This document shows, piece after piece, positions 1-64,000 of a stretch of 64,000 nucleotides of DNA; position 1 is the stretch's first letter; the number at the start of each line of letters is the position of its first letter. Below the pieces are notes generated by a model. The model was given only the letters and a program-made list of their open reading frames with translations, was not told the origin of the DNA and made no database searches. A program made the position numbers and the translations under genes. Source of the stretch: Paraglaciecola sp. MB-3u-78 (GTDB lineage Bacteria > Pseudomonadota > Gammaproteobacteria > Enterobacterales > Alteromonadaceae); the NCBI RefSeq assembly GCF_002835935.1, contig NZ_PJCF01000086.1:186001-250000 (forward strand), given 5' to 3'.

Positions 1-775
1 ATTAGTCCCCCTTTCAAGCGTGGCCTTTGTTACCGAAGAAGGTGTAGCAGCCGAACTAGAGCGTCACGCTCAGCGCCGCGCAATAGAATTAGAAATGGAG
101 TTACCTGCTGAAGTCACCATTGAGCAAGCGGTGACCTCTATTAGAGAATTAGCCAACAACACCTTACCAGCTGGCATTGGAGTAGTGTTTTTAGGTGAAG
201 CGCTAACCTATCAAGAAACCAATCAACAAGTGATGCTGACCTACTTATTAGCATTCTTAATTGTGCTGTTGGTCTTGGCTGCACAATTTGAAAGTTTTAA
301 CAGTGCTTTTGTCGTGATGTTAACAGTGCCTTTTGGTATTGCTGCCGCTATTTATGCACTGTATTTTACTGGCACATCAATCAATATTTATTCGCAAATT
401 GGCTTAGTCATGTTGATCGGTTTATTAGCTAAAAACTCAATTTTGCTGGTGGAATTTGCCAACCAGCTACGTGATGCTGGCATGGACGTTAAAGAGGCCA
501 TTATTGAAGCCGGTAAGGTAAGATTGCGCCCAATTATGATGACATTGGTGTCTACTATTTTAGGTGGCTTACCGCTTATTCTCTCCACTGGCGCGGGTGC
601 TGAAGCACGTAATGCTATTGGTTGGGTTGTGTTTGGCGGTCTGGGCTTAGCCGTTGTCTTTACCTTATTTTTGACACCTGTGCTGTATTACGCCTTTGCA
701 CGTTTTACCAAACCTAAAGCGGATGAAGAAAATCGCTTGAACCTAGAGTTAGAAGCGGCTCAAAAGCAGTTGTAA
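1..775 (+). CDS. RND efflux pump inner-membrane transporter, C-terminal part
   Basis: The reading frame is open to the left window edge, so this is the last ~258 residues of a ~1000-residue AcrB/MexB-type pump. These proteins use the proton gradient to push drugs or solvents through a periplasmic adaptor and an outer-membrane channel. Visible marks are the AAQFESF segment that opens the second transmembrane bundle, GLVMLIGLLAKNSILLVEF, the RLRPIMMT motif and the GAGAEARNAIG loop before the last helices. The tail after the last helix is short and charged. The adaptor gene would be expected upstream, outside the window. Substrate cannot be told from this part. Family assignment is firm. Confidence 0.93.
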   Translation, partial: LVPLSSVAFVTEEGVAAELERHAQRRAIELEMELPAEVTIEQAVTSIRELANNTLPAGIGVVFLGEALTYQETNQQVMLTYLLAFLIVLLVLAAQFESFNSAFVVMLTVPFGIAAAIYALYFTGTSINIYSQIGLVMLIGLLAKNSILLVEFANQLRDAGMDVKEAIIEAGKVRLRPIMMTLVSTILGGLPLILSTGAGAEARNAIGWVVFGGLGLAVVFTLFLTPVLYYAFARFTKPKADEENRLNLELEAAQKQL

Positions 776-1223
776 TCAGATATAAGCTAATGCTAAGTAG
801 GGGGGATATCCAAGCGCTCTAGTGATTGACTAAGTGGGAATAAATGAGTTTATCCTGTGAAGGGTATTTTTGGTTAAGCCTAGTATACTTCCTCAAGCTC
901 AAATAGATTGGTATGGGTATAATATGCAACTGAGATAAATGGGTTCATTAAGTAAAATCAATAGTTTCATCACACAGAATAACGACAGTCACGCCTTAAG
1001 GTTCGTCAAGGCTATAATAAAATTTGATGAGAATAACGTGCTTGTCTAGGCCCTAGAATGATCTTCGTTTACCTCCTTTTGAAGCTGTCAGATATTGTTG
1101 GTTTAATACTTGCTAGTTGATGTACTACTTGTAAGTGTTGTTTTAATATTTGTGAATGTTCCGTTTTATCGTTGCCACTGTCTGGCTTAAGGGAACATCT
1201 GATTATTTTAAGTTGAGGAATTT
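776..1223. other. Intergenic region, no gene seen
   Basis: About 450 bases of AT-rich sequence follow the efflux gene. I see no convincing open frame, RNA gene or strong terminator hairpin. The stretch near the right end presumably carries the promoter of the following exported-protein gene, but no clear sigma-70 boxes could be fixed by eye. Confidence 0.4.
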
Positions 1224-1841
1224 ATGGTGTTTAATAATAGATTGGTTGGGAAATGTGTTTCGATTAAGGGGCAAGTCTTCGCCGTCTTTCTAACAGTTTT
1301 GTCTTTATTAGTGGTTTCTTTGCCTTCACAAGCGTTAGAAGTTGGCGGTAGTGCTCACCAAGGCACTGAGTCTGAGACTCAAGGGTATACAATATTTATT
1401 GCCGATAATTTTTCTCGTAGAAGCCCATTTTATTGGAGCTTAGGGCTCAGTCGGTATGATGAAGTATTTGTTGAGTGGAATAATAGTAACTTGAAATTTC
1501 CGATTAATAGCGCCGAGGCATCGCTCTCTTATCGCCATCAATTCACAGCTCGAAACCCTACAATGAGACGTTTCACTCTGGAATACCAATTAGGTGTAGC
1601 CGCGTCATTAACAGATAATAAGTTTACTTGGGCTGAACTTAATGAAGAAAAATACTTTTCAGAAACCGGTGATATCAACGGATTTTTAGCCATTTCAGCC
1701 CACTATCAAGTGTCTTCCAATGTCTCTGCCATCATGGGGGTAAGATACTTTCCTAATATGTCCGAGTTTGGCAGCATGAGTTCTGTTTTTCTGGGGTTTA
1801 AGTTTAGCCTTGACTTTGGTCCAACTTATTATGGCAACTAA
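1224..1841 (+). CDS. Exported protein, probably small outer-membrane beta-barrel
   Basis: This 205-residue protein has a hydrophobic signal segment at about residues 17-37 ending in SQA, a plausible signal peptidase I site. The rest alternates polar and aromatic residues (YWSLGLSRYD, ASLSYRHQF, SAIMGVRYFP, VFLGFKFSL) in the way of amphipathic beta strands, and the end is rich in aromatic residues. This pattern suggests an outer-membrane barrel, but I do not recognise the family. The start ATG follows a GAGGAAT ribosome site. It lies 57 nt upstream of the giant repeat protein on the same strand, so the two may be co-expressed. Function is unknown. Confidence 0.6.
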   Translation: MVFNNRLVGKCVSIKGQVFAVFLTVLSLLVVSLPSQALEVGGSAHQGTESETQGYTIFIADNFSRRSPFYWSLGLSRYDEVFVEWNNSNLKFPINSAEASLSYRHQFTARNPTMRRFTLEYQLGVAASLTDNKFTWAELNEEKYFSETGDINGFLAISAHYQVSSNVSAIMGVRYFPNMSEFGSMSSVFLGFKFSLDFGPTYYGN

Positions 1842-1898
1842 TCACATCGAATAAACGTTGAGGGTGAGAACGCCTAGTGAATAAGTCAGGAGTGAATA

Positions 1899-4800
1899 TT
1901 GTTTATGTTTAGAATAAATCTGCACAGTGCCGCGGTGCTTCGGCGCAACTGTCTAAGATTAAACATCTTTAGTTTTACATTGATTGTCATGATTGGTTTG
2001 GCTTGGCCACAACCAAGTTATGCAATGGCTGTTAATTGCCCTGGCCCACCACCTTTGACCACCACTGATTCAGATGGTGATGGTTACGACGACAGTATTG
2101 ATGTATTCCCAACCGATTCTGATCGTCATTACGACTATGACTTAGATGGCATCAGTAATTTCGATGAAAATGATGATGACGGCGACGGTGTTCTCGACGC
2201 AGATGATAATAATCTAGATGCTGACCCGGTCATTAACTTTTATGACCCTTTCCCCGAAGACCCTCTTGAGTGGCTCGATACCGATGGTGATTGCCTTGGT
2301 AATAATACAGATTTAGATGATGACAACGATGGTTTTGCAGATACCATCGACCCGTTTCCTTTGAATAATGCTGAATGGGAAGACACTGACAGTGACCTGA
2401 TAGGTAACAACGCCGACTCTGATGACGATAACGATGGTGTGATTGATTTTTATGATGCCAAGCCTTTGGATCCAAATGAACAAACAGATACGGATAACGA
2501 TGGTGTCGGAAATAATGCCGATGAAGACGATGATAATGACGGTATTGATGATATCAATGATGCGCTTCCGCTGAACGCCAATGAAACCTTAGACACAGAC
2601 AATGATGGCATAGGAAACAATGCAGACCCGGATAATGATGGCGACGGCGTATTAGACGCTAATGACTTTTTGCTAAACGATCCTTCTGAATCCTTCGATA
2701 ATGATAGGGATTTGGTGGGTGATAATGCTGATCCTGATGATGATAATGATGGCTTTGCAGATGGTATTGATGCCTTTAGAACGGACTCTGCTGAACACTT
2801 AGATACTGATGGTGATGGTGTAGGCAACAATGCCGACAGTGATGATGATGGTGATGGCGTGGTTGACTCTTCTGACGTATTTCCACTGGACTCAACTGAG
2901 TTTATTGATACCGATAATAACGGTACAGGCAACAATACCGATACCGATGATGACGGTGATGGCGTAGAAGACGGTATAGATAGATTTCCTCTTGATAACA
3001 CCGAGTCTATAGATACAGATGGTGACGGTATTGGTAACAATGCAGACAGTGATGACGATGGGGATGGTGTGGCTGATAATGTCGATCCTGACCCTTTAAA
3101 TATGGCCGAAGATACAGACACTGACGGCGATGGCATTGGTAACATAACAGACACTGATGATGATGGAGACGGCATAGCCGACGGCTTTGATGCTTTTCCT
3201 CTTAATAGTGATGAAACACTAGACACCGATGGTGATGGCTTAGGTAATAACCTAGGTGATGCCGATGATGATAACGATGGCATAGCTGATTCTGATGACG
3301 CTTTTCCTTTAAATAACACTGAGTGGCTGGATACCGATGGTGATGGTGTAGGCAATAATGCAGACTCAGATGATGACGGAGACGGCACTATCGATAGCAT
3401 CGATGCCTTTAGACTCAATGCTGCTGAGTCTAAAGACAGCGACGGTGACGGTGTAGGTAACAATGCCGATAGTGACGACGACAACGACTTTTTTATTGAT
3501 ACAGATGACGCTTTTTCTTTAGACCCATTAGAATGGTTAGACACTGATGGCGACGGCGTTGGCAACAATGATGATGACGATGATGACAATGATGGCGTGA
3601 TAGATTCGTTGGATATATTCCCCTTAAATAGCGCTGAATCATTCGATACAGATGGTGATGGCGTGGGTAACAACGGCGATGCTGATGACGATAATGACGG
3701 TTTTATAGACAGTGATGATGCATTTCCTCTGGATATATCAGAATGGCTAGACACGGACTTAGATAACATTGGAAATAATTTAGATACCGACGATGACGGT
3801 GACGAAGTCACAGATAATCTTGATTTATTTCCTTTAGATAGTACTGAATGGTTAGACACTGACGTGGATGGTACAGGTAACAATGCTGACAGTGATGACG
3901 ATAACGATGGAGTAAGGGATATCGACGATGCCTTTCCCCTTGATCCTGTTGAAACCAAAGATACAGACTTAGATGGACTAGGCAATGTATTCGATACCGA
4001 TGATGACGGTGACAGCGTAGTGGATTCTGATGACCCTTTCCCGTTAGATAGCACAGAGACGCTTGATACCGATAGTGACGGTATAGGCAACAATAAAGAC
4101 ACAGATGATGACGGTGATGGCGTATCTGATACTAATGACCCATTTCCACTCGACCCTACTGAGTCTATTGATACCGATAGCGATGGAATAGGTAACAATA
4201 CCGATACCGACGATGACGGTGACGGCGTAGTGGATTCTGACGACCCCTTTCCGTTAGATAGCACAGAGACGCTTGATACCGATAATGACGGTATAGGAAA
4301 CAATACAGACACCGATGATGACGGTGATGGCGTATTTGATACTAATGACCCATTTCCACTCGATGCCTCTGAATTCGTTGATACTGATAGTGACGGTACA
4401 GGAAACAATACTGATACTAACGACGACAATGATGAGTTTTTAGATACAGATGATGATTTCCCCCTAGACCCATTAGAGTGGTTAGATACTGACAATGACA
4501 CCATTGGCAATAACGCGGATCTCGATGACGACAACGATGGTATGAGTGATGAATTTGAACTTACTTATGGTTTGAACACTCTTGACCCTAGTGACGCCTT
4601 ACTCGATAGTGATTCAGACGGTGTCAATAACGGTGATGAAGCCCAAGACAATAACAACCCTTTGATCGACGATTACCCTCCAACAATTAACCTGCCATCA
4701 TCGCTGCAACTCAACGCCAAGCATATTTTTACCACATTGACTGAAGCGGCATTAGTGGCAGGGACAAAAATTTCTGCTAATGATGGCTTAGATGGTGATA

Positions 4801-6320
4801 ACTGTTGCAGTCTGACTCCTGTCGGGTTTGAGAGTGGTATACAAGTGTTAAAGTCTGGTCAATATCCCATTACGTGGCGGGCTATCGATAATGCTGGGAA
4901 TATTGCTTACATAGATCAAACAATTAACCTTTATCCCTTAGTTAATTTTGGACCAGACCAGACAGTTGCAGAAGGTGGCGTAGCTACTGTGAAAATTGTG
5001 TTATCTGGTACTTCGCCTATTTATCCATTTAAAATCCCCGTTGCGGTAGTGGGTAATGTTGATGCCTTCGACTACAGTATCGATAGTGAATTTGTGGTGA
5101 TTGAAAGTGGCACTATTGGTTATATCAGCATTACGTTAAACGAAGACTTTCAAGACGAAGGTGATGAGCAGCTTATTCTTGAATTTGGCAAGGGATTGAA
5201 TGTGGGCTCAAAACCAACCCATAACATTACGATAAGTGAAGAAAACCAAGAACCTCAATTAGCTGTTTTGGTGACACAACAGGGCTTGATGTTATCAAAT
5301 GTCGCCAAAGATGATGGTGATATTCAACTAAGTTTACAAATTGATGATTCCAATCCTGATGATACACATATTATTGAGTGGACTATCCCCTCAGAATATC
5401 AAGCTCGCTTAAGTGCGAATCAGATGGTGGTAGCCATCGACCCAAGTAACGTAACATTACCCAACACAAATAGTGATATTTTATCTTTGTCGGTAGAAGT
5501 GACCGACAGTGGCGAAGGTACGTTAGTCACCACAAAATTTGTGCATATACCGATTTTGGCTACTCAACCCGCATTAACTAGCAGTGATGTTGATCGCGAT
5601 GGATTAACCGATAAGGAAGAAGGTTTTATAGATGGGGATTTCGATGGTCTGCCAGCATTTATGGATATATCGGACGTTACCTATATTCAGCCTATACATG
5701 TTAATTCAGCCATCACTCGATTTGTGGAGACAGAGCCTGGTTTGGCGCTATCATTGGGCAAATACGCTAGGCTACAACAGTCAGACGGTGTGATGTTGTC
5801 CGAGCAAGAAATTAAAGCCACGGGGTTGATTACCGCTGATGCTATAAGTCATCAAAATGAGTATTACGATTTTGAAATTAGTGACATTCTGCCAATAGGT
5901 AGTTCGGTAGATATAGTGCTGCCTTTACAACAACAAATTCCCCAATTTGGACTGTATAGAAAGTATACCCCAGAAATGGGATGGCAGGATTTTGTGGAAA
6001 ACGCGGAAAACAGCTTAGCTTCAACTGCCTCAATCAACGATGTATGCCCAGCACCAGATAGCAATGCTTACTCACAAGGCCTGACTGAAGGCGACGATTG
6101 TGTGCGTTTAACTATCAAAGACGGTGGTCCTAATGATGCTGACGGCATAGAAAATGGGACTATTGATGACCCGGGCGGTATAGCGGTGCAATCCGTCAAT
6201 GAGATTGTCAAAACCCTTGATCCAGATAAAAGCAGTAGTGGTGGGGTGCTTACCCTAAACCTTGGCCTACTTCTAATGTTGTTAGGATGGCGTGGCTTTC
6301 TCGCGCGCCCTAAAAAATAG
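1899..6320 (+). CDS. Giant exported thrombospondin type 3 repeat protein with GlyGly-CTERM tail
   Basis: This 1473-residue protein begins with a signal segment (about residues 20-43). Then come about 23 repeats of ~33-40 residues of the form FPLD..E..DTDGDG.GNN.D.DDDGDG, the calcium-binding thrombospondin type 3 pattern, up to about residue 890. Residues ~930-1010 look HYR-like and ~1015-1110 Calx-beta-like. The C-terminus has SSSGG, a hydrophobic helix and RPKK, the GlyGly-CTERM signal processed by rhombosortase in type II secretion bacteria. A TTG start is chosen because AGGAG lies 6 nt before it; ATG at 1905 is the alternative. It is likely a calcium-stiffened surface protein; its ligand is unknown. 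Confidence 0.85.
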   Translation: MFMFRINLHSAAVLRRNCLRLNIFSFTLIVMIGLAWPQPSYAMAVNCPGPPPLTTTDSDGDGYDDSIDVFPTDSDRHYDYDLDGISNFDENDDDGDGVLDADDNNLDADPVINFYDPFPEDPLEWLDTDGDCLGNNTDLDDDNDGFADTIDPFPLNNAEWEDTDSDLIGNNADSDDDNDGVIDFYDAKPLDPNEQTDTDNDGVGNNADEDDDNDGIDDINDALPLNANETLDTDNDGIGNNADPDNDGDGVLDANDFLLNDPSESFDNDRDLVGDNADPDDDNDGFADGIDAFRTDSAEHLDTDGDGVGNNADSDDDGDGVVDSSDVFPLDSTEFIDTDNNGTGNNTDTDDDGDGVEDGIDRFPLDNTESIDTDGDGIGNNADSDDDGDGVADNVDPDPLNMAEDTDTDGDGIGNITDTDDDGDGIADGFDAFPLNSDETLDTDGDGLGNNLGDADDDNDGIADSDDAFPLNNTEWLDTDGDGVGNNADSDDDGDGTIDSIDAFRLNAAESKDSDGDGVGNNADSDDDNDFFIDTDDAFSLDPLEWLDTDGDGVGNNDDDDDDNDGVIDSLDIFPLNSAESFDTDGDGVGNNGDADDDNDGFIDSDDAFPLDISEWLDTDLDNIGNNLDTDDDGDEVTDNLDLFPLDSTEWLDTDVDGTGNNADSDDDNDGVRDIDDAFPLDPVETKDTDLDGLGNVFDTDDDGDSVVDSDDPFPLDSTETLDTDSDGIGNNKDTDDDGDGVSDTNDPFPLDPTESIDTDSDGIGNNTDTDDDGDGVVDSDDPFPLDSTETLDTDNDGIGNNTDTDDDGDGVFDTNDPFPLDASEFVDTDSDGTGNNTDTNDDNDEFLDTDDDFPLDPLEWLDTDNDTIGNNADLDDDNDGMSDEFELTYGLNTLDPSDALLDSDSDGVNNGDEAQDNNNPLIDDYPPTINLPSSLQLNAKHIFTTLTEAALVAGTKISANDGLDGDNCCSLTPVGFESGIQVLKSGQYPITWRAIDNAGNIAYIDQTINLYPLVNFGPDQTVAEGGVATVKIVLSGTSPIYPFKIPVAVVGNVDAFDYSIDSEFVVIESGTIGYISITLNEDFQDEGDEQLILEFGKGLNVGSKPTHNITISEENQEPQLAVLVTQQGLMLSNVAKDDGDIQLSLQIDDSNPDDTHIIEWTIPSEYQARLSANQMVVAIDPSNVTLPNTNSDILSLSVEVTDSGEGTLVTTKFVHIPILATQPALTSSDVDRDGLTDKEEGFIDGDFDGLPAFMDISDVTYIQPIHVNSAITRFVETEPGLALSLGKYARLQQSDGVMLSEQEIKATGLITADAISHQNEYYDFEISDILPIGSSVDIVLPLQQQIPQFGLYRKYTPEMGWQDFVENAENSLASTASINDVCPAPDSNAYSQGLTEGDDCVRLTIKDGGPNDADGIENGTIDDPGGIAVQSVNEIVKTLDPDKSSSGGVLTLNLGLLLMLLGWRGFLARPKK

Positions 6321-6343
6321 TTTATCGCCGTAACAATAAAAGG

Positions 6344-6376
6344 GACACCACACTAAATATTGCTGGTGTCTTCTTT
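6344..6376 (+). terminator. Possible terminator after the repeat-protein gene
   Basis: A 7-bp perfect stem, GACACCA (6344-6350) with TGGTGTC (6364-6370), is followed by TTCTTTA. The T tract is imperfect, so this may be only a weak intrinsic terminator. Confidence 0.4.
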
Positions 6377-6452
6377 AGAATATTGGAAACCCTGAGCGTT
6401 TTGCTACTATTCAGGATTTATCATTAGTACTAACCAAATAAACAATTGATTT

Positions 6453-6593
6453 TTAACCCTCTATTTTCCGTTCCTGACTACAGCGTTTCGAACAATACTT
6501 CACCTCTTCCCAAGATCTTTCCCACTTTTTACGCCAATTAAAAGGGCGCTGGCATACGGGGCAGACTTTACTGGGTAACTCAGATTTCTTCAT
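6453..6593 (-). CDS. DUF2256 mini-protein, photolyase-associated
   Basis: A 46-residue protein read from ATG at 6593. It has two Cys pairs, CPVC near residues 11-14 and CSKRC near residues 34-38, with a basic and aromatic middle ([14 protein letters not shown]). That is the DUF2256 pattern, a tiny probable zinc-binding protein commonly found beside photolyase/cryptochrome genes. Its start overlaps the end of the (6-4) photolyase gene by 14 nt, so the two are translationally coupled as the last genes of the repair operon. Its molecular role is not established; a helper or binding role in repair is only inferred from context. Confidence 0.85.
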
Positions 6594-8118
6594 TGTTATC
6601 TAAGGCTTTGAAAAATATTTGACTATCACGCTGGATAGTTTGACGTTTTTCGTCGGTCATTTTATTGAGAGTGCGGTATGGCATGCCTAGGCGCGGGTTA
6701 TTACCTAGTTTCTCTTTATTTCTATCTAAAAAATCCCAGTATAAATAGTTAAATGGGCAGGCCTGTGGGCCATTTTTTTCTTTCACTTTATAGTGGCAAC
6801 TTTTGCAATAGTTAGACATCTTATTGATATAACTACCGCTTGCTGCATAAGGTTTACTAGCCAGTAAGCCGCCATCTGCAAAGAGGATCATGCCGGTGAC
6901 ATTGGGCATTTCTACCCATTCATAGGCGTCGGCATACACAATCAAATACCATTCGTTGACTTCATCAGGGTGCAGTCCTGCTAATAAGGCGAAGTTACCT
7001 AATACCATTAATCTCTGAATATGGTGCGCATAGGCGTTTTCTGAAGTTTCTTTGATGCATTGATGAAGGCAATTCATTTTGGTTTTTGTATCCCAAAAGA
7101 ATTTAGGAAGTGAGCGAGTCGCTTCGAGGAAATTTTCAGTTTTGTAATCAGGCATTTTTAGCCAATACAAACCGCGCACATATTCGCGCCAGCCTAATAC
7201 CTGACGAATAAAGCCTTCAACCGCATTTAGCGGGGCATCACCATTTCGGTATGCGTTCTCAGCTTGTTCAATCACTTCTTTGGGCGTTAACAGCCCGCAG
7301 TTTAAGTAAAAACCGATATGCGAGTGATACATCCAAGGTTCGCCTTGCACCATAGCGTCTTGGTAATCGCCAAAATGAATTAAGCGCTGGGCAACAAATT
7401 CATCTAAAACAACCAATGCTTGTTCTCGATTGACGGCAAAGTGAAAGTTACCAAGTTCCCCAAAATGGTCACTAAAATTATCTGCTACTAATTGCAACAC
7501 GTCTTGAGTAATGGAGTCAGGTTCGAACTTTGTGGGTAATGGCGGAGACATGCCTTTGGGTAATGCTTTACGGTTTGAACTGTCAAAATTCCATTTATCG
7601 CCTACTGGTTTGTCACCTTCCATTAAAAAATGCCATTTTTTACGCATTTCTCGGTAGAAAAATTCCATACGTAATTGCTTACGTTCCTCTGCCCAAGTGG
7701 CAAATTCATCAATGCTCGATAAAAAACGATCATCTTGAAGGATTTCGACGGGTATATGTAGCTTTTGTTGCCAGATCTGCATCTCTATTAATACGCGATA
7801 TTCGCCCGGATGAGTGAGTACTATTTTCTTTATGTTTTTTTGTTTACACAGCTGTTTAACTTCGCCGAATAAACTGCCTTGATTGTGTAGGTCGTTATAT
7901 TGGGTGTAATGAAGATTATGGCCCTGAGAGACTAATTTTTGTGCAAAATGGCGCATTGCTGAAAATAAAAAGGCTATTTTCTTTTTGTGATGTTTAACGT
8001 AACTGGCTTCCTCCCTTACTTCGGCCATTAACACCCAGTCTTTGTCTAAGTCATAATGTTGCAGGCTGGCCAAGGAATGACTCAGTTGGTCAGCTAAAAT
8101 TAATCTAAGTGTAGTCAT
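6580..8118 (-). CDS. Iron-sulfur bacterial cryptochrome / (6-4) photolyase
   Basis: A 512-residue protein of the deoxyribodipyrimidine photolyase-related family (FeS-BCP). It starts with the typical [12 protein letters not shown], followed by a Rossmann-like antenna domain and a helical FAD domain. Four cysteines fall at codons 350, 438, 441 and 454 (C, CKSC, QACP), the positions I know as the 4Fe-4S ligands of Agrobacterium PhrB. Members repair (6-4) photoproducts with light or act as photoreceptors. The ATG overlaps the stop of the class I photolyase by 4 nt (ATGA), and the 3' end overlaps the DUF2256 gene, so the three form one operon. Repair versus sensing cannot be settled here. Confidence 0.92.
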
Positions 8119-9566
8119 ATTGAAATGGGCACTTCATCTGGTAGTTGTTTTGATTGTGCGAGAGCATCAAGTGCCCGCTGGCGTGATATTTTTAAATCAA
8201 CTAAAGGTTGAGGATAGTTATCACCTAGTTTAATACCCGCATAATCTAGAATGTTTTGTGGGGCATCCCATGGGTTGTGGATAAATTTATCAGGTACTTT
8301 GCTAAGTTCTGGGCAATAACGTTTTACGTAATGCCCTTGAGGATCAAAACGTTGTCCCTGAGTAACGGGGTTAAAAATCCTAAAATAAGGTGCAGCATCG
8401 GCGCCTGTCCCTGCTATCCATTGCCAACTTGCGCTATTGGCGGCTAAATCTGCATCTAACAAACAATCCCAGAACCAGCGTTCGCCTTTTCGCCAATCTA
8501 ATAATAAGTTTTTCACTAAAAATGAAGCTACCACCATACGTACGCGGTTATGCATAGTGCCGGTCTGCCACAGTTCGCGCATACCTGCATCAACGATTGG
8601 AATGCCTGTTTGCCCTTTCTGCCAAGCTTTGAGGGCATTGTCATCAGTGCGCCAAGGAAAGTGCTCAAACTTAGGACTGAAGTTTTTTTGGGGAATGTGG
8701 GGAAAATGAAATAATAAGTAGTGTGAAAATTCCCGCCAACCTAGTTCACTTAAATAACAATCTAGGCCTGCGTCTTCGGTATTGCCATTTAAAGAATCAA
8801 TGGCCGCATACCAGATTTGATTGGGAGATATTTCACCAAAATGCAAGTGGGGTGATAACTTGGAGGTAGCACCTAAGTCAGGGATATCTCGCTTGTTTTT
8901 GTATTCTTTGGCGCCATCAGGTAAAAAGTCACTCAGGTGTTTTGCTGCACCTTGTTCGCCGGGCATCCACATGCTGTCAATTGTAGTATGCCAGTGAATA
9001 TCTGGCATTAACTCAAGAGAATTCACACCTTTATCAACATTAGGGATATATTCGATTTGAAGATTTTTAGGCGCGTCTACGGGCATTCTTGGGGAGGCTT
9101 TAGACAAACAACCACGGCGGTAATAGGGCGTAAATACTTTGTAAGGTGTGTCGTCTTTTTTTAATACTTGCCATGGTTCCCACAACAAATGGCTATTAAA
9201 ACTTTGAACATCGATACCCGCTTCAATTAATACCTGCTTAAGTTGAATGTCGCGTTTTATTTGCCATGGCTCGTAAGTCCGATTCCAGACTACGGTTTTG
9301 ATATCATGTTGTTGAATCAACTCAATTAAAATCTTTCGCGCATCACCCTTTATAGAATGCAGTTGGCCGTTTAATGAATCATTCAATGAACTAAGTGATT
9401 GATGCAGCCACCACTTACTGGCACCACCAGGTATAAAATGTTCAGGACAATCCGTATCAAAAATATACAGCGGGATAATAGCTCCCCGTTCACTCGCGTA
9501 GCTAAGCGCGGGGTTATCTCGTAAACGTAAGTCTTGACGAAACCAGACTAAAGTTGATGCAGTGAT
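8115..9566 (-). CDS. phrB: Class I CPD photolyase, probably starting at a non-canonical ATC codon
   Basis: This flavoenzyme splits cyclobutane pyrimidine dimers with blue light. The C-terminal FAD domain is typical (WQWIAGTGADAAPYFRIFNP, FDPQGHYVKRY). The first ATG in frame is at 9386, but the conserved N-terminus continues upstream without a stop: TLVWFRQDLRLRDNP, then IIPLYIFD of the antenna domain. No ATG, GTG or TTG exists in frame between the upstream TAA and 9386. ATC at 9566 lies 8 nt after GGAG and gives ITASTLVWFRQD and a normal length of 483 residues. Either ATC is used as a rare start or a former ATG has mutated. It is the first gene of the photolyase operon. Confidence 0.85.
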   Translation of the reverse strand: MTASTLVWFRQDLRLRDNPALSYASERGAIIPLYIFDTDCPEHFIPGGASKWWLHQSLSSLNDSLNGQLHSIKGDARKILIELIQQHDIKTVVWNRTYEPWQIKRDIQLKQVLIEAGIDVQSFNSHLLWEPWQVLKKDDTPYKVFTPYYRRGCLSKASPRMPVDAPKNLQIEYIPNVDKGVNSLELMPDIHWHTTIDSMWMPGEQGAAKHLSDFLPDGAKEYKNKRDIPDLGATSKLSPHLHFGEISPNQIWYAAIDSLNGNTEDAGLDCYLSELGWREFSHYLLFHFPHIPQKNFSPKFEHFPWRTDDNALKAWQKGQTGIPIVDAGMRELWQTGTMHNRVRMVVASFLVKNLLLDWRKGERWFWDCLLDADLAANSASWQWIAGTGADAAPYFRIFNPVTQGQRFDPQGHYVKRYCPELSKVPDKFIHNPWDAPQNILDYAGIKLGDNYPQPLVDLKISRQRALDALAQSKQLPDEVPISI

Positions 9567-9652
9567 AAAGAGCTCTCCAGTATTATCAATAAGATGTTTA
9601 ATACTTATAATAAAGGTTTCTAGATCGAATAATGATGATTTTTTTTAGATAA

Positions 9653-9964
9653 GTGAACCAGATATTTGATTCACCCGTAAATAGGGTCATGAAAAAAAAT
9701 ATCCAAAATTATACTGTTGAAGAAACATCACGCATTATCGAAATGGCTTGGGAAGACAGAACCCCTTTTGAAGCGATAGAAGGATTGTTTGGTATGAACT
9801 CCAATCAGCTGGTAGACCTAATGCGCAATAAACTGAAAATTGGGTCCTTCAAAGTATGGCGAAAACGTATGCGGGGCAGGCAAACTAAACATCTTAGTTT
9901 ACGGCCTGAGGCAATTTTGCGTGGTTATTGCAAGACTCAATATAAACACAGCCGTGGTAAATAA
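9653..9964 (+). CDS. TIGR03643/DUF2805 family protein
   Basis: A 103-residue basic protein with the family signature EMAWEDRTPFEAI, then LMRNKLKIGSFKVWRKRM and GRQTKH. The first part (EETSRIIEMAWEDRTPFEAIEG) resembles a helix-turn-helix. The family is small, of unknown function and often found next to photolyase/cryptochrome genes, as here, where it is divergent from the photolyase operon by fewer than 90 nt. A GTG at 9653 gives the longest form; ATG at 9689 (MKKNIQNYTVEE) is at least as likely, since neither has a good ribosome site. A role in light-stress regulation is inference only. Confidence 0.78.
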   Translation: MNQIFDSPVNRVMKKNIQNYTVEETSRIIEMAWEDRTPFEAIEGLFGMNSNQLVDLMRNKLKIGSFKVWRKRMRGRQTKHLSLRPEAILRGYCKTQYKHSRGK

Positions 9965-9995
9965 CCTGAGCCTTGGATGTGTTCAATGTATTAGG

Positions 9996-10036
9996 AATGT
10001 AACAATAAATCTCTAACAGGCTGTTATTATTACATT
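9996..10036. repeat. Nested inverted repeat between genes
   Basis: An outer pair, AATGTAA (9996-10002) with TTACATT (10030-10036), encloses an inner near-perfect palindrome TAACAG-G-CTGTTA (10014-10026). It sits 32 nt after the TIGR03643 gene and may act as a terminator or operator. There is no long T run on the + strand. Confidence 0.4.
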
Positions 10037-10135
10037 TATTTTAAGAAAAGCGGTACGCCTTAACCAGAGTTCAGGTTAAATAATGTTGATTGTTATTGGC
10101 TGCGCTTTACACTAATCAAACTCACCCCCAAAAAA

Positions 10136-11248
10136 GTGTTTATTGTTTTCCTTATGTTGATACAAGATGTCATCCAACACCTGTTAAATACTTTAGAAGC
10201 GAAAGGGTTTAAAACCTTAGTGCATTTCGAGTTGGAAGGTGTGTGCGAATTGCGGCCCAATCAACAAAAGCTCGATTATTTAGGTATCAATCAAAAACTT
10301 GCAAGGCTGGGCATAGACGGTGAGTTAAAGTCTGAGTATTGGAAAAATCAATGGGAATTTGTATCATTATTTAATGGTCAGTCGCCATTAAAAGAAGCCC
10401 AAAACTTAGCCCACGCTATGAGGGTCTTACCCACCTTGATGTGCCAACATGGTGCGGCTAAAGTCATGATGGTGCCCGTTGCTTGGGGGGCTGATAAAGG
10501 TCGGTATGTGCCTGGCTCTGGTGCAATTTTTTCACTGGATACTCGGTCTGTGCATATTCCAAATGCGATTCAAATGAATGTCAGTGTTGAAAATCAGCAG
10601 GGCGAAAATTTATTTGCTCAACAAGGGTTAGGCGAGTGGATCCAGTATGAGTTGTTGGTCAATAGTTATGCTTGTTGCCTTTTGTTTTTACCCGAAGAAG
10701 ACGCCTTTAAACGTTTAGCGTTGCGTCAAGACTATGGATTAGACGCTGAACTGAGTTCACCGGTTGTGCTGTCTGGTGGGCATCAAGGCAGTATAGCCTT
10801 GTACAAAGAAATAGGTAAACACAATCAGGCGATGGGTTTAGAGCCGCTATTTTTTGCTAGCGACAACTCAGTGTTGCAGTATGCAGGTGATTGGCGAAAA
10901 ACTGCGCGAGTAGAGCATAGAATTGGTGCAACCAGTAAAAACTATGATCCTTATTCGAATATGTTGTTTATTCTAATAAACGTGCTTGAAGGAATCAACA
11001 AGTGGCAAGTTGCAGACTCGCTGCCACAATTTAAAGATAAAGCGTTACCAGTGTCTTTGTTTGATGAACATAATAAACCCGATGGGCAACAAACATTGGG
11101 TGCGCTATCTTTATTTGAAAATGAGACTTGGTTTGCAGATAAAATAAATTTTTACTGCACAGACATACCCAATATGAATGTGAATAATTTGGGTGTAAAG
11201 ATGAAAGAAATGATGCTCAGTAAATACCAACGAACGGTTATTACGTAA
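10136..11248 (+). CDS. Uncharacterised protein upstream of ovoA, faint glutamine-synthetase-like features
   Basis: A 370-residue soluble protein with no signal or membrane segment. I do not recognise a named family. Three segments recall the catalytic fold of glutamine synthetases in the right order: NQWEFVSLF (compare the QxE strand), PNAIQMNVSVE (compare the SGxHxHxS strand) and ARVEHRIGATSKNYDPYSNM near residue 265 (compare RxExRxxGxxxNPY). The resemblance is weak and untested. It stands 26 nt before ovoA on the same strand, so a role with OvoA is likely. GTG at 10136 is the longest start; ATG at 10154 (MLIQDVIQHL) is plausible, and neither has a clear ribosome site. Confidence 0.6.
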   Translation: MFIVFLMLIQDVIQHLLNTLEAKGFKTLVHFELEGVCELRPNQQKLDYLGINQKLARLGIDGELKSEYWKNQWEFVSLFNGQSPLKEAQNLAHAMRVLPTLMCQHGAAKVMMVPVAWGADKGRYVPGSGAIFSLDTRSVHIPNAIQMNVSVENQQGENLFAQQGLGEWIQYELLVNSYACCLLFLPEEDAFKRLALRQDYGLDAELSSPVVLSGGHQGSIALYKEIGKHNQAMGLEPLFFASDNSVLQYAGDWRKTARVEHRIGATSKNYDPYSNMLFILINVLEGINKWQVADSLPQFKDKALPVSLFDEHNKPDGQQTLGALSLFENETWFADKINFYCTDIPNMNVNNLGVKMKEMMLSKYQRTVIT

Positions 11249-11274
11249 AATTCATAAAAGTTGAATCAGCAATA

Positions 11275-13431
11275 TTGAGGTTGATTCAAATAGATAAAAA
11301 ATTAGGAAAGCACGTTTTGCTTAAACAAAAATTAATTATATTAGACAAGCCTCCGCTTTTAACCGGCAGTGATGTTGAAAACAAACGCGCCGAGCTCAAA
11401 GCTTACTTTGAGCAAACTTGGGAGCTGTACGAATCACTTTTTTCGTTAATTAATGAAGACGAAGCTTTTGTGTTGCGTCCAGAACCGTTGCGCCACCCAT
11501 TGATTTTTTATTACGGACATACGGCAGTTTTTTACGTGAATAAATTATTGCTTGGTAAATTTATTCAACATCGAGTTGATAACCAAATCGAGTCTGTTTG
11601 TGCCGTGGGTGTAGACGAAATGTCTTGGGACGATTTATCGCCAGATAATTATCAATGGCCAAGTGTTGAAGCTGTGTCTGAATATCGAGACCAAGTGAAA
11701 GAGACCGTCTTGAGTTTAATTGATAATATGCCTCTTACGTTACCTATCACTCAAGATTCGTTAGCTTGGGTGATCCTTATGGGGTGCGAGCATGAGCGTA
11801 TTCACATTGAAACATCGTCGGTGATCATCCGTATGCTCGATACCGAATATCTAACTTCATCCAACGTATGGAAAGATTGTACAGATCTTGGTAATGCACC
11901 AAGCAATTCTTTATTGCGTGTTGCGGGACAGTCGTTAGTGTTAGGTAAACCCGATTCCAACGAAACCTATGGTTGGGATAACGAATACGGGCAATTGCCC
12001 ATTGATGTGAGCGATTTTTCTGCGTCTCAATATTTAGTTTCCAATCAAGAGTTCATGGAGTTTGTTGCTGCTGGTGGTTACAAAACGCCGAGCTTGTGGA
12101 CACAAGAAGGGCAAGGTTGGCTAGACTTTTCTAAAAGTGAAATGCCACGTTTTTGGCGACGTAGAAATGGTGAGTATTGGCAACGCAATCTCACCGAAGA
12201 AGTTCCACTGCCTCTGAGTTGGCCAGTCGAAGTTAATTACCTTGAAGCTAAAGCATTTTGTAACTGGAAAGATAACCACAGTGAAGACTATGTGCGACTG
12301 CCTACGGAAGCTGAATGGCAAGTGCTGCGGGATCAATTGAATACCGACTTAGCCGATTGGGATAAGGCGCCAGGTAACATTAATTTAGAACATTTTGCTT
12401 CGTCATGCCCAGTGAATAATTTTAAACAGACGGAATTTTATGATGTAATTGGTAATGTATGGCAGTGGACGGAAAGCCCTATAGATGGTTACGAAGGGTT
12501 TAAAGTCCATCCATTATACGATGACTTTTCAACACCTACCTTTGATGGTCAACATAATCTAATAAAAGGTGGCAGCTGGATGTCTACCGGTAACGAGGCT
12601 ACTCGTGATTCTCGCTATGCATTTCGTCGTCATTTCCATCAACATTCAGGTTTTCGTTATGTTTCAAGCAAAAATCAAGAAGTACCCATTACAGCCGTAA
12701 CAAAATGTGAGATGCAAACCGATATTAGTCAACAATTACACCACCACTTTGGTGTGGGCAGTCATCAGCAAAACCATGACCTGCAGCAAATCCTTAAGGT
12801 AGTGCAACCCTATGTAACGCTAGACAGCAAAGTTCTCGATTTGGGTTGTGGTGTGGGGCGTTTATCTTTTGAATTAGCTAAAACAACCAATCATGTTGAT
12901 GGAATAGATTTTACCGCAAGACATATTCAACATTGTCTTGATTTAAAAGAGCAGGGGCAACTACGTTATGCCATGCCGACTCAAGGTGAAATTTTCGATT
13001 TTCATGAAGTAACTCTAGAAAACTTAGGACTTGAGCAATCACCAGAAAACTTGCATTTTTCACAAGGCGATGGGCTTAACTTAAAACCACAGTTTGGCGA
13101 CTATGACCTGGCTATTTGTCATCGTGTTATCGAATTTAGTTATCAGCCACAAGAATTATTACAGCAACTTAGCCAACGCATAAAACCGGGCGGAGTAGTG
13201 GTATTGGGTAGCAGTTATGCTTGGGATCTATCTATCACCGACATGCCACATTGGATAGGCGGCTTTAAACGAAATGGTGAAAACCTCAGCAGTGAAGCGC
13301 ATTTGTTTGAAATTATGTCTACAGAGTTTGATCTGCTACAAGAAACACAAGTAACAAGTCAATTTGAATTAGATCAACGCACTAGCCAAACCGCCAACAA
13401 CCATATTACTATCTGGCGCAAACGAGTCTAA
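11275..13431 (+). CDS. ovoA: 5-histidylcysteine sulfoxide synthase OvoA (ovothiol biosynthesis)
   Basis: A 718-residue three-domain enzyme. Residues ~30-190 are DinB-like with iron-binding histidines (HPLIFYYGHT, EHERIHIET). Residues ~215-460 are an FGE-sulfatase domain (YGWDNEYG, RLPTEAEW, NVWQWTES, GGSWMST, FRRHFHQHSGFRYV). Residues ~490-715 are a SAM methyltransferase (LDLGCGVGRLSFEL). OvoA joins cysteine to histidine C5 with oxygen; the methyltransferase domain later methylates the imidazole in ovothiol A, an antioxidant. No OvoB lyase is recognisable in the window. The listed TTG start is tentative. Identification is firm from the domain order, which is specific to OvoA. Confidence 0.94.
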   Translation: MRLIQIDKKLGKHVLLKQKLIILDKPPLLTGSDVENKRAELKAYFEQTWELYESLFSLINEDEAFVLRPEPLRHPLIFYYGHTAVFYVNKLLLGKFIQHRVDNQIESVCAVGVDEMSWDDLSPDNYQWPSVEAVSEYRDQVKETVLSLIDNMPLTLPITQDSLAWVILMGCEHERIHIETSSVIIRMLDTEYLTSSNVWKDCTDLGNAPSNSLLRVAGQSLVLGKPDSNETYGWDNEYGQLPIDVSDFSASQYLVSNQEFMEFVAAGGYKTPSLWTQEGQGWLDFSKSEMPRFWRRRNGEYWQRNLTEEVPLPLSWPVEVNYLEAKAFCNWKDNHSEDYVRLPTEAEWQVLRDQLNTDLADWDKAPGNINLEHFASSCPVNNFKQTEFYDVIGNVWQWTESPIDGYEGFKVHPLYDDFSTPTFDGQHNLIKGGSWMSTGNEATRDSRYAFRRHFHQHSGFRYVSSKNQEVPITAVTKCEMQTDISQQLHHHFGVGSHQQNHDLQQILKVVQPYVTLDSKVLDLGCGVGRLSFELAKTTNHVDGIDFTARHIQHCLDLKEQGQLRYAMPTQGEIFDFHEVTLENLGLEQSPENLHFSQGDGLNLKPQFGDYDLAICHRVIEFSYQPQELLQQLSQRIKPGGVVVLGSSYAWDLSITDMPHWIGGFKRNGENLSSEAHLFEIMSTEFDLLQETQVTSQFELDQRTSQTANNHITIWRKRV

Positions 13432-13448
13432 ATAGCTGGATAGTTGCT

Positions 13449-14654
13449 TTGAGCAAAAAATATGTTGTCGCAGGTGCGGGTATTGGTGGTTTGTGTGCAG
13501 CCTTGGCACTGACTAAACGGGGTTTTGAGGTAGCAGTTTACGAACAATCTACTCAACTTGGCGAAGTAGGGGCAGGCTTACAACTTAGCTCCAACGCCAT
13601 ACATGTATTACAAGCCCTTGGGATCGCCGAGCAAGTCAAAGCTAAGGCTTTTTGTCCAGAGTCAGCGGTGATGCGTCATTATCAAACTGGAAAAACCTAC
13701 TTCACTGTACCTTTAGGTGATACCGCCACACAAAAATATGGGGCGGATTATCTGCATATCCACCGCGCTGATTTACTGACTGTTATTCATGAAGCTTGCG
13801 AAGTTGCGGGTGTAAGTATTCATCTAGGTCAAGCTATTCAAGGTTATCAACACAAGTCTCAAAACCTTACTATCGAATTTGAAAATGGCGAATGTCTAGA
13901 AGCGGATTTGTTAATAGGTGCAGATGGCATCAAGTCAAAAGTACAAGCTTGTATGTTAGGTCAAACAGCCGCTGAGTTCACTGGACAAGTCGCCTGGAGA
14001 GGCGTGGTTGCAGCAAGCAAACTTCCCAAGGGATTTATTAAACCTAATGCCAATCTGTGGGTAGGGCCGGGCAAACATTTTGTGAGTTATTATTTGCGTG
14101 GTGGCGATTTAATCAATTTTGTAGCCGTGCAAGAACGTAGGGATTGGCAAAAAGAATCATGGAATGAACCGGGTGATATCAGCCAACTGCGAGAGACATT
14201 TGAAGGTTGGCATCCAGCAGTCACAGAATTATTAGCTGCGACAGAGTTTTGTTTTCTTTGGGCTTTGTTCGACAGACAACCTCTTAACCAATGGACAGAT
14301 AACAAGGTTGCTCTTTTAGGCGATGCCTGCCATCCGATGTTGCCCTTTTTAGCTCAAGGTGCGGCTATGGCAATTGAAGACAGCTATGCTTTGGCCCATT
14401 GTTTGGCAAGTGATAGTCATACTCAAACTGCGTTACAAACCTACCAAAATATACGTTTACCCCGTACCCGAAAAATTCAACTTAATGCCCGTAGAAATGC
14501 AGCTTTGTATCATATGGGTTCACCCATTGAGCAAGCTAAGTTAGCGGTATTGTCGGGGCTATCCCATCTTGGTTTAAGTGATACAGTGGCAGCGAAAAAG
14601 CTTGATTCTATCTATGCTTACAACATTGTTGAGCAGTTAAACAGATTAACTTAA
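13449..14654 (+). CDS. FAD-dependent aromatic monooxygenase (salicylate hydroxylase-like)
   Basis: A 401-residue class A flavoprotein monooxygenase. The N-terminal dinucleotide fold reads VAGAGIGGLCAALALTKRG, the middle has LIGADGIKSKVQ (the DG motif) and residues ~280-300 have ALLGDACHPMLPFLAQGAAM, which holds the FAD ribityl chain. The nearest known groups are salicylate and 3-hydroxybenzoate 6-hydroxylases and UbiH-like enzymes; the substrate is not readable. It starts with TTG 18 nt after ovoA stops, on the same strand, so it may share the transcript. A part in ovothiol or thiohistidine metabolism is possible but unproven. Confidence 0.85.
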   Translation: MSKKYVVAGAGIGGLCAALALTKRGFEVAVYEQSTQLGEVGAGLQLSSNAIHVLQALGIAEQVKAKAFCPESAVMRHYQTGKTYFTVPLGDTATQKYGADYLHIHRADLLTVIHEACEVAGVSIHLGQAIQGYQHKSQNLTIEFENGECLEADLLIGADGIKSKVQACMLGQTAAEFTGQVAWRGVVAASKLPKGFIKPNANLWVGPGKHFVSYYLRGGDLINFVAVQERRDWQKESWNEPGDISQLRETFEGWHPAVTELLAATEFCFLWALFDRQPLNQWTDNKVALLGDACHPMLPFLAQGAAMAIEDSYALAHCLASDSHTQTALQTYQNIRLPRTRKIQLNARRNAALYHMGSPIEQAKLAVLSGLSHLGLSDTVAAKKLDSIYAYNIVEQLNRLT

Positions 14655-15182
14655 GTGTGAATGATGGACGTCGAAAGTCATAGATGAGGCAAGTATTTGA
14701 TAATTATCCGCCTCAAATCAAACTACTCTATTGACCATTGACCATTGACCATTGGACAATGGATTTTTGAGCTTGCCAAAAGCTCGGATGAAATAAGTCA
14801 AATCGAAAAATATCTAAAATGGAGGGAGTCTAGTTAAGTGACTCACTCCCAATTTGCAAATTAACATCACCTCAGCTAATACTGGCTAAAGTTGCTTCCT
14901 ATTTCTCATCATACCGTCATACCCAATAAATGGACATTTTTCAAATAGCACAGACACGGCATTTTTTATTTCTGTACCCACTAAAAATGTTGATACAGGT
15001 CAGTGCCAAAACATCAGGAAGATGTATGTTCTTTATTTAACATTCAACATAGTCGTCAGAAGCTTCCCTTCAGATGATTTAATCACTGGAACCTTGAAAT
15101 GTGAAAATACAGGTAAAAGGTGAATTAGTACTCACCTTAGCTGATATCGCAAATGCTAATTTCAGTGGTTTGGACAATCATA
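14655..15182. other. Intergenic region with a short tandem repeat
   Basis: About 500 bases without a convincing gene. TTGACCA is repeated three times head to tail at 14731-14751 and is followed by TTGGACAATGG, so the last unit also forms a short palindrome (CCATTG/CAATGG). A 29-codon frame runs from GTG at about 15100 to the TAA at 15186, but nothing supports it as a gene. The repeat could be an operator for the metal-related genes downstream; this is speculative. Confidence 0.4.
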
Positions 15183-16178
15183 ATGTTTAAAATATTCACA
15201 GATTTCGCTGATTGGCTGACATATTCCATCTTTGGTTTATCCCCTGATAGTAAGCTGGGGGATGCAGCGCATTTCTTTATTGAAGATGTGAGCAAAATAT
15301 ATGTGCTTTTGATCGTCATGATTTATGTCATCGCACTGTTACGTGCATCCCTTAATATAGAGGCTGTTCGTGATTACCTCGCGGGTAAACATCGAGGCGT
15401 TGGGTATCTAATGGGTTCTGCTTTCGGTGCCATTACTCCCTTCTGTTCCTGTTCGAGTATCCCTATATTCCTTGGGTTTACTTCTGCTGGTATTCCTGTG
15501 GGGATCACCATGGCATTTTTGATTACGTCTCCTTTGATCAACGAAGTCGCGATACTGTTACTGATGAGTTTGCTGGGGTGGAAATTCACCCTTTTATATG
15601 TCGTTATTGGTATGTCCGTGGGGATATTAGGCGGGGTGTTCCTTGATATGATCAAGGCACAACGCTGGCTGCAATCATTTGCAGCTAAGGCACTACAGCA
15701 GGCTCAAGCTAGCTCAGAGACTCCAAACTCACCACAGAGTATTGCCTCACTTAGTCTCACCGATAGACATAGGTTTGCGATAACTGAGTCCATGGAGATA
15801 TTTGCTCGGGTATGGATATGGGTCATCGTAGGTGTGGGTATTGGTGCCGCTCTGCATGGCTTTGTACCTGAGGGCTGGATTAATGCTAATTTAGGTGAAG
15901 GACAATGGTGGTCTGTTCCTGCTGCGGTGCTGCTCGGTATCCCATTATATTCAAATGCTACCGGCGTTATTCCTGTTATGGAAAGCTTGATAACCAAGGG
16001 TCTCCCGGTAGGCACTGCTTTAGCATTTTGTATGAGTACGGTAGCGGCAAGTTTTCCTGAATTCATCCTTTTAAAACAAGTGATGCAATGGAAATTGTTA
16101 GCTATTTTGTTTGTTATGTTATTAATCGCATTTACAATTGTTGGCTGGATTTTTAATGCATTTATTCCCTTTATATAA
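15183..16178 (+). CDS. YraQ/ArsP-type permease
   Basis: A 331-residue integral membrane protein of the PF03773 permease family, with about eight hydrophobic segments. The diagnostic loop FGAITPFCSCSSIPIFLGF lies near residue 80, and a related half-motif (GIPLYSNATGVIPVMESL) appears in the second half, showing the internal repeat of the family. Relatives export organoarsenicals or are of unknown substrate; the CSCSS cysteines suggest a soft metal or thiol ligand. The thioredoxin-like gene starts 10 nt downstream, a pairing seen widely. ATG at 15153 adds ten residues and is the alternative start. The substrate is not determined. Confidence 0.85.
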   Translation: MFKIFTDFADWLTYSIFGLSPDSKLGDAAHFFIEDVSKIYVLLIVMIYVIALLRASLNIEAVRDYLAGKHRGVGYLMGSAFGAITPFCSCSSIPIFLGFTSAGIPVGITMAFLITSPLINEVAILLLMSLLGWKFTLLYVVIGMSVGILGGVFLDMIKAQRWLQSFAAKALQQAQASSETPNSPQSIASLSLTDRHRFAITESMEIFARVWIWVIVGVGIGAALHGFVPEGWINANLGEGQWWSVPAAVLLGIPLYSNATGVIPVMESLITKGLPVGTALAFCMSTVAASFPEFILLKQVMQWKLLAILFVMLLIAFTIVGWIFNAFIPFI

Positions 16179-16188
16179 GGTCTGAATT

Positions 16189-16428
16189 ATGAAGAATATC
16201 CTAGTGCTCGGTAGTGGTTGTGTAAAATGCACAAAAACGGCTGAAGCTATCGAAAAAATTGCAGGCGAGCTTGATGTCAACGTCTCTGTCACCAAGGAGA
16301 CAAACCCTCAAGTCATCATGAGATATGGGGTCATGAGTACCCCTGCTGTTGTGATTAACGACAAATTAATACACAGCGGATCTATTCCACATCGTGAAAA
16401 CGTCATCAACTGGCTGCAACAGGAGTAA
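16189..16428 (+). CDS. Small thioredoxin-like protein (TM0996 family)
   Basis: A 79-residue protein that fits the minimal thioredoxin fold. It begins MKNILVLGSGCVKCTKTAE, with the redox pair CVKC at residues ~11-14, and has the cis-proline segment MSTPAVVIND near residue 50. Proteins of this type are often encoded right behind PF03773 permeases, as here (10 nt gap), and probably hand electrons or a metal to the permease. The pair is best read as one functional unit. The family call is firm; the partner role is inference from the recurring gene order. Confidence 0.88.
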   Translation: MKNILVLGSGCVKCTKTAEAIEKIAGELDVNVSVTKETNPQVIMRYGVMSTPAVVINDKLIHSGSIPHRENVINWLQQE

Positions 16429-16598
16429 GTGGATGATATATTCATTTGACCTTTTATCTAGTTGTAATCGATAAACCTTTACACTTATTCTGGAAGCGAT
16501 TGGGAACATACCGCCAGAAAATACGGGGGCAAACAGTCATTCGTTGAGAACTACGTCTATATCTCAACAACACAAATCTACATTGGCAAAAATTAAAC

Positions 16599-17510
16599 AT
16601 GCACAGTCATAATCACAATCACAATCATGGTACCGGAAATAGTAGCGACGCCTCTAGAAGAATTGGGTGGGCATTCTTTCTCAATGTTGTGTTTACTATC
16701 ATCGAGTTTATTGGTGGGTGGTTGACTAACAGTACTGCCATCATGGCTGATGCCGTGCATGATTTAGGCGATAGTTTGTCTATCGGCAGCGCTTGGGTGT
16801 TGAATAAGCTCAGTGACAAAGAGGCAAACAGCACTTTTTCCTATGGTTACAAGCGTTTTTCATTACTAGGCGCATTAATCAACGGCATGGTGCTGACCCT
16901 TGGCTCAATCTGGATCTTACTCGAATCGATCCCCAGACTGGCCGAGCCTGAAATGCCTCAAGTTGAAGGCATGTTGTTGCTGTCGATATTTGGTATCGCA
17001 GTGAATGGATTTGCTGCATATAAATTAAGCGAAGGTGACTCACTTAACGAACGGGTTCTGAACTGGCACCTACTCGAAGATGTGTTGGGCTGGGTGGCGG
17101 TGCTGATTGTTTCAATAGTACTGATGTTCAAACCTTGGCCAATATTAGATCCAATATTATCCATTGGTTTCACTCTGTTTATCTTGTTTAATGTAGGTCG
17201 AAATTTGAAAGAGACCATACTGTTATTCTTACAAGCGACACCAGATGATAAACAGCTAAAAGAAGTGCGTGGTGTTCTCACTTCGAAACCAGAAGTAAAG
17301 GAGCTGCATCACTTTCATATTTGGTCTATGGACGGTGAGCATAGTGTGATGACGGTGCACCTTGTGTTAAGACAAGAAGTGACAGTGATGCAAATGAAAA
17401 AACTCAAGAATACACTTCAAAAAGAACTCGAAGTATTTGCATTTGTGCATACAACCATAGAGTTTGAGTTTGCAGATGAAGTATGCCGAGATGAAAGTGC
17501 CAATCATTAA
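16599..17510 (+). CDS. Cation diffusion facilitator (zinc/cobalt/cadmium exporter, CzcD-like)
   Basis: A 303-residue CDF antiporter. The N-terminus is His-rich (HSHNHNHNHG), followed by transmembrane helices with the metal-site motif MADAVHDLGDSL (D..HD..D) at residues ~51-62 and a second site in NWHLLEDVLGW. The C-terminal cytoplasmic domain (from about residue 205) contains HHFHIWSMDGEHSVMTVHLVL, typical for metal-regulated dimerisation. It exports divalent metal in exchange for protons. It lies 170 nt behind the permease/thioredoxin pair, on the same strand, and makes the neighbourhood look like a small metal-resistance locus. No metalloregulator gene is visible. Confidence 0.92.
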   Translation: MHSHNHNHNHGTGNSSDASRRIGWAFFLNVVFTIIEFIGGWLTNSTAIMADAVHDLGDSLSIGSAWVLNKLSDKEANSTFSYGYKRFSLLGALINGMVLTLGSIWILLESIPRLAEPEMPQVEGMLLLSIFGIAVNGFAAYKLSEGDSLNERVLNWHLLEDVLGWVAVLIVSIVLMFKPWPILDPILSIGFTLFILFNVGRNLKETILLFLQATPDDKQLKEVRGVLTSKPEVKELHHFHIWSMDGEHSVMTVHLVLRQEVTVMQMKKLKNTLQKELEVFAFVHTTIEFEFADEVCRDESANH

Positions 17511-17796
17511 CATGACGTGTGTCCAATGTTTCGTTATTTGGGCACTGAGACAATCTGCATTATGAAAAATAATGTGTATACAAAAAACTCTTAAAGAAAG
17601 TTATCGAGACACCCAAAATAATTATCCAATTATTTGAAGTATTCAACGTATTTGAAAAAGTGGGATTGATTAATGTTCTTTATCTACTAAAACTACAGGG
17701 CAAAAATAGTGTTGTTGTCTATTGATTTGTTTAAAATCACAGTAGCTCGTTGAATTGTCATTTGTCAAAGAAGCACTAAAAACACAGCTTCAAAAA

Positions 17797-17828
17797 TAAC
17801 AGTGATGTATCACTATAAATCACTGTTA
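17797..17828. promoter_or_regulatory. Perfect 10-bp inverted repeat upstream of acyl-CoA dehydrogenase
   Basis: TAACAGTGAT (17797-17806) and ATCACTGTTA (17819-17828) are exact complements separated by 12 nt. The surrounding 500 bases (17511-18021) hold no gene. The site lies about 195 nt before the acyl-CoA dehydrogenase start and may be an operator or part of a terminator for the upstream exporter gene. Confidence 0.4.
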
Positions 17829-18021
17829 TAAAAATATTGTAAAACAGTCTTTTTTCTAAAAATATCAGTAATTTCAGCTGTTTGGGGCGATCACGATAGC
17901 CATTGCCGCGTCATTCAACTATTATATTTTGACTGATTTATTTGAAATCTACACTTTATTATTCGTGACAATAAGTGTCAGTTATACACGTCAGATTTCA
18001 CCAAATTTTAAGGAAACAACT

Positions 18022-19269
18022 ATGTCGACTGAAGACTTAAACGATTTACGCATGTCTGAAGCAGTGCGTCCACTTTACCTTGCGGTAAAGAAGCACATTG
18101 AAGAGAATGTTATCCCGATCCAAGATGAATTTTATTCGATTGGTGAAAAACTTACTGATCGTTGGAGCTATTCTGAACGTCAAATGGAATTGCTTGATGG
18201 CGCAAAAAGCAAAGCAAAAGAGTTAGGCCTTTGGAATTTTTTCTTGCCTGATGCTGAAACAGGTGAAGGCTTATCTAACTTGGATTACGCATATATCGCC
18301 GTTGAATTGGGTAAAGCACCTTTAGCGTCTGAAACATTAAACTGTTCTGCACCTGATACTGGCAACATGGAAGTGTTGGAGCGCGTGGGTACACCCGAGC
18401 AAAAGGCACAATGGTTGGCACCTTTGCTAAGAGGTGAAATACGCTCTTGCTTTGGTATGACCGAGCCCAACGTTGCCTCTTCTGACGCAAAAAATATCTC
18501 TACTTCGGCTGTTGAAGAAGGAGATGACTGGGTTATCAACGGTGAGAAATTTTATATTTCTGGAGCCGGTGATCCTCGCTGTAAAATCATGATTTGTATG
18601 GTTAAAAGCAGTCCTGATGCCCCAACACACAAACAACAATCACAAATTCTAGTGCCATTAGACGCACCGGGTGTCACCATAGTCGGTCCAATGCATGTAT
18701 TTGGTCATGACGACGCACCTCACGGTCATATGCACATTAAACTTGAAAACGTGCGAGTACCTAAGACCAACATGTTATTAGGTGAAGGCCGTGGTTTTGA
18801 GATTTCTCAAGTACGTTTGGGTCCAGGTCGTATTCACCATTGCATGCGTTCAATTGGCCAAGCTGAAAAAGCATTGCAGCTGGCACTTGAGCGTTCAACT
18901 TCACGAGAAGCTTTTGGTAAAAAGTTATATCAGCTTGGCAAAAATATTGAAGTCATTTCGAAAATGCGTATCGACATTGAAGCCATGCGTATGATGGTAC
19001 TAAAAGCAGCTAAAGCCATGGATGTATTGGGTAACCAAGAAGCGCGTATCTGGATACACATGATCAAAGCGATGATCCCTGAGCGAGTGTGTGAAATTAT
19101 TGATCAGTCCATGCAACTTCATGGTGCCACGGGTATCTCACAATGGTCACCGCTTTCTGCCATGTATGCAGGCCAACGCACCTTGCGTTTCGCTGATGGC
19201 CCAGATGAAGTTCATCACATGGTGGTGGGTCGCAATGAAGTACGTGAATATGAGCGTAACAAAGGCTAA
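18022..19269 (+). CDS. Acyl-CoA dehydrogenase
   Basis: A 415-residue flavoenzyme that introduces the alpha-beta double bond in acyl-CoA thioesters. Family marks are RSCFGMTEPNVASSD in the middle domain, DDWVINGEKFYISGAGDP, LGPGRIHHCMRSIGQAE, STSREAFGKKLYQL and the C-terminal QLHGATGISQWSPL with RTLRFADGPDEVH. The last features match the longer, ACAD10/11-like or FadE-like soluble group rather than short-chain types. The ATG at 18022 is preferred over the longer frame at 17929 because AAGGA lies 7 nt before it and the family N-terminus fits. It stands alone, with a likely terminator after it. Confidence 0.93.
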   Translation: MSTEDLNDLRMSEAVRPLYLAVKKHIEENVIPIQDEFYSIGEKLTDRWSYSERQMELLDGAKSKAKELGLWNFFLPDAETGEGLSNLDYAYIAVELGKAPLASETLNCSAPDTGNMEVLERVGTPEQKAQWLAPLLRGEIRSCFGMTEPNVASSDAKNISTSAVEEGDDWVINGEKFYISGAGDPRCKIMICMVKSSPDAPTHKQQSQILVPLDAPGVTIVGPMHVFGHDDAPHGHMHIKLENVRVPKTNMLLGEGRGFEISQVRLGPGRIHHCMRSIGQAEKALQLALERSTSREAFGKKLYQLGKNIEVISKMRIDIEAMRMMVLKAAKAMDVLGNQEARIWIHMIKAMIPERVCEIIDQSMQLHGATGISQWSPLSAMYAGQRTLRFADGPDEVHHMVVGRNEVREYERNKG

Positions 19270-19325
19270 ACAGTCTATTTTTACATTACATTCCGGATCT
19301 CATCTCGAATGAGCACCTAATGAAC

Positions 19326-19352
19326 AAGGGCTGGCGTAATCTGGCCCTTTTG
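19326..19352 (+). terminator. Intrinsic terminator of the acyl-CoA dehydrogenase gene
   Basis: AAGGGC (19326-19331) pairs with GCCCTT (19344-19349), and a T-rich stretch follows. It is placed 57 nt after the stop codon. Confidence 0.6.
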
Positions 19353-19524
19353 TATTTAAGACTGTTTTTATGATTTCCCCTCTAGGAGAGCAGTATGAGT
19401 CAATATAATATTGAACATAAGGAGCTGGTTAATGTATTTGGCTTTAACAGGCTAAAATAGACCCAATGGTGTGTTACCTATTGAGCCAGATTGGCATGCC
19501 ACAGGCTGCTACCAGAAATATACT

Positions 19525-19732
19525 ATGCCATCTTGCCATGCTCACTTCGGAGAAGTTAATAGAGTTTTTGATATTACCATTTTCTAGGTAATCTATCATT
19601 TGATCGGCAGCCATGATGGCGCAGTAACACCGCATCTGGGTGTCCAATATCTGAGCTCACTTTGTATTTTTCACGACTAAAACGATCTAGCCCTTTGACC
19701 GAAATCTGATTAAAGGTTTTGATTTTATACAT
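19525..19732 (-). pseudogene. serA: serA (phosphoglycerate dehydrogenase) remnant with large internal deletion
   Basis: From ATG at 19732 the minus strand reads MYKIKTFNQISVKGLDRFSR, then GHPDAVLLRHH, which is the N-terminus of the SerA type that ends in an ACT domain. After about 40 codons the frame changes, and another frame reads MAADQMIDYLENGNIKNSI and NFSEVSMAR, a segment that in SerA lies some 250 residues further on. The NAD domain between them is gone and the ACT domain is missing. It lies 44 nt downstream of serC in the same direction, so an ancestral serC-serA operon has lost serA. An intact serA must be elsewhere if the cell makes serine by this route. Confidence 0.75.
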
Positions 19733-19776
19733 CTGATCCCTACATTATTGTAGGCGTGGATTTAGGCGTTAGTCTT

Positions 19777-20901
19777 TTAAAGTATTTGCTTTTTAACACT
19801 GTGGTAAGCCCATTCAAGCCAAGGCATTAAGGCCTCAAGGTCACTGTTTTCGATAGTGGCACCACACCAAATTCTTAAGCCCGCGGGCGCATCTCGATAG
19901 GCACCAATGTCATAAGCAACCTGATGTTCTTCAAGTAACTTGAGCACTGATTTGATTTGTTTTGGCGTTAAATTCAAGGTCAAACAGACACTAGTATTTG
20001 AGCGTATCTTGCTGTCTTGAGTTAGAAAATCAACCCAATCGAATTGTTCTACAAAGGTTTCGATTGTGGTTAAATTTTGGTCTGCAATAGCAATGGTTGC
20101 CGCTTCGCCACCTAATGATTCAACCCAGTTTAGGGCGTCTAAATAATCCACCACACATAACATCGAAGGTGTATTGATCGTTGCGCCGGAAAATAAATCT
20201 TCAATTAATTTTCCGGCTTTGGTCATACGAAAAATTTTAGGTAATGGTCGCGGTGGTGCATAACTTTCAAGGCGCTGGACTGCGCGAGGACTAAGAATTA
20301 ACATGCCATGTCCCCCTTCTCCGCCTAGCACTTTTTGCCAACTGTAAGTGATCACATCGAGTTTTACCCAGTCCATTTTTTGCGCAAACACTGCTGAAGT
20401 GGCATCGCAAAAGGTTAACCCTTTACGGTTAGAGTCAATCCAGTCTGCATTGGGCACTTTTGCCCCAGACGTGGTGCCGTTCCATGTAAACACGACATCG
20501 TGATCACAGTTCACTTCTGTAAAATCAGGCAACTGACCATAGTCTGCGTTTAACACTCGGGTGTTTTCTAATTTTAATTGTTGGATAATATCTGTGGCCC
20601 AGCCTTGGCCAAAAGATTCCCAGTACAACACATCTACAGGTCGCTCACCCAACATCGACCACATGGCCATTTCCATCGCGCCAGTATCTGAAGCGGGTAC
20701 TACAGCAACACGATAACCTTCAGGCAATCCCAAGATTTTAGCGGTATCTAAACAAGCACTCTTTAACGCTTTTTTACCTATAGGTGCTCGATGAGAGCGG
20801 CCTAATACGGATAAATCAAGCTTGCTGACATCGTAACCGGGACGTTTGGCACAAGGACCCGAAGAGAAATTAGGGTTAGCAGGTTTAAGGTTAGGATGCA
20901 T
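19777..20901 (-). CDS. serC: Phosphoserine aminotransferase (serine biosynthesis)
   Basis: A 374-residue PLP enzyme that converts 3-phosphohydroxypyruvate and glutamate to phosphoserine. It belongs to the distinct branch found in alphaproteobacteria and archaea (TIGR01365-like): N-terminus [55 protein letters not shown] and the PLP lysine in [15 protein letters not shown]. The ATG at 20901 is chosen because GAGGAAA lies 2-3 nt before its spacer; a 26-codon upstream extension from 20979 is hydrophobic and unlike the family. It is followed by a broken serA copy. Branch assignment is from motif memory, the enzyme class is firm. Confidence 0.92.
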
Positions 20902-20998
20902 GATTTCCTCGAACGAAAGGTATGTGAATATAATAGATATTGAAAATACAAGTGATTGAAACCTATCACCAATATTCAAGTGTCATGAATTATACCTA

Positions 20999-21328
20999 TT
21001 ATGTTATATACATGTTAACTATCCACCAATACATAATAGCGGCACCCAATAGAGAGCCTATCGTTAGGCCACCAAACATAATAAGGTAATGTTTGTTAAA
21101 ATATGCGCCTCGCAGCTGCTCACTTGACACCTTTGGGACAGCACAGATATCTGTTTTTGGGATCTCAAATACTGCACATAAACTCATTACAGTCTCGTTT
21201 GAGGCGTTACCAATCTTTTCTATACGCTGCACCGTTCTTAGACTGATGTCACAAGCATCAGCTAAGTGTTGCTGTGTCCAGCTACGCTGAGTACGTAGTT
21301 TTTTTATCGATGAACTATCTATTTCCAT
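20999..21328 (-). CDS. XRE-type helix-turn-helix protein with C-terminal membrane helix
   Basis: A 109-residue protein. Residues ~7-60 are a classic HTH_XRE domain (LRTQRSWTQQHLADACDIS, LRTVQRIEKIGNAS). After a short linker, residues ~80-104 form one hydrophobic helix (YLIMFGGLTIGSLLGAAIMY). A membrane-tethered DNA-binding protein is suggested. It follows an uncharacterised membrane-anchored gene by 18 nt on the same strand, so the pair is probably co-transcribed. The target is unknown. Confidence 0.75.
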   Translation of the reverse strand: MEIDSSSIKKLRTQRSWTQQHLADACDISLRTVQRIEKIGNASNETVMSLCAVFEIPKTDICAVPKVSSEQLRGAYFNKHYLIMFGGLTIGSLLGAAIMYWWIVNMYIT

Positions 21329-21346
21329 ATGAATGATTTGTCTCGT

Positions 21347-21781
21347 TCAGCCGAAAAAGTAGATGGCTAGAAAACCAGCTGCAAAACCAACAGTCACGCC
21401 TATACCAATCCAAAAGCCCAATTGTTTGAGGAAACCTAAAACTCCCCCCGTGATATAGGCTTTAGACTCTGTAAATTGTACTTTTCCATTAATAGCTAGT
21501 GAGCACACTACTTTTTGGGTCAATATGTTGATGACATCAAACTTGACTCGATAGTGTTTACCTTTGTATTGAAAATTGTGCAGACTCAGGACACCATAAC
21601 TACGTTTTTCAGAGACCGGATTATCATTTACGTAGACGGTTTCTTTACCACTGAACGTAGATGCATTGGCGGCAATTTCAATTCCGTCATCTTCAAAAAA
21701 AAACCAAAATCCATCTTTTATAGTGACTTTACTCATGTTGTTTACCAGTAGTTCTCGAGTGGTGCTTATATTGTTATTCAT
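21347..21781 (-). CDS. Uncharacterised C-tail-anchored protein
   Basis: A 144-residue protein that I do not recognise. Residues 1-115 look beta-rich and soluble (DGFWFFFEDDGIEIAANAS, GKETVYVNDNPVSE), and residues ~120-143 form a glycine-rich hydrophobic helix at the very end (WIGIGVTVGFAAGFLAIYFF). The start at 21781 is preferred because AGGA lies 8 nt before it; the longest frame starts at 21820. It precedes the membrane-tethered XRE regulator by 18 nt. Both end in a membrane helix, so they may act together at the inner membrane; this is inference. Confidence 0.55.
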   Translation of the reverse strand: MNNNISTTRELLVNNMSKVTIKDGFWFFFEDDGIEIAANASTFSGKETVYVNDNPVSEKRSYGVLSLHNFQYKGKHYRVKFDVINILTQKVVCSLAINGKVQFTESKAYITGGVLGFLKQLGFWIGIGVTVGFAAGFLAIYFFG

Positions 21782-21996
21782 CTCTTTAATCCTGCTTGTT
21801 AAGAGCAGCCAGTAAATCACCTGAATGAATATTTGACGACGTCAACTATATGACAGTCTTGTATATTGTCATATGACATTAAGCTTGTCATATTAATTAA
21901 GTAATTGAAAAATATAAGGTAGATGATATTTACATTGAACTAAACTGAAAATAATTTAAGAGTGTTTTTGCTATTATTGACTTTTTAGGAAAATAT

Positions 21997-22698
21997 TTAG
22001 TCACTAAATTTTCTAATGTTTTTTTTAAGGGGCTTCACAATATAGTCGTCCATCCCAGCTTCTTTGGCTTTATTATACTCTTGCTTCATCGCATTGGCTG
22101 ATAGCCCACAAATAATAAGGATGTTGTGGCACTCTTGTCTTAGAGTGCGTGTTGCCTCGTAGCCATCCATGACTGGCATTTGTATATCCATAAACACTAG
22201 AACGTATTGGGATGAATTGACTATTTTGGCAACGGCTTGTTGACCATCTTCGGCTATATCAAATGTTAAGCCCTGTAGCGTTAGCATTTCGCCTGCTACC
22301 ATTTGGTTAATGTTGTCGTCTTCCACCAACAATACATGGCCTTCATATGCAGCTAGATCGTGCTCACCGGTATATAAAACCGCACTTTTTATGGGTTTTG
22401 AACCATTCATCAATAGTCGTTGCAAAAAGTGTGAGGCTTGTTGTGGTGTGAAAGGGTGAGATAGACATTCGCCTAGCCATGTGGCGGATAATTGATTCGG
22501 TAAATTGCTCGGTTGGGAGTGGGTGATAAATCCCACTTTCAGTGCTTTGCTGACTAGTGTGTCAATGGATTCATAATAGGTTCTAAATGTCGTCTGATTT
22601 TCGATATCGAATAAAACAGTATCATCACTGTTTATGTCATCCATGTTTGCAGATAGCTGGATAAGACATAAGGGGCTTGGGTTAAAGCGGTCACTCAA
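21997..22698 (-). CDS. Receiver-domain protein, probably the stranded C-terminus of a hybrid histidine kinase
   Basis: A 233-residue product. Residues ~118-228 are a complete receiver domain (VLLVEDDNINQM acidic pocket, VFMDIQMPVMDG phospho-Asp, LSANAM, VKPL lysine). Residues ~5-110 look like a degenerate receiver domain. This tandem arrangement is normal at the end of hybrid sensor kinases. The frame begins with TTG directly after an in-frame TAG, with no ribosome site, and no kinase domain precedes it, so a truncated gene is likely. It could still act as a free receiver if expressed. Confidence 0.6.
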   Translation of the reverse strand: MSDRFNPSPLCLIQLSANMDDINSDDTVLFDIENQTTFRTYYESIDTLVSKALKVGFITHSQPSNLPNQLSATWLGECLSHPFTPQQASHFLQRLLMNGSKPIKSAVLYTGEHDLAAYEGHVLLVEDDNINQMVAGEMLTLQGLTFDIAEDGQQAVAKIVNSSQYVLVFMDIQMPVMDGYEATRTLRQECHNILIICGLSANAMKQEYNKAKEAGMDDYIVKPLKKNIRKFSD

Positions 22699-22906
22699 CT
22701 ACTGCTAGGCTGATAGATTTCAGAGCTTGTCTGCGACTGACATCCTTTGATGATTTGGTAGAGACGTTAGTTATAGGCATATTCAGTGTTCACTTAAGAA
22801 ACTTTATATGAGTTAATTTCAATCTATCGGTAATCTAATCGCAATAAGCTAGGGGTATCTAGTGGCTGTTTTTATTCGCTATTTTACTGCATAAATACTC
22901 CTTACC

Positions 22907-23368
22907 TTAGTCAACATAAAATTTATGTTGAAATTTTAATGTTTTTTGCATAAGCCCATCGTTAATGTAGATAGATATGCGGTACTGCTCTTGGTCACTA
23001 AAAGGCAGTACGGCTAAATAATAAATTGCCTTGCCTTCTTTAACCTGCTTAAACGTCAGCTTTTTAATCACACCAATTAAGTTTTTAGCTTCGCCAGTTA
23101 AGACGACTGATTGCGCGGACTTGTCTTTCCTGTCTAGCACTGAAATATTAATTAGCCCATTAAATTTACTGCGCACTATGGAGTATTGTTTAGCCACTTG
23201 TGGTGTTAAAAAGGTAGTGTTTAAGGCTATATAATGCACGTCCCAGCTACCCAGTACTTGCTTTTGTTCTGCGTTCGTTTGAGACGAAAACATCAGCACT
23301 GCTGCGAATGAAAGACTCAAGCAATAATGGTAAACAACCTTCAAATTAGAAAATTCCAAATAAGTCAC
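22907..23368 (-). CDS. DUF4426 periplasmic protein
   Basis: A 153-residue protein with a signal segment (residues ~10-33, ending TNAEQ). The mature part matches DUF4426 as I know it: GSWDVHYIALNTTFLTPQVA near the start and ISIYINDGLMQKTLKFQHKF at the end. The function is unknown. The start overlaps the end of yggT by 23 nt, which fits the widespread gammaproteobacterial order yggS-proC-yggT-DUF4426. Confidence 0.8.
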   Translation of the reverse strand: MTYLEFSNLKVVYHYCLSLSFAAVLMFSSQTNAEQKQVLGSWDVHYIALNTTFLTPQVAKQYSIVRSKFNGLINISVLDRKDKSAQSVVLTGEAKNLIGVIKKLTFKQVKEGKAIYYLAVLPFSDQEQYRISIYINDGLMQKTLKFQHKFYVD

Positions 23369-23888
23369 CTAATAGTTTTTGAATAAACAGTAACAGCACG
23401 ATCACGACCATCACCGATAAGTCTAATCCCCCCATCTCAGGCATTCTTTTACGAATAGGGGCTAGCATTGGTTCAGTGAGTTGGTCTAATACTAATTCCA
23501 TTGGGTTTCTGCCTTGGCTTACCCAGCTCATAATGGCACGCAGAATAAGCACATACATCACTAAAGTCAGTATTTCTTTAATGACAATCACAAATGACAC
23601 CACGACTATAGACAGGATGTTGAGATCTGTTCCCCCCAACACCATATTAAGCGTGACAATTTTTAATCCTGCAACCAAAAGCGCTAGCACTAAGGTCGCG
23701 GTATCTAAACGACCAATCGAAGGTAACAGTCTACGCATTGGCGCCACTATAGGTTGGGTGGCTTTGACCACAAATTGGCTAAATGGGTTGTAAAAATCTG
23801 CTCTGGCAAATTGTAACCAAAGGCGCAGTAACACCACCATTAGATAAATGTTAAAAACAAAATCAATTAAAAACTGAACTGAACTCAT
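23346..23888 (-). CDS. yggT: YggT family integral membrane protein
   Basis: A 180-residue protein made of two similar YGGT units. Each has a membrane helix, the loop ADFYNPFSQFVVKATQPI or RNPMELVLDQLTEPMLAPIR, and a following helix. The ATG has GAGGAAA upstream. The family sits beside proC and yggS in most gammaproteobacteria and has been linked to osmotic tolerance and membrane protein complexes, but the exact role is not fixed. It is the third gene of this minus-strand operon. Confidence 0.9.
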   Translation of the reverse strand: MSSVQFLIDFVFNIYLMVVLLRLWLQFARADFYNPFSQFVVKATQPIVAPMRRLLPSIGRLDTATLVLALLVAGLKIVTLNMVLGGTDLNILSIVVVSFVIVIKEILTLVMYVLILRAIMSWVSQGRNPMELVLDQLTEPMLAPIRKRMPEMGGLDLSVMVVIVLLLFIQKLLGDLFGIF

Positions 23889-23937
23889 ATTCTGGGGTTT
23901 CCTCGGTATTTATGTAAGCTGTTTGAATTAAATCAAT

Positions 23938-24759
23938 CTAAAATTGTTTGGCCATTTCTTCAGCGCGTTTGACCGCAGCCTGCATGGCGACGGAGACTAC
24001 CTGTTCTAAACCCTGTTGCTGAAACGATTCTATCGCCTTGGCAGTGGTACCGGCTTTAGAGGTAACTTGGGTACGCAACTCACTTAATTCAAGGTGTGGA
24101 TTGTGACAAACCATTTCAGCCGCACCTAACATGGCTTGCTGCACCATTAACCGAGCTGTTGCATGGTCAAATCCTTGGCGTTCTGATTCTGTTTGCATCG
24201 CTTCTAAAAATAAGTAAAAGTATGCTGGGCTGCTGCCCGCTGCGGCAATTACGCCGTCTATCATCGACTCTTTTTCAACCCAAGCAATTTCACCCACTTG
24301 ACTCATTAAGTCAGCGGCATATTGTTTATCCATTTTATCGATATTGACATCTGCAAATAGGCCCGTCATGCCCTTGCCTAAAGAGCTAGGAGTATTGGGC
24401 ATAGTGCGAATAATAGGGAAGGATCCGCCAAGCATTTGCTGAAGACGTGAGGTTGTGATGCCAGCCGCAATCGACACAAAAAGTTTGCCACTTAAGTTCT
24501 GTTCCAGTGCGAGCTTGGCACATACCTGCTCCATAAGTTGGGGTTTTACTGCAAGCACAATGACATCTGCTGTATCTACCGCCTCGTTATTATATTGGGT
24601 GACATTAATCGTAAAATCAGCTTGTAGAGCAGACAGTTTGCCCATTGACGGATTACTTGCCGTTATCAAATCTGCGGGGTAAGCGTTTTTGACTAAGCCA
24701 CTGATAATGCTTCTAGTCATGTTACCTGCGCCAATAAAAGCTATTTTTCTGTGTTCCAT
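23938..24759 (-). CDS. proC: Pyrroline-5-carboxylate reductase (proline biosynthesis)
   Basis: A 273-residue NAD(P)H-dependent reductase that makes L-proline from pyrroline-5-carboxylate in the cytoplasm. Marks: nucleotide fold KIAFIGAGNMTRSIISGLV, DVIVLAVKPQ, the RTMPNTPSSLGKGMTGLF segment and the C-terminal substrate motif TSKAGTTAKAIESFQQQG. The ATG at 24759 follows AAGGAC; the longer frame to 24801 lacks support. It is 25 nt behind yggS and 49 nt before yggT. Confidence 0.96.
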   Translation of the reverse strand: MEHRKIAFIGAGNMTRSIISGLVKNAYPADLITASNPSMGKLSALQADFTINVTQYNNEAVDTADVIVLAVKPQLMEQVCAKLALEQNLSGKLFVSIAAGITTSRLQQMLGGSFPIIRTMPNTPSSLGKGMTGLFADVNIDKMDKQYAADLMSQVGEIAWVEKESMIDGVIAAAGSSPAYFYLFLEAMQTESERQGFDHATARLMVQQAMLGAAEMVCHNPHLELSELRTQVTSKAGTTAKAIESFQQQGLEQVVSVAMQAAVKRAEEMAKQF

Positions 24760-24784
24760 GATTGTCCTTTTGTTAACTCTTGTA

Positions 24785-25468
24785 TTAATTGCGACGGCCA
24801 AAAATGGCTGTACCTATTCTTACCATAGTACTACCATTGTTAATGGCATTTTGCATATCCCCCGACATGCCCATAGATAATGTATCCACTGATGGATACT
24901 GTTTTTTAAGATTGTCATATAATGCTGCCATGTGAGCAAAGCTGGCTGTTTGTTCAGCCTGAGATTGAGCGGCTTTAGGAATAGTCATTAGCCCACGCAA
25001 TCTTAGATTAGGTAGCTCACTAATGGCTTTGGCAAAGTCATTTAATTCATTTACGCCTATGCCCGCTTTATTTTTATCGTCATCAATATTCACCTGGATA
25101 CACACGTTCAATATTTTGTTGGGTGTTATTTGATCATTCAGCCTTTGGGCTATTTTGAGCCTATCGATTGCTTGCACCCAATCGAAGTTTTCGGCCACCA
25201 AACGGGTTTTATTCGATTGCAACGGCCCGATGAAATACCACTCAATATCATCAAGTGATTGTAACATCTGTATTTTTTCTACGCCTTCTTGTACGTAGTT
25301 TTCACCAAACAAACGTTGTCCCGCTTCATACGCATGCACGATATCAGATACGGGTTTGGTTTTACTCACCGCTAGCAATTTTACCGCATTTGATGGACGA
25401 TGGGCATCTAAGGTAGATTGCTCGAGTGTTATTTGTACGCTTTTGAGTCGTTCTGCTATGGTTTCCAT
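24785..25468 (-). CDS. yggS: YggS family PLP homeostasis protein
   Basis: A 227-residue fold-type III PLP-binding protein (COG0325). Marks: LLAVSKTKPVSDIVHAYEAG with the PLP lysine near residue 36, FGENYVQEGVEKI, WYFIGPLQSNKTRLVAENF, GLMTIP and LSMGMSGDMQNAI. It keeps free PLP in balance and has no known catalytic substrate. It heads the proC operon and is divergent from pilT by only 29 nt, so the promoters of both operons must overlap there or lie within the genes. Confidence 0.95.
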   Translation of the reverse strand: METIAERLKSVQITLEQSTLDAHRPSNAVKLLAVSKTKPVSDIVHAYEAGQRLFGENYVQEGVEKIQMLQSLDDIEWYFIGPLQSNKTRLVAENFDWVQAIDRLKIAQRLNDQITPNKILNVCIQVNIDDDKNKAGIGVNELNDFAKAISELPNLRLRGLMTIPKAAQSQAEQTASFAHMAALYDNLKKQYPSVDTLSMGMSGDMQNAINNGSTMVRIGTAIFGRRN

Positions 25469-25497
25469 ATTGCAACATGATGTACGGAGAATATTAC

Positions 25498-26547
25498 TTG
25501 GATATTACCGAACTTTTAGCCTTTAGTGTTAAAAATAAAGCTTCTGATTTACACCTTTCTGCGGGTTTGCCCCCCGTCATCCGTGTCGACGGTGAAATGC
25601 GAAAACTAAATATACCTGCACTCGACCATAAAGAAGTGCATGCTTTGATTTTTGAAATCATGAACGATAAACAGCGTAAGGAATATGAAGAGAACCTCGA
25701 AACTGACTTTTCCTTTGAGGTAAAAGACTTGTCACGTTTTAGGGTGAATGCCTTTGTGCAAAATCGTGGTGCGGCGGCAGTCTTAAGAACCATCCCAAGT
25801 GAAATTTTAAGTCTAGATGACTTAGGTGCGCCGCAAATATTTAAAGACATCATCAATCAGCCCACTGGCATTATACTTGTGACTGGCGCTACAGGTTCGG
25901 GTAAAAGTACCACTTTAGCGGCTATGGTTGATCATATTAACGCGACTAAACGAGAGCATATTCTAACCATTGAAGACCCTATCGAATTTGTCCATGAAAA
26001 CAAACTTTGTGTGCTCAATCAGCGTGAAGTGCATAGAGACACACACAGTTTCAACAATGCGCTACGGTCTGCGTTACGTGAAGATCCTGATATCATTTTG
26101 GTGGGGGAATTACGAGATTTAGAAACTATCCGCTTGGCAATTTCAGCCGCCGAAACAGGACATTTAGTTTTTGGGACATTACACACCAACTCGGCACCTA
26201 AAACCATTGATAGATTAATTGATGTGTTTCCTGCTGCGGAAAAGTCGATGATACGTTCTATGTTGTCTGAGTCGTTACGAGCGGTTATTTCTCAAACCTT
26301 ATTGAAAAAAATCGGGGGGGGAAGAGTGGCGGCTCATGAAATTATGCTAGGTATTCCAGCCATTAGAAACCTCATTCGCGAAGATAAAGTGCCACAAATG
26401 TATTCAGTTATTCAAACCGGTCAATCCCATGGTATGCAGACAATGGATCAGTGTTTACAGAGGTTAGTCGCCCAAGGCGTGATTTCGGCCCAAGATGCTG
26501 CGGCAAAATCTATCGATAAAAAACCAAATTCTAGTTTTGGGAATTAA
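25498..26547 (+). CDS. pilT: Type IV pilus retraction ATPase PilT
   Basis: A 349-residue hexameric ATPase that powers pilus retraction and twitching. Marks: DITELLAFSVKNKASDLHLSAG, Walker A VTGATGSGKSTTLAAM, Asp box TIEDPIEFVH, Walker B EDPDIILVGELRD, His box GHLVFGTLHTNS and the AIRNLIREDK segment. A TTG at 25498 is chosen as start because GGAG lies 9 nt upstream and the product then begins MDITELL as in known PilT; ATG at 25477 would add seven residues. pilU follows with a 1-nt overlap. Confidence 0.95.
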   Translation: MDITELLAFSVKNKASDLHLSAGLPPVIRVDGEMRKLNIPALDHKEVHALIFEIMNDKQRKEYEENLETDFSFEVKDLSRFRVNAFVQNRGAAAVLRTIPSEILSLDDLGAPQIFKDIINQPTGIILVTGATGSGKSTTLAAMVDHINATKREHILTIEDPIEFVHENKLCVLNQREVHRDTHSFNNALRSALREDPDIILVGELRDLETIRLAISAAETGHLVFGTLHTNSAPKTIDRLIDVFPAAEKSMIRSMLSESLRAVISQTLLKKIGGGRVAAHEIMLGIPAIRNLIREDKVPQMYSVIQTGQSHGMQTMDQCLQRLVAQGVISAQDAAAKSIDKKPNSSFGN

Positions 26548-27662
26548 TGATGGAACTCACGCCTTATTTAGAAGAGATGCAAGGGTTAGGTGCCTCGGAT
26601 TTATTTGTCACTGTTGGCTTTCCAGTTAGTGCAAAAATAAACGGCCAAATGACGCCCATAGGTGGCAATAATTTAAGCGAAGAAGACGCTTTAGCCTTAG
26701 TACACGATGCTATGAGCGACAAACAAAAGATTGAGTTTGAGCAAACTAAAGAATGTAACTTTGCTATCGCTCGCGATGAAATCGGTCGTTTTCGTTGTAG
26801 TGCTTTTTGGCAACGAGATATGGCCGGTATGGTAGTGAGACGTATTGTCACACAAATCCCTCAAGTGTCAGATCTAGGTTTACCCGAAGTATTAAAAGAC
26901 GTCATTATGTCCAAGCGAGGCTTGTTGTTATTTGTGGGTGCTACCGGTACGGGTAAATCGACCTCTTTAGCCGCATTGATGGGCCATAGGAATCAACATT
27001 CGAGAGGTCATATCCTGACGATTGAAGACCCGATAGAATTTGTCCATGAACATGGCAATTGTGTGGTCACCCAGCGAGAGGTAGGTATAGATACTAAGTC
27101 CTTTGACGACGCTTTAAAAAGTTCATTACGCCAAGCGCCTGATGTCATTATGATTGGTGAAATTCGTTCGATGGAAACCATGGAATACGCCATGTCTTTT
27201 GCGGATACCGGGCATTTATGTGTAGCCACGTTGCATGCTAATAATGCCAATCAAGCGATTGAACGAATTATGCATTTGGCGCCATCGGATCAACATGAAA
27301 AGTTACGCTTTGATTTAAGTTTAAATATGCGCGCAATTATTGCTCAGCAATTAGTACCCACGCCCGATGGTAAAGGCCGAGTGGCAGCTATCGAAATATT
27401 GCTTAACTCGCCTTTAGTCACAGACCTTATTCAGCGCAACGAAATTGGTGGTTTAAAAGAAGCAATGAAAAAAGGCAAGGAAATAGGCATGCAGAGTTTT
27501 GATATGGCCCTATATGACTTGTATAAAACGGGAAAAATCACCTTAGATCATGCTATCCATCATGCTGACTCGCCAAACGATTTACGTCTTATGATCAAAC
27601 TAGATTCGGATGAGGGCAATCAACTGGGTTCGTTGTCCAATGTTTCTATTGATATGGACTAA
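26547..27662 (+). CDS. pilU: PilT-dependent retraction ATPase PilU
   Basis: A 371-residue paralogue of PilT that adds force to retraction. Marks: LGASDLFVTVGFPVSAKING, Walker A VGATGTGKSTSLAALMG, TIEDPIEFVHEHGNCVV, Walker B APDVIMIGEIRSMET and CVATLHANNANQAIERIMH. The start ATG overlaps the last base of the pilT stop, and a second ATG follows directly. The DUF2007 gene starts 8 nt after its stop. Confidence 0.95.
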   Translation: MMELTPYLEEMQGLGASDLFVTVGFPVSAKINGQMTPIGGNNLSEEDALALVHDAMSDKQKIEFEQTKECNFAIARDEIGRFRCSAFWQRDMAGMVVRRIVTQIPQVSDLGLPEVLKDVIMSKRGLLLFVGATGTGKSTSLAALMGHRNQHSRGHILTIEDPIEFVHEHGNCVVTQREVGIDTKSFDDALKSSLRQAPDVIMIGEIRSMETMEYAMSFADTGHLCVATLHANNANQAIERIMHLAPSDQHEKLRFDLSLNMRAIIAQQLVPTPDGKGRVAAIEILLNSPLVTDLIQRNEIGGLKEAMKKGKEIGMQSFDMALYDLYKTGKITLDHAIHHADSPNDLRLMIKLDSDEGNQLGSLSNVSIDMD

Positions 27663-27670
27663 GGACAATT

Positions 27671-27982
27671 TTGAATAAAGTTTACAGTCATCACGATCGC
27701 TTTATGGTCTTTCAAATCAAACAATTGCTTGATGAAAAAGGTATTCCTTGTTTTCTGAAAAATGAATTTGCTATCGGTGCCATGGGCGAATTATCGCCTA
27801 TGGACGTGATGCCAGAAGTTTGGATAAGTGATCTTCAATGGTTGCCGAAGGCACAGCAGTTTATTGCTGAATTTGAACATCAACCAACAGACGCATCTCC
27901 TTGGATATGCAGCAACTGTAAAGAGAAAAATGGCGCTAGCTTTGAGCTGTGTTGGCAATGTGGCGAAGATCGTGTTGTATAA
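27671..27982 (+). CDS. DUF2007 protein with C-terminal zinc ribbon
   Basis: A 103-residue protein. Residues ~1-68 match the small GlnB-like DUF2007 fold (FMVFQIKQLLDEKGIPCFLKN, MPEVWISD). Residues ~76-98 form a RanBP2-like zinc finger, WICSNCKEKNGASFELCWQC, with four cysteines. Start is TTG, with AAGGA 5 nt upstream. It follows pilU in the same direction. It is probably a small signalling or regulatory protein; no specific role is known. Confidence 0.82.
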   Translation: MNKVYSHHDRFMVFQIKQLLDEKGIPCFLKNEFAIGAMGELSPMDVMPEVWISDLQWLPKAQQFIAEFEHQPTDASPWICSNCKEKNGASFELCWQCGEDRVV

Positions 27983-28018
27983 AATTAAACCTTTTACCCA
28001 TGAGTCACCTAAACTTTT

Positions 28019-28933
28019 ATGCCGTTAAATACTGCCGATTCGAATCAGATAGAAAACTTTATTGAAGCCATGTGGTTAGAAAAGGGGTTAAGTGAAAATA
28101 CCCTGAGTGCCTACCGTTCTGATTTAAACAAATTTGCACTTTATCTTGCCCGACAAAGTGAGGAAGGTAGAGCGGTACAATTGCTAGATTTTGAACAGGA
28201 TGTTCTGAATCAATATTTAGCCACCCGTTATGACAGTGGGTTATCTGAACGCAGCACTTCCCGTTTTTTAAGTAGCTTACGGAGTTTGTGTCAATATATG
28301 CTGCGGCAAAAAATCCGCAATGACGATCCAGTAAGCCTACTGCAAAATCCCAAACTGCCTCAATCACTGCCTAAAACGTTGACCGAGTCGCAAGTTATCG
28401 ATCTATTAAATGCGCCTAAAACCGACGATCCCATTCAATTACGTGATAAAGCCATGTTAGAGGTATTGTATGCCACAGGCTTGCGAGTAACCGAATTAGT
28501 CAGTTTACGATTGGACCAATTGAGTCTTCAACAAGGTGTGGTAAGAGTCACAGGTAAAGGCAATAAAGATAGACTGGTGCCGCTAGGCGAAGAAGCGATT
28601 GAGTGGGTTTCTACTTTTCTAAAGCAAGGGCGAACGGTGTTACTTAAATCCGAAAGTGACATTATTTTCCCAAGCAAACGTGGCGTAGCCATGACGCGGC
28701 AGACATTTTGGCATCGAATTAAGCTATATAGTCAAATCGCCAATATTCAAACTGACTTGTCACCCCACACCTTGCGTCATGCCTTTGCTACTCATTTACT
28801 TAATCACGGAGCAGACTTACGTGTTGTACAAATGTTGTTGGGACATAGTGACTTATCTACCACGCAAATTTATACTCATGTAGCGACAGAGCGATTGCAA
28901 AAACTTGTTGCGGAACATCATCCACGGGGATAA
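28019..28933 (+). CDS. xerD: Site-specific tyrosine recombinase XerD
   Basis: A 304-residue recombinase that, with XerC, resolves chromosome dimers at dif during division. N-terminal SAM-like core domain: FIEAMWLEKGLSENTLSAYRSDL. Catalytic set: R in ATGLRVTELVSL, K in GKGNKDRLVPL, HTLRHAFATHLL, LGHSDLSTTQIYTHV with the nucleophile Tyr near residue 285. dsbC and recJ follow on the same strand, the conserved xerD-dsbC-recJ order of gammaproteobacteria, which supports XerD over XerC. Confidence 0.95.
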   Translation: MPLNTADSNQIENFIEAMWLEKGLSENTLSAYRSDLNKFALYLARQSEEGRAVQLLDFEQDVLNQYLATRYDSGLSERSTSRFLSSLRSLCQYMLRQKIRNDDPVSLLQNPKLPQSLPKTLTESQVIDLLNAPKTDDPIQLRDKAMLEVLYATGLRVTELVSLRLDQLSLQQGVVRVTGKGNKDRLVPLGEEAIEWVSTFLKQGRTVLLKSESDIIFPSKRGVAMTRQTFWHRIKLYSQIANIQTDLSPHTLRHAFATHLLNHGADLRVVQMLLGHSDLSTTQIYTHVATERLQKLVAEHHPRG

Positions 28934-29088
28934 TGAGTCAACATCAGATTAATAAACCTGTTGTTTGTTGTGGATTTTTAAATGCCATTGGTTTACATCT
29001 TGGGTTGGGCTAAACTAACCCCAATATCTTTTTGGAATTATTTCTTTTGTTTAGGGTCATATTACTAATGCAATTATTTGGAAAATCT

Positions 29089-29820
29089 ATGAAAACATGG
29101 ACAAAAATCGGCGCTGTTTTTAGCGGGTTAATGATAACCCTTAGTTTTAATCTGTCTGCTGCAGACAAAGTATCAAATTACGAACAGGTAAAAGCCAAAC
29201 TTCAAGCGGGTCTTGGCATGCAAATAACCTCGATAGGTGATGCGCCTGTAACGGGTCTGTTGCAAATAATGACAGAAAAAGGATTGTTTTATACTAGCCA
29301 AGATGGCAAATACTTGCTGCAAGCACGTATTTATGACGTTGAAGAGGGTATGCGCAATGTTACCGAAGACGCTCTTGGCAGCGTACGTTTAGGCGGTTTA
29401 GCAGAATTCAATGATTCTGTAATCGAATATAAAGCTGATAATGAAAAGTATGTGGTCAATATCTTTACTGATATCACCTGTGGTTATTGCCGTAAGTTGC
29501 ATAACCAAATGGATGAATACAATGAGTTGGGCATTACTGTGCGTTACTTAGCTTTCCCTCGTGGTGGCCTTAATAGTCGCACTTATACAGATATGGTATC
29601 GGTTTGGTGTGCAGAAGATAAGCAGGAAGCTATGGATAACGCTAAAGCTGGTGGCACAGTGGCTACTAAAAATTGTGAAAGTAAAGTAGCAGAGGAATAC
29701 GCTTTTGGTCAGAAAATTGGCGTAAACGGTACACCTAATATTATTATGCCTGATGGCTCGGTTATTCCGGGTTACCAACCGCCTAAGCAACTTGAACAAG
29801 CGCTAAAAGCCCTGCTTTAA
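29089..29820 (+). CDS. dsbC: Thiol:disulfide isomerase DsbC
   Basis: A 243-residue periplasmic isomerase that corrects wrong disulfides and is kept reduced by DsbD. It has a signal peptide (MKTWTKIGAVFSG to LSAAD), an N-terminal dimerisation domain (QAGLGMQITSIGDAPV) and a thioredoxin domain with active site TDITCGYCRKLH and cis-Pro GVNGTPNIIMPDG. The ATG at 29089 is chosen for its signal peptide; the longest frame begins with TTG at 29032. It lies between xerD and recJ and is followed by a strong terminator. Confidence 0.95.
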   Translation: MKTWTKIGAVFSGLMITLSFNLSAADKVSNYEQVKAKLQAGLGMQITSIGDAPVTGLLQIMTEKGLFYTSQDGKYLLQARIYDVEEGMRNVTEDALGSVRLGGLAEFNDSVIEYKADNEKYVVNIFTDITCGYCRKLHNQMDEYNELGITVRYLAFPRGGLNSRTYTDMVSVWCAEDKQEAMDNAKAGGTVATKNCESKVAEEYAFGQKIGVNGTPNIIMPDGSVIPGYQPPKQLEQALKALL

Positions 29821-29842
29821 GCGTTTAAATTTTGTCATTATC

Positions 29843-29875
29843 AAGCCTGTATTTTTTAATGCAGGCTTTTTTTTT
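29843..29875 (+). terminator. Intrinsic terminator after dsbC
   Basis: AAGCCTG (29843-29849) pairs with CAGGCTT (29862-29868), and nine T residues (29867-29875) follow. This is a textbook rho-independent terminator lying between dsbC and recJ, so recJ probably also has its own promoter. Confidence 0.85.
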
Positions 29876-29901
29876 CACTTCTCCAATGGGTAATTATTTA
29901 A

Positions 29902-31620
29902 GTGCACATCAGCCGTAGACCCAAAAAAGATAGCCAACACCTTCCTGATCCCTTGCATCCACGATTAAAGCAAATCTATGCCGATAGAGGTGTAGAAGAC
30001 GCTGCACAACTTAATCGCAGTGCAAAAGCATTGTTACATTACAACCAATTGCAAGGTGTTGAGAAGGCAGTTAGTTTGTTAGTTCAGGCAATAGCTACCA
30101 ACAAAAAAATCATCATAGTGGGTGACTTTGATGCCGACGGTGCCACAAGCACTGCATTAAGTATGATGTCTTTGAGGATGCTGGGATCGACCAATCATGA
30201 TTATTTAGTGCCGAATCGTTTTGATTTTGGGTATGGCTTAAGCCCAGAAATAGTAGAAGTTGCGGCTCAGCAACAAGCAGAAGTGATCATGACAGTCGAC
30301 AATGGCATTGCTTGTTTTGCAGGTGTTGAAAAAGCCAAATCTTTGGGTATCACTGTCATTGTAACTGACCACCATTTAGCCGCTGATTCATTGCCCATTG
30401 CTGATGCAATTGTGAATCCAAACCAACCTGGTTGCGGATTTTTGTCTAAAAATTTAGCAGGTGTAGGTGTCGCGTTTTATTTAATGTTGGCGCTACGAGC
30501 AGAGCTGAAATCCAACGGTTGGCTTGAGCAACAAGGTTTATCGGTGCCCAACTTAGCCACATTATTAGATTTGGTGGCACTTGGCACTGTAGCCGATGTT
30601 GTTCCATTAGATGACAACAATAGAATACTGGTACATCAAGGTTTACAGCGTATTCGCAGCGACAAATGTCGGCCGGGCATACAGGCGATAATTGAAGTGG
30701 CGGGCAGGGAGAAAGGTCGTTTAGTTGCCTCTGACTTGGGTTTTGTAGTCGGGCCACGTCTGAATGCTGCTGGGCGACTAGACGATATGTCGTTGGGAAT
30801 TGAATGTTTGATGACTGATGACCCTGGGCGTGCAAGGCAGATCGCTGTGCAGTTAGATAGCTTAAACCGTGAGAGGCGCGAAATAGAAGGGTCGATGCAG
30901 CAAGAAGCGGTTAAAGCTTTGGAGGGGTTAAATCTTGAAGAAAGCGCATTACCTTTTGGTTTAGTGTTATACCAAGCCGATTATCATCAAGGTGTGATTG
31001 GTATCCTAGCGGGCCGTATTAAAGATAAATATTATCGGCCAACGATCGCTTTTGCTCATCAGGACGATGACACACTTAAAGGTTCAGCTCGTTCTATTCC
31101 AGGTTTACATATTCGTGATTTACTTGAAGAAATAAACAGTCGATATCCCGATATCATCGGTAAATTTGGTGGCCATGCCATGGCAGCGGGTCTCAGTTTA
31201 CCATTAAAAAACCTATCTGCTTTTGAACAAGTGTTTCATCAGATAGCTGAAGAAAATCTTAAAGATACCCCTTTAGCAGGGGAATTAATTTCTGATGGTG
31301 AGTTACAGACCGAAGACTTTACCTTAGCTTTTGCTCAATGTTTAAAAGATGCGGGGCCTTGGGGGCAGGGGTTTCCAGAGCCACTTTTTGATGGCGAATT
31401 CCAATTAATGGAGCAACGCTTAGTAGGCAGTAAACACTTAAAAATGATGGTTAAGCATGAAAGTGGGGTGTTGATCGATGCTATTGCTTTTAATGTCGAC
31501 TTGGCTTTGTGGCCTAATGCACAATGCAGTCATGTGAATCTTGCTTATAAGTTAGACATCAACGAGTTTCGTGGCAGAACTAGTTTGCAGTTAATGGTCG
31601 AAGGCGTGAGCGCTTTATAG
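29902..31620 (+). CDS. recJ: Single-stranded-DNA exonuclease RecJ
   Basis: A 572-residue 5'-3' exonuclease of the DHH family, used in RecF-pathway recombination and mismatch repair. Marks: motif I VGDFDADGATSTALS, TVDNGIACF, DHH motif VTDHHLAADSLP, VALGTVADVVPL, GPRLNAAGRLDDMS and the DHHA1 motif GKFGGHAMAAGLSL. The GTG start gives HISRRPK. It is the end gene of the xerD-dsbC-recJ set. Length is normal. Confidence 0.96.
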   Translation: MHISRRPKKDSQHLPDPLHPRLKQIYADRGVEDAAQLNRSAKALLHYNQLQGVEKAVSLLVQAIATNKKIIIVGDFDADGATSTALSMMSLRMLGSTNHDYLVPNRFDFGYGLSPEIVEVAAQQQAEVIMTVDNGIACFAGVEKAKSLGITVIVTDHHLAADSLPIADAIVNPNQPGCGFLSKNLAGVGVAFYLMLALRAELKSNGWLEQQGLSVPNLATLLDLVALGTVADVVPLDDNNRILVHQGLQRIRSDKCRPGIQAIIEVAGREKGRLVASDLGFVVGPRLNAAGRLDDMSLGIECLMTDDPGRARQIAVQLDSLNRERREIEGSMQQEAVKALEGLNLEESALPFGLVLYQADYHQGVIGILAGRIKDKYYRPTIAFAHQDDDTLKGSARSIPGLHIRDLLEEINSRYPDIIGKFGGHAMAAGLSLPLKNLSAFEQVFHQIAEENLKDTPLAGELISDGELQTEDFTLAFAQCLKDAGPWGQGFPEPLFDGEFQLMEQRLVGSKHLKMMVKHESGVLIDAIAFNVDLALWPNAQCSHVNLAYKLDINEFRGRTSLQLMVEGVSAL

Positions 31621-31782
31621 CGCCAATTCAAAAGCTGATAGATATTCAGTGATGGACACGTCTTGAATTGACCCATCACCCGTTGCTCTGAAATAAGCAT
31701 TTTGCGGTGAGTTGGGTATAATTATTTATGTAGTTTGCGATAAGTGCTAGAATTGTTTTTTTAATTCAATTTATTAGTGGTC

Positions 31783-32064
31783 ATGGTAAAAAAAACCGAT
31801 GTAGAAAAATTGCTGGATAAGCACGATAACCTTACTCATTCTGAAGAGTTGGTCGTCATTTCACATGTCCAGAGAAAAGACGATGACTGGTTTATGAATA
31901 CCTTGTTGGTTGAGGGTACAGAAGTGCCTTTTAAATTCCGACGCAGAAAGGTATATAAAAATCTGACTGGAGCGAGAGTCAATTTAACTTATTACCCCAT
32001 TAAAGAAGAAATTGCGGGTATGGAGTTTGAAGCGATGAAAGTTGTGCGAATAAAAGTGAGTTAG
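31783..32064 (+). CDS. Uncharacterised small protein upstream of recO
   Basis: A 93-residue acidic/basic soluble protein. It has a helical N-terminus (DVEKLLDKHDNLTHSEEL) and a beta-rich remainder (VEGTEVPFKFRRRKVYKNL, RVNLTYYPIKEE). I do not recognise a named domain. It stands 24 nt upstream of recO on the same strand, so it is probably part of that operon. ATG at 31783 is taken; GTG at 31777 would add two residues. Confidence 0.65.
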   Translation: MVKKTDVEKLLDKHDNLTHSEELVVISHVQRKDDDWFMNTLLVEGTEVPFKFRRRKVYKNLTGARVNLTYYPIKEEIAGMEFEAMKVVRIKVS

Positions 32065-32088
32065 TCTTAAACTTGTTATATAAGAGTT

Positions 32089-32841
32089 TTGACGTTGCTA
32101 CCTGAGCAACTTACTGGCTTTGTGTTACATCGACGCTCATATCGAGAAACCAGCTATTTAACCGATTTATTTACTCTTGAACTAGGTAAAGTCAGTGCCG
32201 TTGCCAGAGGTGTCCGGGGGAATAAAGGCGACAAAAAAAGTTTATTGCAGTCATTTCAACCGTTGTTGCTATCGGTTTCGGGTAAACATGAATTGCGTAA
32301 CCTTCATCAATTAGAATCAGCCGGATCCATGTTGCAACTAGTTGGTCATCAATTATTTTCAGCCATGTATTTGAATGAGTTACTCAATCGATTATTACCT
32401 AAAGAAGTCCCTCATCCTGAGTTATTTCTAGCCTATCAGCAAAGCCTAACATGGTTAGCGAATGGCGGAGATATCGAACCCTGTTTACGTCAATTTGAAT
32501 TATCTCTGTTAGATGACATGGGGTATGGTATTGATTTAACAATCGAATATGAAAATGGAAAAACTGTCGAGCCTAATGTCGATTATTGTTTGGTCCTAGA
32601 AAATGGTATCAAACGTATTGATGTTAGTGCAAATGGTGCGCTAGGATCGAATCGATTCAGCGGAGAAGCATTGTTACAAGTGAGTCATCATATTTGGACG
32701 CCAAACAGTCTACAATGTGCAAAACGAATTACCAGAATGGCACTCTCACCGCTACTAGGTCGTAAACCGCTAAAGAGCCGAGAGCTGTTTCAACAAACTT
32801 GGAAGGCTGTAAAACCAGCTAATATTGGGAATGGGAAATGA
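32089..32841 (+). CDS. recO: DNA repair protein RecO
   Basis: A 250-residue mediator that loads RecA onto SSB-coated DNA together with RecR. The N-terminal OB fold reads [20 protein letters not shown] and [14 protein letters not shown]; the helical part has [22 protein letters not shown] and [15 protein letters not shown]. The zinc-binding cysteines seen in some RecO proteins are absent, as in many gammaproteobacteria. Start is TTG. The last 4 nt overlap the pdxJ start. Confidence 0.94.
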
Positions 32842-33569
32842 AGGAAATTTTACTCGGTGTAAATATTGATCATATTGCAACCTTGCGCAATGCCAGAGGC
32901 ACCGCCTATCCAGATCCTGTGCATGCAGCAGAAGTGGCCGAAAGAGCTGGCGCTGATGGGATTACGGTGCATTTGCGTGAAGACAGACGACATATTAATG
33001 ATCGCGATGTACGTATTCTTAAACAAACCATTCAAACCCGCATGAACCTTGAGATGGCAGTTACCGAAGAAATGTTACTGATTGCAGAGCAAATAGGCCC
33101 CGAATTTTGTTGTTTGGTTCCTGAGAAGCGAGAAGAGTTAACCACAGAAGGCGGCTTAGATGTGGCGGGCAATCAATTAAAAATGAATGCTGCTTGTGCT
33201 CGTTTAGCTGCCGCGGGCATTTTGGTGTCGTTATTTATTGATGCCGATAAAAAGCAAATTGATGCAGCTGTAGAAGCAAAGGCGCCTTATATAGAAATCC
33301 ACACGGGTCAGTATGCAGCAACTAACAATGATGCAGAACAACAAAAAGAGTTAGGTGTTTTGATCGCAGGTATTCAGTACGCACATTCAAAAGGCCTGAA
33401 GGTTAATGCTGGTCATGGTTTGCATTATCACAATGTAAAACCTATTGCGGCTATCCCTGAGTTGTATGAACTCAATATTGGCCATGCGATTATTGCCCGC
33501 GCTGCATTTGATGGTTTGCATCAGGCCGTGACAGATATGCGCCGATTGATGCAAGAAGCAAGAGCATAA
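32838..33569 (+). CDS. pdxJ: Pyridoxine 5'-phosphate synthase
   Basis: A 243-residue TIM-barrel enzyme that makes pyridoxine phosphate from deoxyxylulose phosphate and aminoacetone phosphate, in the vitamin B6 pathway. Marks: [65 protein letters not shown]-like [18 protein letters not shown] and [11 protein letters not shown]. It sits between recO and acpS, the usual gammaproteobacterial order, with a 4-nt overlap to recO. Confidence 0.97.
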
Positions 33570-33574
33570 GCGCC

Positions 33575-33955
33575 GTGGCGATTATGGGGCTGGGTACTGA
33601 TGTAGTAGAAATAGCCAGAATTGCTAGTCAATTAGATAAGTCACAGCGTCTAGCAGAACGTGTATTAACGCCAACAGAAATGCAAAGCTTTAAGGCTCAC
33701 AAATTCCCTGAACGGTTTTTAGCTAAGCGTTTTGCTGCCAAAGAAGCCGCAGTCAAGGCGCTAGGCACTGGCATTGGTAGTGGCGTCAGTTTTCAAAATG
33801 TGGAAGTGGTGAATTTGTCTTCGGGCCAACCCACACTTGTGTTTTCAGGTAAATTTGCTGAACTATGTGAGAAACATAATATCAGTCGTAGTTTTATCTC
33901 AATTTCCGATGAACAACATTATGCAATGGCCACCGTTGTTTTAGAGTCTAGCTAA
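33575..33955 (+). CDS. acpS: Holo-ACP synthase
   Basis: A 126-residue phosphopantetheinyl transferase that loads 4'-phosphopantetheine from CoA onto acyl carrier protein. Marks: LGTDVVEIARI with the metal-binding Asp, RFLAKRFAAKEAAVKALGTGI with the catalytic Glu-Lys, and HYAMATVVLE at the C-terminus. The start is GTG, 5 nt behind pdxJ, so it is the third gene of recO-pdxJ-acpS. Confidence 0.96.
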   Translation: MAIMGLGTDVVEIARIASQLDKSQRLAERVLTPTEMQSFKAHKFPERFLAKRFAAKEAAVKALGTGIGSGVSFQNVEVVNLSSGQPTLVFSGKFAELCEKHNISRSFISISDEQHYAMATVVLESS

Positions 33956-34116
33956 TTTTAACGGTCATAAAATTAATGGTCGTTAGCGCACTATTTTGGT
34001 GCCACTAAGGGCAAGTGTGATGCAACTATAATCAGTAACCCCGTTTTAGACCTCTTTATAGTGCAGATTTAGGCAATAAATATTGGCTCGTAATATGAAA
34101 GTCATATGAAAGTAAT

Positions 34117-34257
34117 ATGGAAAAACATAAAAAAATACGAGCTTATTATTTGAATCCAAGTGAAATTAAACGAGCTTTGTATGAAAAATGTGAACTTAGT
34201 TTATGTTATGCCACTCAATTATTGCTTAATTTACCTTGTCAGGTTTTGTTGAAGTAG
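34117..34257 (+). CDS. Candidate small ORF just upstream of relA
   Basis: A 46-codon frame from ATG at 34117 to TAG at 34257, ending 11 nt before the relA start. The product would be basic with a leucine-rich end (EIKRALYEKCELSLCYATQLLL). No ribosome site is clear, and ATATGAAAG/ATATGG is repeated before it. It could be a leader peptide that couples translation to relA or chance. I recognise no family. Confidence 0.25.
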   Translation: MEKHKKIRAYYLNPSEIKRALYEKCELSLCYATQLLLNLPCQVLLK

Positions 34258-34268
34258 GACAGATTTAT

Positions 34269-36425
34269 ATGGTTTCGATTCGCACAGTACACGAAGATCA
34301 ACGCCCGCCCTTTGACCAATGGTTGGCAGGTTTAAACCTGCCTGAGGCAACCAAACAAAAACTCAGAGATGTATCCGATACGCCAGAGATATTGCTGATT
34401 GGGCAAGAGATGGTGGAAATCCTTCACGAATTACACATGGATGACGAAACCCTTCAAGCTGCGTTGATCTACCCCTATTGCCAAGTACATGAGTTGGATG
34501 AAGAGCAAATCACCGAACAGTTTGGTCAAGGAATTCAAAAGCTAATTGTGGGCGTCAGGCGTATGGATGCGATCAAATCTTTGCATACCCGTGCAAACAG
34601 TAAAAAGAAAAATGATGAAGTCCAGATTGATAACGTGCGTCGTATGTTGTTGGCTATGGTAGAAGATGTTCGGGCTGTGGTGCTTAAGCTTGCCGAACGT
34701 ATTTGTACCTTACAAAAAGTCAAACATGAAGATGAAGAAACGCGGGTTTTGGTGGCTCGCGAGTGCGCAAATATTTATGCGCCGCTGGCTAATCGATTAG
34801 GTATAGGTCAACTAAAATGGGAACTGGAAGATCACTCCTTTCGCTATTTACATCCCAACACGTACAAACAAATTGCCTCGTTATTAGACGAACGCCGCGC
34901 TGACCGACAGCAATATATTGAGGATTTTGTGGGTGAATTACAAGAGGTACTCGATTCACAAAATATTAAAGTTAAGGTTTACGGTAGGCCTAAACACATT
35001 TATAGCATCTGGAAAAAGATGCAGAAAAAACATCTTGATTTTGAACAACTTTATGACATTCGAGCGGTGCGTATTATTGCTGATCGCCTGCAAGATTGTT
35101 ATGCCGCATTAGGCGTAGTGCATGCCACGTGGAAACATATTCCTGATGAATTCGATGATTATATCGCTACGCCGAAGCCCAATGGTTATCAATCCATTCA
35201 TACTGTGACTTTGGGTAAACAAGGTAAAACCATCGAAATTCAAATTCGTACCGCACAAATGCATGAAGATGCCGAGCTAGGTGTGGCCGCACATTGGCGC
35301 TATAAAGAAGGGACTACTTCAAGCCGATCTGGTTATGAAGAACGGATTAACTGGCTGCGTAAAATATTACTTTGGCAGGAAGAAGTCGCAGACAGTGGCG
35401 ATTTAGTCGAAGAGTTACGTAGTCAGGTATTTGATGATCGTGTTTATGTGTTTACGCCTAGAGGTGATGTGGTTGATTTACCTCATGGTTCAACGCCGTT
35501 GGATTTTGCATATTACATTCACAGTAATGTCGGTCATAGATGTATAGGCGCAAAAATTGCTGGCAGGATTGTGCCTTTTACTTATGAATTACAAACTGGC
35601 GATCAAGTTGAAATTCTCACAGGTAAACGTTCAAACCCCAGTCGAGATTGGATGCACCCTGGCTTAGGTTATGTCTATTCGTCCCGTGCCCGTGCCAAAA
35701 TTCAAACCTACTTTAAGAAACAAGATAAAGATAAAAACCAGCAAGCTGGTAAAGAATTACTCGATAGAGAATTGAGCAAAATCAATTTTGAGTCGAAGAT
35801 GGCTAACGAAGCAACCACTCGTTTCAACATGCAAAACCTCGATGACTTGTATGCAGCCATTGGTGCTGGCGACATACGTATTATGCAGGTAGTGCACTTT
35901 TTACAACAAAAGTATGCACCTGAACCTGAATTAAAAATTAGGTCAAAAAAACCACAACCCGCTAAATTCAAAAAAGACAGTATAGTGGTGGAAGGAGTGG
36001 GAAATTTATTGAATCAAATTGCTGGATGTTGCCAACCGTTACCCGGTGAATCTATCTTAGGTTATATCACCCAAGGGCGTGGGGTGAGTGTGCATAGAGG
36101 AGACTGCGAACAACTCAATAACCTATTAGATCAACACCCAGAACGACAAATTGACGTTAATTGGGCCAGCAATTTACAAGCGGCGTTTCAAACCAAAGTA
36201 CATGTTTTGAGCGATGACAGAGCGGGTATTTTAAGAGATGTCACTACGGTTATCGCCAACGAAAGAGTCAGTTTGCTAGGCGTAAACAGCATCAGTGATA
36301 CTAAGCTCAACAGAGCTAAAATAGAATTAAGCCTAGAAGTAAAAGACCTATCCTGTTTGTCAAAAGCTATAAGCCGGTTGCAACTTATTAAAGGTGTTAC
36401 TGAGGTATTTAAGGTCGATAAGTAA
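34269..36425 (+). CDS. relA: GTP pyrophosphokinase RelA (stringent response)
   Basis: A 718-residue ribosome-associated enzyme that makes (p)ppGpp when uncharged tRNA binds. It has a degenerate HD region (~60-190, no intact HD pair visible), a synthetase domain with YDIRAVRIIAD, PDEFDDYIATPKPNGYQSIHT and EIQIRTAQMHEDAELG, a TGS domain (VFTPRGDVVDLPHGSTPLDFAY), a zinc-finger-like segment (GCCQPLPGESILGYITQGRG) and a C-terminal ACT domain (VLSDDRAGILRDVTTVIANE). The ATG at 34269 (MVSIRTVH) matches known starts and has AGGA upstream; 34236 would add eleven residues. Confidence 0.96.
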   Translation: MVSIRTVHEDQRPPFDQWLAGLNLPEATKQKLRDVSDTPEILLIGQEMVEILHELHMDDETLQAALIYPYCQVHELDEEQITEQFGQGIQKLIVGVRRMDAIKSLHTRANSKKKNDEVQIDNVRRMLLAMVEDVRAVVLKLAERICTLQKVKHEDEETRVLVARECANIYAPLANRLGIGQLKWELEDHSFRYLHPNTYKQIASLLDERRADRQQYIEDFVGELQEVLDSQNIKVKVYGRPKHIYSIWKKMQKKHLDFEQLYDIRAVRIIADRLQDCYAALGVVHATWKHIPDEFDDYIATPKPNGYQSIHTVTLGKQGKTIEIQIRTAQMHEDAELGVAAHWRYKEGTTSSRSGYEERINWLRKILLWQEEVADSGDLVEELRSQVFDDRVYVFTPRGDVVDLPHGSTPLDFAYYIHSNVGHRCIGAKIAGRIVPFTYELQTGDQVEILTGKRSNPSRDWMHPGLGYVYSSRARAKIQTYFKKQDKDKNQQAGKELLDRELSKINFESKMANEATTRFNMQNLDDLYAAIGAGDIRIMQVVHFLQQKYAPEPELKIRSKKPQPAKFKKDSIVVEGVGNLLNQIAGCCQPLPGESILGYITQGRGVSVHRGDCEQLNNLLDQHPERQIDVNWASNLQAAFQTKVHVLSDDRAGILRDVTTVIANERVSLLGVNSISDTKLNRAKIELSLEVKDLSCLSKAISRLQLIKGVTEVFKVDK

Positions 36426-36426
36426 T

Positions 36427-37269
36427 ATGCAAAAAACTGATGCCAAGACCGGCCAATTGTTAGGTTTATTAGAGATTATGCAGCAATTACGCGCGCCTAA
36501 AACAGGATGTCCGTGGGATCAAAAACAAAGTTTTGAAAGCATAGTGCCTCACACAATTGAAGAAACTTACGAAGTGGCCGACGCTATTTTTAGTGGGAAT
36601 ATGCAAGATATCAAAGACGAATTGGGTGATTTGTTGTTTCAAATTGTGTTTTACGCGCAGCTTGGAACAGAGCAGGGCGAATTTGATTTTGAGGATATTG
36701 CTAAGGCCATCAGTGATAAGTTGATACGACGTCATCCCCATGTGTTTGCTGTGCCTCATGAGTGTGATGCAACGAAGCTTAAAGAAAATGAGCACAACAC
36801 CCAAGATGAGCTCAACAATCAGTGGGAACAGATAAAAGCACAAGAACGCGCTAGCAAAAACGAAGAGATAGATACCAGTACCTTGGCCAATATTCCTCAG
36901 GGCATGACACCTTTACTGCGAGCACAAAAAATACAGAAAAAATGCTCTAAAGTTGGATTTGACTGGACTGAATTGCCGCCGGTAGTCGATAAAATTTATG
37001 AAGAAATAGAAGAAGTTTTAGCTGAAGTGAATACATCAGAACCTGATCAACAGGCCGTGGAGGAAGAGATTAGGGACTTATTGTTCGCAGTTGTAAACTT
37101 AGCCAGACATACCTCAGTCAACGCTGAAACAGCATTAATAAAAGCCAATCGTAAATTCGAAAAGCGTTTTAGGCAAGTTGAACAAGTGATTGAAAAACAA
37201 GGGCTTAGCATAGAATCTGCTAGTCTTCAGCAAATGGAAGCCGCTTGGCAGCACATCAAAAGCCGATAA
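36427..37269 (+). CDS. mazG: Nucleoside triphosphate pyrophosphohydrolase MazG
   Basis: A 280-residue all-alpha hydrolase that cleaves NTPs and dNTPs to monophosphates and moderates stress signalling. Two MazG units are visible: LRAPKTGCPWDQKQSFESI with HTIEETYEVADAI and DELGDLLFQIVFYAQ in the first, and KVGFDWTELPPVVDKIYEEIEEV with EIRDLLFAVVNLARH in the second. The ATG at 36427 lies 1 nt after the relA stop. The relA-mazG order is typical. Confidence 0.95.
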   Translation: MQKTDAKTGQLLGLLEIMQQLRAPKTGCPWDQKQSFESIVPHTIEETYEVADAIFSGNMQDIKDELGDLLFQIVFYAQLGTEQGEFDFEDIAKAISDKLIRRHPHVFAVPHECDATKLKENEHNTQDELNNQWEQIKAQERASKNEEIDTSTLANIPQGMTPLLRAQKIQKKCSKVGFDWTELPPVVDKIYEEIEEVLAEVNTSEPDQQAVEEEIRDLLFAVVNLARHTSVNAETALIKANRKFEKRFRQVEQVIEKQGLSIESASLQQMEAAWQHIKSR

Positions 37270-37360
37270 ATATACCCACCTTATATTCATTAATTTTATC
37301 TTTGCATAAACTTTTGGGCATAGACTTTCCGGTTCGCTAAACTTTTTACCTGAGATATAA

Positions 37361-37395
37361 AAAAGGCAGGATATAATGTAAATATCCTGCCTTTT
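37361..37395. terminator. Bidirectional terminator between mazG and the protease gene
   Basis: A perfect 14-bp stem, AAAAGGCAGGATAT (37361-37374) with ATATCCTGCCTTTT (37382-37395), has a 7-nt loop. With A and T tracts on either side it can end transcription from both strands, as needed for these convergent genes. Confidence 0.88.
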
Positions 37396-37412
37396 AAAGT
37401 CATTTTTGATGA

Positions 37413-39509
37413 TTATATTTTAGTTCTGAGTCTGAATACTAAGCCAAATAAACACAGCATTATCCATCCTAAACTACCACCGCCTGAAGAGTTTGATACA
37501 ACAGGTGTTGGCAGAAAGACGGGGGGCGTCACGGGAGTAAAGACGACATTGCGCACAAAACCTTTATCATCACCTTCAAAGGCTGAGTCATCTTTAGTAT
37601 ACACCCAGCTAATGACATGAAATCCGGCTCCTAACTCTAACAAAGCACGGGTATCCTCGTATGTGGCCACGTCCACTTCACCGGTAATAAAATCGATCAA
37701 TTGGTTGTCGATATAAAAGTCTAAGGTGTCAAAAGGATCACCCTCGGCGTCGGTGTTCTCTTCAGAGGACACGCCCCAGTTAAAGGTTAACGAGCCTTCC
37801 CCTTCTATTAAGGCTATCAATACACTTTCCTGACGATCGGATATCGCCCCACTCTCCACTCCACCTATGGTGTTGGCAATCCAAGGTAAATTACCCCCAG
37901 AAAACCATGACACCTGATCATTTGCGGGGCCAGCAACGCCAACCAACTCATTCGCAGCATCTAAGGCTTCACCTAGCAACACACTTTGACTGACGCTGAC
38001 ATTAGGGTTATCAGAGGTTATGATGACTTTTGCATTGTGATTACCGCTAAACGTAGGGCTATAACTTACGACTAATTGACAACTTGCATTGGCTGCTAGG
38101 TTATTACAGTTACTTGTATCCAGACTAAATTCGCTGTCGCCTTCGATAGCAAAACTCACATTAGTGCTTTCACTGGCATTATTTGCTACCCGTAATTCGA
38201 CAATTGTTTCAAAGTTACGGGGAGTGCGGCCAAAGTCTTGCAATTGGTCAATTGCAACACCATCAGTGATGGTGTCTATCCACTCTTTAAATTCGGATAC
38301 CCGAGTGTAAACACCTGGATAGCCTGCTGCTGCACAGCCAAAGCCCCAACTCACGATACCGACTTGTAGCACCTCGGAACCGGTATTCACCACTAATGGC
38401 CCACCACTGTCTCCCTGACATGAGCCTCTTCCTCCTTCTGATACTGCTGCACATATCATGACGTCGCTAACATTAACGTTGTCTGCAGGTCTGCCAAAAC
38501 TTTCGCCTAATGCTTCTCTGCACTGAGCGTTGGTCGATAGCCGTAAGTCAACTTTATGTAATATATCTGGGAAATCAGACGTCGGGCCCTCATTCGGAGC
38601 ATAACCTTCACGACCACCCCAGCCGGCTACTGTTGCTAGGCTGTTTTCAATGGCATACTGATTCGTTAAGGCTGAGTCTGCAATTTGTACCGCTGCTGGC
38701 GCATTAATTGGAGCAGAAACAAGCTCTACAAGGGCAATGTCGTTATCAAATTCTTCATTATCATAAAGAGGATGAATATAGATATTGGCAATATCCATAG
38801 CATTTTCGGCCCCGTCGGATAAATCATATTCCCCTACGTTCATTTTAAATCGAGTGATGTCAGCATTATCCACACAGTGAGCTGCGGTAAGCACCCATTT
38901 ATCGCCTAAAAACGAAGCACCACATGAGGCGTCTTGTTGTAATTCAGTGGTTTCACTGACTGATAACGAGGCGATACTGCCGACTTGTTCTAAAAGAGCA
39001 AAGCCATCGTCTCGGGTGATAGCGACAACAGGAATGGTGCCCGCGTATTCATCTCCCAGAGTGCCAGAAATATTGCCAATTTCTTCATTGTTATAAATAA
39101 TGGCACCAGTACCACCGCCGGCTTCGCAATTGTCTGCTTTTTCAGAAAAATTAACATCGCCGCGCTCTATCAAACACACCTTACCGGTTGCATCAATACA
39201 GACTGCATCACCAATTCCGCAAGCAATGATTTCACCGCTGGCTTGACCACCAACACCAGACGTAAAGGATCTTGTTTCGTAATTGACGTTGTTGACACTC
39301 AGTGATGTTGCTAACTCATTAAAAGTGATGACATAGGCTGTCATCCACGGCCAGTTCTCTTGGATGGCTTCTTCACCACCAACAATACGTGTTTCAGCAA
39401 TTTGATTATTCACTTTGTTTGAAGGTGATAACGGGCTTTTTGCCGCCACTGCAAAGCCACAAATTAAAATTAAGGCAGTGGTGATACCCGTTTTCAAAAA
39501 ACTATTCAT
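37413..39509 (-). CDS. Secreted trypsin-like serine protease with PA insert and GlyGly-CTERM
   Basis: A 698-residue exported protease. After the signal peptide comes the activation motif RIVGGEEA. The S1 fold is then split by a PA-like domain (~residues 60-190: VCLIERGDVNFSEKADNCEAGG, GAIIYNN, PVVAITRDDG) before the catalytic histidine LTAAHCVD. Asp is in FDNDIALVELV and Ser in CQGDSGGPLVV. A beta-sandwich domain and a second one (ISWVYTKD) follow. The C-terminus has SNSSGGGSLGW, a hydrophobic helix and RTKI, a GlyGly-CTERM signal cut by rhombosortase. ATG at 39509 gives the signal peptide; the longer frame to 39725 does not. Confidence 0.92.
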   Translation of the reverse strand: MNSFLKTGITTALILICGFAVAAKSPLSPSNKVNNQIAETRIVGGEEAIQENWPWMTAYVITFNELATSLSVNNVNYETRSFTSGVGGQASGEIIACGIGDAVCIDATGKVCLIERGDVNFSEKADNCEAGGGTGAIIYNNEEIGNISGTLGDEYAGTIPVVAITRDDGFALLEQVGSIASLSVSETTELQQDASCGASFLGDKWVLTAAHCVDNADITRFKMNVGEYDLSDGAENAMDIANIYIHPLYDNEEFDNDIALVELVSAPINAPAAVQIADSALTNQYAIENSLATVAGWGGREGYAPNEGPTSDFPDILHKVDLRLSTNAQCREALGESFGRPADNVNVSDVMICAAVSEGGRGSCQGDSGGPLVVNTGSEVLQVGIVSWGFGCAAAGYPGVYTRVSEFKEWIDTITDGVAIDQLQDFGRTPRNFETIVELRVANNASESTNVSFAIEGDSEFSLDTSNCNNLAANASCQLVVSYSPTFSGNHNAKVIITSDNPNVSVSQSVLLGEALDAANELVGVAGPANDQVSWFSGGNLPWIANTIGGVESGAISDRQESVLIALIEGEGSLTFNWGVSSEENTDAEGDPFDTLDFYIDNQLIDFITGEVDVATYEDTRALLELGAGFHVISWVYTKDDSAFEGDDKGFVRNVVFTPVTPPVFLPTPVVSNSSGGGSLGWIMLCLFGLVFRLRTKI

Positions 39510-39961
39510 CAAAAATACTCCAAGTGACTTGCTCACAAATTTTATACTGCATTCGGTCATATTAAGTTGCGTACACAAAATTAATAGACCGCTATAGTCG
39601 ATGTTTATTTCCAAAGTTTCAACTGGATTATTGGTCAAAACCTGTTTGGATTTAACGACACCTCTACGAAAGTCTCTCATCCCAACATAATCATAAATAC
39701 GGATTGGTATTAATCGATAATCCAAAGGTCAGCAAGATTAGGAATAACTAATCTTGCTCGTAGCAGCAAGTGTCATAGTATCACTAGCATCTTTAAAGGC
39801 TTATATTAAGGTCATACCTAAGACATAAATTTCATAACCGTAAAAAAACTAGGTATGTTTTTTGTTAAAATGAAATGATTCAAAAGAACTTTTTTTCTAC
39901 AGAGTCGGTATAAGAGTGGACAACACTTATAACCCTTCAAAAACAAAGGACATTTAGTTTC

Positions 39962-40843
39962 ATGCAATTTTTCCGTACCCTCATTATCCATATTGTCGTT
40001 TTCTTTATTGCCATAGGCGTTGTTTGGGCAGGCGGTGATGGTGGCCAGTTTTTAAACGCTGGTTTTGAAACTGGGCTGACTATTTTTGCAAGTTGTGCGT
40101 TGATTGCCTTTATTGTGCAATGGGTAGCCCTTATCCCCGCTTATTTACTTAAAACAGAGCATTTTTATGATTTAACCGGGGGGGCAACTTATTTGGCCGT
40201 CATCATTGTAGCTTTTGTACAAAGTGAACCCCATGATATACGTTCGATAGTCCTGACTTGTGTGGTTGCTATTTGGGCGATCCGCTTGGCCAGCTTCCTG
40301 TTTCTAAGAGTACGAAAACAAGGCTCAGATAGCCGTTTTGATGATATTAAAATAAATTTCTGGAGCTTTTCTATCGCATGGTCGGTACAAGGATTATGGG
40401 TACTGATTACAGCAGGTGCAGCAATAGCCGCGATTACATCTAGTCAAAAGGTTGATTTTGGCTGGTTTGGAGCCTTAGGTTTGTTGCTTTGGCTGCTTGG
40501 ATTTTCAATGGAAGTGGTAGCAGACAATCAAAAGCGTGTCTTTAAACAGCAAAAAAACACTCACCAAGAATTTATTCAAACCGGATTGTGGGCACGGTCA
40601 CGTCATCCCAATTATTTTGGTGAAATATTGTTATGGATAGGGGTAGCAATTATTGCTTACCCTGCTTTATATCAATGGCAAGTGGTGACACTTATATCAC
40701 CATTATTTGTGATTTTGTTATTAACCAAAATCAGTGGGATTTCACTACAAGAAGAGCAAGCCAACAAACGCTGGGGCGATAACACCGATTACCAAGCCTA
40801 CAAAAAACGGACTCCCGTTTTGATCCCAAAATTGTTTGGGTAG
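39962..40843 (+). CDS. DUF1295 family membrane protein (steroid reductase / isoprenylcysteine methyltransferase-like)
   Basis: A 293-residue protein with seven or so hydrophobic helices. The C-terminal third has the family core GLWARSRHPNYFGEILLWIG and KISGISLQEEQANKRWGD, which bind the nicotinamide or SAM cofactor in related 5-alpha reductases and ICMT enzymes. N-terminal part: YDLTGGATYLAVIIVA. Members act on lipids in the inner membrane, but the substrate is unknown for the bacterial DUF1295 group. The ATG follows AAAGGAC. It stands alone. Confidence 0.88.
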   Translation: MQFFRTLIIHIVVFFIAIGVVWAGGDGGQFLNAGFETGLTIFASCALIAFIVQWVALIPAYLLKTEHFYDLTGGATYLAVIIVAFVQSEPHDIRSIVLTCVVAIWAIRLASFLFLRVRKQGSDSRFDDIKINFWSFSIAWSVQGLWVLITAGAAIAAITSSQKVDFGWFGALGLLLWLLGFSMEVVADNQKRVFKQQKNTHQEFIQTGLWARSRHPNYFGEILLWIGVAIIAYPALYQWQVVTLISPLFVILLLTKISGISLQEEQANKRWGDNTDYQAYKKRTPVLIPKLFG

Positions 40844-40867
40844 TCATTTAAAAAGTAAAATAAAAAA

Positions 40868-40980
40868 TTTTAACCACAGAGGCTTCGCTCACAGAGAGCA
40901 CAGAGGACAATGAAGAAGAAAGACCAAAAAAGTAATTGTATTGTTTTTCTCTGTGCACTCCTTTTCCTTGTGGTAAATAT
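40868..40980. repeat. Imperfect ~110-bp inverted repeat element with CACAGAG motifs
   Basis: The left part has AACCACAGAGG, CACAGAG and GCACAGAGG within 40871-40905. The right part (40948-40976) holds CTCTGTGCACTCC and CCTTGTGGT, their complements in reverse order. The whole can fold as one long hairpin between the DUF1295 gene and the next gene. Such CACAGAG-rich palindromes are dispersed in many bacteria; whether this one is a mobile miniature element or a terminator is open. Confidence 0.5.
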
Positions 40981-41029
40981 TCCTTTCTAATAGTGTCCTT
41001 CTTAATTTGAACATTCATACCTAAAGTCT

Positions 41030-41623
41030 TTGTTATTAAACACGATAACTAAAGTATCTCTTTCTTTTTGCAGCGATAACCTTTTGCTCGACTCGGTCAA
41101 TACAAGTCAATCTGATCATAATGCGAGTACCGAAGCGTTAATATCAAGTGACAATGAGCTAAACGGTACGATTAATCGTGCCGCGAGTGAAGGGGCGAAA
41201 TTTACGTTAATGATGGCGATGCTCGAACAAGCATACATCCATCGACCCCACATCGAAGCCTCAAAACAGATAAATCAAAGTGCTGAGGTCAGTGCAGAGA
41301 TTAATCCTGACTTCCATCATTATCGCGCCAGTCCGTTAAGTGCCAATGATTCATCCTGGCAAACCTGCCAACAGACCAGTCAGTTGATACACACAGGGAA
41401 ACTTCTTTCTGCTCAGCTTTGGTTGGCTTTACATCCTGAACCTTTATCTCAATACAACCAATCAGATAGAATTGATGCAGATGTAATCGCAAACTGCAGC
41501 ATCAATACTCAATCACGTATGCAGGCTCAAGAAAAAGTGGTGACTGTAGATGAAACTGGGTTATATGATATTTTGCAGGAACTAGAGCCCATTTCTGCTC
41601 AGGCATTGTGTAAGGTCAGCTAA
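41030..41623 (+). CDS. Uncharacterised protein, convergent with the nhaC gene
   Basis: A 197-residue soluble protein without signal or membrane segments that I do not recognise. It is rich in Ser, Asn and Gln, with a helical core ASEGAKFTLMMAMLEQAYIHR and a repeated theme of QLW/ALHPEPL. The frame opens with TTG and no strong ribosome site, so the start is uncertain. Its 3' end overlaps the antiporter gene by 8 nt on the opposite strand. The frame is long and free of stops, which supports it as a gene. Confidence 0.55.
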   Translation: MLLNTITKVSLSFCSDNLLLDSVNTSQSDHNASTEALISSDNELNGTINRAASEGAKFTLMMAMLEQAYIHRPHIEASKQINQSAEVSAEINPDFHHYRASPLSANDSSWQTCQQTSQLIHTGKLLSAQLWLALHPEPLSQYNQSDRIDADVIANCSINTQSRMQAQEKVVTVDETGLYDILQELEPISAQALCKVS

Positions 41624-42932
41624 AATCATCCTTTGATTTGTCTTTAAATTTCGGCAACCCTGTGGCGATCGCGATGATACCAAAGACTAATATCAACATC
41701 GGATACCAGCAATAAGGTGTTAGCGCCAAAGGTGATAAACCTGCAAGACTAGCGGCAACTAATAGTTGCCCGCCATAGGGGACTAGACCTTGAAATCCAC
41801 AAGAGAAAATATCTAGTAAGCTCGCCGTGCGCCTTGGATCTAAATCATATTGTTCACCTAGATCTTTGGCGATAGGGCCAGTTGAGACTATCGCAATTGT
41901 GTTGTTGGCCGTGGCTATATCTAATGCGCTGACCAAGACTGCAGTACCGTATTCAGCCCCTTTTTTAGTGGTGATGCGTTTGGTGATGTTGCTGACTAAC
42001 CACTGCATGCCACCATAGGCTTTCATTAATGCCACTATGCCACCAATCATTAGCGCAATGGCGACCATATCTTGCATCCATCCCATGCCTTTTTGTATGC
42101 TTTGCAACATTGATGGCAAGGTAAATAACCCTTTTGTTAGGCCAATGATACACGCGCTGCCAATACCTATGCCTAACACGCCTATGACGTTGACTCCGGA
42201 TAGTGCGCAGCCAATGATCAACAGATAAGGCAATATTAGCCAACCATCGTAATCGTTAGATGTGATCACTGCGCTGCCATCAATATCTACAAACATCAGT
42301 AGCAGAGCAGTTAAGCATGCCGCAGGTAATACAATAATTAAATTTGCTTTGAATTTATCTCTAAGTTGCACCCCTTGAGTACGAGTGGCAGCAATGGTGG
42401 TGTCAGAAATAAAAGATAAGTTATCACCAAACATCGCACCACCAATGACTATGCCCACAGCAAGAGGAATGGGTACACCAAGGCTTTCGGCTAGGCCAAT
42501 ACCAATAGGTGTAATGGCGGTGATCGTGCCCATAGAGGTACCCATGGCGAAGGCAATAAAACTGGTAATTACAAACAATCCGGGTAATAAATAAGCAGTA
42601 GGCACATAATTGAGTGCCCAATTGACTGTGGCATCACGGGCGCCTATGTCGATGGTGACCGCATAAAAAGCCCCGGCCAGTAAAAAGATTATCGCCAGTA
42701 AAATAATGGTTTTATCGCCACCACCCCGACAAAAAATATCGACTTTTTCAGCAATAGATAAGCTTGATGTGGTGTTGTTAAGCAACAAGGCAAAGCCTGC
42801 TGATATCGCAAAAGCAACCAGAATAGGCATGGTCGAAAAGTTTTGTGTTAACACACCGCTACCAATCACTAAGAGCATAAATAGTAGTATGGGTGTTAAC
42901 CCTAAAAAATGTCCCTTTGGCGGTTTTTGCAT
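41616..42932 (-). CDS. Na+/H+ antiporter, NhaC family
   Basis: A 438-residue inner-membrane antiporter with about eleven hydrophobic helices. Family marks: FAMGTSMGTITAITPIGIGLA, VGIVIGGAMFGDNLSFISDTT, RTQGVQLRDKFKAN and the final DIATANNTIAIVSTGPIAKD with FSCGFQGLVPYGGQLLVAA. It exports Na+ (or exchanges malate/lactate in some members) to keep pH and salt balance, useful in a marine cell. The ion pair cannot be told from the sequence. Confidence 0.9.
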   Translation of the reverse strand: MQKPPKGHFLGLTPILLFMLLVIGSGVLTQNFSTMPILVAFAISAGFALLLNNTTSSLSIAEKVDIFCRGGGDKTIILLAIIFLLAGAFYAVTIDIGARDATVNWALNYVPTAYLLPGLFVITSFIAFAMGTSMGTITAITPIGIGLAESLGVPIPLAVGIVIGGAMFGDNLSFISDTTIAATRTQGVQLRDKFKANLIIVLPAACLTALLLMFVDIDGSAVITSNDYDGWLILPYLLIIGCALSGVNVIGVLGIGIGSACIIGLTKGLFTLPSMLQSIQKGMGWMQDMVAIALMIGGIVALMKAYGGMQWLVSNITKRITTKKGAEYGTAVLVSALDIATANNTIAIVSTGPIAKDLGEQYDLDPRRTASLLDIFSCGFQGLVPYGGQLLVAASLAGLSPLALTPYCWYPMLILVFGIIAIATGLPKFKDKSKDDFS

Positions 42933-43059
42933 CCGGTATTACCTTTAAATATATTAGCTAAAACAAAAAGATAATGTTAAAGCAAAGAACCAGAGTGACA
43001 ACCGTTAAAAGTTGCTCTGGGGCGGATATCTGGATTATCTAAGGAGTATGAGAGCCAAT

Positions 43060-44064
43060 TTATATTTCGGTATCGGATACAGAAAAATCCAAAGCATCTG
43101 CATAGGCGAACAAGGAGGGCGCGCCACCGGTATGCCAAAAAAGGACCTCGTCACTTTTTCCTATCTTGCCTGAACGAATCAGATGAATTAGCCCGGCCAT
43201 GGCTCTTCCAGTATAAACAGGATCTAATAATATCCCTTCAAGTTTGGCGGTTAATGCAATGGCCTCATTCTCTTGTGGTCCAAGAACACCATAACCATCA
43301 CCCACATAATCTGAATTTAAAATTAGGTCATCTTTTGAGAAGCTATAATCAAGGCCTATGAGTTTTGCGGTGTTATTAACAAGCTGTGTAATAAGTTGCT
43401 CAAATGGCAGGGCAGCATTGGTTTCTTTGTCTATGTTGATACCCACTAATTCAAACGCTTTGTTGTAAATGTGTTTACCTAGAATTAAGCCCGCATGGGT
43501 ACCTCCCGAGCTTGAAGCAAACACCACATGAGAAAATTCACGTCCTTTTTTTTGCTCTTGCAACTCTGCAATAGCATCAATAAAGGACACAGCTCCCAAC
43601 TCATTAGAACCTCCATATGGCACTAGGTATGGTTTTTTACCCGCAGCTTTGAGTTGTGAAAATATGCGGGCTATATCTTCCCCTTTTCGATTCGTTCCTG
43701 TCCAATGAATGTGACAATCGAAAATATGATCTAATAACAAATTTCCTTGGGCTTTAGGTGGTGCTTCCCCGCCGAGTAACAAATGACATGCCATGTTTAG
43801 TTTAGCAGCCGCTGCGGCAGTTTGACGGCAATGGTTAGATTGAGCAGCACCCGCTGTAATGACGGTATCGCAGCCTTGCTTTAATGCGTCAGCCAATATG
43901 TATTCCAGCTTTCTTGTTTTATTTCCACCTAAAGCCAGACCTGTGAGATCATCTCTTTTCATGAATATCTTGGGGCCACCTAGAAAGTGACTTAATCTTG
44001 ATAGTTCAACCAGTGGGGTAGGGAAAAAACCTAAAGACGTTTTCTCAATGTGTTTTATGTGCAT
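43060..44064 (-). CDS. PLP-dependent D-cysteine desulfhydrase / ACC deaminase family enzyme
   Basis: A 334-residue fold-type II PLP enzyme. Marks: FFPTPLVELSRLSHFLGG, KRDDLTGLALGGNKTRKLEYI with the PLP lysine, TAGAAQSNHCRQTAAAAA, PYGGSNELGAVSF, FASSSGGTHAGLILG and LLDPVYTGRAMAGLI with HTGGAPSLFAY. Relatives split D-cysteine to pyruvate, sulfide and ammonia, or deaminate ACC. The start at 44064 is chosen because GAGG stands 6 nt before it; ATG at 44076 adds four residues. The substrate is not certain. Confidence 0.88.
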   Translation of the reverse strand: MHIKHIEKTSLGFFPTPLVELSRLSHFLGGPKIFMKRDDLTGLALGGNKTRKLEYILADALKQGCDTVITAGAAQSNHCRQTAAAAAKLNMACHLLLGGEAPPKAQGNLLLDHIFDCHIHWTGTNRKGEDIARIFSQLKAAGKKPYLVPYGGSNELGAVSFIDAIAELQEQKKGREFSHVVFASSSGGTHAGLILGKHIYNKAFELVGINIDKETNAALPFEQLITQLVNNTAKLIGLDYSFSKDDLILNSDYVGDGYGVLGPQENEAIALTAKLEGILLDPVYTGRAMAGLIHLIRSGKIGKSDEVLFWHTGGAPSLFAYADALDFSVSDTEI

Positions 44065-44166
44065 AGGCTGCCTCATATTTACCAGTAATATTATTGGAGT
44101 ATATACTTTACAGTGCGTATCGCTATGCGCATAATAAGTAATGGAGAATAATGTGAGTGATTTAGA

Positions 44167-44412
44167 ATGAGCGCTATTTACGATGTTAATGCACCTAAAA
44201 AAGCCACTAATTTAAGTCTCAATAGTGACTTATTACTAAAAACCAGAGCGTTAAATATTAATTTGTCTGCCACGCTAGAGCAAGCGTTACAGGACAAACT
44301 TAAAGCAGTTGAGGCAGACAAATGGCAAAAAGAACATGTGCAGGCTATTGCTGTATACAATCAATTTGTTGAAGAAAATGGTTGTTTTAGCGATGATTAT
44401 CGAGATTTTTAA
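44167..44412 (+). CDS. ccdA: CcdA-type antitoxin
   Basis: An 81-residue antitoxin. The N-terminal ribbon-helix-helix half binds DNA (KKATNLSLNSDLLLKTRALNI, LSATLEQALQDKL), and the acidic C-terminal tail (QFVEENGCFSDDYRDF) wraps the toxin. It represses its own operon together with CcdB. The stop codon overlaps the ATG of the toxin gene by one base, the usual coupling in ccd modules. It is a chromosomal ccd copy, with no other plasmid gene nearby. Confidence 0.92.
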   Translation: MSAIYDVNAPKKATNLSLNSDLLLKTRALNINLSATLEQALQDKLKAVEADKWQKEHVQAIAVYNQFVEENGCFSDDYRDF

Positions 44413-44729
44413 TGGCGCAGTTTGATGTGTATGCTAATCCAAGCAAAAAGGGTAGGCAGGCATATCCTTTAATCGTCGATGTTCAGAATCCAATAATTGA
44501 GGGATTATCAACTCGCTTGGTCATTCCACTTACCAATCAAAAATATTTACAACATCAAACTTTGGCAAAACTGACACCAGACATTGAATATGAAGGCCAA
44601 ATTTATTTACTCCTGACACCACAACTTACTTCTATGCCTTCCCATTTATTAAAAGATCCCATTGGCACGATAAAATCCTTAAGAAATATCGTTGTAGACG
44701 CAATAGACTTTGCTTTGACTGGGGTGTGA
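44412..44729 (+). CDS. ccdB: CcdB-type gyrase-poisoning toxin
   Basis: A 105-residue toxin that traps DNA gyrase in a cleaved complex when not held by CcdA. Marks: QFDVYANPSKKGRQAYPLIV, LSTRLVIPL, LTPQLTSMPSHLL and the C-terminal helix VVDAIDFALTGV. The F-plasmid protein ends in Trp-Gly-Ile, which matters for gyrase binding; here the last residues are Thr-Gly-Val. I recall a Thr-Gly-Ile ending in the Vibrio fischeri homologue, so this need not mean loss of activity. It overlaps ccdA by 1 nt. Confidence 0.92.
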   Translation: MAQFDVYANPSKKGRQAYPLIVDVQNPIIEGLSTRLVIPLTNQKYLQHQTLAKLTPDIEYEGQIYLLLTPQLTSMPSHLLKDPIGTIKSLRNIVVDAIDFALTGV

Positions 44730-44801
44730 TGTTTTGGCTTTGCAAGTTAAGAAAGCTAAGAAAGTCAAAAACTCTATCCAACAAGTTCTAGGTTAACTGA
44801 C

Positions 44802-46502
44802 ATGCAAATTGAAGATCCGTGTTTTACTCGTTTTACTGAGTCTATTGAAAAATATGACTTACCCGAGCGATTTACATTTCCATTCTATTACCAGCCACAC
44901 CCTTTGTGTGTCTTGGCAGTAGAACATTTACAGCGCCACCTTGAGACCCAAACTCAATGGCAACACAACTTTGGTTTGTTTGATGATCCCACTAATATCA
45001 TTGGTAAAATGTTTGGTGTGTTGTTGGTTAAAAATGTGCAAGGAGAACTAGGTTTTATAGCTGCTTTTTCAGGTAAGTTAGCCGAGCAGAATCATATTCA
45101 TGGTTTTGTGCCACCAGTATTTGATTTATTGGCCGAAGACAGTTTCTTTTTGGCAGACAAAGTGGCTATAAATAAACTAAATGAAGAGATAAAGGAGCTA
45201 GCAAACACACCAAAATTTTTAGTGTTAACACAACAGTTAATCACATTAGAAGCAGAACATGCCCAGCAGTTATCTGCGCTCAGGAGTGAACTAGTAGAAA
45301 ACCGTAAAACCCGTAAAAAACAGCGACAGACTCTGCAGAGTATTAGCGATAAAAACCAAGATAAAACTGTCACAGAGAAAGGTCTACAAGAGCTAGCTCA
45401 GCAAAGTGTGCATGATAAATGGCGACTCAAAGAATTAAGCGAACATTCGCAACAATCAATCTGGCAACTACAGGGAAAAGTAAACGAATTCACTGACCAA
45501 ATTGCAGAATTAAAGTTACAACGAAAAACCCTTTCTGCGGGTTTACAAAATAGAATATTCAGCCAATACCAGTTTCTGAATAAACAACGCGAGCCTAAAA
45601 GTCTGCTGGATATTTTTGCTGAGACAGCACTTAAAACCCCACCGGCCGGGGCAGGAGAATGTGCGGTGCCCAAGCTGTTACAATACGCCTTCAAACATCA
45701 ACTAACACCCCTAGCAATGGCCGAATTTTGGTGGGGAGTTTCGCCCAAATCAGAAGTGAAAAAACATCAGCAGTACTACCCCGCCTGCACAGGTAAATGT
45801 CAGCCCATTTTAAAACATATGTTGGCCGGTATGCAGTTGGATGAAAACCTATTAATTTTTAATTACGGAGAAAGTAAACTTTTAGACATCATCTACCAAG
45901 ACGAAGACATCTTGATAGTGAACAAACCCACTGAGTTTTTATCAGTGCCTGGAAAAGAAATATCCGATTCGGTCTATCAGCGAATAAAACAGCAATACTC
46001 TGACGCGACTGGGCCACTCATTGTGCATCGGCTGGATATGTCTACCTCGGGCTTGATGGTGGTAACACTTAACGCTCAGGCCAATAAATATCTGCAAAAA
46101 CAATTTATTCATCGAGAAGTGCACAAACAATATGTGGCGTTAATAGAAGGGTTGCCGCTACAGGATAAAGGTGAGATAAAGTTACCTTTAAGAGGTGATT
46201 TTTACGATCGGCCGAAACAAATTGTTTGTGAGCAAGATGGAAAACCAGCTCACACCTTGTGGCAGGTACTTGAACGTTATCCAGAGAAAAATCAAACCAG
46301 AGTGCTGCTTACACCACACACTGGCCGGACCCATCAACTAAGAGTGCATTGCGCTCATGCTGAGGGTTTGAACATGCCTATAGTGGGTGATGATTTGTAT
46401 GGAACACGTGGTAGACGCTTACATTTGCATGCGCAAAGTTTAGAAATTACCCATCCTGTTAGCAAAGAAGTCATGACCTTTAAAGTTGATGCAGAATTTT
46501 AA
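44802..46502 (+). CDS. RluA-family pseudouridine synthase with long N-terminal extension
   Basis: A 566-residue protein. Residues ~360-560 are a RluA/RsuA catalytic domain with ILIVNKPTEFLSVPG, the catalytic Asp in IVHRLDMSTSGLMVV, and LTPHTGRTHQLRVHCAH. Residues ~120-265 form a long charged coiled coil, and ~1-110 plus 270-340 are a family-specific extension (KMFGVLLVKNV, GECAVPKLLQYAF). It isomerises uridine in rRNA or tRNA; the exact position is not known for this long subtype, which occurs in Vibrio and Alteromonas relatives. ATG start with weak ribosome site. Confidence 0.9.
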   Translation: MQIEDPCFTRFTESIEKYDLPERFTFPFYYQPHPLCVLAVEHLQRHLETQTQWQHNFGLFDDPTNIIGKMFGVLLVKNVQGELGFIAAFSGKLAEQNHIHGFVPPVFDLLAEDSFFLADKVAINKLNEEIKELANTPKFLVLTQQLITLEAEHAQQLSALRSELVENRKTRKKQRQTLQSISDKNQDKTVTEKGLQELAQQSVHDKWRLKELSEHSQQSIWQLQGKVNEFTDQIAELKLQRKTLSAGLQNRIFSQYQFLNKQREPKSLLDIFAETALKTPPAGAGECAVPKLLQYAFKHQLTPLAMAEFWWGVSPKSEVKKHQQYYPACTGKCQPILKHMLAGMQLDENLLIFNYGESKLLDIIYQDEDILIVNKPTEFLSVPGKEISDSVYQRIKQQYSDATGPLIVHRLDMSTSGLMVVTLNAQANKYLQKQFIHREVHKQYVALIEGLPLQDKGEIKLPLRGDFYDRPKQIVCEQDGKPAHTLWQVLERYPEKNQTRVLLTPHTGRTHQLRVHCAHAEGLNMPIVGDDLYGTRGRRLHLHAQSLEITHPVSKEVMTFKVDAEF

Positions 46503-46793
46503 GTGTTGAATTTTTCGTTAAGAAATATACCGGGTAGTCGTTGAAAATATTTATGAATTTATCTAGGAGATAAACCCACTATTTGCCGCTGCTGGCCCTA
46601 CCTTCAAATAAGTCGACACCTTTTCCTGAGAATTGTTGGTGTAATCTTTAATTCAAATATGGGTATAAATACCTATTACTATTAGTGCGAGACTCCGATA
46701 TTTTAAATCCAAATAGTTTTATGTGATTACTTACTAATAGCAACCTGCTTGTCATTAGTCTGCAAGTCTGCATCGTTTTTCATTAGGTGAAAT

Positions 46794-47957
46794 GTGTTAC
46801 TAAAAAATTGGATTGTTCTGACTATCGTCTCCTTAGTGTCTCTGATGCTCGTTTTTCAACAGCAAGGATTATTTGCGTGTTTGGTCATGATTTGTTTGTC
46901 TGCCTGGTTTGTTTTTCAAAATGAGAAGACATCTGCCTCTTCGAATGATGATTCTTTAGATGTGATTGATCATGAGTTGGCTGCCGCTGATTTTAAGTTA
47001 AAATTAAATACCTTGATGCATGAAGTTGCCCCAACACTTGATGAAACCAAGCAGAGTATCCAGGACATCTATTCTACTCAGGAAGATGCAGTCATGACTT
47101 TATCTATGGCCTTTATAGAGTTGCAGGGATTTATTGATCAGCAAAGCACTAACATCAGCAGTCTTATCAGAATAGAGTCAAGCGTTGAAGGGACAGACAG
47201 TGAAGTACTCTACAGTGACAGTATGCGGGCGTTTGCTCATAGTACTGAAGGCATATTAGATCAATTTATTAAGTCTACCGTTGAGATGTCGGCCTCTTCT
47301 ATGGAGCTTCTTGAGAGCGTTAATGAAATACATTCAGACGTCCCTAAAGTATTAAAAACGTTGCAAGACATTGATGGCATTTCGTCTCAAACTAATCTTT
47401 TAGCACTGAATGCAGCAATAGAAGCGGCCCGAGCCGGTGAGCATGGCCGTGGTTTTGCGGTTGTAGCAGACGAAGTTCGCAAATTATCTTCTCGTTCAGC
47501 TAAATTTAGCGATGAGGTTCAAAAACAACTGAAGAGTATTAGCGAGCGTATCTCTGCGCTTACAGCACAAGTGGGGGTACTTGCCTCTTATGATGTGAGT
47601 TATGTGATTAAAGCCAAGAAAGATATCCATATCGCCCTAGACAGCATCATTAAAAAAGCTGAATCCGATGCAAATATAACCCAAGGCCTAGATCAGCTAT
47701 CACAGCAACTAGAAGAAGCGCTTTCAAAAGCTATCCGAGGTTTGCAGTTTGGAGATATTAATGGTCAACATCTATTATATGCCAAGGATACATTGGGGTT
47801 TGTGAATGAACTTTTAAAATCTATTGACGATAAAAATATAGACAATTTAATCTCTGAGATTACACATTATTTACAAGATGTTCGTGAAAAAAGACTCCAT
47901 TCCCATAACCCAGTGTCTGCGTCTAGCATGGACTCTGGTGACATCGAACTGTTTTAA
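46794..47957 (+). CDS. Short methyl-accepting chemotaxis-like protein
   Basis: A 387-residue protein. A short N-terminal membrane region (two hydrophobic stretches in residues ~5-43) is followed by a coiled-coil signalling domain with the hairpin-tip motif [41 protein letters not shown] near residues 195-235, of which the core is [16 protein letters not shown]. No periplasmic sensor domain or HAMP is evident. The GTG start follows TTAGGTGA. It is followed at 19 nt by a STAS gene and then a receiver/phosphatase gene, so it probably feeds this partner-switch module rather than the flagellar CheA pathway; this is inference. Confidence 0.85.
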
Positions 47958-47976
47958 CAATATTTAAGGCCAAACT

Positions 47977-48264
47977 ATGTCCGACTCCTATACTATTGCT
48001 ATCCCTGAAAGATTTGACTTTAGTCAGCATAAATCCTTTACCGAGCAATCAAATCGACTCATTCAGGACGAGCAAATTAAAACCGTGATTTTAGACTTTT
48101 CAAGAACATCCTATCTGGATAGTTCGGCGCTAGGTATGCTGGTTTTAATGAAAAAAAAAGCCAAAGCAAAATCAATTCACATCATCATTCGAGGGGCCAA
48201 GGATAATGCAAAAGATATTTTACTGATTGCTAATTTCAAAAAGATATTTGAGATCCAAGACTAA
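47977..48264 (+). CDS. STAS-domain anti-sigma factor antagonist
   Basis: A 95-residue single STAS domain of the SpoIIAA/RsbV type. Marks: RFDFSQHKSFTEQSNRLI, and TVILDFSRTSYLDSSALGMLVLM, which contains the phosphorylatable serine in the DSSALG motif. In partner-switch systems a kinase phosphorylates this serine and a PP2C phosphatase removes it. The next gene, 2 nt away, carries both a PP2C and a histidine-kinase-like ATPase domain, so both activities for this protein are next door. Confidence 0.93.
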   Translation: MSDSYTIAIPERFDFSQHKSFTEQSNRLIQDEQIKTVILDFSRTSYLDSSALGMLVLMKKKAKAKSIHIIIRGAKDNAKDILLIANFKKIFEIQD

Positions 48265-48266
48265 AT

Positions 48267-49943
48267 ATGAACCCAAACGCTTTAGTAAATAAAAAAATAC
48301 TTGTGGTTGATGACGACACTATTTTTTTTCAAATGATAAGTTATTTTCTGCAAGGCCTCTGTGTTCTTAGTGAGTCAGCCGTAACGCTTGAACAAGCGCT
48401 AAAAAAGCTTAGTCAGAAAACATACGATTTTATTTTGATTGACAGTTATTTACCCGATGGTTCTGGTTCAGAGCTGGTTCCAGTTATCAATGCACTAGAA
48501 TACACAGTGCCTATGATCATGGTGACCGGCAATGATGACCAAGAATATATGCAAGCCTGCTTTGAAGCTGGCGTATCTGATTATGTGCTCAAACCTGTGA
48601 ATCTAAAATTGGTGTGGCTAAAAATACAACGTTGCTACAATTCTCATATTTTGGAGCAACAGCTTCAAAGCCAAAATAAACAACTCGAATTTTTACTAGA
48701 CGGAAAACGTAGGGAAGAAAACTTGGTAAGGCATGTGTATAAACATTTAGCACAGCTAAACGATAAAGTCGAACGAGCTGTGCAGTGCCATATGCAGGCA
48801 TCCAACATGTTTAACGGTGACTTTTTTGTATCGGCAGCTGCGCCTAATGGAAACAAAATACTCACATTAGTGGATGCAACAGGTAACAGTTTGGCGGCGG
48901 CAATCAGTGTTTTACCCTTAGTGTCGGCTATCCGCGCTATGGTCAAAAAAGGATTGTCACTAAGCCATCTTATTCACGAAATTAATACCAAGCTATACAA
49001 TGAGATCCCTGATGATCGATTTATTGCCGGTATAGGCGTAGAGTTTAATGCCCATAGCAATGAAATTTCCATTTTTAATGCTGGCATGCCAGAAGCAATA
49101 TTACTCGATTCCGATTGCAATATATTGCAATACATTAAATCCAAGTCAATGCCGCTGGGTATTTTAGATGCACAGGATTTTTCCCCCAGCATTGACACAA
49201 TCAAAGCTGATGCTGGGCTCTTTTTATTGCTATATAGCGACGGATTGATCGAGCAGGAATCGGCGGAAAAAACATTGTTTGGCAAGCAAAGCCTTGAGCA
49301 AGTTATCAATCAGTGTCAGGTACCTACCGACTTGGTTAACTCATTAGTTAAAGCGTTTGAACAGCACACAGGTAAACAAACAGTTACTGATGATGTTTCG
49401 ATTAGCTGTATTAATTTTGATATGTTGAGAGAGTCTTCGGAGACGGTCGATGCCAGTAAGCAAAATGCTCAAGTAGGGGACTTGAATTTCTCTCTGGATT
49501 TAAATGGGAGCTTATTAGCGCAAGTAGACATTTTGTCTGTAATAGATTCAGTATTGAGTCACTGCCAAGTCGATGCCTCATTGCGCAAGAAAGCTTTTAC
49601 TGTTTTTGCTGAGTTAGTCAACAATGCTCTTGACCATGGGGTGCTTTCATTAGAATCATCGTTAAAAAATGATTACAGTGGATTTGCGGAGTATCTGGAA
49701 AAACGTGAGTTAGCTCTTGGTGATTTATCGCAACAAGATAAGCTTTCAATTGATCTAAAATACTCGAATAAATCTGGTGAAATGCAGTTTGATATTAAAG
49801 ATAGTGGCAAAGGTTACCAACCGTTAATCGTATCTAAAGAAAACCCTGCTCTTTCGGGAAGAGGATTGGGGTTAATTGAAAAGTTAACCAAAGAATTTAC
49901 TGTCAATACATCAGGTAATGGGAGCTCTGTTGTCATTAAGTAA
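48267..49943 (+). CDS. Receiver - PP2C (SpoIIE) phosphatase - ATPase fusion protein
   Basis: A 558-residue three-domain regulator. Residues ~8-125 are a receiver domain (ILVVDDDTIFF, FILIDSYLPDGSGSE, VLKPVNLK). Residues ~165-390 are a SpoIIE/RsbU-type PP2C phosphatase (GDFFVSAAAPNGNKILTLVDA, FLLLYSDGLIEQ, VTDDVSISCI). Residues ~410-558 are an HATPase_c domain of the RsbW type (FAELVNNALDHG, GRGLGLIEKLT). Phosphatase and kinase activities on the upstream STAS protein can thus be held in one chain and switched by phosphorylation of the receiver Asp. No sigma factor is in the window. Confidence 0.92.
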   Translation: MNPNALVNKKILVVDDDTIFFQMISYFLQGLCVLSESAVTLEQALKKLSQKTYDFILIDSYLPDGSGSELVPVINALEYTVPMIMVTGNDDQEYMQACFEAGVSDYVLKPVNLKLVWLKIQRCYNSHILEQQLQSQNKQLEFLLDGKRREENLVRHVYKHLAQLNDKVERAVQCHMQASNMFNGDFFVSAAAPNGNKILTLVDATGNSLAAAISVLPLVSAIRAMVKKGLSLSHLIHEINTKLYNEIPDDRFIAGIGVEFNAHSNEISIFNAGMPEAILLDSDCNILQYIKSKSMPLGILDAQDFSPSIDTIKADAGLFLLLYSDGLIEQESAEKTLFGKQSLEQVINQCQVPTDLVNSLVKAFEQHTGKQTVTDDVSISCINFDMLRESSETVDASKQNAQVGDLNFSLDLNGSLLAQVDILSVIDSVLSHCQVDASLRKKAFTVFAELVNNALDHGVLSLESSLKNDYSGFAEYLEKRELALGDLSQQDKLSIDLKYSNKSGEMQFDIKDSGKGYQPLIVSKENPALSGRGLGLIEKLTKEFTVNTSGNGSSVVIK

Positions 49944-50033
49944 CCACATCTAAAAGTGATAAATGTTAGGCGCGTGCTCCGCTCAATATTTGAGCCTGAG
50001 CAAACACAGAAACCTTTTTTTCATGACAGTAGG

Positions 50034-51710
50034 TTATTCAGCAGACAGCGTGTTTTTGCTAGAATATGTGGTCTGAACGCCAGCCGCCTCGCGCCGGCCA
50101 TCGCTGTATATAGCGAAGACCAGTGCAAAACACATTAAAACCATCACAATCGAAAACGGTAGCGCGCCAATTACCATGGCCGTCTTAATGGCCCCCGTAC
50201 CGCCAGATATCAGCAGACCCGCTACCACAAGCCCAAGGGCTGCACCCCAGAACAGGATATGTGGCCGAGCTTTGGGACCTTCGTCGCCACCCGCGTTGAT
50301 GGTGTTCACGATCAACACCGCTGAATCAGCTGATGTGACAAGAAACGTCATCAGTAGGACAACAATCAATAGGGCCATACCCCATGCTAACCATTCACCG
50401 ATTGGCGCTAGCATGAATTCTGTCATGGCAAAAATTTTGTCAGCATTGGCCGCATTAAAGATCACACCGTTGGCGCCACCATTTAATTCCAGATCGATGG
50501 CAGTTCCGCCGGCCCAAGCGAACCAAACAAAACACATCAGTGATGGCACAAACATCGCTCCAAGCACAAATTCACGGATCGATCGCCCACGGGATATACG
50601 CGCCAGGAACAATCCTACAAAAGGTGCAAATGCGATCCACCATGCCCAGTAAAACACTGGCCACCAGCCCTGCCACTGTGTCAGTAAGAATGCCTCTGAT
50701 CCTTGAACGCCATCTGTGGTCCAGACATTAAAGCTCATCTGTGGCAGTGCGATCAGATAATCCCAAATACCAAGGAACATCGCAGAGCCACCAAAAAAGG
50801 TTGCGCCAAAGATGATAAAAAATCCCAATAGGATGATCGACAGAAACATGTTGATATTGGACAGCCATTTTATGCCTTTGCCCACTCCCGACAATGCGGA
50901 CAATGTCGATGCCCCCATGATCATGACCAAAGCGACAATAATACCAAAAGTGGATGCCTCGCCTTCGGGATTTACCAGACCGCCAATGCCTATTCGTGTT
51001 AATCCTGCAACAAACTGTTCTACACCAAACCCAAGTGTCTGTGCCACACCTAAAATGGTCGCTACAACGGCTACAATATCGATAAAGTGCCCCAAGGGTC
51101 CAGACAGCGCCTTGCCAAACAAGGGCGTCAGTGATGAACGAATGGTCAATGGCAATGCACGACGATAGCTAAAGAACGCCATCGACAGGCCAGCAATCGC
51201 ATAGCATGCCCATGCACCTAATCCCCAGTGAAGGAAAGACCACTTGTATGCCATGCGTACATTGTTTTGGGCACCGCCTGTGGTTAGTCCTTGAATGACC
51301 TCAGGGTTATTGGCGAAATGGGTAACGGGTTCGGCCACTGCCCATGTCAACATGCCGACACCAATCCCAGCACTGAACATCATCGAAAACCATGAAAAAT
51401 TCGAAAATTCAGGTTTCTCGCCCGGCTGCCCCAGATTCAGCCGACCCGCTGTAGGCCAAAGTGCCAAGGCGATACATACAATGACAAAAAGGGCGACAAC
51501 CCAGATGTACCAAGCTGCGAAATTAGCCAAAATAAGCGTGTTCCAATCCCCGAGTATCTTCCCCGCATTGACTGGCCAAAAGATTGCCCAAACAACAAGG
51601 GCACTAATAATGATTTTACTAACGACTGTCACATCGAGGCTGAATCCACGATAAAAACCAGTTGTCGCGAGCTTAATAGGAAGTTCTGATAAAGCTGGTT
51701 TTGGTGCCAT
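50034..51710 (-). CDS. BCCT family betaine/choline/carnitine transporter
   Basis: A 558-residue transporter with twelve hydrophobic helices. Marks: FSWFSMMFSAGIGVGMLTWAVAEP near residue 100, FLHWGLGAWACYAIAG, and WWPVFYWAWWIAFAPFVGLFLARISRGRSI near residue 350. It brings in glycine betaine or related osmolytes with Na+ or H+. Codons are visibly richer in G and C than in the neighbouring genes (many GCC, GGC, ATC), so it looks acquired from another lineage. It stands alone, pointing against the signalling operon. Confidence 0.93.
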   Translation of the reverse strand: MAPKPALSELPIKLATTGFYRGFSLDVTVVSKIIISALVVWAIFWPVNAGKILGDWNTLILANFAAWYIWVVALFVIVCIALALWPTAGRLNLGQPGEKPEFSNFSWFSMMFSAGIGVGMLTWAVAEPVTHFANNPEVIQGLTTGGAQNNVRMAYKWSFLHWGLGAWACYAIAGLSMAFFSYRRALPLTIRSSLTPLFGKALSGPLGHFIDIVAVVATILGVAQTLGFGVEQFVAGLTRIGIGGLVNPEGEASTFGIIVALVMIMGASTLSALSGVGKGIKWLSNINMFLSIILLGFFIIFGATFFGGSAMFLGIWDYLIALPQMSFNVWTTDGVQGSEAFLLTQWQGWWPVFYWAWWIAFAPFVGLFLARISRGRSIREFVLGAMFVPSLMCFVWFAWAGGTAIDLELNGGANGVIFNAANADKIFAMTEFMLAPIGEWLAWGMALLIVVLLMTFLVTSADSAVLIVNTINAGGDEGPKARPHILFWGAALGLVVAGLLISGGTGAIKTAMVIGALPFSIVMVLMCFALVFAIYSDGRREAAGVQTTYSSKNTLSAE

Positions 51711-52203
51711 GATTGTTTTCCCATTGTCTATTCTTATTGGGATTAACTAGACACCCAAATGAAATAACTAGCTGACTAAGATAGCACGATTGTGCAATTT
51801 ATGACATCGAGCCCTGTTTGTGGAGCTAGACCGCTTACTCTTAGATGGTAAACTGGTTAAAAATTCTACATTGTGGTTTGTTGGTGTGGGAGGACTTTAT
51901 CAATACGCAAACTAGTAGTAGAAGAGCATAACTTTCTCTGTAAATTGCTCAACTAAATTCATGAAAGAACCGATGAGCATTGCGTCCAGAGATAATCAAA
52001 TCATCGGCTTGGTCATCGATTAAATGTGTAATGGCCCCACTAGTTCGATGACCCTTTCTATCTTATATTTCTATTATGCCATTCTCGGTCTGACTTTTTT
52101 CTTTGGAATCTTTAGAAGTAAAAACTCTGTAATGGCAGCTATACAGACCCAAGCTATAAAAAAATTTATTAGAGATCTTGACTCAATCGGCTGTTTTGTC
52201 TGT
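51711..52203. other. Intergenic region, no supported gene
   Basis: About 490 bases between the transporter and the DoxX-like gene. Short open frames exist on both strands, but none has a recognisable motif or ribosome site. A minus-strand stretch (about 51950-52045) reads without stops for some 30 codons but resembles nothing I know. Confidence 0.35.
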
Positions 52204-52641
52204 TTATGCTGCTTTACCTACAGTAAATTTAGTATCTGCATCACGCAATAAATACAAGGCAAAACAGGCAGCCCACATTGGCCATGCAGCAAAAAACAAG
52301 AGATTATTAAAAGCATCAAAATACTGGGGGAATGATGCCAAGGTTGAACCACCATGTAATAAAAAGATAAGTCCGTAAGTGATGCGTTTTTTAATACCGG
52401 CGACGAAGGCAAAAACCAGAACAAGTTGCAGAGCGCCTAAGAGGTAGGCAATGTTTTCACCTAAACCTGAAATCGCATAAAAATGTTCGAAGATTTTGAT
52501 GCTATGACTTGGGTTAACGAACTTGTCTATGGTCCACATTAACATGACAACAAATACCCCCAGTCTTAACGCTAATAAAGACCACTGCAATCGGTTACGA
52601 ATATCATTAGAGATGGGTTCGTTAGAGATACTTTCACTCAT
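52204..52641 (-). CDS. DoxX-like small membrane protein
   Basis: A 145-residue protein with four hydrophobic helices (LLALRLGVFVVMLMWTIDKFV, IAYLLGALQLVLVFAFVAG, YGLIFLLHGGSTLASF, LLFFAAWPMWAACFALYLL). The layout and the WTIDKF...H segment after helix 1 fit the DoxX/DUF6790-like group of four-helix proteins of unknown role. It is alone on the minus strand, bordering the insertion-sequence region. Family assignment is tentative. Confidence 0.6.
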   Translation of the reverse strand: MSESISNEPISNDIRNRLQWSLLALRLGVFVVMLMWTIDKFVNPSHSIKIFEHFYAISGLGENIAYLLGALQLVLVFAFVAGIKKRITYGLIFLLHGGSTLASFPQYFDAFNNLLFFAAWPMWAACFALYLLRDADTKFTVGKAA

Positions 52642-52867
52642 TTAAATTCCTTGATTTGTATTATTTCAGACTAAAGATTTAGCGATTATTCGCTAGTTGA
52701 TTTGATTAAAGCTATGGCTAAAAGCACAAGGCAGACGTTCTTAAAAACGTCGTCTCTGCAGACTACTTAGTAGCAGACACTGCAACAGACCGTGTTAATT
52801 GAAATTTATTACAATTATATATTCATTCACCTTTATGGATGAGATGAATGGCAGTGGTGAGTCTTAA

Positions 52868-52969
52868 AATAAGTCTATTATTGTTGAAACTTTAAAGGCG
52901 GAAAAGCAGTGGCGGTGCCACCAAAGCGGGTATCGGTAAAGCCGATTTTTCTTATCCTCTTACGATGGG
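52868..52969. repeat. Twin-hairpin repeat, copy 1
   Basis: Begins AATAAG, passes TGAAACTTTAAA and GCGGAAAAGCA, then two small hairpins: GTGGC-ggt-GCCAC (52909-52921) and ATCGGT-aaa-GCCGAT (52932-52946), and ends TTACGATGG. The left end of the decayed IS1111-type element follows directly. See also 60444, 61883, 63745 and 63872. Confidence 0.85.
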
Positions 52970-52976
52970 TGATGAG

Positions 52977-54194
52977 ATGGACACTCCCTATTACGGCGTC
53001 AATGCGCCAAAATAGTAGTTTCAACCCAACTATTTACATAGGGAGTATCCAAGATGAAGCTTAGAACAATAGGTATTGATTTGGCAAAGAATGTATTTCA
53101 AGCATGTGGTGTAAATGAGCATATGAAACCACAGTTTAATAAACGGTTAAAGCGTCATGAGTTACTCGATTTTATGCGCCAGCAAGCACCAACGATGGTG
53201 GTGATGCAAGCCTGTTATTCATCCCATTACTGGGGGCGAGAAATGACCAAATTAGGTCATAATGTGAAGCTTATCCCCGCTCAACATGTCACGCCTTTTG
53301 TACGGGGCAACAAGAATGATCCGAATGATTCATTTGCTATAACAGAAGCGAGCCAGCGGCCCTATATTCGTTTTGTGCCTGTGAAAACCGAGTTCCAGCA
53401 GGAGATATTATGCTTGCATCGTATTCGAGAACGACTTATCAAAAATAAAGGCGCTCTGAGCAATCAAGCTAGGGGCTGTTAAGTGAGTTTGGCGTGGTGT
53501 TTCCTTGTGGTCATAAAGCCCTTTTAAATGGATTAAACGCGGAGACCGTTATTTACGCAAACAATTAGTACACGGTGCAAGGTCGGTTGTGAGTCGTGCA
53601 GCTAAAAAAACAGATCCATTATCATTATGGGCAACGAAGCTTCGCGTCACCAAACCGTTTAATAAGGTGGCAGTCGCCATGGCGCATCGCCTTGCCCGTT
53701 TAATTTGGATATTGCTCACGCGCCAAGAGCACTACAGGGCTACGCCAACCGGTGTGAGCGGATAGCATGCAACAGTTTACGTTATCTCGGCCTTGCTCAA
53801 TTCCGAACTGGACAAAGGCACAAAGCCTGTGTGGGTGTTGTGGAAGGCAAGACTCGGGATAACACTTAGTTTACTCTCACCAGCTTAAGTCATATTTGAT
53901 GAAGAAAACGGTCTACCCTACCTCATCAAAGCCAGACTATGACAAGGATTATTAATCCGTGTGGGTGTATTTTAAGGCGATAAGGTACGCGGTACCCGGC
54001 ACGGACTCCATCAGAGGCCTGAAATGATAAAACCATTTCAATTTAAGAGCCTGAATATATGTCAGAACTAAGCCAACTTAAGACCTTGATTCAAATTGAG
54101 AAAGCTGGGGTAAAGAAGAAAAACAGAAGGACTTTTGTACTGCTTCGCAGCACAAAAGCGAACACTAATACGTTGACTTCGCGGGAGTGTCCAT
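52977..54194 (+). mobile_element. Decayed IS1111-group (IS110 family) element, copy 1
   Basis: Bounded by the inverted repeat ATGGACACTCCC (52977-52988) and GGGAGTGTCCAT (54183-54194). Copy 2 has the same pair with one base changed on both sides (ATGGACGCTCCC / GGGAGCGTCCAT), so the ends stay complementary. The transposase inside is broken. About 400 nt downstream of it match copy 2, including a hairpin at 54133-54157 close to the right end. True ends of IS1111 elements lie a few bases outside such repeats. Confidence 0.85.
53054..53766 (+). pseudogene. IS1111-type transposase, frameshifted and internally deleted
   Basis: The first ~142 codons match the intact copy at 62069, but one base is missing near 53475, giving a stop just after SNQARG. 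Further on, LLNGL is joined directly to the KRGDRYLRKQL region, a loss of roughly 300 nt. The catalytic Glu of MEACYSSHYW is also changed to Gln. The remaining C-terminal part runs to about 53766. The gene cannot make an active transposase. Confidence 0.92.
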
Positions 54195-54205
54195 ATATGT
54201 CAAGG

Positions 54206-54431
54206 TAATTAGAACATACCCATCACTTAATGCTTGTTGATTTGGCTGTGATTGAGTACTTTACTACTTTGGGTGTCTAGTTTAGGTCTCTTTTATTATC
54301 GGGGCATGTAAGCTTGTTTACTCTGTTACCACTTTGTTATCTGTTTTCGTCAATAGGCGCTGCTATTTCTTTGGTTATTACAGAGTTTATTGTTACAGCC
54401 TTGATGCTAAAAGAAGTTTTAAATAAAAAAA
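54206..54431 (+). pseudogene. wzx flippase remnant, C-terminus split off by IS66
   Basis: The frame ending at 54431 reads LLLSGHVSLFTLLPLC, SSIGAAISLVITEF and TALMLKEVLNKK, the pattern of the last helices of a Wzx polysaccharide flippase. Upstream it has an in-frame TAG near 54283 and is cut by the IS1111 right end. The IS66 element interrupts its 3' end: joining across the 8-bp duplication restores the frame VLNKKIPLFKRGL and a TAG at 56016-56018, just before glf. So this was the gene upstream of glf in a polysaccharide operon. Confidence 0.7.
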
Positions 54432-55982
54432 GTAACTATTCAGCCTCATGAAAATATATTTTGACGATCCCAGCGATCGTATTGACTGATCCCGCTAGGA
54501 TGTCAGACTTGCCTTAATATCACTTTAGTTATTAACCAATGAAGATTGACGGCATTGAAATCGACAGTGTGATCGATTCAACAAAAAAGTTGCTTACAGA
54601 GGATAAATCAATTTCGCCGGCCTTAAGAGCGGCAATTGAATTGATCATGCTGGTTGTGTCTTTGCTTGCTAATCGATTAGGACTAAATAGCCAAAACAGC
54701 AGTAAACCACCCTCCACAGATTTTGATAGAAAGAAGAATTCAAGGACTAAATCTGACAATCCGGCCGGCGGCCAGAAAGGGCGGGAGGGTAAAACGCTGA
54801 GCCCGTTCGAAGAGCCCGATGTAGTCAAGGATATTCCCGTAAACAGGGCGCTATTGCCTCCTGGGAAGTATCGTGATGCTGGCGTCCAGTGTCGTCAAGT
54901 GGTTGACATAGAAATATCACGCATGGTCACCGAATACAGAGCGCAAATACTGCTCAACGAAACAGGCAAGAAATTCACAGCTGAGTTTCCACAAGGTGTT
55001 AACAGTGCTATCCAATATGGCGATGGCATTAAAGCGCACGCGGTTTACCTGTCACAATATCAATTGCTGCCTTATAAACGTATTGAAGAGTATTTTTCCG
55101 ATCAACTCAATATTCCGATCAGTGCGGGAACCTTGTTTAACTTCAATCAAAAAGCGTCAGATTTAATTGAGCAAACAGGTGCCGCGGATCGGATCAAAGC
55201 CGCACTACGAGCATCACCCGTGCTGCATGTTGATGAAACAGGCGTCAACATTAACGGCAAGCGGCGTTGGTTACATTGTGCCTCATCACTTACCTGGACG
55301 TATTTCCATGCCCACGATAAACGTGGGAAAGAGGCCATGGATGCGGCCGAGATACTGCCATGCTTTACGGGCATTCTGTGCCATGACCACTGGAAACCTT
55401 ACTACAAATATATCCTATGTGAACATTCTCTGTGCAATGCCCATCATTTGAGAGAATTGGAAAGAGCGTGGGAGCAAGACAAGCAGAAATGGGCCAATGA
55501 AATGCGTGCACTGCTGACCAAGCTTTGTCAGGACGTGAAGGATAATGACGGTAAGTTAACGCCAGAGTCTGCCCGCGTCGCCAGAGAACAGTACCGTGAA
55601 ATACTCTTTGAGGGTGATAAGGAGTGTCCGCCACCAAATGAGGAGGACCGACCAGCAGGACAACGGGGTCGTTTAAAACGAACCAAAGCGCGCGCCTTGC
55701 TTGAACGGCTCAGAGAATTTGAAAATGATGCGCTTAGATTTATCGAAATAAAAGATGTCCCCTTTACTAACAATCAAGGGGAAAACGATATTCGAATGAC
55801 AAAAGTACATCAAAAAATATCGGGATGTTTCAGAAGTCAAAACGGTGCGGATATGTTTTGTTTGCTTCGCAGTTACATATCCAGTTGTCGCAAGCAAGAT
55901 GTTTCAGCAAGTGAGGCGTTGCGACTATTGTTCAAGGGCAGGCTTCCTGACATCTTTTCATCTGCGCGACCTGAATAGTTAC
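54432..55982 (+). mobile_element. IS66-family element, 1551 bp, with 8-bp target duplication
   Basis: Ends are the perfect 12-bp inverted repeats GTAACTATTCAG (54432-54443) and CTGAATAGTTAC (55971-55982); GTAA termini are typical of IS66. The flanks TAAAAAAA (54424-54431 and 55983-55990) are identical, an 8-bp duplication as expected for this family. Only the tnpC gene is inside; tnpA and tnpB are absent, as in the single-gene ISBst12-like branch. It looks complete and recent, inserted in wzx. Confidence 0.93.
54539..55978 (+). CDS. IS66-family transposase (TnpC)
   Basis: A 479-residue transposase. The N-terminal leucine-rich helix and NSQNSSKPPSTD motif come first, then a zinc-binding-like segment, then the DDE domain: HVDETGVNINGKRRWLH (first Asp), CHDHWKPYY (second Asp) and FTNNQGENDIRMTKVHQKISG (Glu). 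NAHHLRELE is also characteristic. It ends 5 nt inside the right terminal repeat region. The frame is intact, so the element could be active. G+C is higher than in the flanking polysaccharide genes. Confidence 0.95.
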   Translation: MKIDGIEIDSVIDSTKKLLTEDKSISPALRAAIELIMLVVSLLANRLGLNSQNSSKPPSTDFDRKKNSRTKSDNPAGGQKGREGKTLSPFEEPDVVKDIPVNRALLPPGKYRDAGVQCRQVVDIEISRMVTEYRAQILLNETGKKFTAEFPQGVNSAIQYGDGIKAHAVYLSQYQLLPYKRIEEYFSDQLNIPISAGTLFNFNQKASDLIEQTGAADRIKAALRASPVLHVDETGVNINGKRRWLHCASSLTWTYFHAHDKRGKEAMDAAEILPCFTGILCHDHWKPYYKYILCEHSLCNAHHLRELERAWEQDKQKWANEMRALLTKLCQDVKDNDGKLTPESARVAREQYREILFEGDKECPPPNEEDRPAGQRGRLKRTKARALLERLREFENDALRFIEIKDVPFTNNQGENDIRMTKVHQKISGCFRSQNGADMFCLLRSYISSCRKQDVSASEALRLLFKGRLPDIFSSARPE

Positions 55983-56019
55983 TAAAAAAATACCATTATT
56001 TAAGAGAGGCTTATAGGTT

Positions 56020-57123
56020 ATGAAGTATGATTTCGTTATCGTTGGTTCTGGCCTGTTTGGTTCAGTTTGTGCGCATGAATTAACTAAGTTAGGCAAGAAA
56101 GTACTTGTGTTAGAAAAAAGAAATCATATCGGTGGTAATATTTACACTGAAAATAATAATGGGATTCAGGTCCATAAATATGGTGCGCATATTTTTCATA
56201 CCAATGATAAAGTTATTTGGGATTATGTGAACTCGTTTGTTGAATTTAATCGTTTTACAAACTCACCACTGGCCAATTACAAAGGTGATTTATTTAATCT
56301 TCCTTTTAATATGAATACGTTTTATCAACTTTGGGGAACAAAAACGCCCGAAGAAGCAAAAGCTAAAATATCAGAGCAGCGTAAAGAAATGGATGGCATA
56401 GAACCATCGAATTTAGAAGAACAAGCTATCTCTTTAGTTGGCCGTGATATCTACGAGAAACTGATCAAAGGTTATACCGAAAAACAATGGGGAAGAGACT
56501 GTAAAGATCTTCCCGCGTTTATAATTCGTCGTTTACCAGTTCGCTTTACGTATGACAATAATTATTTTTCTGATAATTATCAAGGTGTACCCATAGGCGG
56601 TTATACGAAGTTAATTGAAAAAATGCTCGAAGGCTTGGATGTTCGTTTAAACGTGGATTTCCTTGAAGATAAAGAGTTTTATCAGAACTTAGCCGATAAT
56701 GTAATTTATACAGGCCCACTTGATGAGTATTTCGACAATAAGTTAGGGAAATTAGAATACCGATCTTTGGAGTTTAGAACAAAAACATTACATAAAGAGA
56801 ATTTTCAAGGTAATGCGGTGATAAATTATACCGAAGGTGATATTCCTTTTACTCGTATTATCGAGCATAAACACTTTGACCCAGTGAAGACTAATCACAC
56901 AGTTATAACTGAAGAATATCCTTCTGAGTGGAAAGAAGGCAATGAGCCTTATTATCCTATCAATGATGATAAAAACATGCTGTTATTTAAGCAGTATCGT
57001 GAATTAGCCAAATCTGAGAACGTAATTTTTGGCGGTAGGCTTGCTGAGTATAAATATTATGATATGCATCAAGTTATACGGTCTGCATTAACAAAATTAT
57101 CAAAGCTTGAGGCAATACTATGA
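56020..57123 (+). CDS. glf: UDP-galactopyranose mutase
   Basis: A 367-residue flavoenzyme that converts UDP-galactopyranose to UDP-galactofuranose for cell-surface polysaccharide. Marks: FVIVGSGLFGSVCAHEL (FAD fold), LEKRNHIGGNIYTE, YGAHIFHTND, LIKGYTEKQWGRDCKDLP, IPFTRIIEHKHF and the C-terminal GGRLAEYKYYDMHQVI. It was preceded by wzx before the IS66 insertion and overlaps the following glycosyltransferase gene by 4 nt. Loss of upstream transcription through wzx may affect its expression. Confidence 0.96.
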   Translation: MKYDFVIVGSGLFGSVCAHELTKLGKKVLVLEKRNHIGGNIYTENNNGIQVHKYGAHIFHTNDKVIWDYVNSFVEFNRFTNSPLANYKGDLFNLPFNMNTFYQLWGTKTPEEAKAKISEQRKEMDGIEPSNLEEQAISLVGRDIYEKLIKGYTEKQWGRDCKDLPAFIIRRLPVRFTYDNNYFSDNYQGVPIGGYTKLIEKMLEGLDVRLNVDFLEDKEFYQNLADNVIYTGPLDEYFDNKLGKLEYRSLEFRTKTLHKENFQGNAVINYTEGDIPFTRIIEHKHFDPVKTNHTVITEEYPSEWKEGNEPYYPINDDKNMLLFKQYRELAKSENVIFGGRLAEYKYYDMHQVIRSALTKLSKLEAIL

Positions 57124-58103
57124 GTAACAAAATTGTAGTTGCTATTTGTCCTGGAAACTTTGTAACTGGTGGTCCAGAGGTATTACATCAATTTGTTCAT
57201 TGTATTAACGAAAATGGTGGGGATGCCAAAATTTTATACTATCCATTCAGTAGTGTTTTTCAGGTACCTAAAGCTTATTTAAAATATAATGTGAATATAT
57301 GCAGTATAGACGACGTAAAAAATAAAAGTGTTGAATTTGTTATACCTGAAATTTTCACTGCTTGTATTAAAGAGCTACCTGGTAATAATTTCAACATCTG
57401 GTGGCTATCTGTAGATAATTATTTTGAGTATAAAAATGGAAGTTTTCTTTCAAAAATTAAATTGTCTATTAAAAAACTAATTAAATTCCGAACATCACCA
57501 TTGACTATTAATCAGTTAAAGAAATATAAGCAGTGGGTGCAGAGTTATTATGCTCAAGAGTTTTTAGGTACATATGGTATTGAGTCAAGTTTACTTTCTG
57601 ACTTTTTGAATAATGAACATTTAAACCAAGATGTTGATATGTTTAAGAAAGAAAATATTATCTGTTTTAATCCTAAAAAAGGAATTAGTGTTACTAACCA
57701 GCTTACTAATGCTTATCCTAATTATAAGTTTGTGCCGATTCAAAATATGACGGCAAAAGAAGTATCTGAGTTGCTTCAATCTTCAAAGATTTATATGGAT
57801 TTCGGTAATCATCCTGGTAAGGACAGAATTCCTAGGGAAGCGGCGATGGCAAAATGTGTTGTCATTACAGGTACAAAAGGTAGCGCGAAAAATGAATATG
57901 ATATAGCTGTTGATTCAAAATATAAAATTGATGAGGAAGGTGATCAATTTTGTGCTGCAGTAGGCGAATTATTTCAAGATGTGTTTGATAGGTTTGATCA
58001 TCATATTGAACGTTTTGAACCTTATCGTACGAAAATTGCTTCTGAAGAAGCTGCTTTTAATCAACAAGTTTTAGATTTCATGAGATATACCAGGGTTAAA
58101 TAA
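57120..58103 (+). CDS. Glycosyltransferase-like protein of a polysaccharide cluster
   Basis: A 327-residue protein, AT-rich in codon use. The N-terminus (VVAICPGNFVTGGPEVLHQFVH) and the C-terminal part (ICFNPKKGISVTNQL, MDFGNHPGKDRIPREAAMAKCVVITG) fit a GT-B glycosyltransferase-like fold; the G-x-D-R-x-P-x-E-A segment resembles the nucleotide-sugar site with its acidic residue. It overlaps glf by 4 nt, so a galactofuranose-related transfer is a reasonable guess. No more genes of the cluster follow; an IS1595 element lies next. Confidence 0.75.
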   Translation: MSNKIVVAICPGNFVTGGPEVLHQFVHCINENGGDAKILYYPFSSVFQVPKAYLKYNVNICSIDDVKNKSVEFVIPEIFTACIKELPGNNFNIWWLSVDNYFEYKNGSFLSKIKLSIKKLIKFRTSPLTINQLKKYKQWVQSYYAQEFLGTYGIESSLLSDFLNNEHLNQDVDMFKKENIICFNPKKGISVTNQLTNAYPNYKFVPIQNMTAKEVSELLQSSKIYMDFGNHPGKDRIPREAAMAKCVVITGTKGSAKNEYDIAVDSKYKIDEEGDQFCAAVGELFQDVFDRFDHHIERFEPYRTKIASEEAAFNQQVLDFMRYTRVK

Positions 58104-58148
58104 GTAAACTTGTTTTCAGATGTAAATTGCATTTTAAAATTAGAATTT

Positions 58149-59122
58149 CATGCTTCTCCACTTTGCTCAGGCATGAACTAAACTGTATATGAAAATAAAC
58201 AGTTTAAGGGAGTTCGAACATGAACACGCCAGAAGCCAGTTTTTTAACGTGGCAACAGCAATTCAGAACGAATAAAGATTGTCTCCAGTATCTGAAGGAA
58301 ATGAAGTGGCCTAATGGGTTTATGTGTCCTCAATGTGGTCACGACAATGGGATTGACCTTCACTGCCGAGAATTAACCGAATGCAGCCATTGTCATAAGC
58401 AAACATCGGTGATGTCAGGTACTTTATTTCATGGTAGTCATCTACCGTTACTCAAATGGTTTTGGGCACTGTATTTTATAGGCTCAGACAAAGGCAGTAT
58501 TTCAGCGTTAAGGCTAAGCAAGCTTATTGAAGTGAATTGGAAGACTGCTCGGCTTATGTTAACGAAAGTGAGAGCGGCTATGGGACACAGGGATAGCCTC
58601 TACCGATTGTCGGGCACAATAGAGTTAGATGATGCCTTTGTTGGCGGTAAGCACAAAGGCAAGCGTGGTCGTGGAGCAGAAGGGAAAACCCCCATTATCA
58701 TAGCATGTGAAAACAAGCATAAAAAGGCAGGGTTTATCGCAATGAAAGCGGTTAAAAATGTGAATTTTAAAACAGTAAAAGAATTTGTATCACATCACCT
58801 TTTAGCTAATCAGCATGTCAGAACGGATGCTTATCCTGCGTTAAATATTATAGATAAAACACAGCAACATGAGCCAAGAGTCACGCCAAGTGAAAAGGTA
58901 GACGAATGGTTGCCTTGGGTTCATATCGCGATAGGTAATTTGAAAACGTTTTTGTTGGGCACGTTTCATGGCGTTACGGGTAATTACTTACAAGAATACT
59001 TGAATGAGTTTTGTTATCGGTATAATCGCCGTTTTGTGGAAAAACAAATACCTAATCGATTGTTAAACTTGGCAATTATTCATACTCCTTTAAAATCAAC
59101 CTGAGTTAAATGGAGAAGCATG
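58149..59122 (+). mobile_element. IS1595-family element, 974 bp, with 8-bp target duplication
   Basis: Terminal inverted repeats CATGCTTCTCCA (58149-58160) and TGGAGAAGCATG (59111-59122) are perfect and extend with three mismatches to CTCAGG, about 23 bp. The flanks TAGAATTT (58141-58148 and 59123-59130) are identical. The element holds one intact transposase gene and looks complete. Confidence 0.93.
58220..59104 (+). CDS. IS1595-family transposase
   Basis: A 294-residue transposase. It has a zinc ribbon CPQCGHDNG with CSHCHKQTSV (residues ~36-62) and then an ISXO2-like DDE/N domain: ELDDAFVGGKHKGKRGRG, VRTDAYPAL and HVAIGNLK-type VHIAIGNLKTFLLGTFHG, ending EFCYRYNRRF. The gene fills its element, between complete terminal repeats. 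The frame is intact. Confidence 0.95.
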   Translation: MNTPEASFLTWQQQFRTNKDCLQYLKEMKWPNGFMCPQCGHDNGIDLHCRELTECSHCHKQTSVMSGTLFHGSHLPLLKWFWALYFIGSDKGSISALRLSKLIEVNWKTARLMLTKVRAAMGHRDSLYRLSGTIELDDAFVGGKHKGKRGRGAEGKTPIIIACENKHKKAGFIAMKAVKNVNFKTVKEFVSHHLLANQHVRTDAYPALNIIDKTQQHEPRVTPSEKVDEWLPWVHIAIGNLKTFLLGTFHGVTGNYLQEYLNEFCYRYNRRFVEKQIPNRLLNLAIIHTPLKST

Positions 59123-59147
59123 TAGAATTTTATTATGTCTTAACTAG

Positions 59148-59215
59148 ACATATATGGACGCTCCCCCGAAGTCAAAGCATAACTAATCTTTCCGTGCTGT
59201 TTACAGCACTTGCTC
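59148..59215 (-). mobile_element. Stray right end of the IS1111-type element, inverted
   Basis: Read on the minus strand it gives the hairpin GTGCTG...CAGCAC (59194-59209), then TTGACTTC and GGGAGCGTCCAT (59154-59165) with ATATATGT, the same order as at 63452-63512. About 25 of the last 27 bases match copy 2. No transposase accompanies it. Confidence 0.8.
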
Positions 59216-59235
59216 TACCCTCGACTCAAGGCTCG

Positions 59236-59355
59236 CCAACTATTTATCCCATTTTGTGGGTCAATCGCCATGCGGACGCCGCGCGGGACAGGCGATTGAG
59301 CGGTGCGCCGTCGGGAACGGCTCAGCACGACCTACGAAATGGGATAAATAGTTGG
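59236..59355. repeat. Branched inverted repeat (three-way-junction-like)
   Basis: CCAACTATTTATCCCATTT (59236-59254) is perfectly complementary to 59337-59355. Inside lie two further hairpins: CAATCGCC (59262-59269) with GGCGATTG (59291-59298), and GCCGT-cggga-ACGGC (59307-59321). The first inner loop carries the 17-nt GC-rich core seen elsewhere in this region. The whole could fold as a cruciform or RNA with three stems. Confidence 0.85.
59272..59288 (+). repeat. GC-rich loop core, site A
   Basis: The 17-mer GCGGACGCCGCGCGGGA in the loop of an 8-bp hairpin, CAATCGCC/GGCGATTG. It is one of five exact occurrences within 2.6 kb. Confidence 0.9.
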
Positions 59356-59389
59356 ATGAAGAGCATTGCCCTCGAGCGGCACTTTTTAT

Positions 59390-59457
59390 GAAATACGTCC
59401 TGTATTTCACCCTTCGGGCCATCTTATTGATGTTCAAATTTTTTCCAGAAAAATTTG
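59390..59457 (+). repeat. Two hairpins with TCC loops
   Basis: GAAATAC-gtcct-GTATTTC (59390-59408) and the 9-bp stem CAAATTTTT with AAAAATTTG around TCCAG (59435-59457). Stems are perfect and unrelated to each other; both loops contain TCC. Confidence 0.8.
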
Positions 59458-59525
59458 TGCTTACTTTATGCTGCTGTAGGCAAAAAGTAAGTCGCAGCGA
59501 AGGGATTTGGTGTGAAAACTGCCAT

Positions 59526-59542
59526 GCGGACGCCGCGCGGGA
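59526..59542 (+). repeat. GC-rich loop core, site B
   Basis: The same 17-mer, flanked by ACTGCC (59518-59523) and GGCAGT (59544-59549), which pair. The matching block R2 has the core too (61344-61360). Confidence 0.9.
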
Positions 59543-59608
59543 GGGCAGTAAGCGTTAGCGCATGCTCTAACTCTTTGTAAAATATTAAAAGCACGCTTCG
59601 CGCCATCT

Positions 59609-59625
59609 TCCCGCGCGGCGTCCGC
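59609..59625 (-). repeat. GC-rich loop core, site C (occupied)
   Basis: The 17-mer in reverse orientation between CCATC (59603-59607) and GATGG (59628-59632). In R2 the same place reads CCATCA-tccc-TGATGG (61421-61436), 14 nt shorter. Confidence 0.9.
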
Positions 59626-59672
59626 CTGATGGTTTTTGACTAGAATCCTTTCTAGCCAGTGACTCTTTTTAT

Positions 59673-59706
59673 AAAGTGCATCCAGCGCGGCTGCGGCTTG
59701 CACTTT
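59673..59706 (-). repeat. Variant GC-rich loop module
   Basis: AAAGTGCA and TGCACTTT pair around TCC, a 14-nt insert AGCGCGGCTGCGGC (59684-59697) and T. In R2 the hairpin is AAAGTAC-gtcct-GTACTTT (61476-61494). The insert agrees with the common 14-mer CGCGCGGCGTCCGC at 10 of 14 positions. Confidence 0.8.
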
Positions 59707-59924
59707 ACCTTTCAGGCCAGCTAAAGCTGTTCCATATTTATCCCGTAAATATGGTCAACAGCAAAAAAGAGTCACCAGACACAATGGTCGGGAACCATTT
59801 TGAACATCTGCAAGGTGGCCCGAAGGGCAAAGTATAAGGATGTACTTTGTAAAATGCCGCTCGCTAAAAAAGTTCTTAACCGCAAAAAATGACTTATTTT
59901 CAAACCGCTACAAACACTTCAAAT

Positions 59925-60418
59925 TAGTCAATCACACTTCCATGATGATCGGCACCCAATCTCGACGTCCGTGTCGAGCTGTTCAACTGGGCGAAGCTGT
60001 GCTTTTGGGTTTATGCCCTAACGGGCTATTACCCTAGCCCACCCGATGTAACCACTTTAACTTAGTCAATCACACATCCATGATGATCGGCACCCAAACC
60101 TGACGTCCTTGTCAGGTTGTTCAACTGGGCGAAGCTGTGCTTTTGGGTTTATGCCCTAACGGGCTATTACCCTAGCCCACCCGATGTAACCACTTTAACT
60201 TAGTCAATCACACATCCATGATGATCGGCACCCAAACCTGACGTCCTTGTCAGGTTGTTCAACTGGGCGAAGCCGTGCTTTTGGGTTTATGCCCTAACGG
60301 GCTATTACCCTAGCCCACCCGATGTAACCACTTTAACTTAGTCAATCACACATCCATGACGATCGGCACCCAAACCTGACGTCCTTGTCAGGTTGTTCAA
60401 CTGGGCGAAGCCGTGCTT
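59925..60418 (+). repeat. 138-bp tandem repeat, 3.6 copies
   Basis: Units start at 59925, 60063, 60201 and 60339, exactly 138 nt apart; the last stops after 80 nt. Each unit begins TAGTCAATCACAC and holds a hairpin with a GTCC loop and a second one, GCCC-taac-GGGC. In unit 1 the first hairpin is CTCGAC/GTCGAG, in units 2-4 CCTGAC/GTCAGG, so both arms changed together. A single related unit follows R2 at 61736. Confidence 0.92.
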
Positions 60419-60443
60419 CTAAAGAATCCAGTTTCACCCCTAA

Positions 60444-60546
60444 AATAAGCCTTTTTGTGCTGAAACTTTAAATGCGGAAAAGCAGTGGTGTTGCCACCAA
60501 AGCGGGTATCGGCAATGCCGATTATTTTTGTTCACTTACGGTGGAT
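60444..60546. repeat. Twin-hairpin repeat, copy 3 (no transposase beside it)
   Basis: Same order as copy 1: AATAAGC, TGAAACTTTAAA, GCGGAAAAGCA, hairpin GTGGT-gtt-GCCAC, hairpin ATCGGC-aat-GCCGAT and TTACGGTGG. It closes the R1 block and is followed by the toxin-antitoxin genes rather than an insertion sequence. Confidence 0.85.
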
Positions 60547-60604
60547 GACCAAGTAATTTTCCATGTGATTTGTCCAGGTGTCCATGTAATTTGAAAATTA
60601 GCAG

Positions 60605-60904
60605 TTATTTTAAGTGTTTTTGTGGGAGCTGTGATTGCCCTAAGACTGCAACAACTAGGATGAAGCCATTTTCTTTGGTGAAATAAGCCGTATGTTTACC
60701 TACTGGGAAATAGAATCCGTGGGGGTATATTCCATTGCAACTTCTCCCCACCCCTGGATTATCAGCTAGCATCTGGAATCCAGTTAAGAGCGTTTCTTTA
60801 TAATTTCGCCATTGTAATTCGGAAAAGTTTTCAATCGTGTAACTTTTTACTTTACGTAAATGCTCCTGAGCTAAATTGCTCAGTTTGTATTGTTTCTTAT
60901 GCAT
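60605..60904 (-). CDS. ParE/RelE-superfamily toxin
   Basis: A 99-residue toxin with the ParE pattern: LSNLAQEHLRKVKSYTIENF, WRNYKETLLTGFQMLADNPG, and the C-terminal strand YFPVGKHTAYFTKENGFILVVAVL. ParE toxins poison gyrase; RelE relatives cut mRNA, and the ParE-like N-terminal hairpin favours the former. It follows its antitoxin gene by 8 nt. The pair lies between two copies of a duplicated repeat block. Confidence 0.88.
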   Translation of the reverse strand: MHKKQYKLSNLAQEHLRKVKSYTIENFSELQWRNYKETLLTGFQMLADNPGVGRSCNGIYPHGFYFPVGKHTAYFTKENGFILVVAVLGQSQLPQKHLK

Positions 60905-60912
60905 ACCGATCG

Positions 60913-61155
60913 TTATAGCGCATTTAAAAAGCTTTGACCGTCAAGAACATTTCCTTTAGCTAAGTCTTGCTTAGCAGATTCGAAGCAGTGTTTAAGGTAT
61001 TCAGCCTTCATAGCTTCAATCTCTTCATAATCTCTAATCGACATTACGACCACGGTATCTTTGCTGTTTTTGCTGATTTTAACTGGTTCGCGTTGAGCAT
61101 TTAGAAGTAACTCACCAAAATTTCGTTTAGCATCATTTGCTGTTAGTGTGAACAT
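60913..61155 (-). CDS. Phd/YefM-family antitoxin
   Basis: An 80-residue antitoxin. The N-terminal Phd fold reads LTANDAKRNFGELLLNAQREPVKISKNSK and VVVMSIRDYEEIEAM; the C-terminal helix (YLKHCFESAKQDLAKGN) is the expected toxin-binding part. It is the first gene of the pair and probably represses the promoter in front of it, near 61160-61200, together with the toxin. Confidence 0.9.
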   Translation of the reverse strand: MFTLTANDAKRNFGELLLNAQREPVKISKNSKDTVVVMSIRDYEEIEAMKAEYLKHCFESAKQDLAKGNVLDGQSFLNAL

Positions 61156-61318
61156 GTTTGAGTTCCATAATTGAACGTATAGTAAGATTATAGTTTTTCG
61201 TGTGAAATAATCAATTTAATTAAATCGTGCGATATAGGTTTATTCTTTAAAACCACAGGTTTACAGCAATAAAAGCATGCGCTAATGCTTACTGCCTTCT
61301 ATTACAGGACGCACAGAA

Positions 61319-61766
61319 AGGGATTTCGTGTCAAAAAAGCCATGCGGACGCCGCGCGGGAGGGCAGTAAGCGCCAGCGCATACTTTAACTCTTTGTAAAA
61401 AATCAAAAGCACGCTTCGCGCCATCATCCCTGATGGTTTTGACTAGATTCCCTTCTAGCCAGTGACTCTTTTTATAAAGTACGTCCTGTACTTTACCTTT
61501 CAGGCCAGCTAAAGCTGTTCCATATTTATCCCGTAAATATGGTCAACAGCGAAAAAGAGTAACCAGACAAAATGCTCGGGAACCATTTTGAACATCTGCA
61601 AGATGGCCCGAAGGGCAAAGTATAGGGATGTACTTTGTAAAATGCCGCTCGCTACAAAAGTTCTTAACCGCAAAAAATGGCTTATTTTTGGTTCGTTACG
61701 AATGTTCTTTTCCTGCCCGATGCAAACACTTCAGCTTAGTCAATTACACATCCATGATGAACGGCA
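61319..61766 (+). repeat. Duplicated block, copy R2
   Basis: Direct copy of R1 (59501-59953). Hairpins with TCC loops include CTAGA-ttccct-TCTAG (61443-61458), AAAGTAC-gtcct-GTACTTT (61476-61494) and CCATATTTA-tcccg-TAAATATGG (61520-61542). A single 138-bp-type unit and twin-hairpin copy 2 follow it, as the array and copy 3 follow R1. Confidence 0.85.
61344..61360 (+). repeat. GC-rich loop core, site E
   Basis: The 17-mer GCGGACGCCGCGCGGGA at the place in R2 that corresponds to site B in R1; it is flanked by GCC and GGGC. Confidence 0.9.
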
Positions 61767-61793
61767 CTCGGTTACCGCGTAACAATCTCGACG

Positions 61794-61810
61794 TCCCGCG
61801 CGGCGTCCGC
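61794..61810 (-). repeat. GC-rich loop core, site D (occupied)
   Basis: The 17-mer in reverse orientation inside CTCGAC...GTCGAG. The first unit of the tandem array has the same hairpin without it: CTCGAC-gtccgt-GTCGAG (59961-59978). The difference is exactly 14 nt. Confidence 0.92.
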
Positions 61811-61882
61811 GTGTCGAGCTGTTCAACAGGGCGAAGCGGTGCTTCTAAAAAAACCAGTTTTACCCATGCCATTTGCCCCAAG

Positions 61883-61985
61883 AATAAGCCATTTTTAGCT
61901 GAAACTTTAAATGCGGAAAAGCAGTGGCGGAGCCACTAAAGTGGATATCGGCAATGCCGATTTCTCTTGTCTTCTTAAGATGGAT
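61883..61985. repeat. Twin-hairpin repeat, copy 2
   Basis: AATAAGC, TGAAACTTTAAA, GCGGAAAAGCA, GTGGC-gga-GCCAC, ATCGGC-aat-GCCGAT and TTAAGATGG. The left inverted repeat of the intact IS1111-type element starts 7 nt after it. Confidence 0.85.
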
Positions 61986-62068
61986 GATGAGATGGACGCT
62001 CCCTAATACGGCGTCAATGCGCCAGAATAGTATTTTTGACCAGACTATTTACATAAGGAGCGTCCAAA

Positions 62069-63100
62069 ATGAAGCTTAGAACAATTGGTATCGATTTAGC
62101 AAAGAATGTATTTCAGGTTTGTGGAGTGAATGAGCATATGAAGTCGCAGTTTAATAAGCGGTTAAAGCGACATCAACTGCTCGACTTTATGCGTCAGCAG
62201 GCGCCTACGATGGTGGTGATGGAGGCCTGTTATTCATCCCATTACTGGGGGCGCGAACTGACTAAGTTAGGCCATGATGTAAAGCTTATCCCAGCTCAAC
62301 ACGTCACGCCTTTTGTGCGAGGCAACAAGAATGACCACAACGATGCCTTTGCGATTACAGAGGCCAGTCAGCGTCCGTATATTCGCTTTGTACCGATTAA
62401 AACCGAGCACCAACAGGAAATATCCTGCTTACATCGTATCCGTGAGCGACTTATCAAAAACAAAACTGCGATGAGTAACCAAGCCAGAGGGTTATTGAGT
62501 GAGTTTGGCGTGGTGTTTCCTTGTGGTCACAAAGCGCTGTTAAATGGGTTGGACAGCGTCACAGATAACGCTCAATATAGTCAGCGATTGCAAGACATGG
62601 TGAAGGAGATGTTGAGTGAATATAACACCACCATAGAGCGCCTTAAAAGCATCAAAAAACAGTTAGATGAATTTGTTGATGACAGTGAGAGCGGTAAGAT
62701 ATTACTCAGCATTCCCGGTATCGGTGTGATTAATGCCTCTGCATTGTTAGCGGCCATCGATAAAGGCCAAGCGTTTAACAATCCGAAAGAGTTTGCAGTG
62801 TGGTTAGGACTGACACCCAAACAACATGCATCGGGTAACATCAGTAAAATGGGCGGTATTACCAAACGCGGTGACCGGTATTTGCGTAAACAACTGGTAC
62901 ACGGCGCCAGAGCCCTGGTCAGTCGTGCAGCAAAAAGTACCGACCCTCTATCTCTATGGGCTACCAAGCTTCGCGTCTCCAAACCGTTTAATAAAGTGGC
63001 AGTCGCCGTCGCACATCGCTTAGCACGTTTAATCTGGATATTGCTCACGCGTCAGGAGCGTTATCGCGCTATGCCAGCTTCTTTAGAGGTCAGTGCTTAA
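62069..63100 (+). CDS. IS110-family (IS1111 group) transposase
   Basis: A 343-residue DEDD recombinase. The N-terminal RuvC-like domain has Asp in IGIDLAKNVFQ, Glu in VVMEACYSSHYWGREL and the Asp pair in GNKNDHNDAFAITEAS. The C-terminal domain has LLSIPGIGVINASALLAAI and LGLTPKQHASGNISKMGGITKRG with the conserved serine. Spacing and sequence are of the IS1111 group (compare IS4321/IS5075). AAGGAG lies 10 nt before the ATG. All catalytic residues are present, so it may be active, unlike copy 1. Confidence 0.95.
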   Translation: MKLRTIGIDLAKNVFQVCGVNEHMKSQFNKRLKRHQLLDFMRQQAPTMVVMEACYSSHYWGRELTKLGHDVKLIPAQHVTPFVRGNKNDHNDAFAITEASQRPYIRFVPIKTEHQQEISCLHRIRERLIKNKTAMSNQARGLLSEFGVVFPCGHKALLNGLDSVTDNAQYSQRLQDMVKEMLSEYNTTIERLKSIKKQLDEFVDDSESGKILLSIPGIGVINASALLAAIDKGQAFNNPKEFAVWLGLTPKQHASGNISKMGGITKRGDRYLRKQLVHGARALVSRAAKSTDPLSLWATKLRVSKPFNKVAVAVAHRLARLIWILLTRQERYRAMPASLEVSA

Positions 63101-63496
63101 TATGAATCAGTTTACGTTATCCCGGTTTTGCTCAATTCCGTCCGAGACAAAGGCACAAAGCCTGTGTGGGTGTTGTGGAAGGCAAGACTCGGGATAACAC
63201 TTTTTTACCCACCCCCGCTTAGTCACAAAATGATGAAGAAAACGGTCTACCCTACCTCATCAAAGCCAGACTTAGACAAGGATAATAATCCGTGTGGGTG
63301 TTTTAAAGGCGATGTGGTTCGGAGTTCATCAGAGGCCTGAAATGATAAAACCATTTCAATAAAGAGCCTGAATATATGTCAGAACTAAGCCATTTTTAAG
63401 ACTGCCTTCAACACAACAGACTAGCGGTAAGAGAATATTACAACGATATTTGTGCTGAAAATCAGCACGAAGGGGCAAGTATTGCGTTGACTTCAC
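63101..63496 (+). ncRNA. Conserved non-coding right part of the IS1111 element, candidate guide-RNA region
   Basis: About 400 nt downstream of the transposase match the same region of copy 1 (53767-54182) although the coding part of copy 1 has decayed. They include GGCACAAAGCCTGTGTGGG, TCTACCCTACCTCATCAAAG and a terminal hairpin GTGCTG...CAGCAC (63452-63468). IS110-family elements are known to make a bridge/seek RNA from a non-coding end, which in the IS1111 group is the right one. That this stretch encodes it is inference. Confidence 0.5.
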
Positions 63497-63519
63497 GGGA
63501 GCGTCCATATATGTTTTCT

Positions 63520-63684
63520 TTATTTTTCTTTATTTTTTCGATTACGCCTTATCTCTCGACTAATAGTGGCATGTGAACGATTAAGTAATCGATCCACCTC
63601 GCGTATCGATTTTTTCTGATAGTGATACCACTCAAATAGACGACAACGTTCAAAATTAGATAGATGAGAATAATGAATACCCAT
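63520..63684 (-). pseudogene. IS30-family transposase, N-terminal fragment
   Basis: ATG at 63684 follows GGAGG. The 54 residues read YSHLSNFERCRLFEWYH, REVDRLLNRSHATISREIRRN, the IS30 helix-turn-helix start. The frame then runs into a stop at 63520-63522, next to the IS1111 right end at 63508, so the rest of the gene is missing. It was probably cut by that element or by recombination with it. Confidence 0.85.
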
Positions 63685-63744
63685 GGTGCACCTCCGTAAC
63701 TAATTAGGTTAGCAAAGGTGGTGCACTTCTACCTTGAAGCTGGG

Positions 63745-63772
63745 GCCGATTTTTCTTTTCTTCTTACGATGG
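63745..63772. repeat. Twin-hairpin repeat, 3' fragment (copy 4)
   Basis: Only the last part, GCCGATTTTTCTT...TTACGATGG, is present, next to the IS30 fragment; GTGTCCTGTTAATT follows. Confidence 0.65.
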
Positions 63773-63871
63773 GTGTCCTGTTAATTAGTTAATTATTGAA
63801 TTTCAGTATCGAACCTTAACAGAACGACCGGTCAAGATGGTTGCCGCTAGCTGGTCAAGTTAATTGTCGCT

Positions 63872-63952
63872 TAATAAAAGGCGGAAAAGCAGTGGCGTTG
63901 CCACCAAAGCGGGTATCGGCAAAGCCGAATTTCCTTACTATATTACGATGGC
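63872..63952. repeat. Twin-hairpin repeat, copy 5
   Basis: GCGGAAAAGCA, then GTGGC-gtt-GCCAC and ATCGGC-aaa-GCCGA, ending ATTACGATGG. The end TACTATATTACGATGG is duplicated once directly after it (to 63969), followed by TGTCCTGTTAATT as behind copy 4. No transposase is beside it within the window. Confidence 0.85.
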
Positions 63953-64000
63953 TACTATATTACGATGGCTGTCCTGTTAATTTCCATGGCTGCTGTCCTG

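What the first reader, a model, noticed from the sequence alone, without database searches (positions are those of the whole stretch)
59272..61810. A 14-nt GC-rich module that is present or absent in hairpin loops at fixed places
Seen directly: the 17-mer GCGGACGCCGCGCGGGA occurs exactly five times (59272, 59526, 61344 forward; 59609, 61794 reverse), each time in the loop between short complementary arms, at four of the sites 5-8 bp long. Three hairpins can be compared with a twin copy in the window. Site C: CCATC..GATGG with the module (59603-59632) versus CCATCA-tccc-TGATGG (61421). Site D: CTCGAC..GTCGAG with it (61787-61818) versus CTCGAC-gtccgt-GTCGAG (59961). A variant module, AGCGCGGCTGCGGC, sits in AAAGTGCA..TGCACTTT (59673) versus AAAGTAC-gtcct-GTACTTT (61476). 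In each case the loop gains a 14-nt block directly after TCC. This is too short for any transposon I know and too exact for random drift. It could be a modular loop of a structured RNA/DNA repeat family or a very small inserted sequence.
Basis: partly seen in the sequence, partly recalled or inferred. Interest (0 to 1): 0.87.

Follow-up and report, generated by a model that had tools for sequence, protein, structure and literature searches.

The report
Exact 14-base insert in hairpin tips
In one genus of bacteria, the tips of many different DNA hairpins in a scattered repeat family either carry or lack one and the same 14-base block, which seems to come and go as an exact piece although it is far too short to be a normal mobile element.

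Summary
All five 17-mers, the three occupied/empty pairs and the 14-nt step are confirmed. The host is a mosaic, nested-palindrome repeat family with TCC-apex hairpins, present in 21 of 22 genus genomes. In eight hairpin types with unrelated arms, empty and filled tips differ by exactly 14 nt; the few odd lengths are told in the report. Of 34 own-genome sites (up to 2 mismatches), 24 have an empty counterpart; by my reading 26 lie in hairpins with their own flanks and 8 in chimeric hairpins that look like deletions between two modules. The module has one orientation and no target duplication. It was found in none of 141 sampled genomes from other genera of the family. An unguided indel scan of repeat copies has its mode at 14 nt. 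On flank trees, occupancy is as scattered as shuffled labels in four of five types. I read this as exact gain and loss of a micro-insert at hairpin apices, most likely by strand-specific transfer into the single-stranded apex (0.4); apex-to-apex copying is a close rival (0.3). No enzyme was found and no event seen. Closest known: REP loop variants, cyanobacterial SDRs, yeast mitochondrial GC clusters.

The parts
59272..59285 (-). 14-nt module in N-type hairpin; arms 59261-59269 and 59291-59299
   Evidence: empty partner in own genome 95.9% over 123 columns
59526..59539 (-). 14-nt module in Q-type hairpin; arms 59518-59523 and 59544-59549
59612..59625 (+). 14-nt module in C-type hairpin; arms 59603-59607 and 59628-59632
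   Evidence: empty twin at 61421-61436
59684..59697 (+). variant 14-nt module AGCGCGGCTGCGGC in T-type hairpin; arms 59673-59680 and 59699-59706
   Evidence: empty twin at 61476-61494; related variants in G012 and G019
61344..61357 (-). 14-nt module in Q-type hairpin, arms only 3 bp
61797..61810 (+). 14-nt module in D-type hairpin; arms 61787-61792 and 61813-61818
   Evidence: empty twin at 59961-59978
61421..61436 (+). empty C-type hairpin CCATCA-TCCC-TGATGG
59961..59978 (+). empty D-type hairpin CTCGAC-GTCCGT-GTCGAG (further empty D tips in the next three units of the tandem array)
61476..61494 (+). empty T-type hairpin AAAGTAC-GTCCT-GTACTTT
59230..60548 (.). repeat tract 1 of the mosaic family (limits approximate)
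61274..61987 (.). repeat tract 2 of the mosaic family (limits approximate)

Best explanation
The host is a genus-wide family of mosaic, nested palindromic repeats whose hairpins favour a TCC apex. A GC-rich 14-nt unit (CGC plus the possible mini-hairpin GCGG-CGT-CCGC) sits in about 3 of 10 classified tips of this genome and is gained and lost as an exact 14-nt block 3' of NTCC, in one orientation and without target duplication. That part is shown by comparison. Inferred: the unit spreads as a micro-insert that is transferred in single-stranded form into the exposed apex of hairpins (for instance on the lagging-strand template) by a strand-transfer activity acting in trans, possibly of HUH/Y1 type, because both ends are exact, the strand is fixed and nothing is duplicated. 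Also inferred: two modules in direct orientation within one repeat recombine or slip over their 17 identical bases, which deletes what lies between and leaves chimeric hairpins.
For: Tip lengths of eight hairpin types fall into two classes exactly 14 nt apart, degenerate modules included. 24 of 34 own sites have an ungapped empty counterpart; long pairs e.g. 392 columns at 88.8% between G012 and G002, 378 at 86% between own genome and G002. Unguided indel scan: 64 of 243 merged inserts are exactly 14 nt, the mode. No reverse-orientation site in the own-genome stretches. Occupancy on flank trees is as scattered as shuffled labels for C, G, T and D. Occupancy differs by lineage: 26 of 91 tips in the own genome, 1 of 37 in G002. 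None in 141 genomes of other genera of the family. Direct pairs of modules 181 and 183 bp apart give, by deletion, the observed S-N' and C-G' joins. The genome has 11 Y1_Tnp matches.
Against: No enzyme is linked: the Y1 genes whose flanks I examined closely (L393, L394, L395) lie among other repeats of the GGGGTCA kind. A unit of 14 nt has no room for the two ends with guide tetranucleotides that IS200/IS605 enzymes use (passage). Type Q occupancy follows its flank tree (2 changes against 4.5 in shuffles). Inner-stem substitutions show no clear compensation, and two of four filled window tips fold no better than shuffles. Some tips have no TCC. Flank trees are short and mosaic.
Confidence: 0.4

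Rival explanations
1. Apex-to-apex copying: when a hairpin stalls or is cut at its tip during replication, the strand end switches to the apex of another hairpin of the family, copies the module and returns (template switching or very short gene conversion). No dedicated enzyme is needed.
For: The family is visibly mosaic with joins at tips, also without the module (D or Q left arms joined to another block at the apex). TCC is shared microhomology on the entry side. Chimeric filled tips exist (8 of 34 own sites).
Against: The exit side has no microhomology: a switch back at the second GTCC would leave out the final GC, yet GC is part of the block in the usual module. Exact 14 nt in eight types with no accompanying arm bases is unexpected for copying tracts of varying length.
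Confidence: 0.3
2. A structural helix of a functional RNA or DNA element: the 14-nt mini-hairpin is kept or lost by selection on a folded molecule, with present and absent alleles inherited and shuffled by ordinary recombination among repeats.
For: Tracts fold as nested hairpins. Two other small hairpin inserts, of 14 and 14-15 nt, sit at one position of the repeat each. Type Q occupancy is inherited with its flanks.
Against: No Rfam match. No clear compensatory change in the inner stem. The same sequence in unrelated arms is not expected from selection for a helix. Hairpins point both ways within one tract.
Confidence: 0.15
3. The filled tip is ancestral and the 14 nt are lost again and again.
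For: Degenerate modules of full length exist in several genomes. GTCCGC tips at two loci look like deletions between the two GTCC of a filled tip.
Against: No direct repeat frames the whole 14 nt, so exact loss has no known route. 43 sites carry the identical 14-mer although arms differ, which points to recent spread. G002 carries the repeats with 1 of 37 tips filled.
Confidence: 0.1

Closest known systems
REP/BIME palindromic repeats with alternative loops (GTAG-3 and GTAG-14 families; PMC3733652, passages seen)
   Same: Dispersed palindromes in mosaics; within one family short and longer GC-rich loops coexist, including loops ending in GCGG/CCGC.
   Different: Here one identical 14-nt block sits in many unrelated arms and length steps are exact; the foot tag is mostly missing and no transposase is linked.
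Small dispersed repeats of cyanobacteria (SDR5; Elhai 2008 not held; one sentence in PMC4390886)
   Same: A very small repeat module inserted precisely inside a palindromic site (HIP1).
   Different: SDRs are longer (21-27 nt, recalled); other phylum, other target; here the target is the apex of hairpins with many arm sequences.
Yeast mitochondrial GC clusters such as GC42 (PMC4478555, passages seen)
   Same: Small GC-rich hairpins that turn over fast, merge, shuffle and are recombination hot spots.
   Different: 42 nt, with putative target duplications (AG or ACT); mitochondrial; no fixed place in hairpin apices.
IS200/IS605 and TnpA_REP (HUH/Y1) systems (PMC6006769 and PMC3116915, passages seen)
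   Same: Act on single-stranded DNA and recognise hairpins; exact insertion beside a short target without duplication (recalled).
   Different: Need end hairpins of about 20-25 nt with guide tetranucleotides (passage); 14 nt cannot hold two such ends; no linked gene.

Membership tests
REP elements (REP/RAYT system) | GTAG/GGAG or CGTC tetranucleotide at the hairpin foot | tested here: not met
   Of 66 TCC-apex hairpins (arms 7 bp or more) 10 have GTAG, 1 CGTC, 0 GGAG within 8 nt of a foot; control 60 nt upstream GTAG 3, CGTC 2. GTAG is somewhat above control but in a minority.
REP elements (REP/RAYT system) | Related copies flank a RAYT gene | tested here: not met
   8 of 11 Y1_Tnp places were fetched and compared with the repeat stretches; L393, L394 and L395 are flanked by other repeats of the GGGGTCA kind; L391 and L392 have matches to fetched stretches that I did not resolve; 3 of 11 places were not examined.
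IS200/IS605-type single-strand element | Insertion 3' of a fixed short target, no target duplication, fixed strand | tested here: met
   Directly 3' of NTCC in most tips, no duplicated bases, no reverse orientation; exceptions at CCC and GGC apices.
IS200/IS605-type single-strand element | Two subterminal hairpins with guide tetranucleotides | tested here: not met
   The unit is 14 nt with at most one 4-bp mini-hairpin.
Classical transposon or MITE | Terminal inverted repeats and target-site duplication | tested here: not met
   No duplicated target bases between filled and empty tips in eight hairpin types.
Known RNA family (Rfam 15) | Match to a covariance model | tested here: not met
   window 58000-64000, no match with E up to 1.
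Very small mobile repeats (SDR, GC clusters) | Multiple precise filled and empty sites for one short unit | tested here: met
   24 of 34 own sites with an empty counterpart; 34 of 76 with wider flanks, one doubtful.
Very small mobile repeats (SDR, GC clusters) | Observed movement | not testable with these tools
   No reads or strain series at hand.

The most novel reading that the evidence does not exclude
The smallest precisely mobile DNA unit so far: a 14-nt hairpin-tip micro-element that is moved in single-stranded form into the apices of other hairpins, possibly one of several hairpin inserts of the same build (3 nt + 4-bp stem + triloop) that this repeat family collects.
Probability: 0.3. 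Interest if true: 0.88.

Novelty: new variant of a known kind. Interest (0 to 1): 0.68.

Why it matters
It offers a clean natural system (exact length, many filled and empty sites, a relative held as one contig) in which to ask how units too short to hold transposon ends can spread, and how palindromic repeats acquire alternative loops, a matter left open for REPs, cyanobacterial SDRs and mitochondrial GC clusters. It also shows how a tiny shared block reshapes repeats through deletions between its copies.

Tried and rejected
Chance: rejected (arms: mean stem 5.45 bp at 29 own sites against 2.84 with right flanks permuted, largest of 200 permutations 3.79, and 2.18 at random places). Misassembly: unlikely, the same tips occur in a relative held as one contig. 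Known RNA: no Rfam match. Integron cassette array: considered because toxin-antitoxin genes lie between the tracts; no attC-like core seen by eye, not tested with a tool. CsrA-type NGGA loops (complement of TCC): considered, set aside because hairpins point both ways within one tract; not tested further. REP membership: foot tag and linked transposase not met. Covariation of the inner mini-hairpin: no clear support (that list of 43 distinct 14-mers holds 15 that I added by hand from tips seen, where not already present, and some chance-like hits). Naming the organism failed. Plasmid matches cover only the toxin-antitoxin genes and a 50-bp stretch at the edge of the IS110 element; phages gave none. 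Elhai 2008 is not held; PMC4919922 turned out irrelevant.
Full report
What was checked. Perfect stems directly around them are 9, 6, 5, 3 and 6 bp. The three filled/empty twins in the window are as described. The window is contig C67:186001-250000 of a 6.48-Mb genome in 87 contigs, which has 25 exact copies and 45 with up to 3 mismatches; the reversed control pattern has none.

What hosts the module. The window has two tracts (about 59230-60548 and 61274-61987) of a mosaic repeat family; no open reading frame of 150 aa or more lies between 59105 and 62068. Four block queries gave 55, 43, 54 and 59 matches in the own genome, each with only 40 of 54-82 first-look candidates scored; one block query hit 21 of 22 genomes of the genus, own genome included. 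A tract from C67 folds as nested hairpins. In 49 fetched stretches (215 kb), 84 of 226 hairpins with arms of 7 bp or more have TCC or GGA in the loop; the median over the 32 trinucleotide classes is 19.5 and the next class, which overlaps with TCC (AGG/CCT), has 50.

Fixed length. I defined eight hairpin types by sequence outside the tip and measured what lies between (one Q tip is also listed under Qc). Filled and empty tips differ by 14 nt in all eight: C 12-14 and 27-28, T 11-12 and 25-26, G 8-10 and 24, D 20 and 34 (48 where a second 14-nt block is also present), Q 12 and 26, Qc 11-12 and 25-26, U 7-9 and 23, N 13 and 27. Odd lengths in that list: T one of 13 (GTCCGC, as left by deletion between the two GTCC of a filled tip; the same tip stands at two loci); C one of 15 (degenerate) and one of 17 (a CAT duplication); G one of 12; D one of 12 and one of 34 that is the second 14-nt block without the module; N eight rows of 0, 1, 12, 16, 16, 29, 29 and 45, of which seven look like unrelated anchor matches and the last is the S-N' chimera. 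Degenerate modules such as AGTGCAACTGATGC, CGAAAGGCGTCCGC and CGCGCGGCACCAGC keep 14 nt.

Empty partners. Joining the flanks around TCC and searching own and genus loci gave an ungapped empty counterpart for 24 of 34 own sites with up to 2 mismatches. The ten without are eight chimeras, C78:32571 and C56:137440. With 250 nt of flank, 34 of 76 sites in own and relative loci have an empty match reaching 40 nt or more on both sides; one of the 34 (L381) is doubtful. The best cross-genome pairs are 392 columns at 88.8% (G012 and G002) and 378 at 86% (own C34:231950 and G002). Other apices take the block too: CCC|TTCGGG in G015, CTCGAATCC|CTTC and CATCGGC|..GCCGA. In the own-genome stretches no site has the reverse orientation after TCC.

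Gain and loss. Filled tips pooled over types: G000 27 of 92 (26 of 91 without the double count), G002 1 of 37, G012 15 of 36, G019 7 of 17, G018 2 of 24, and 1 of 11 in seven further genomes. Loci of G000, G012, G018, G019 and G017 were partly or wholly chosen because they carry the module, so these rates are biased upward; G002 loci were chosen mostly by similarity of the repeat. G000 against G002 gives P = 0.0006 by Fisher's test on tips that are not independent, and 6 of 15 against 0 of 10 for type C alone gives 0.05. On trees of the flanks the fewest changes of occupancy are C 14, G 11, T 5, D 4, against shuffled means of 12.5, 12.1, 5.7 and 3.9: no sign of inheritance. Type Q does follow its tree (2 against 4.5; 1 of 200 shuffles as low) (an earlier run with one more D row gave D 3). 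Flanks are short and mosaic, so this is suggestive only.

Chimeras. By my reading of the flanks, eight of 34 own sites join the left arm of one hairpin to the right arm of another: C-G' four times, C-T' once, S-N' once, and a C-like to U' join twice in near-identical surroundings. Among C-type left arms 5 of 12 filled and 0 of 7 empty tips are chimeric, a small sample. Two places carry both parents in direct order: C3 (S and N modules, 181 bp apart) and C5 (C and G modules, 183 bp apart); deletion between modules in such layouts gives S-N' and C-G'. I read these as deletions between short direct repeats.

Unguided test. Indels of 6 nt or more between aligned repeat copies, merged per place, number 243; 64 are exactly 14 nt, the mode (8 nt has 34, 7 and 13 nt have 26 each; some 13 and 15 are alignment slop). 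These are not independent events, and the main module supplies most of the 14s. Of 114 inserts of 12-16 nt, 50 hold a 4-bp stem with a 3-nt loop against 6.9 in shuffles; 34 of the 50 are the main module or its variants. Two unrelated hairpins recur, each at one position of the repeat: TTACCGCGTAA (7 places, 14 nt, one aligned as 13; one in the window at about 61769-61783) and CAACCGCGTTG with variants (8 places, aligned as 14 or 15 nt). The other 64 of the 114 hold no such perfect hairpin; some are degenerate modules, some plain block differences.

Limits. Among 43 distinct 14-mers the inner stem GCGG/CCGC forms a standard pair (G-T included) in 144 of 172 cells; substitutions are not scarcer in the stem than elsewhere and there is no clear compensation. 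As single-stranded DNA the filled D and T tips of the window fold as extended hairpins (z -2.0 and -3.6), the filled C and Q tips do not beat shuffles (z 0.0 and -0.3), and the three empty tips do (z -2.5 to -6.7). A structural role of the module itself is therefore not shown.

Spread. Exact copies are in 5 of 22 genus genomes, up to 2 mismatches in 13 of 22; some of the 2-mismatch hits (G006, G008, G009, G011) do not look like repeat hairpins and may be chance. In 147 genomes drawn from the family only two, both of the own genus, match with up to 1 mismatch; the draw held 6 genomes of the own genus and 141 of other genera. G012, with 20 of the copies with up to 2 mismatches, is one contig.

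How it may work. Shown by comparison: exact presence and absence, fixed strand, no duplicated target, many unrelated hairpin hosts, lineage-biased abundance. Inferred: transfer of the unit into single-stranded apices. HUH/Y1 chemistry fits exact ends, fixed strand and lack of duplication (recalled; passages on single-strand action and hairpin recognition in PMC6006769 and PMC3116915), and the genome has 11 Y1_Tnp matches. But the unit lacks two ends, and the three longer Y1 genes whose flanks I examined closely lie among other, GGGGTCA-type repeats. Template switching between apices explains the TCC side but not the exact GC side. I give the first 0.4 and the second 0.3.

Known relatives. REP families with coexisting loop types (PMC3733652, passages) are the nearest bacterial case. 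Yeast mitochondrial GC clusters (PMC4478555, passages) work most alike, as small, shuffling, recombinogenic GC hairpins; hairpin-forming elements of sponge mitochondria are similar (PMC2800124, passages). SDR5 inserts precisely inside a palindrome (one sentence in PMC4390886). Searches of the held library listed no report of this unit; they cover open-licence papers only and I read listings, not every paper.

Noticed in passing
window about 61769-61783; also own C78 (two places), C23, and G012 and G019 copies: A second, sequence-unrelated 14-nt hairpin insert (TTAC-CGC-GTAA core) between GGCAC(T) and CAATCTCGAC of the D block; twins without it stand in the tandem array of the window.
   Followed up: partly
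own C34 near 231894, own C78 (three places), G012: A third hairpin insert (CAAC-CGC-GTTG core, 14-15 nt) before TCGCTAC of the G block.
   Followed up: partly
window 60604-61233: A toxin-antitoxin pair (by annotation of matching Vibrio plasmids RelE/ParE toxin and Phd/YefM antitoxin, about 77% DNA identity) lies between the two repeat tracts.
   Followed up: no
window 58220-59104 and 62069-63100: An IS1595-type and an IS110-type transposase gene flank the repeat region on either side.
   Followed up: no
window 59905-60418: Three 138-bp-spaced tandem copies of the D block, each with an empty TCC hairpin.
   Followed up: no
L393, L394 and L395 (own genome): Three Y1_Tnp genes of 234-334 aa lie among direct and inverted GGGGTCA-type repeats; similar to the flanking repeats described for TnpA_REP subclass 2.1 in PMC6006769 (passage)..
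   Followed up: partly
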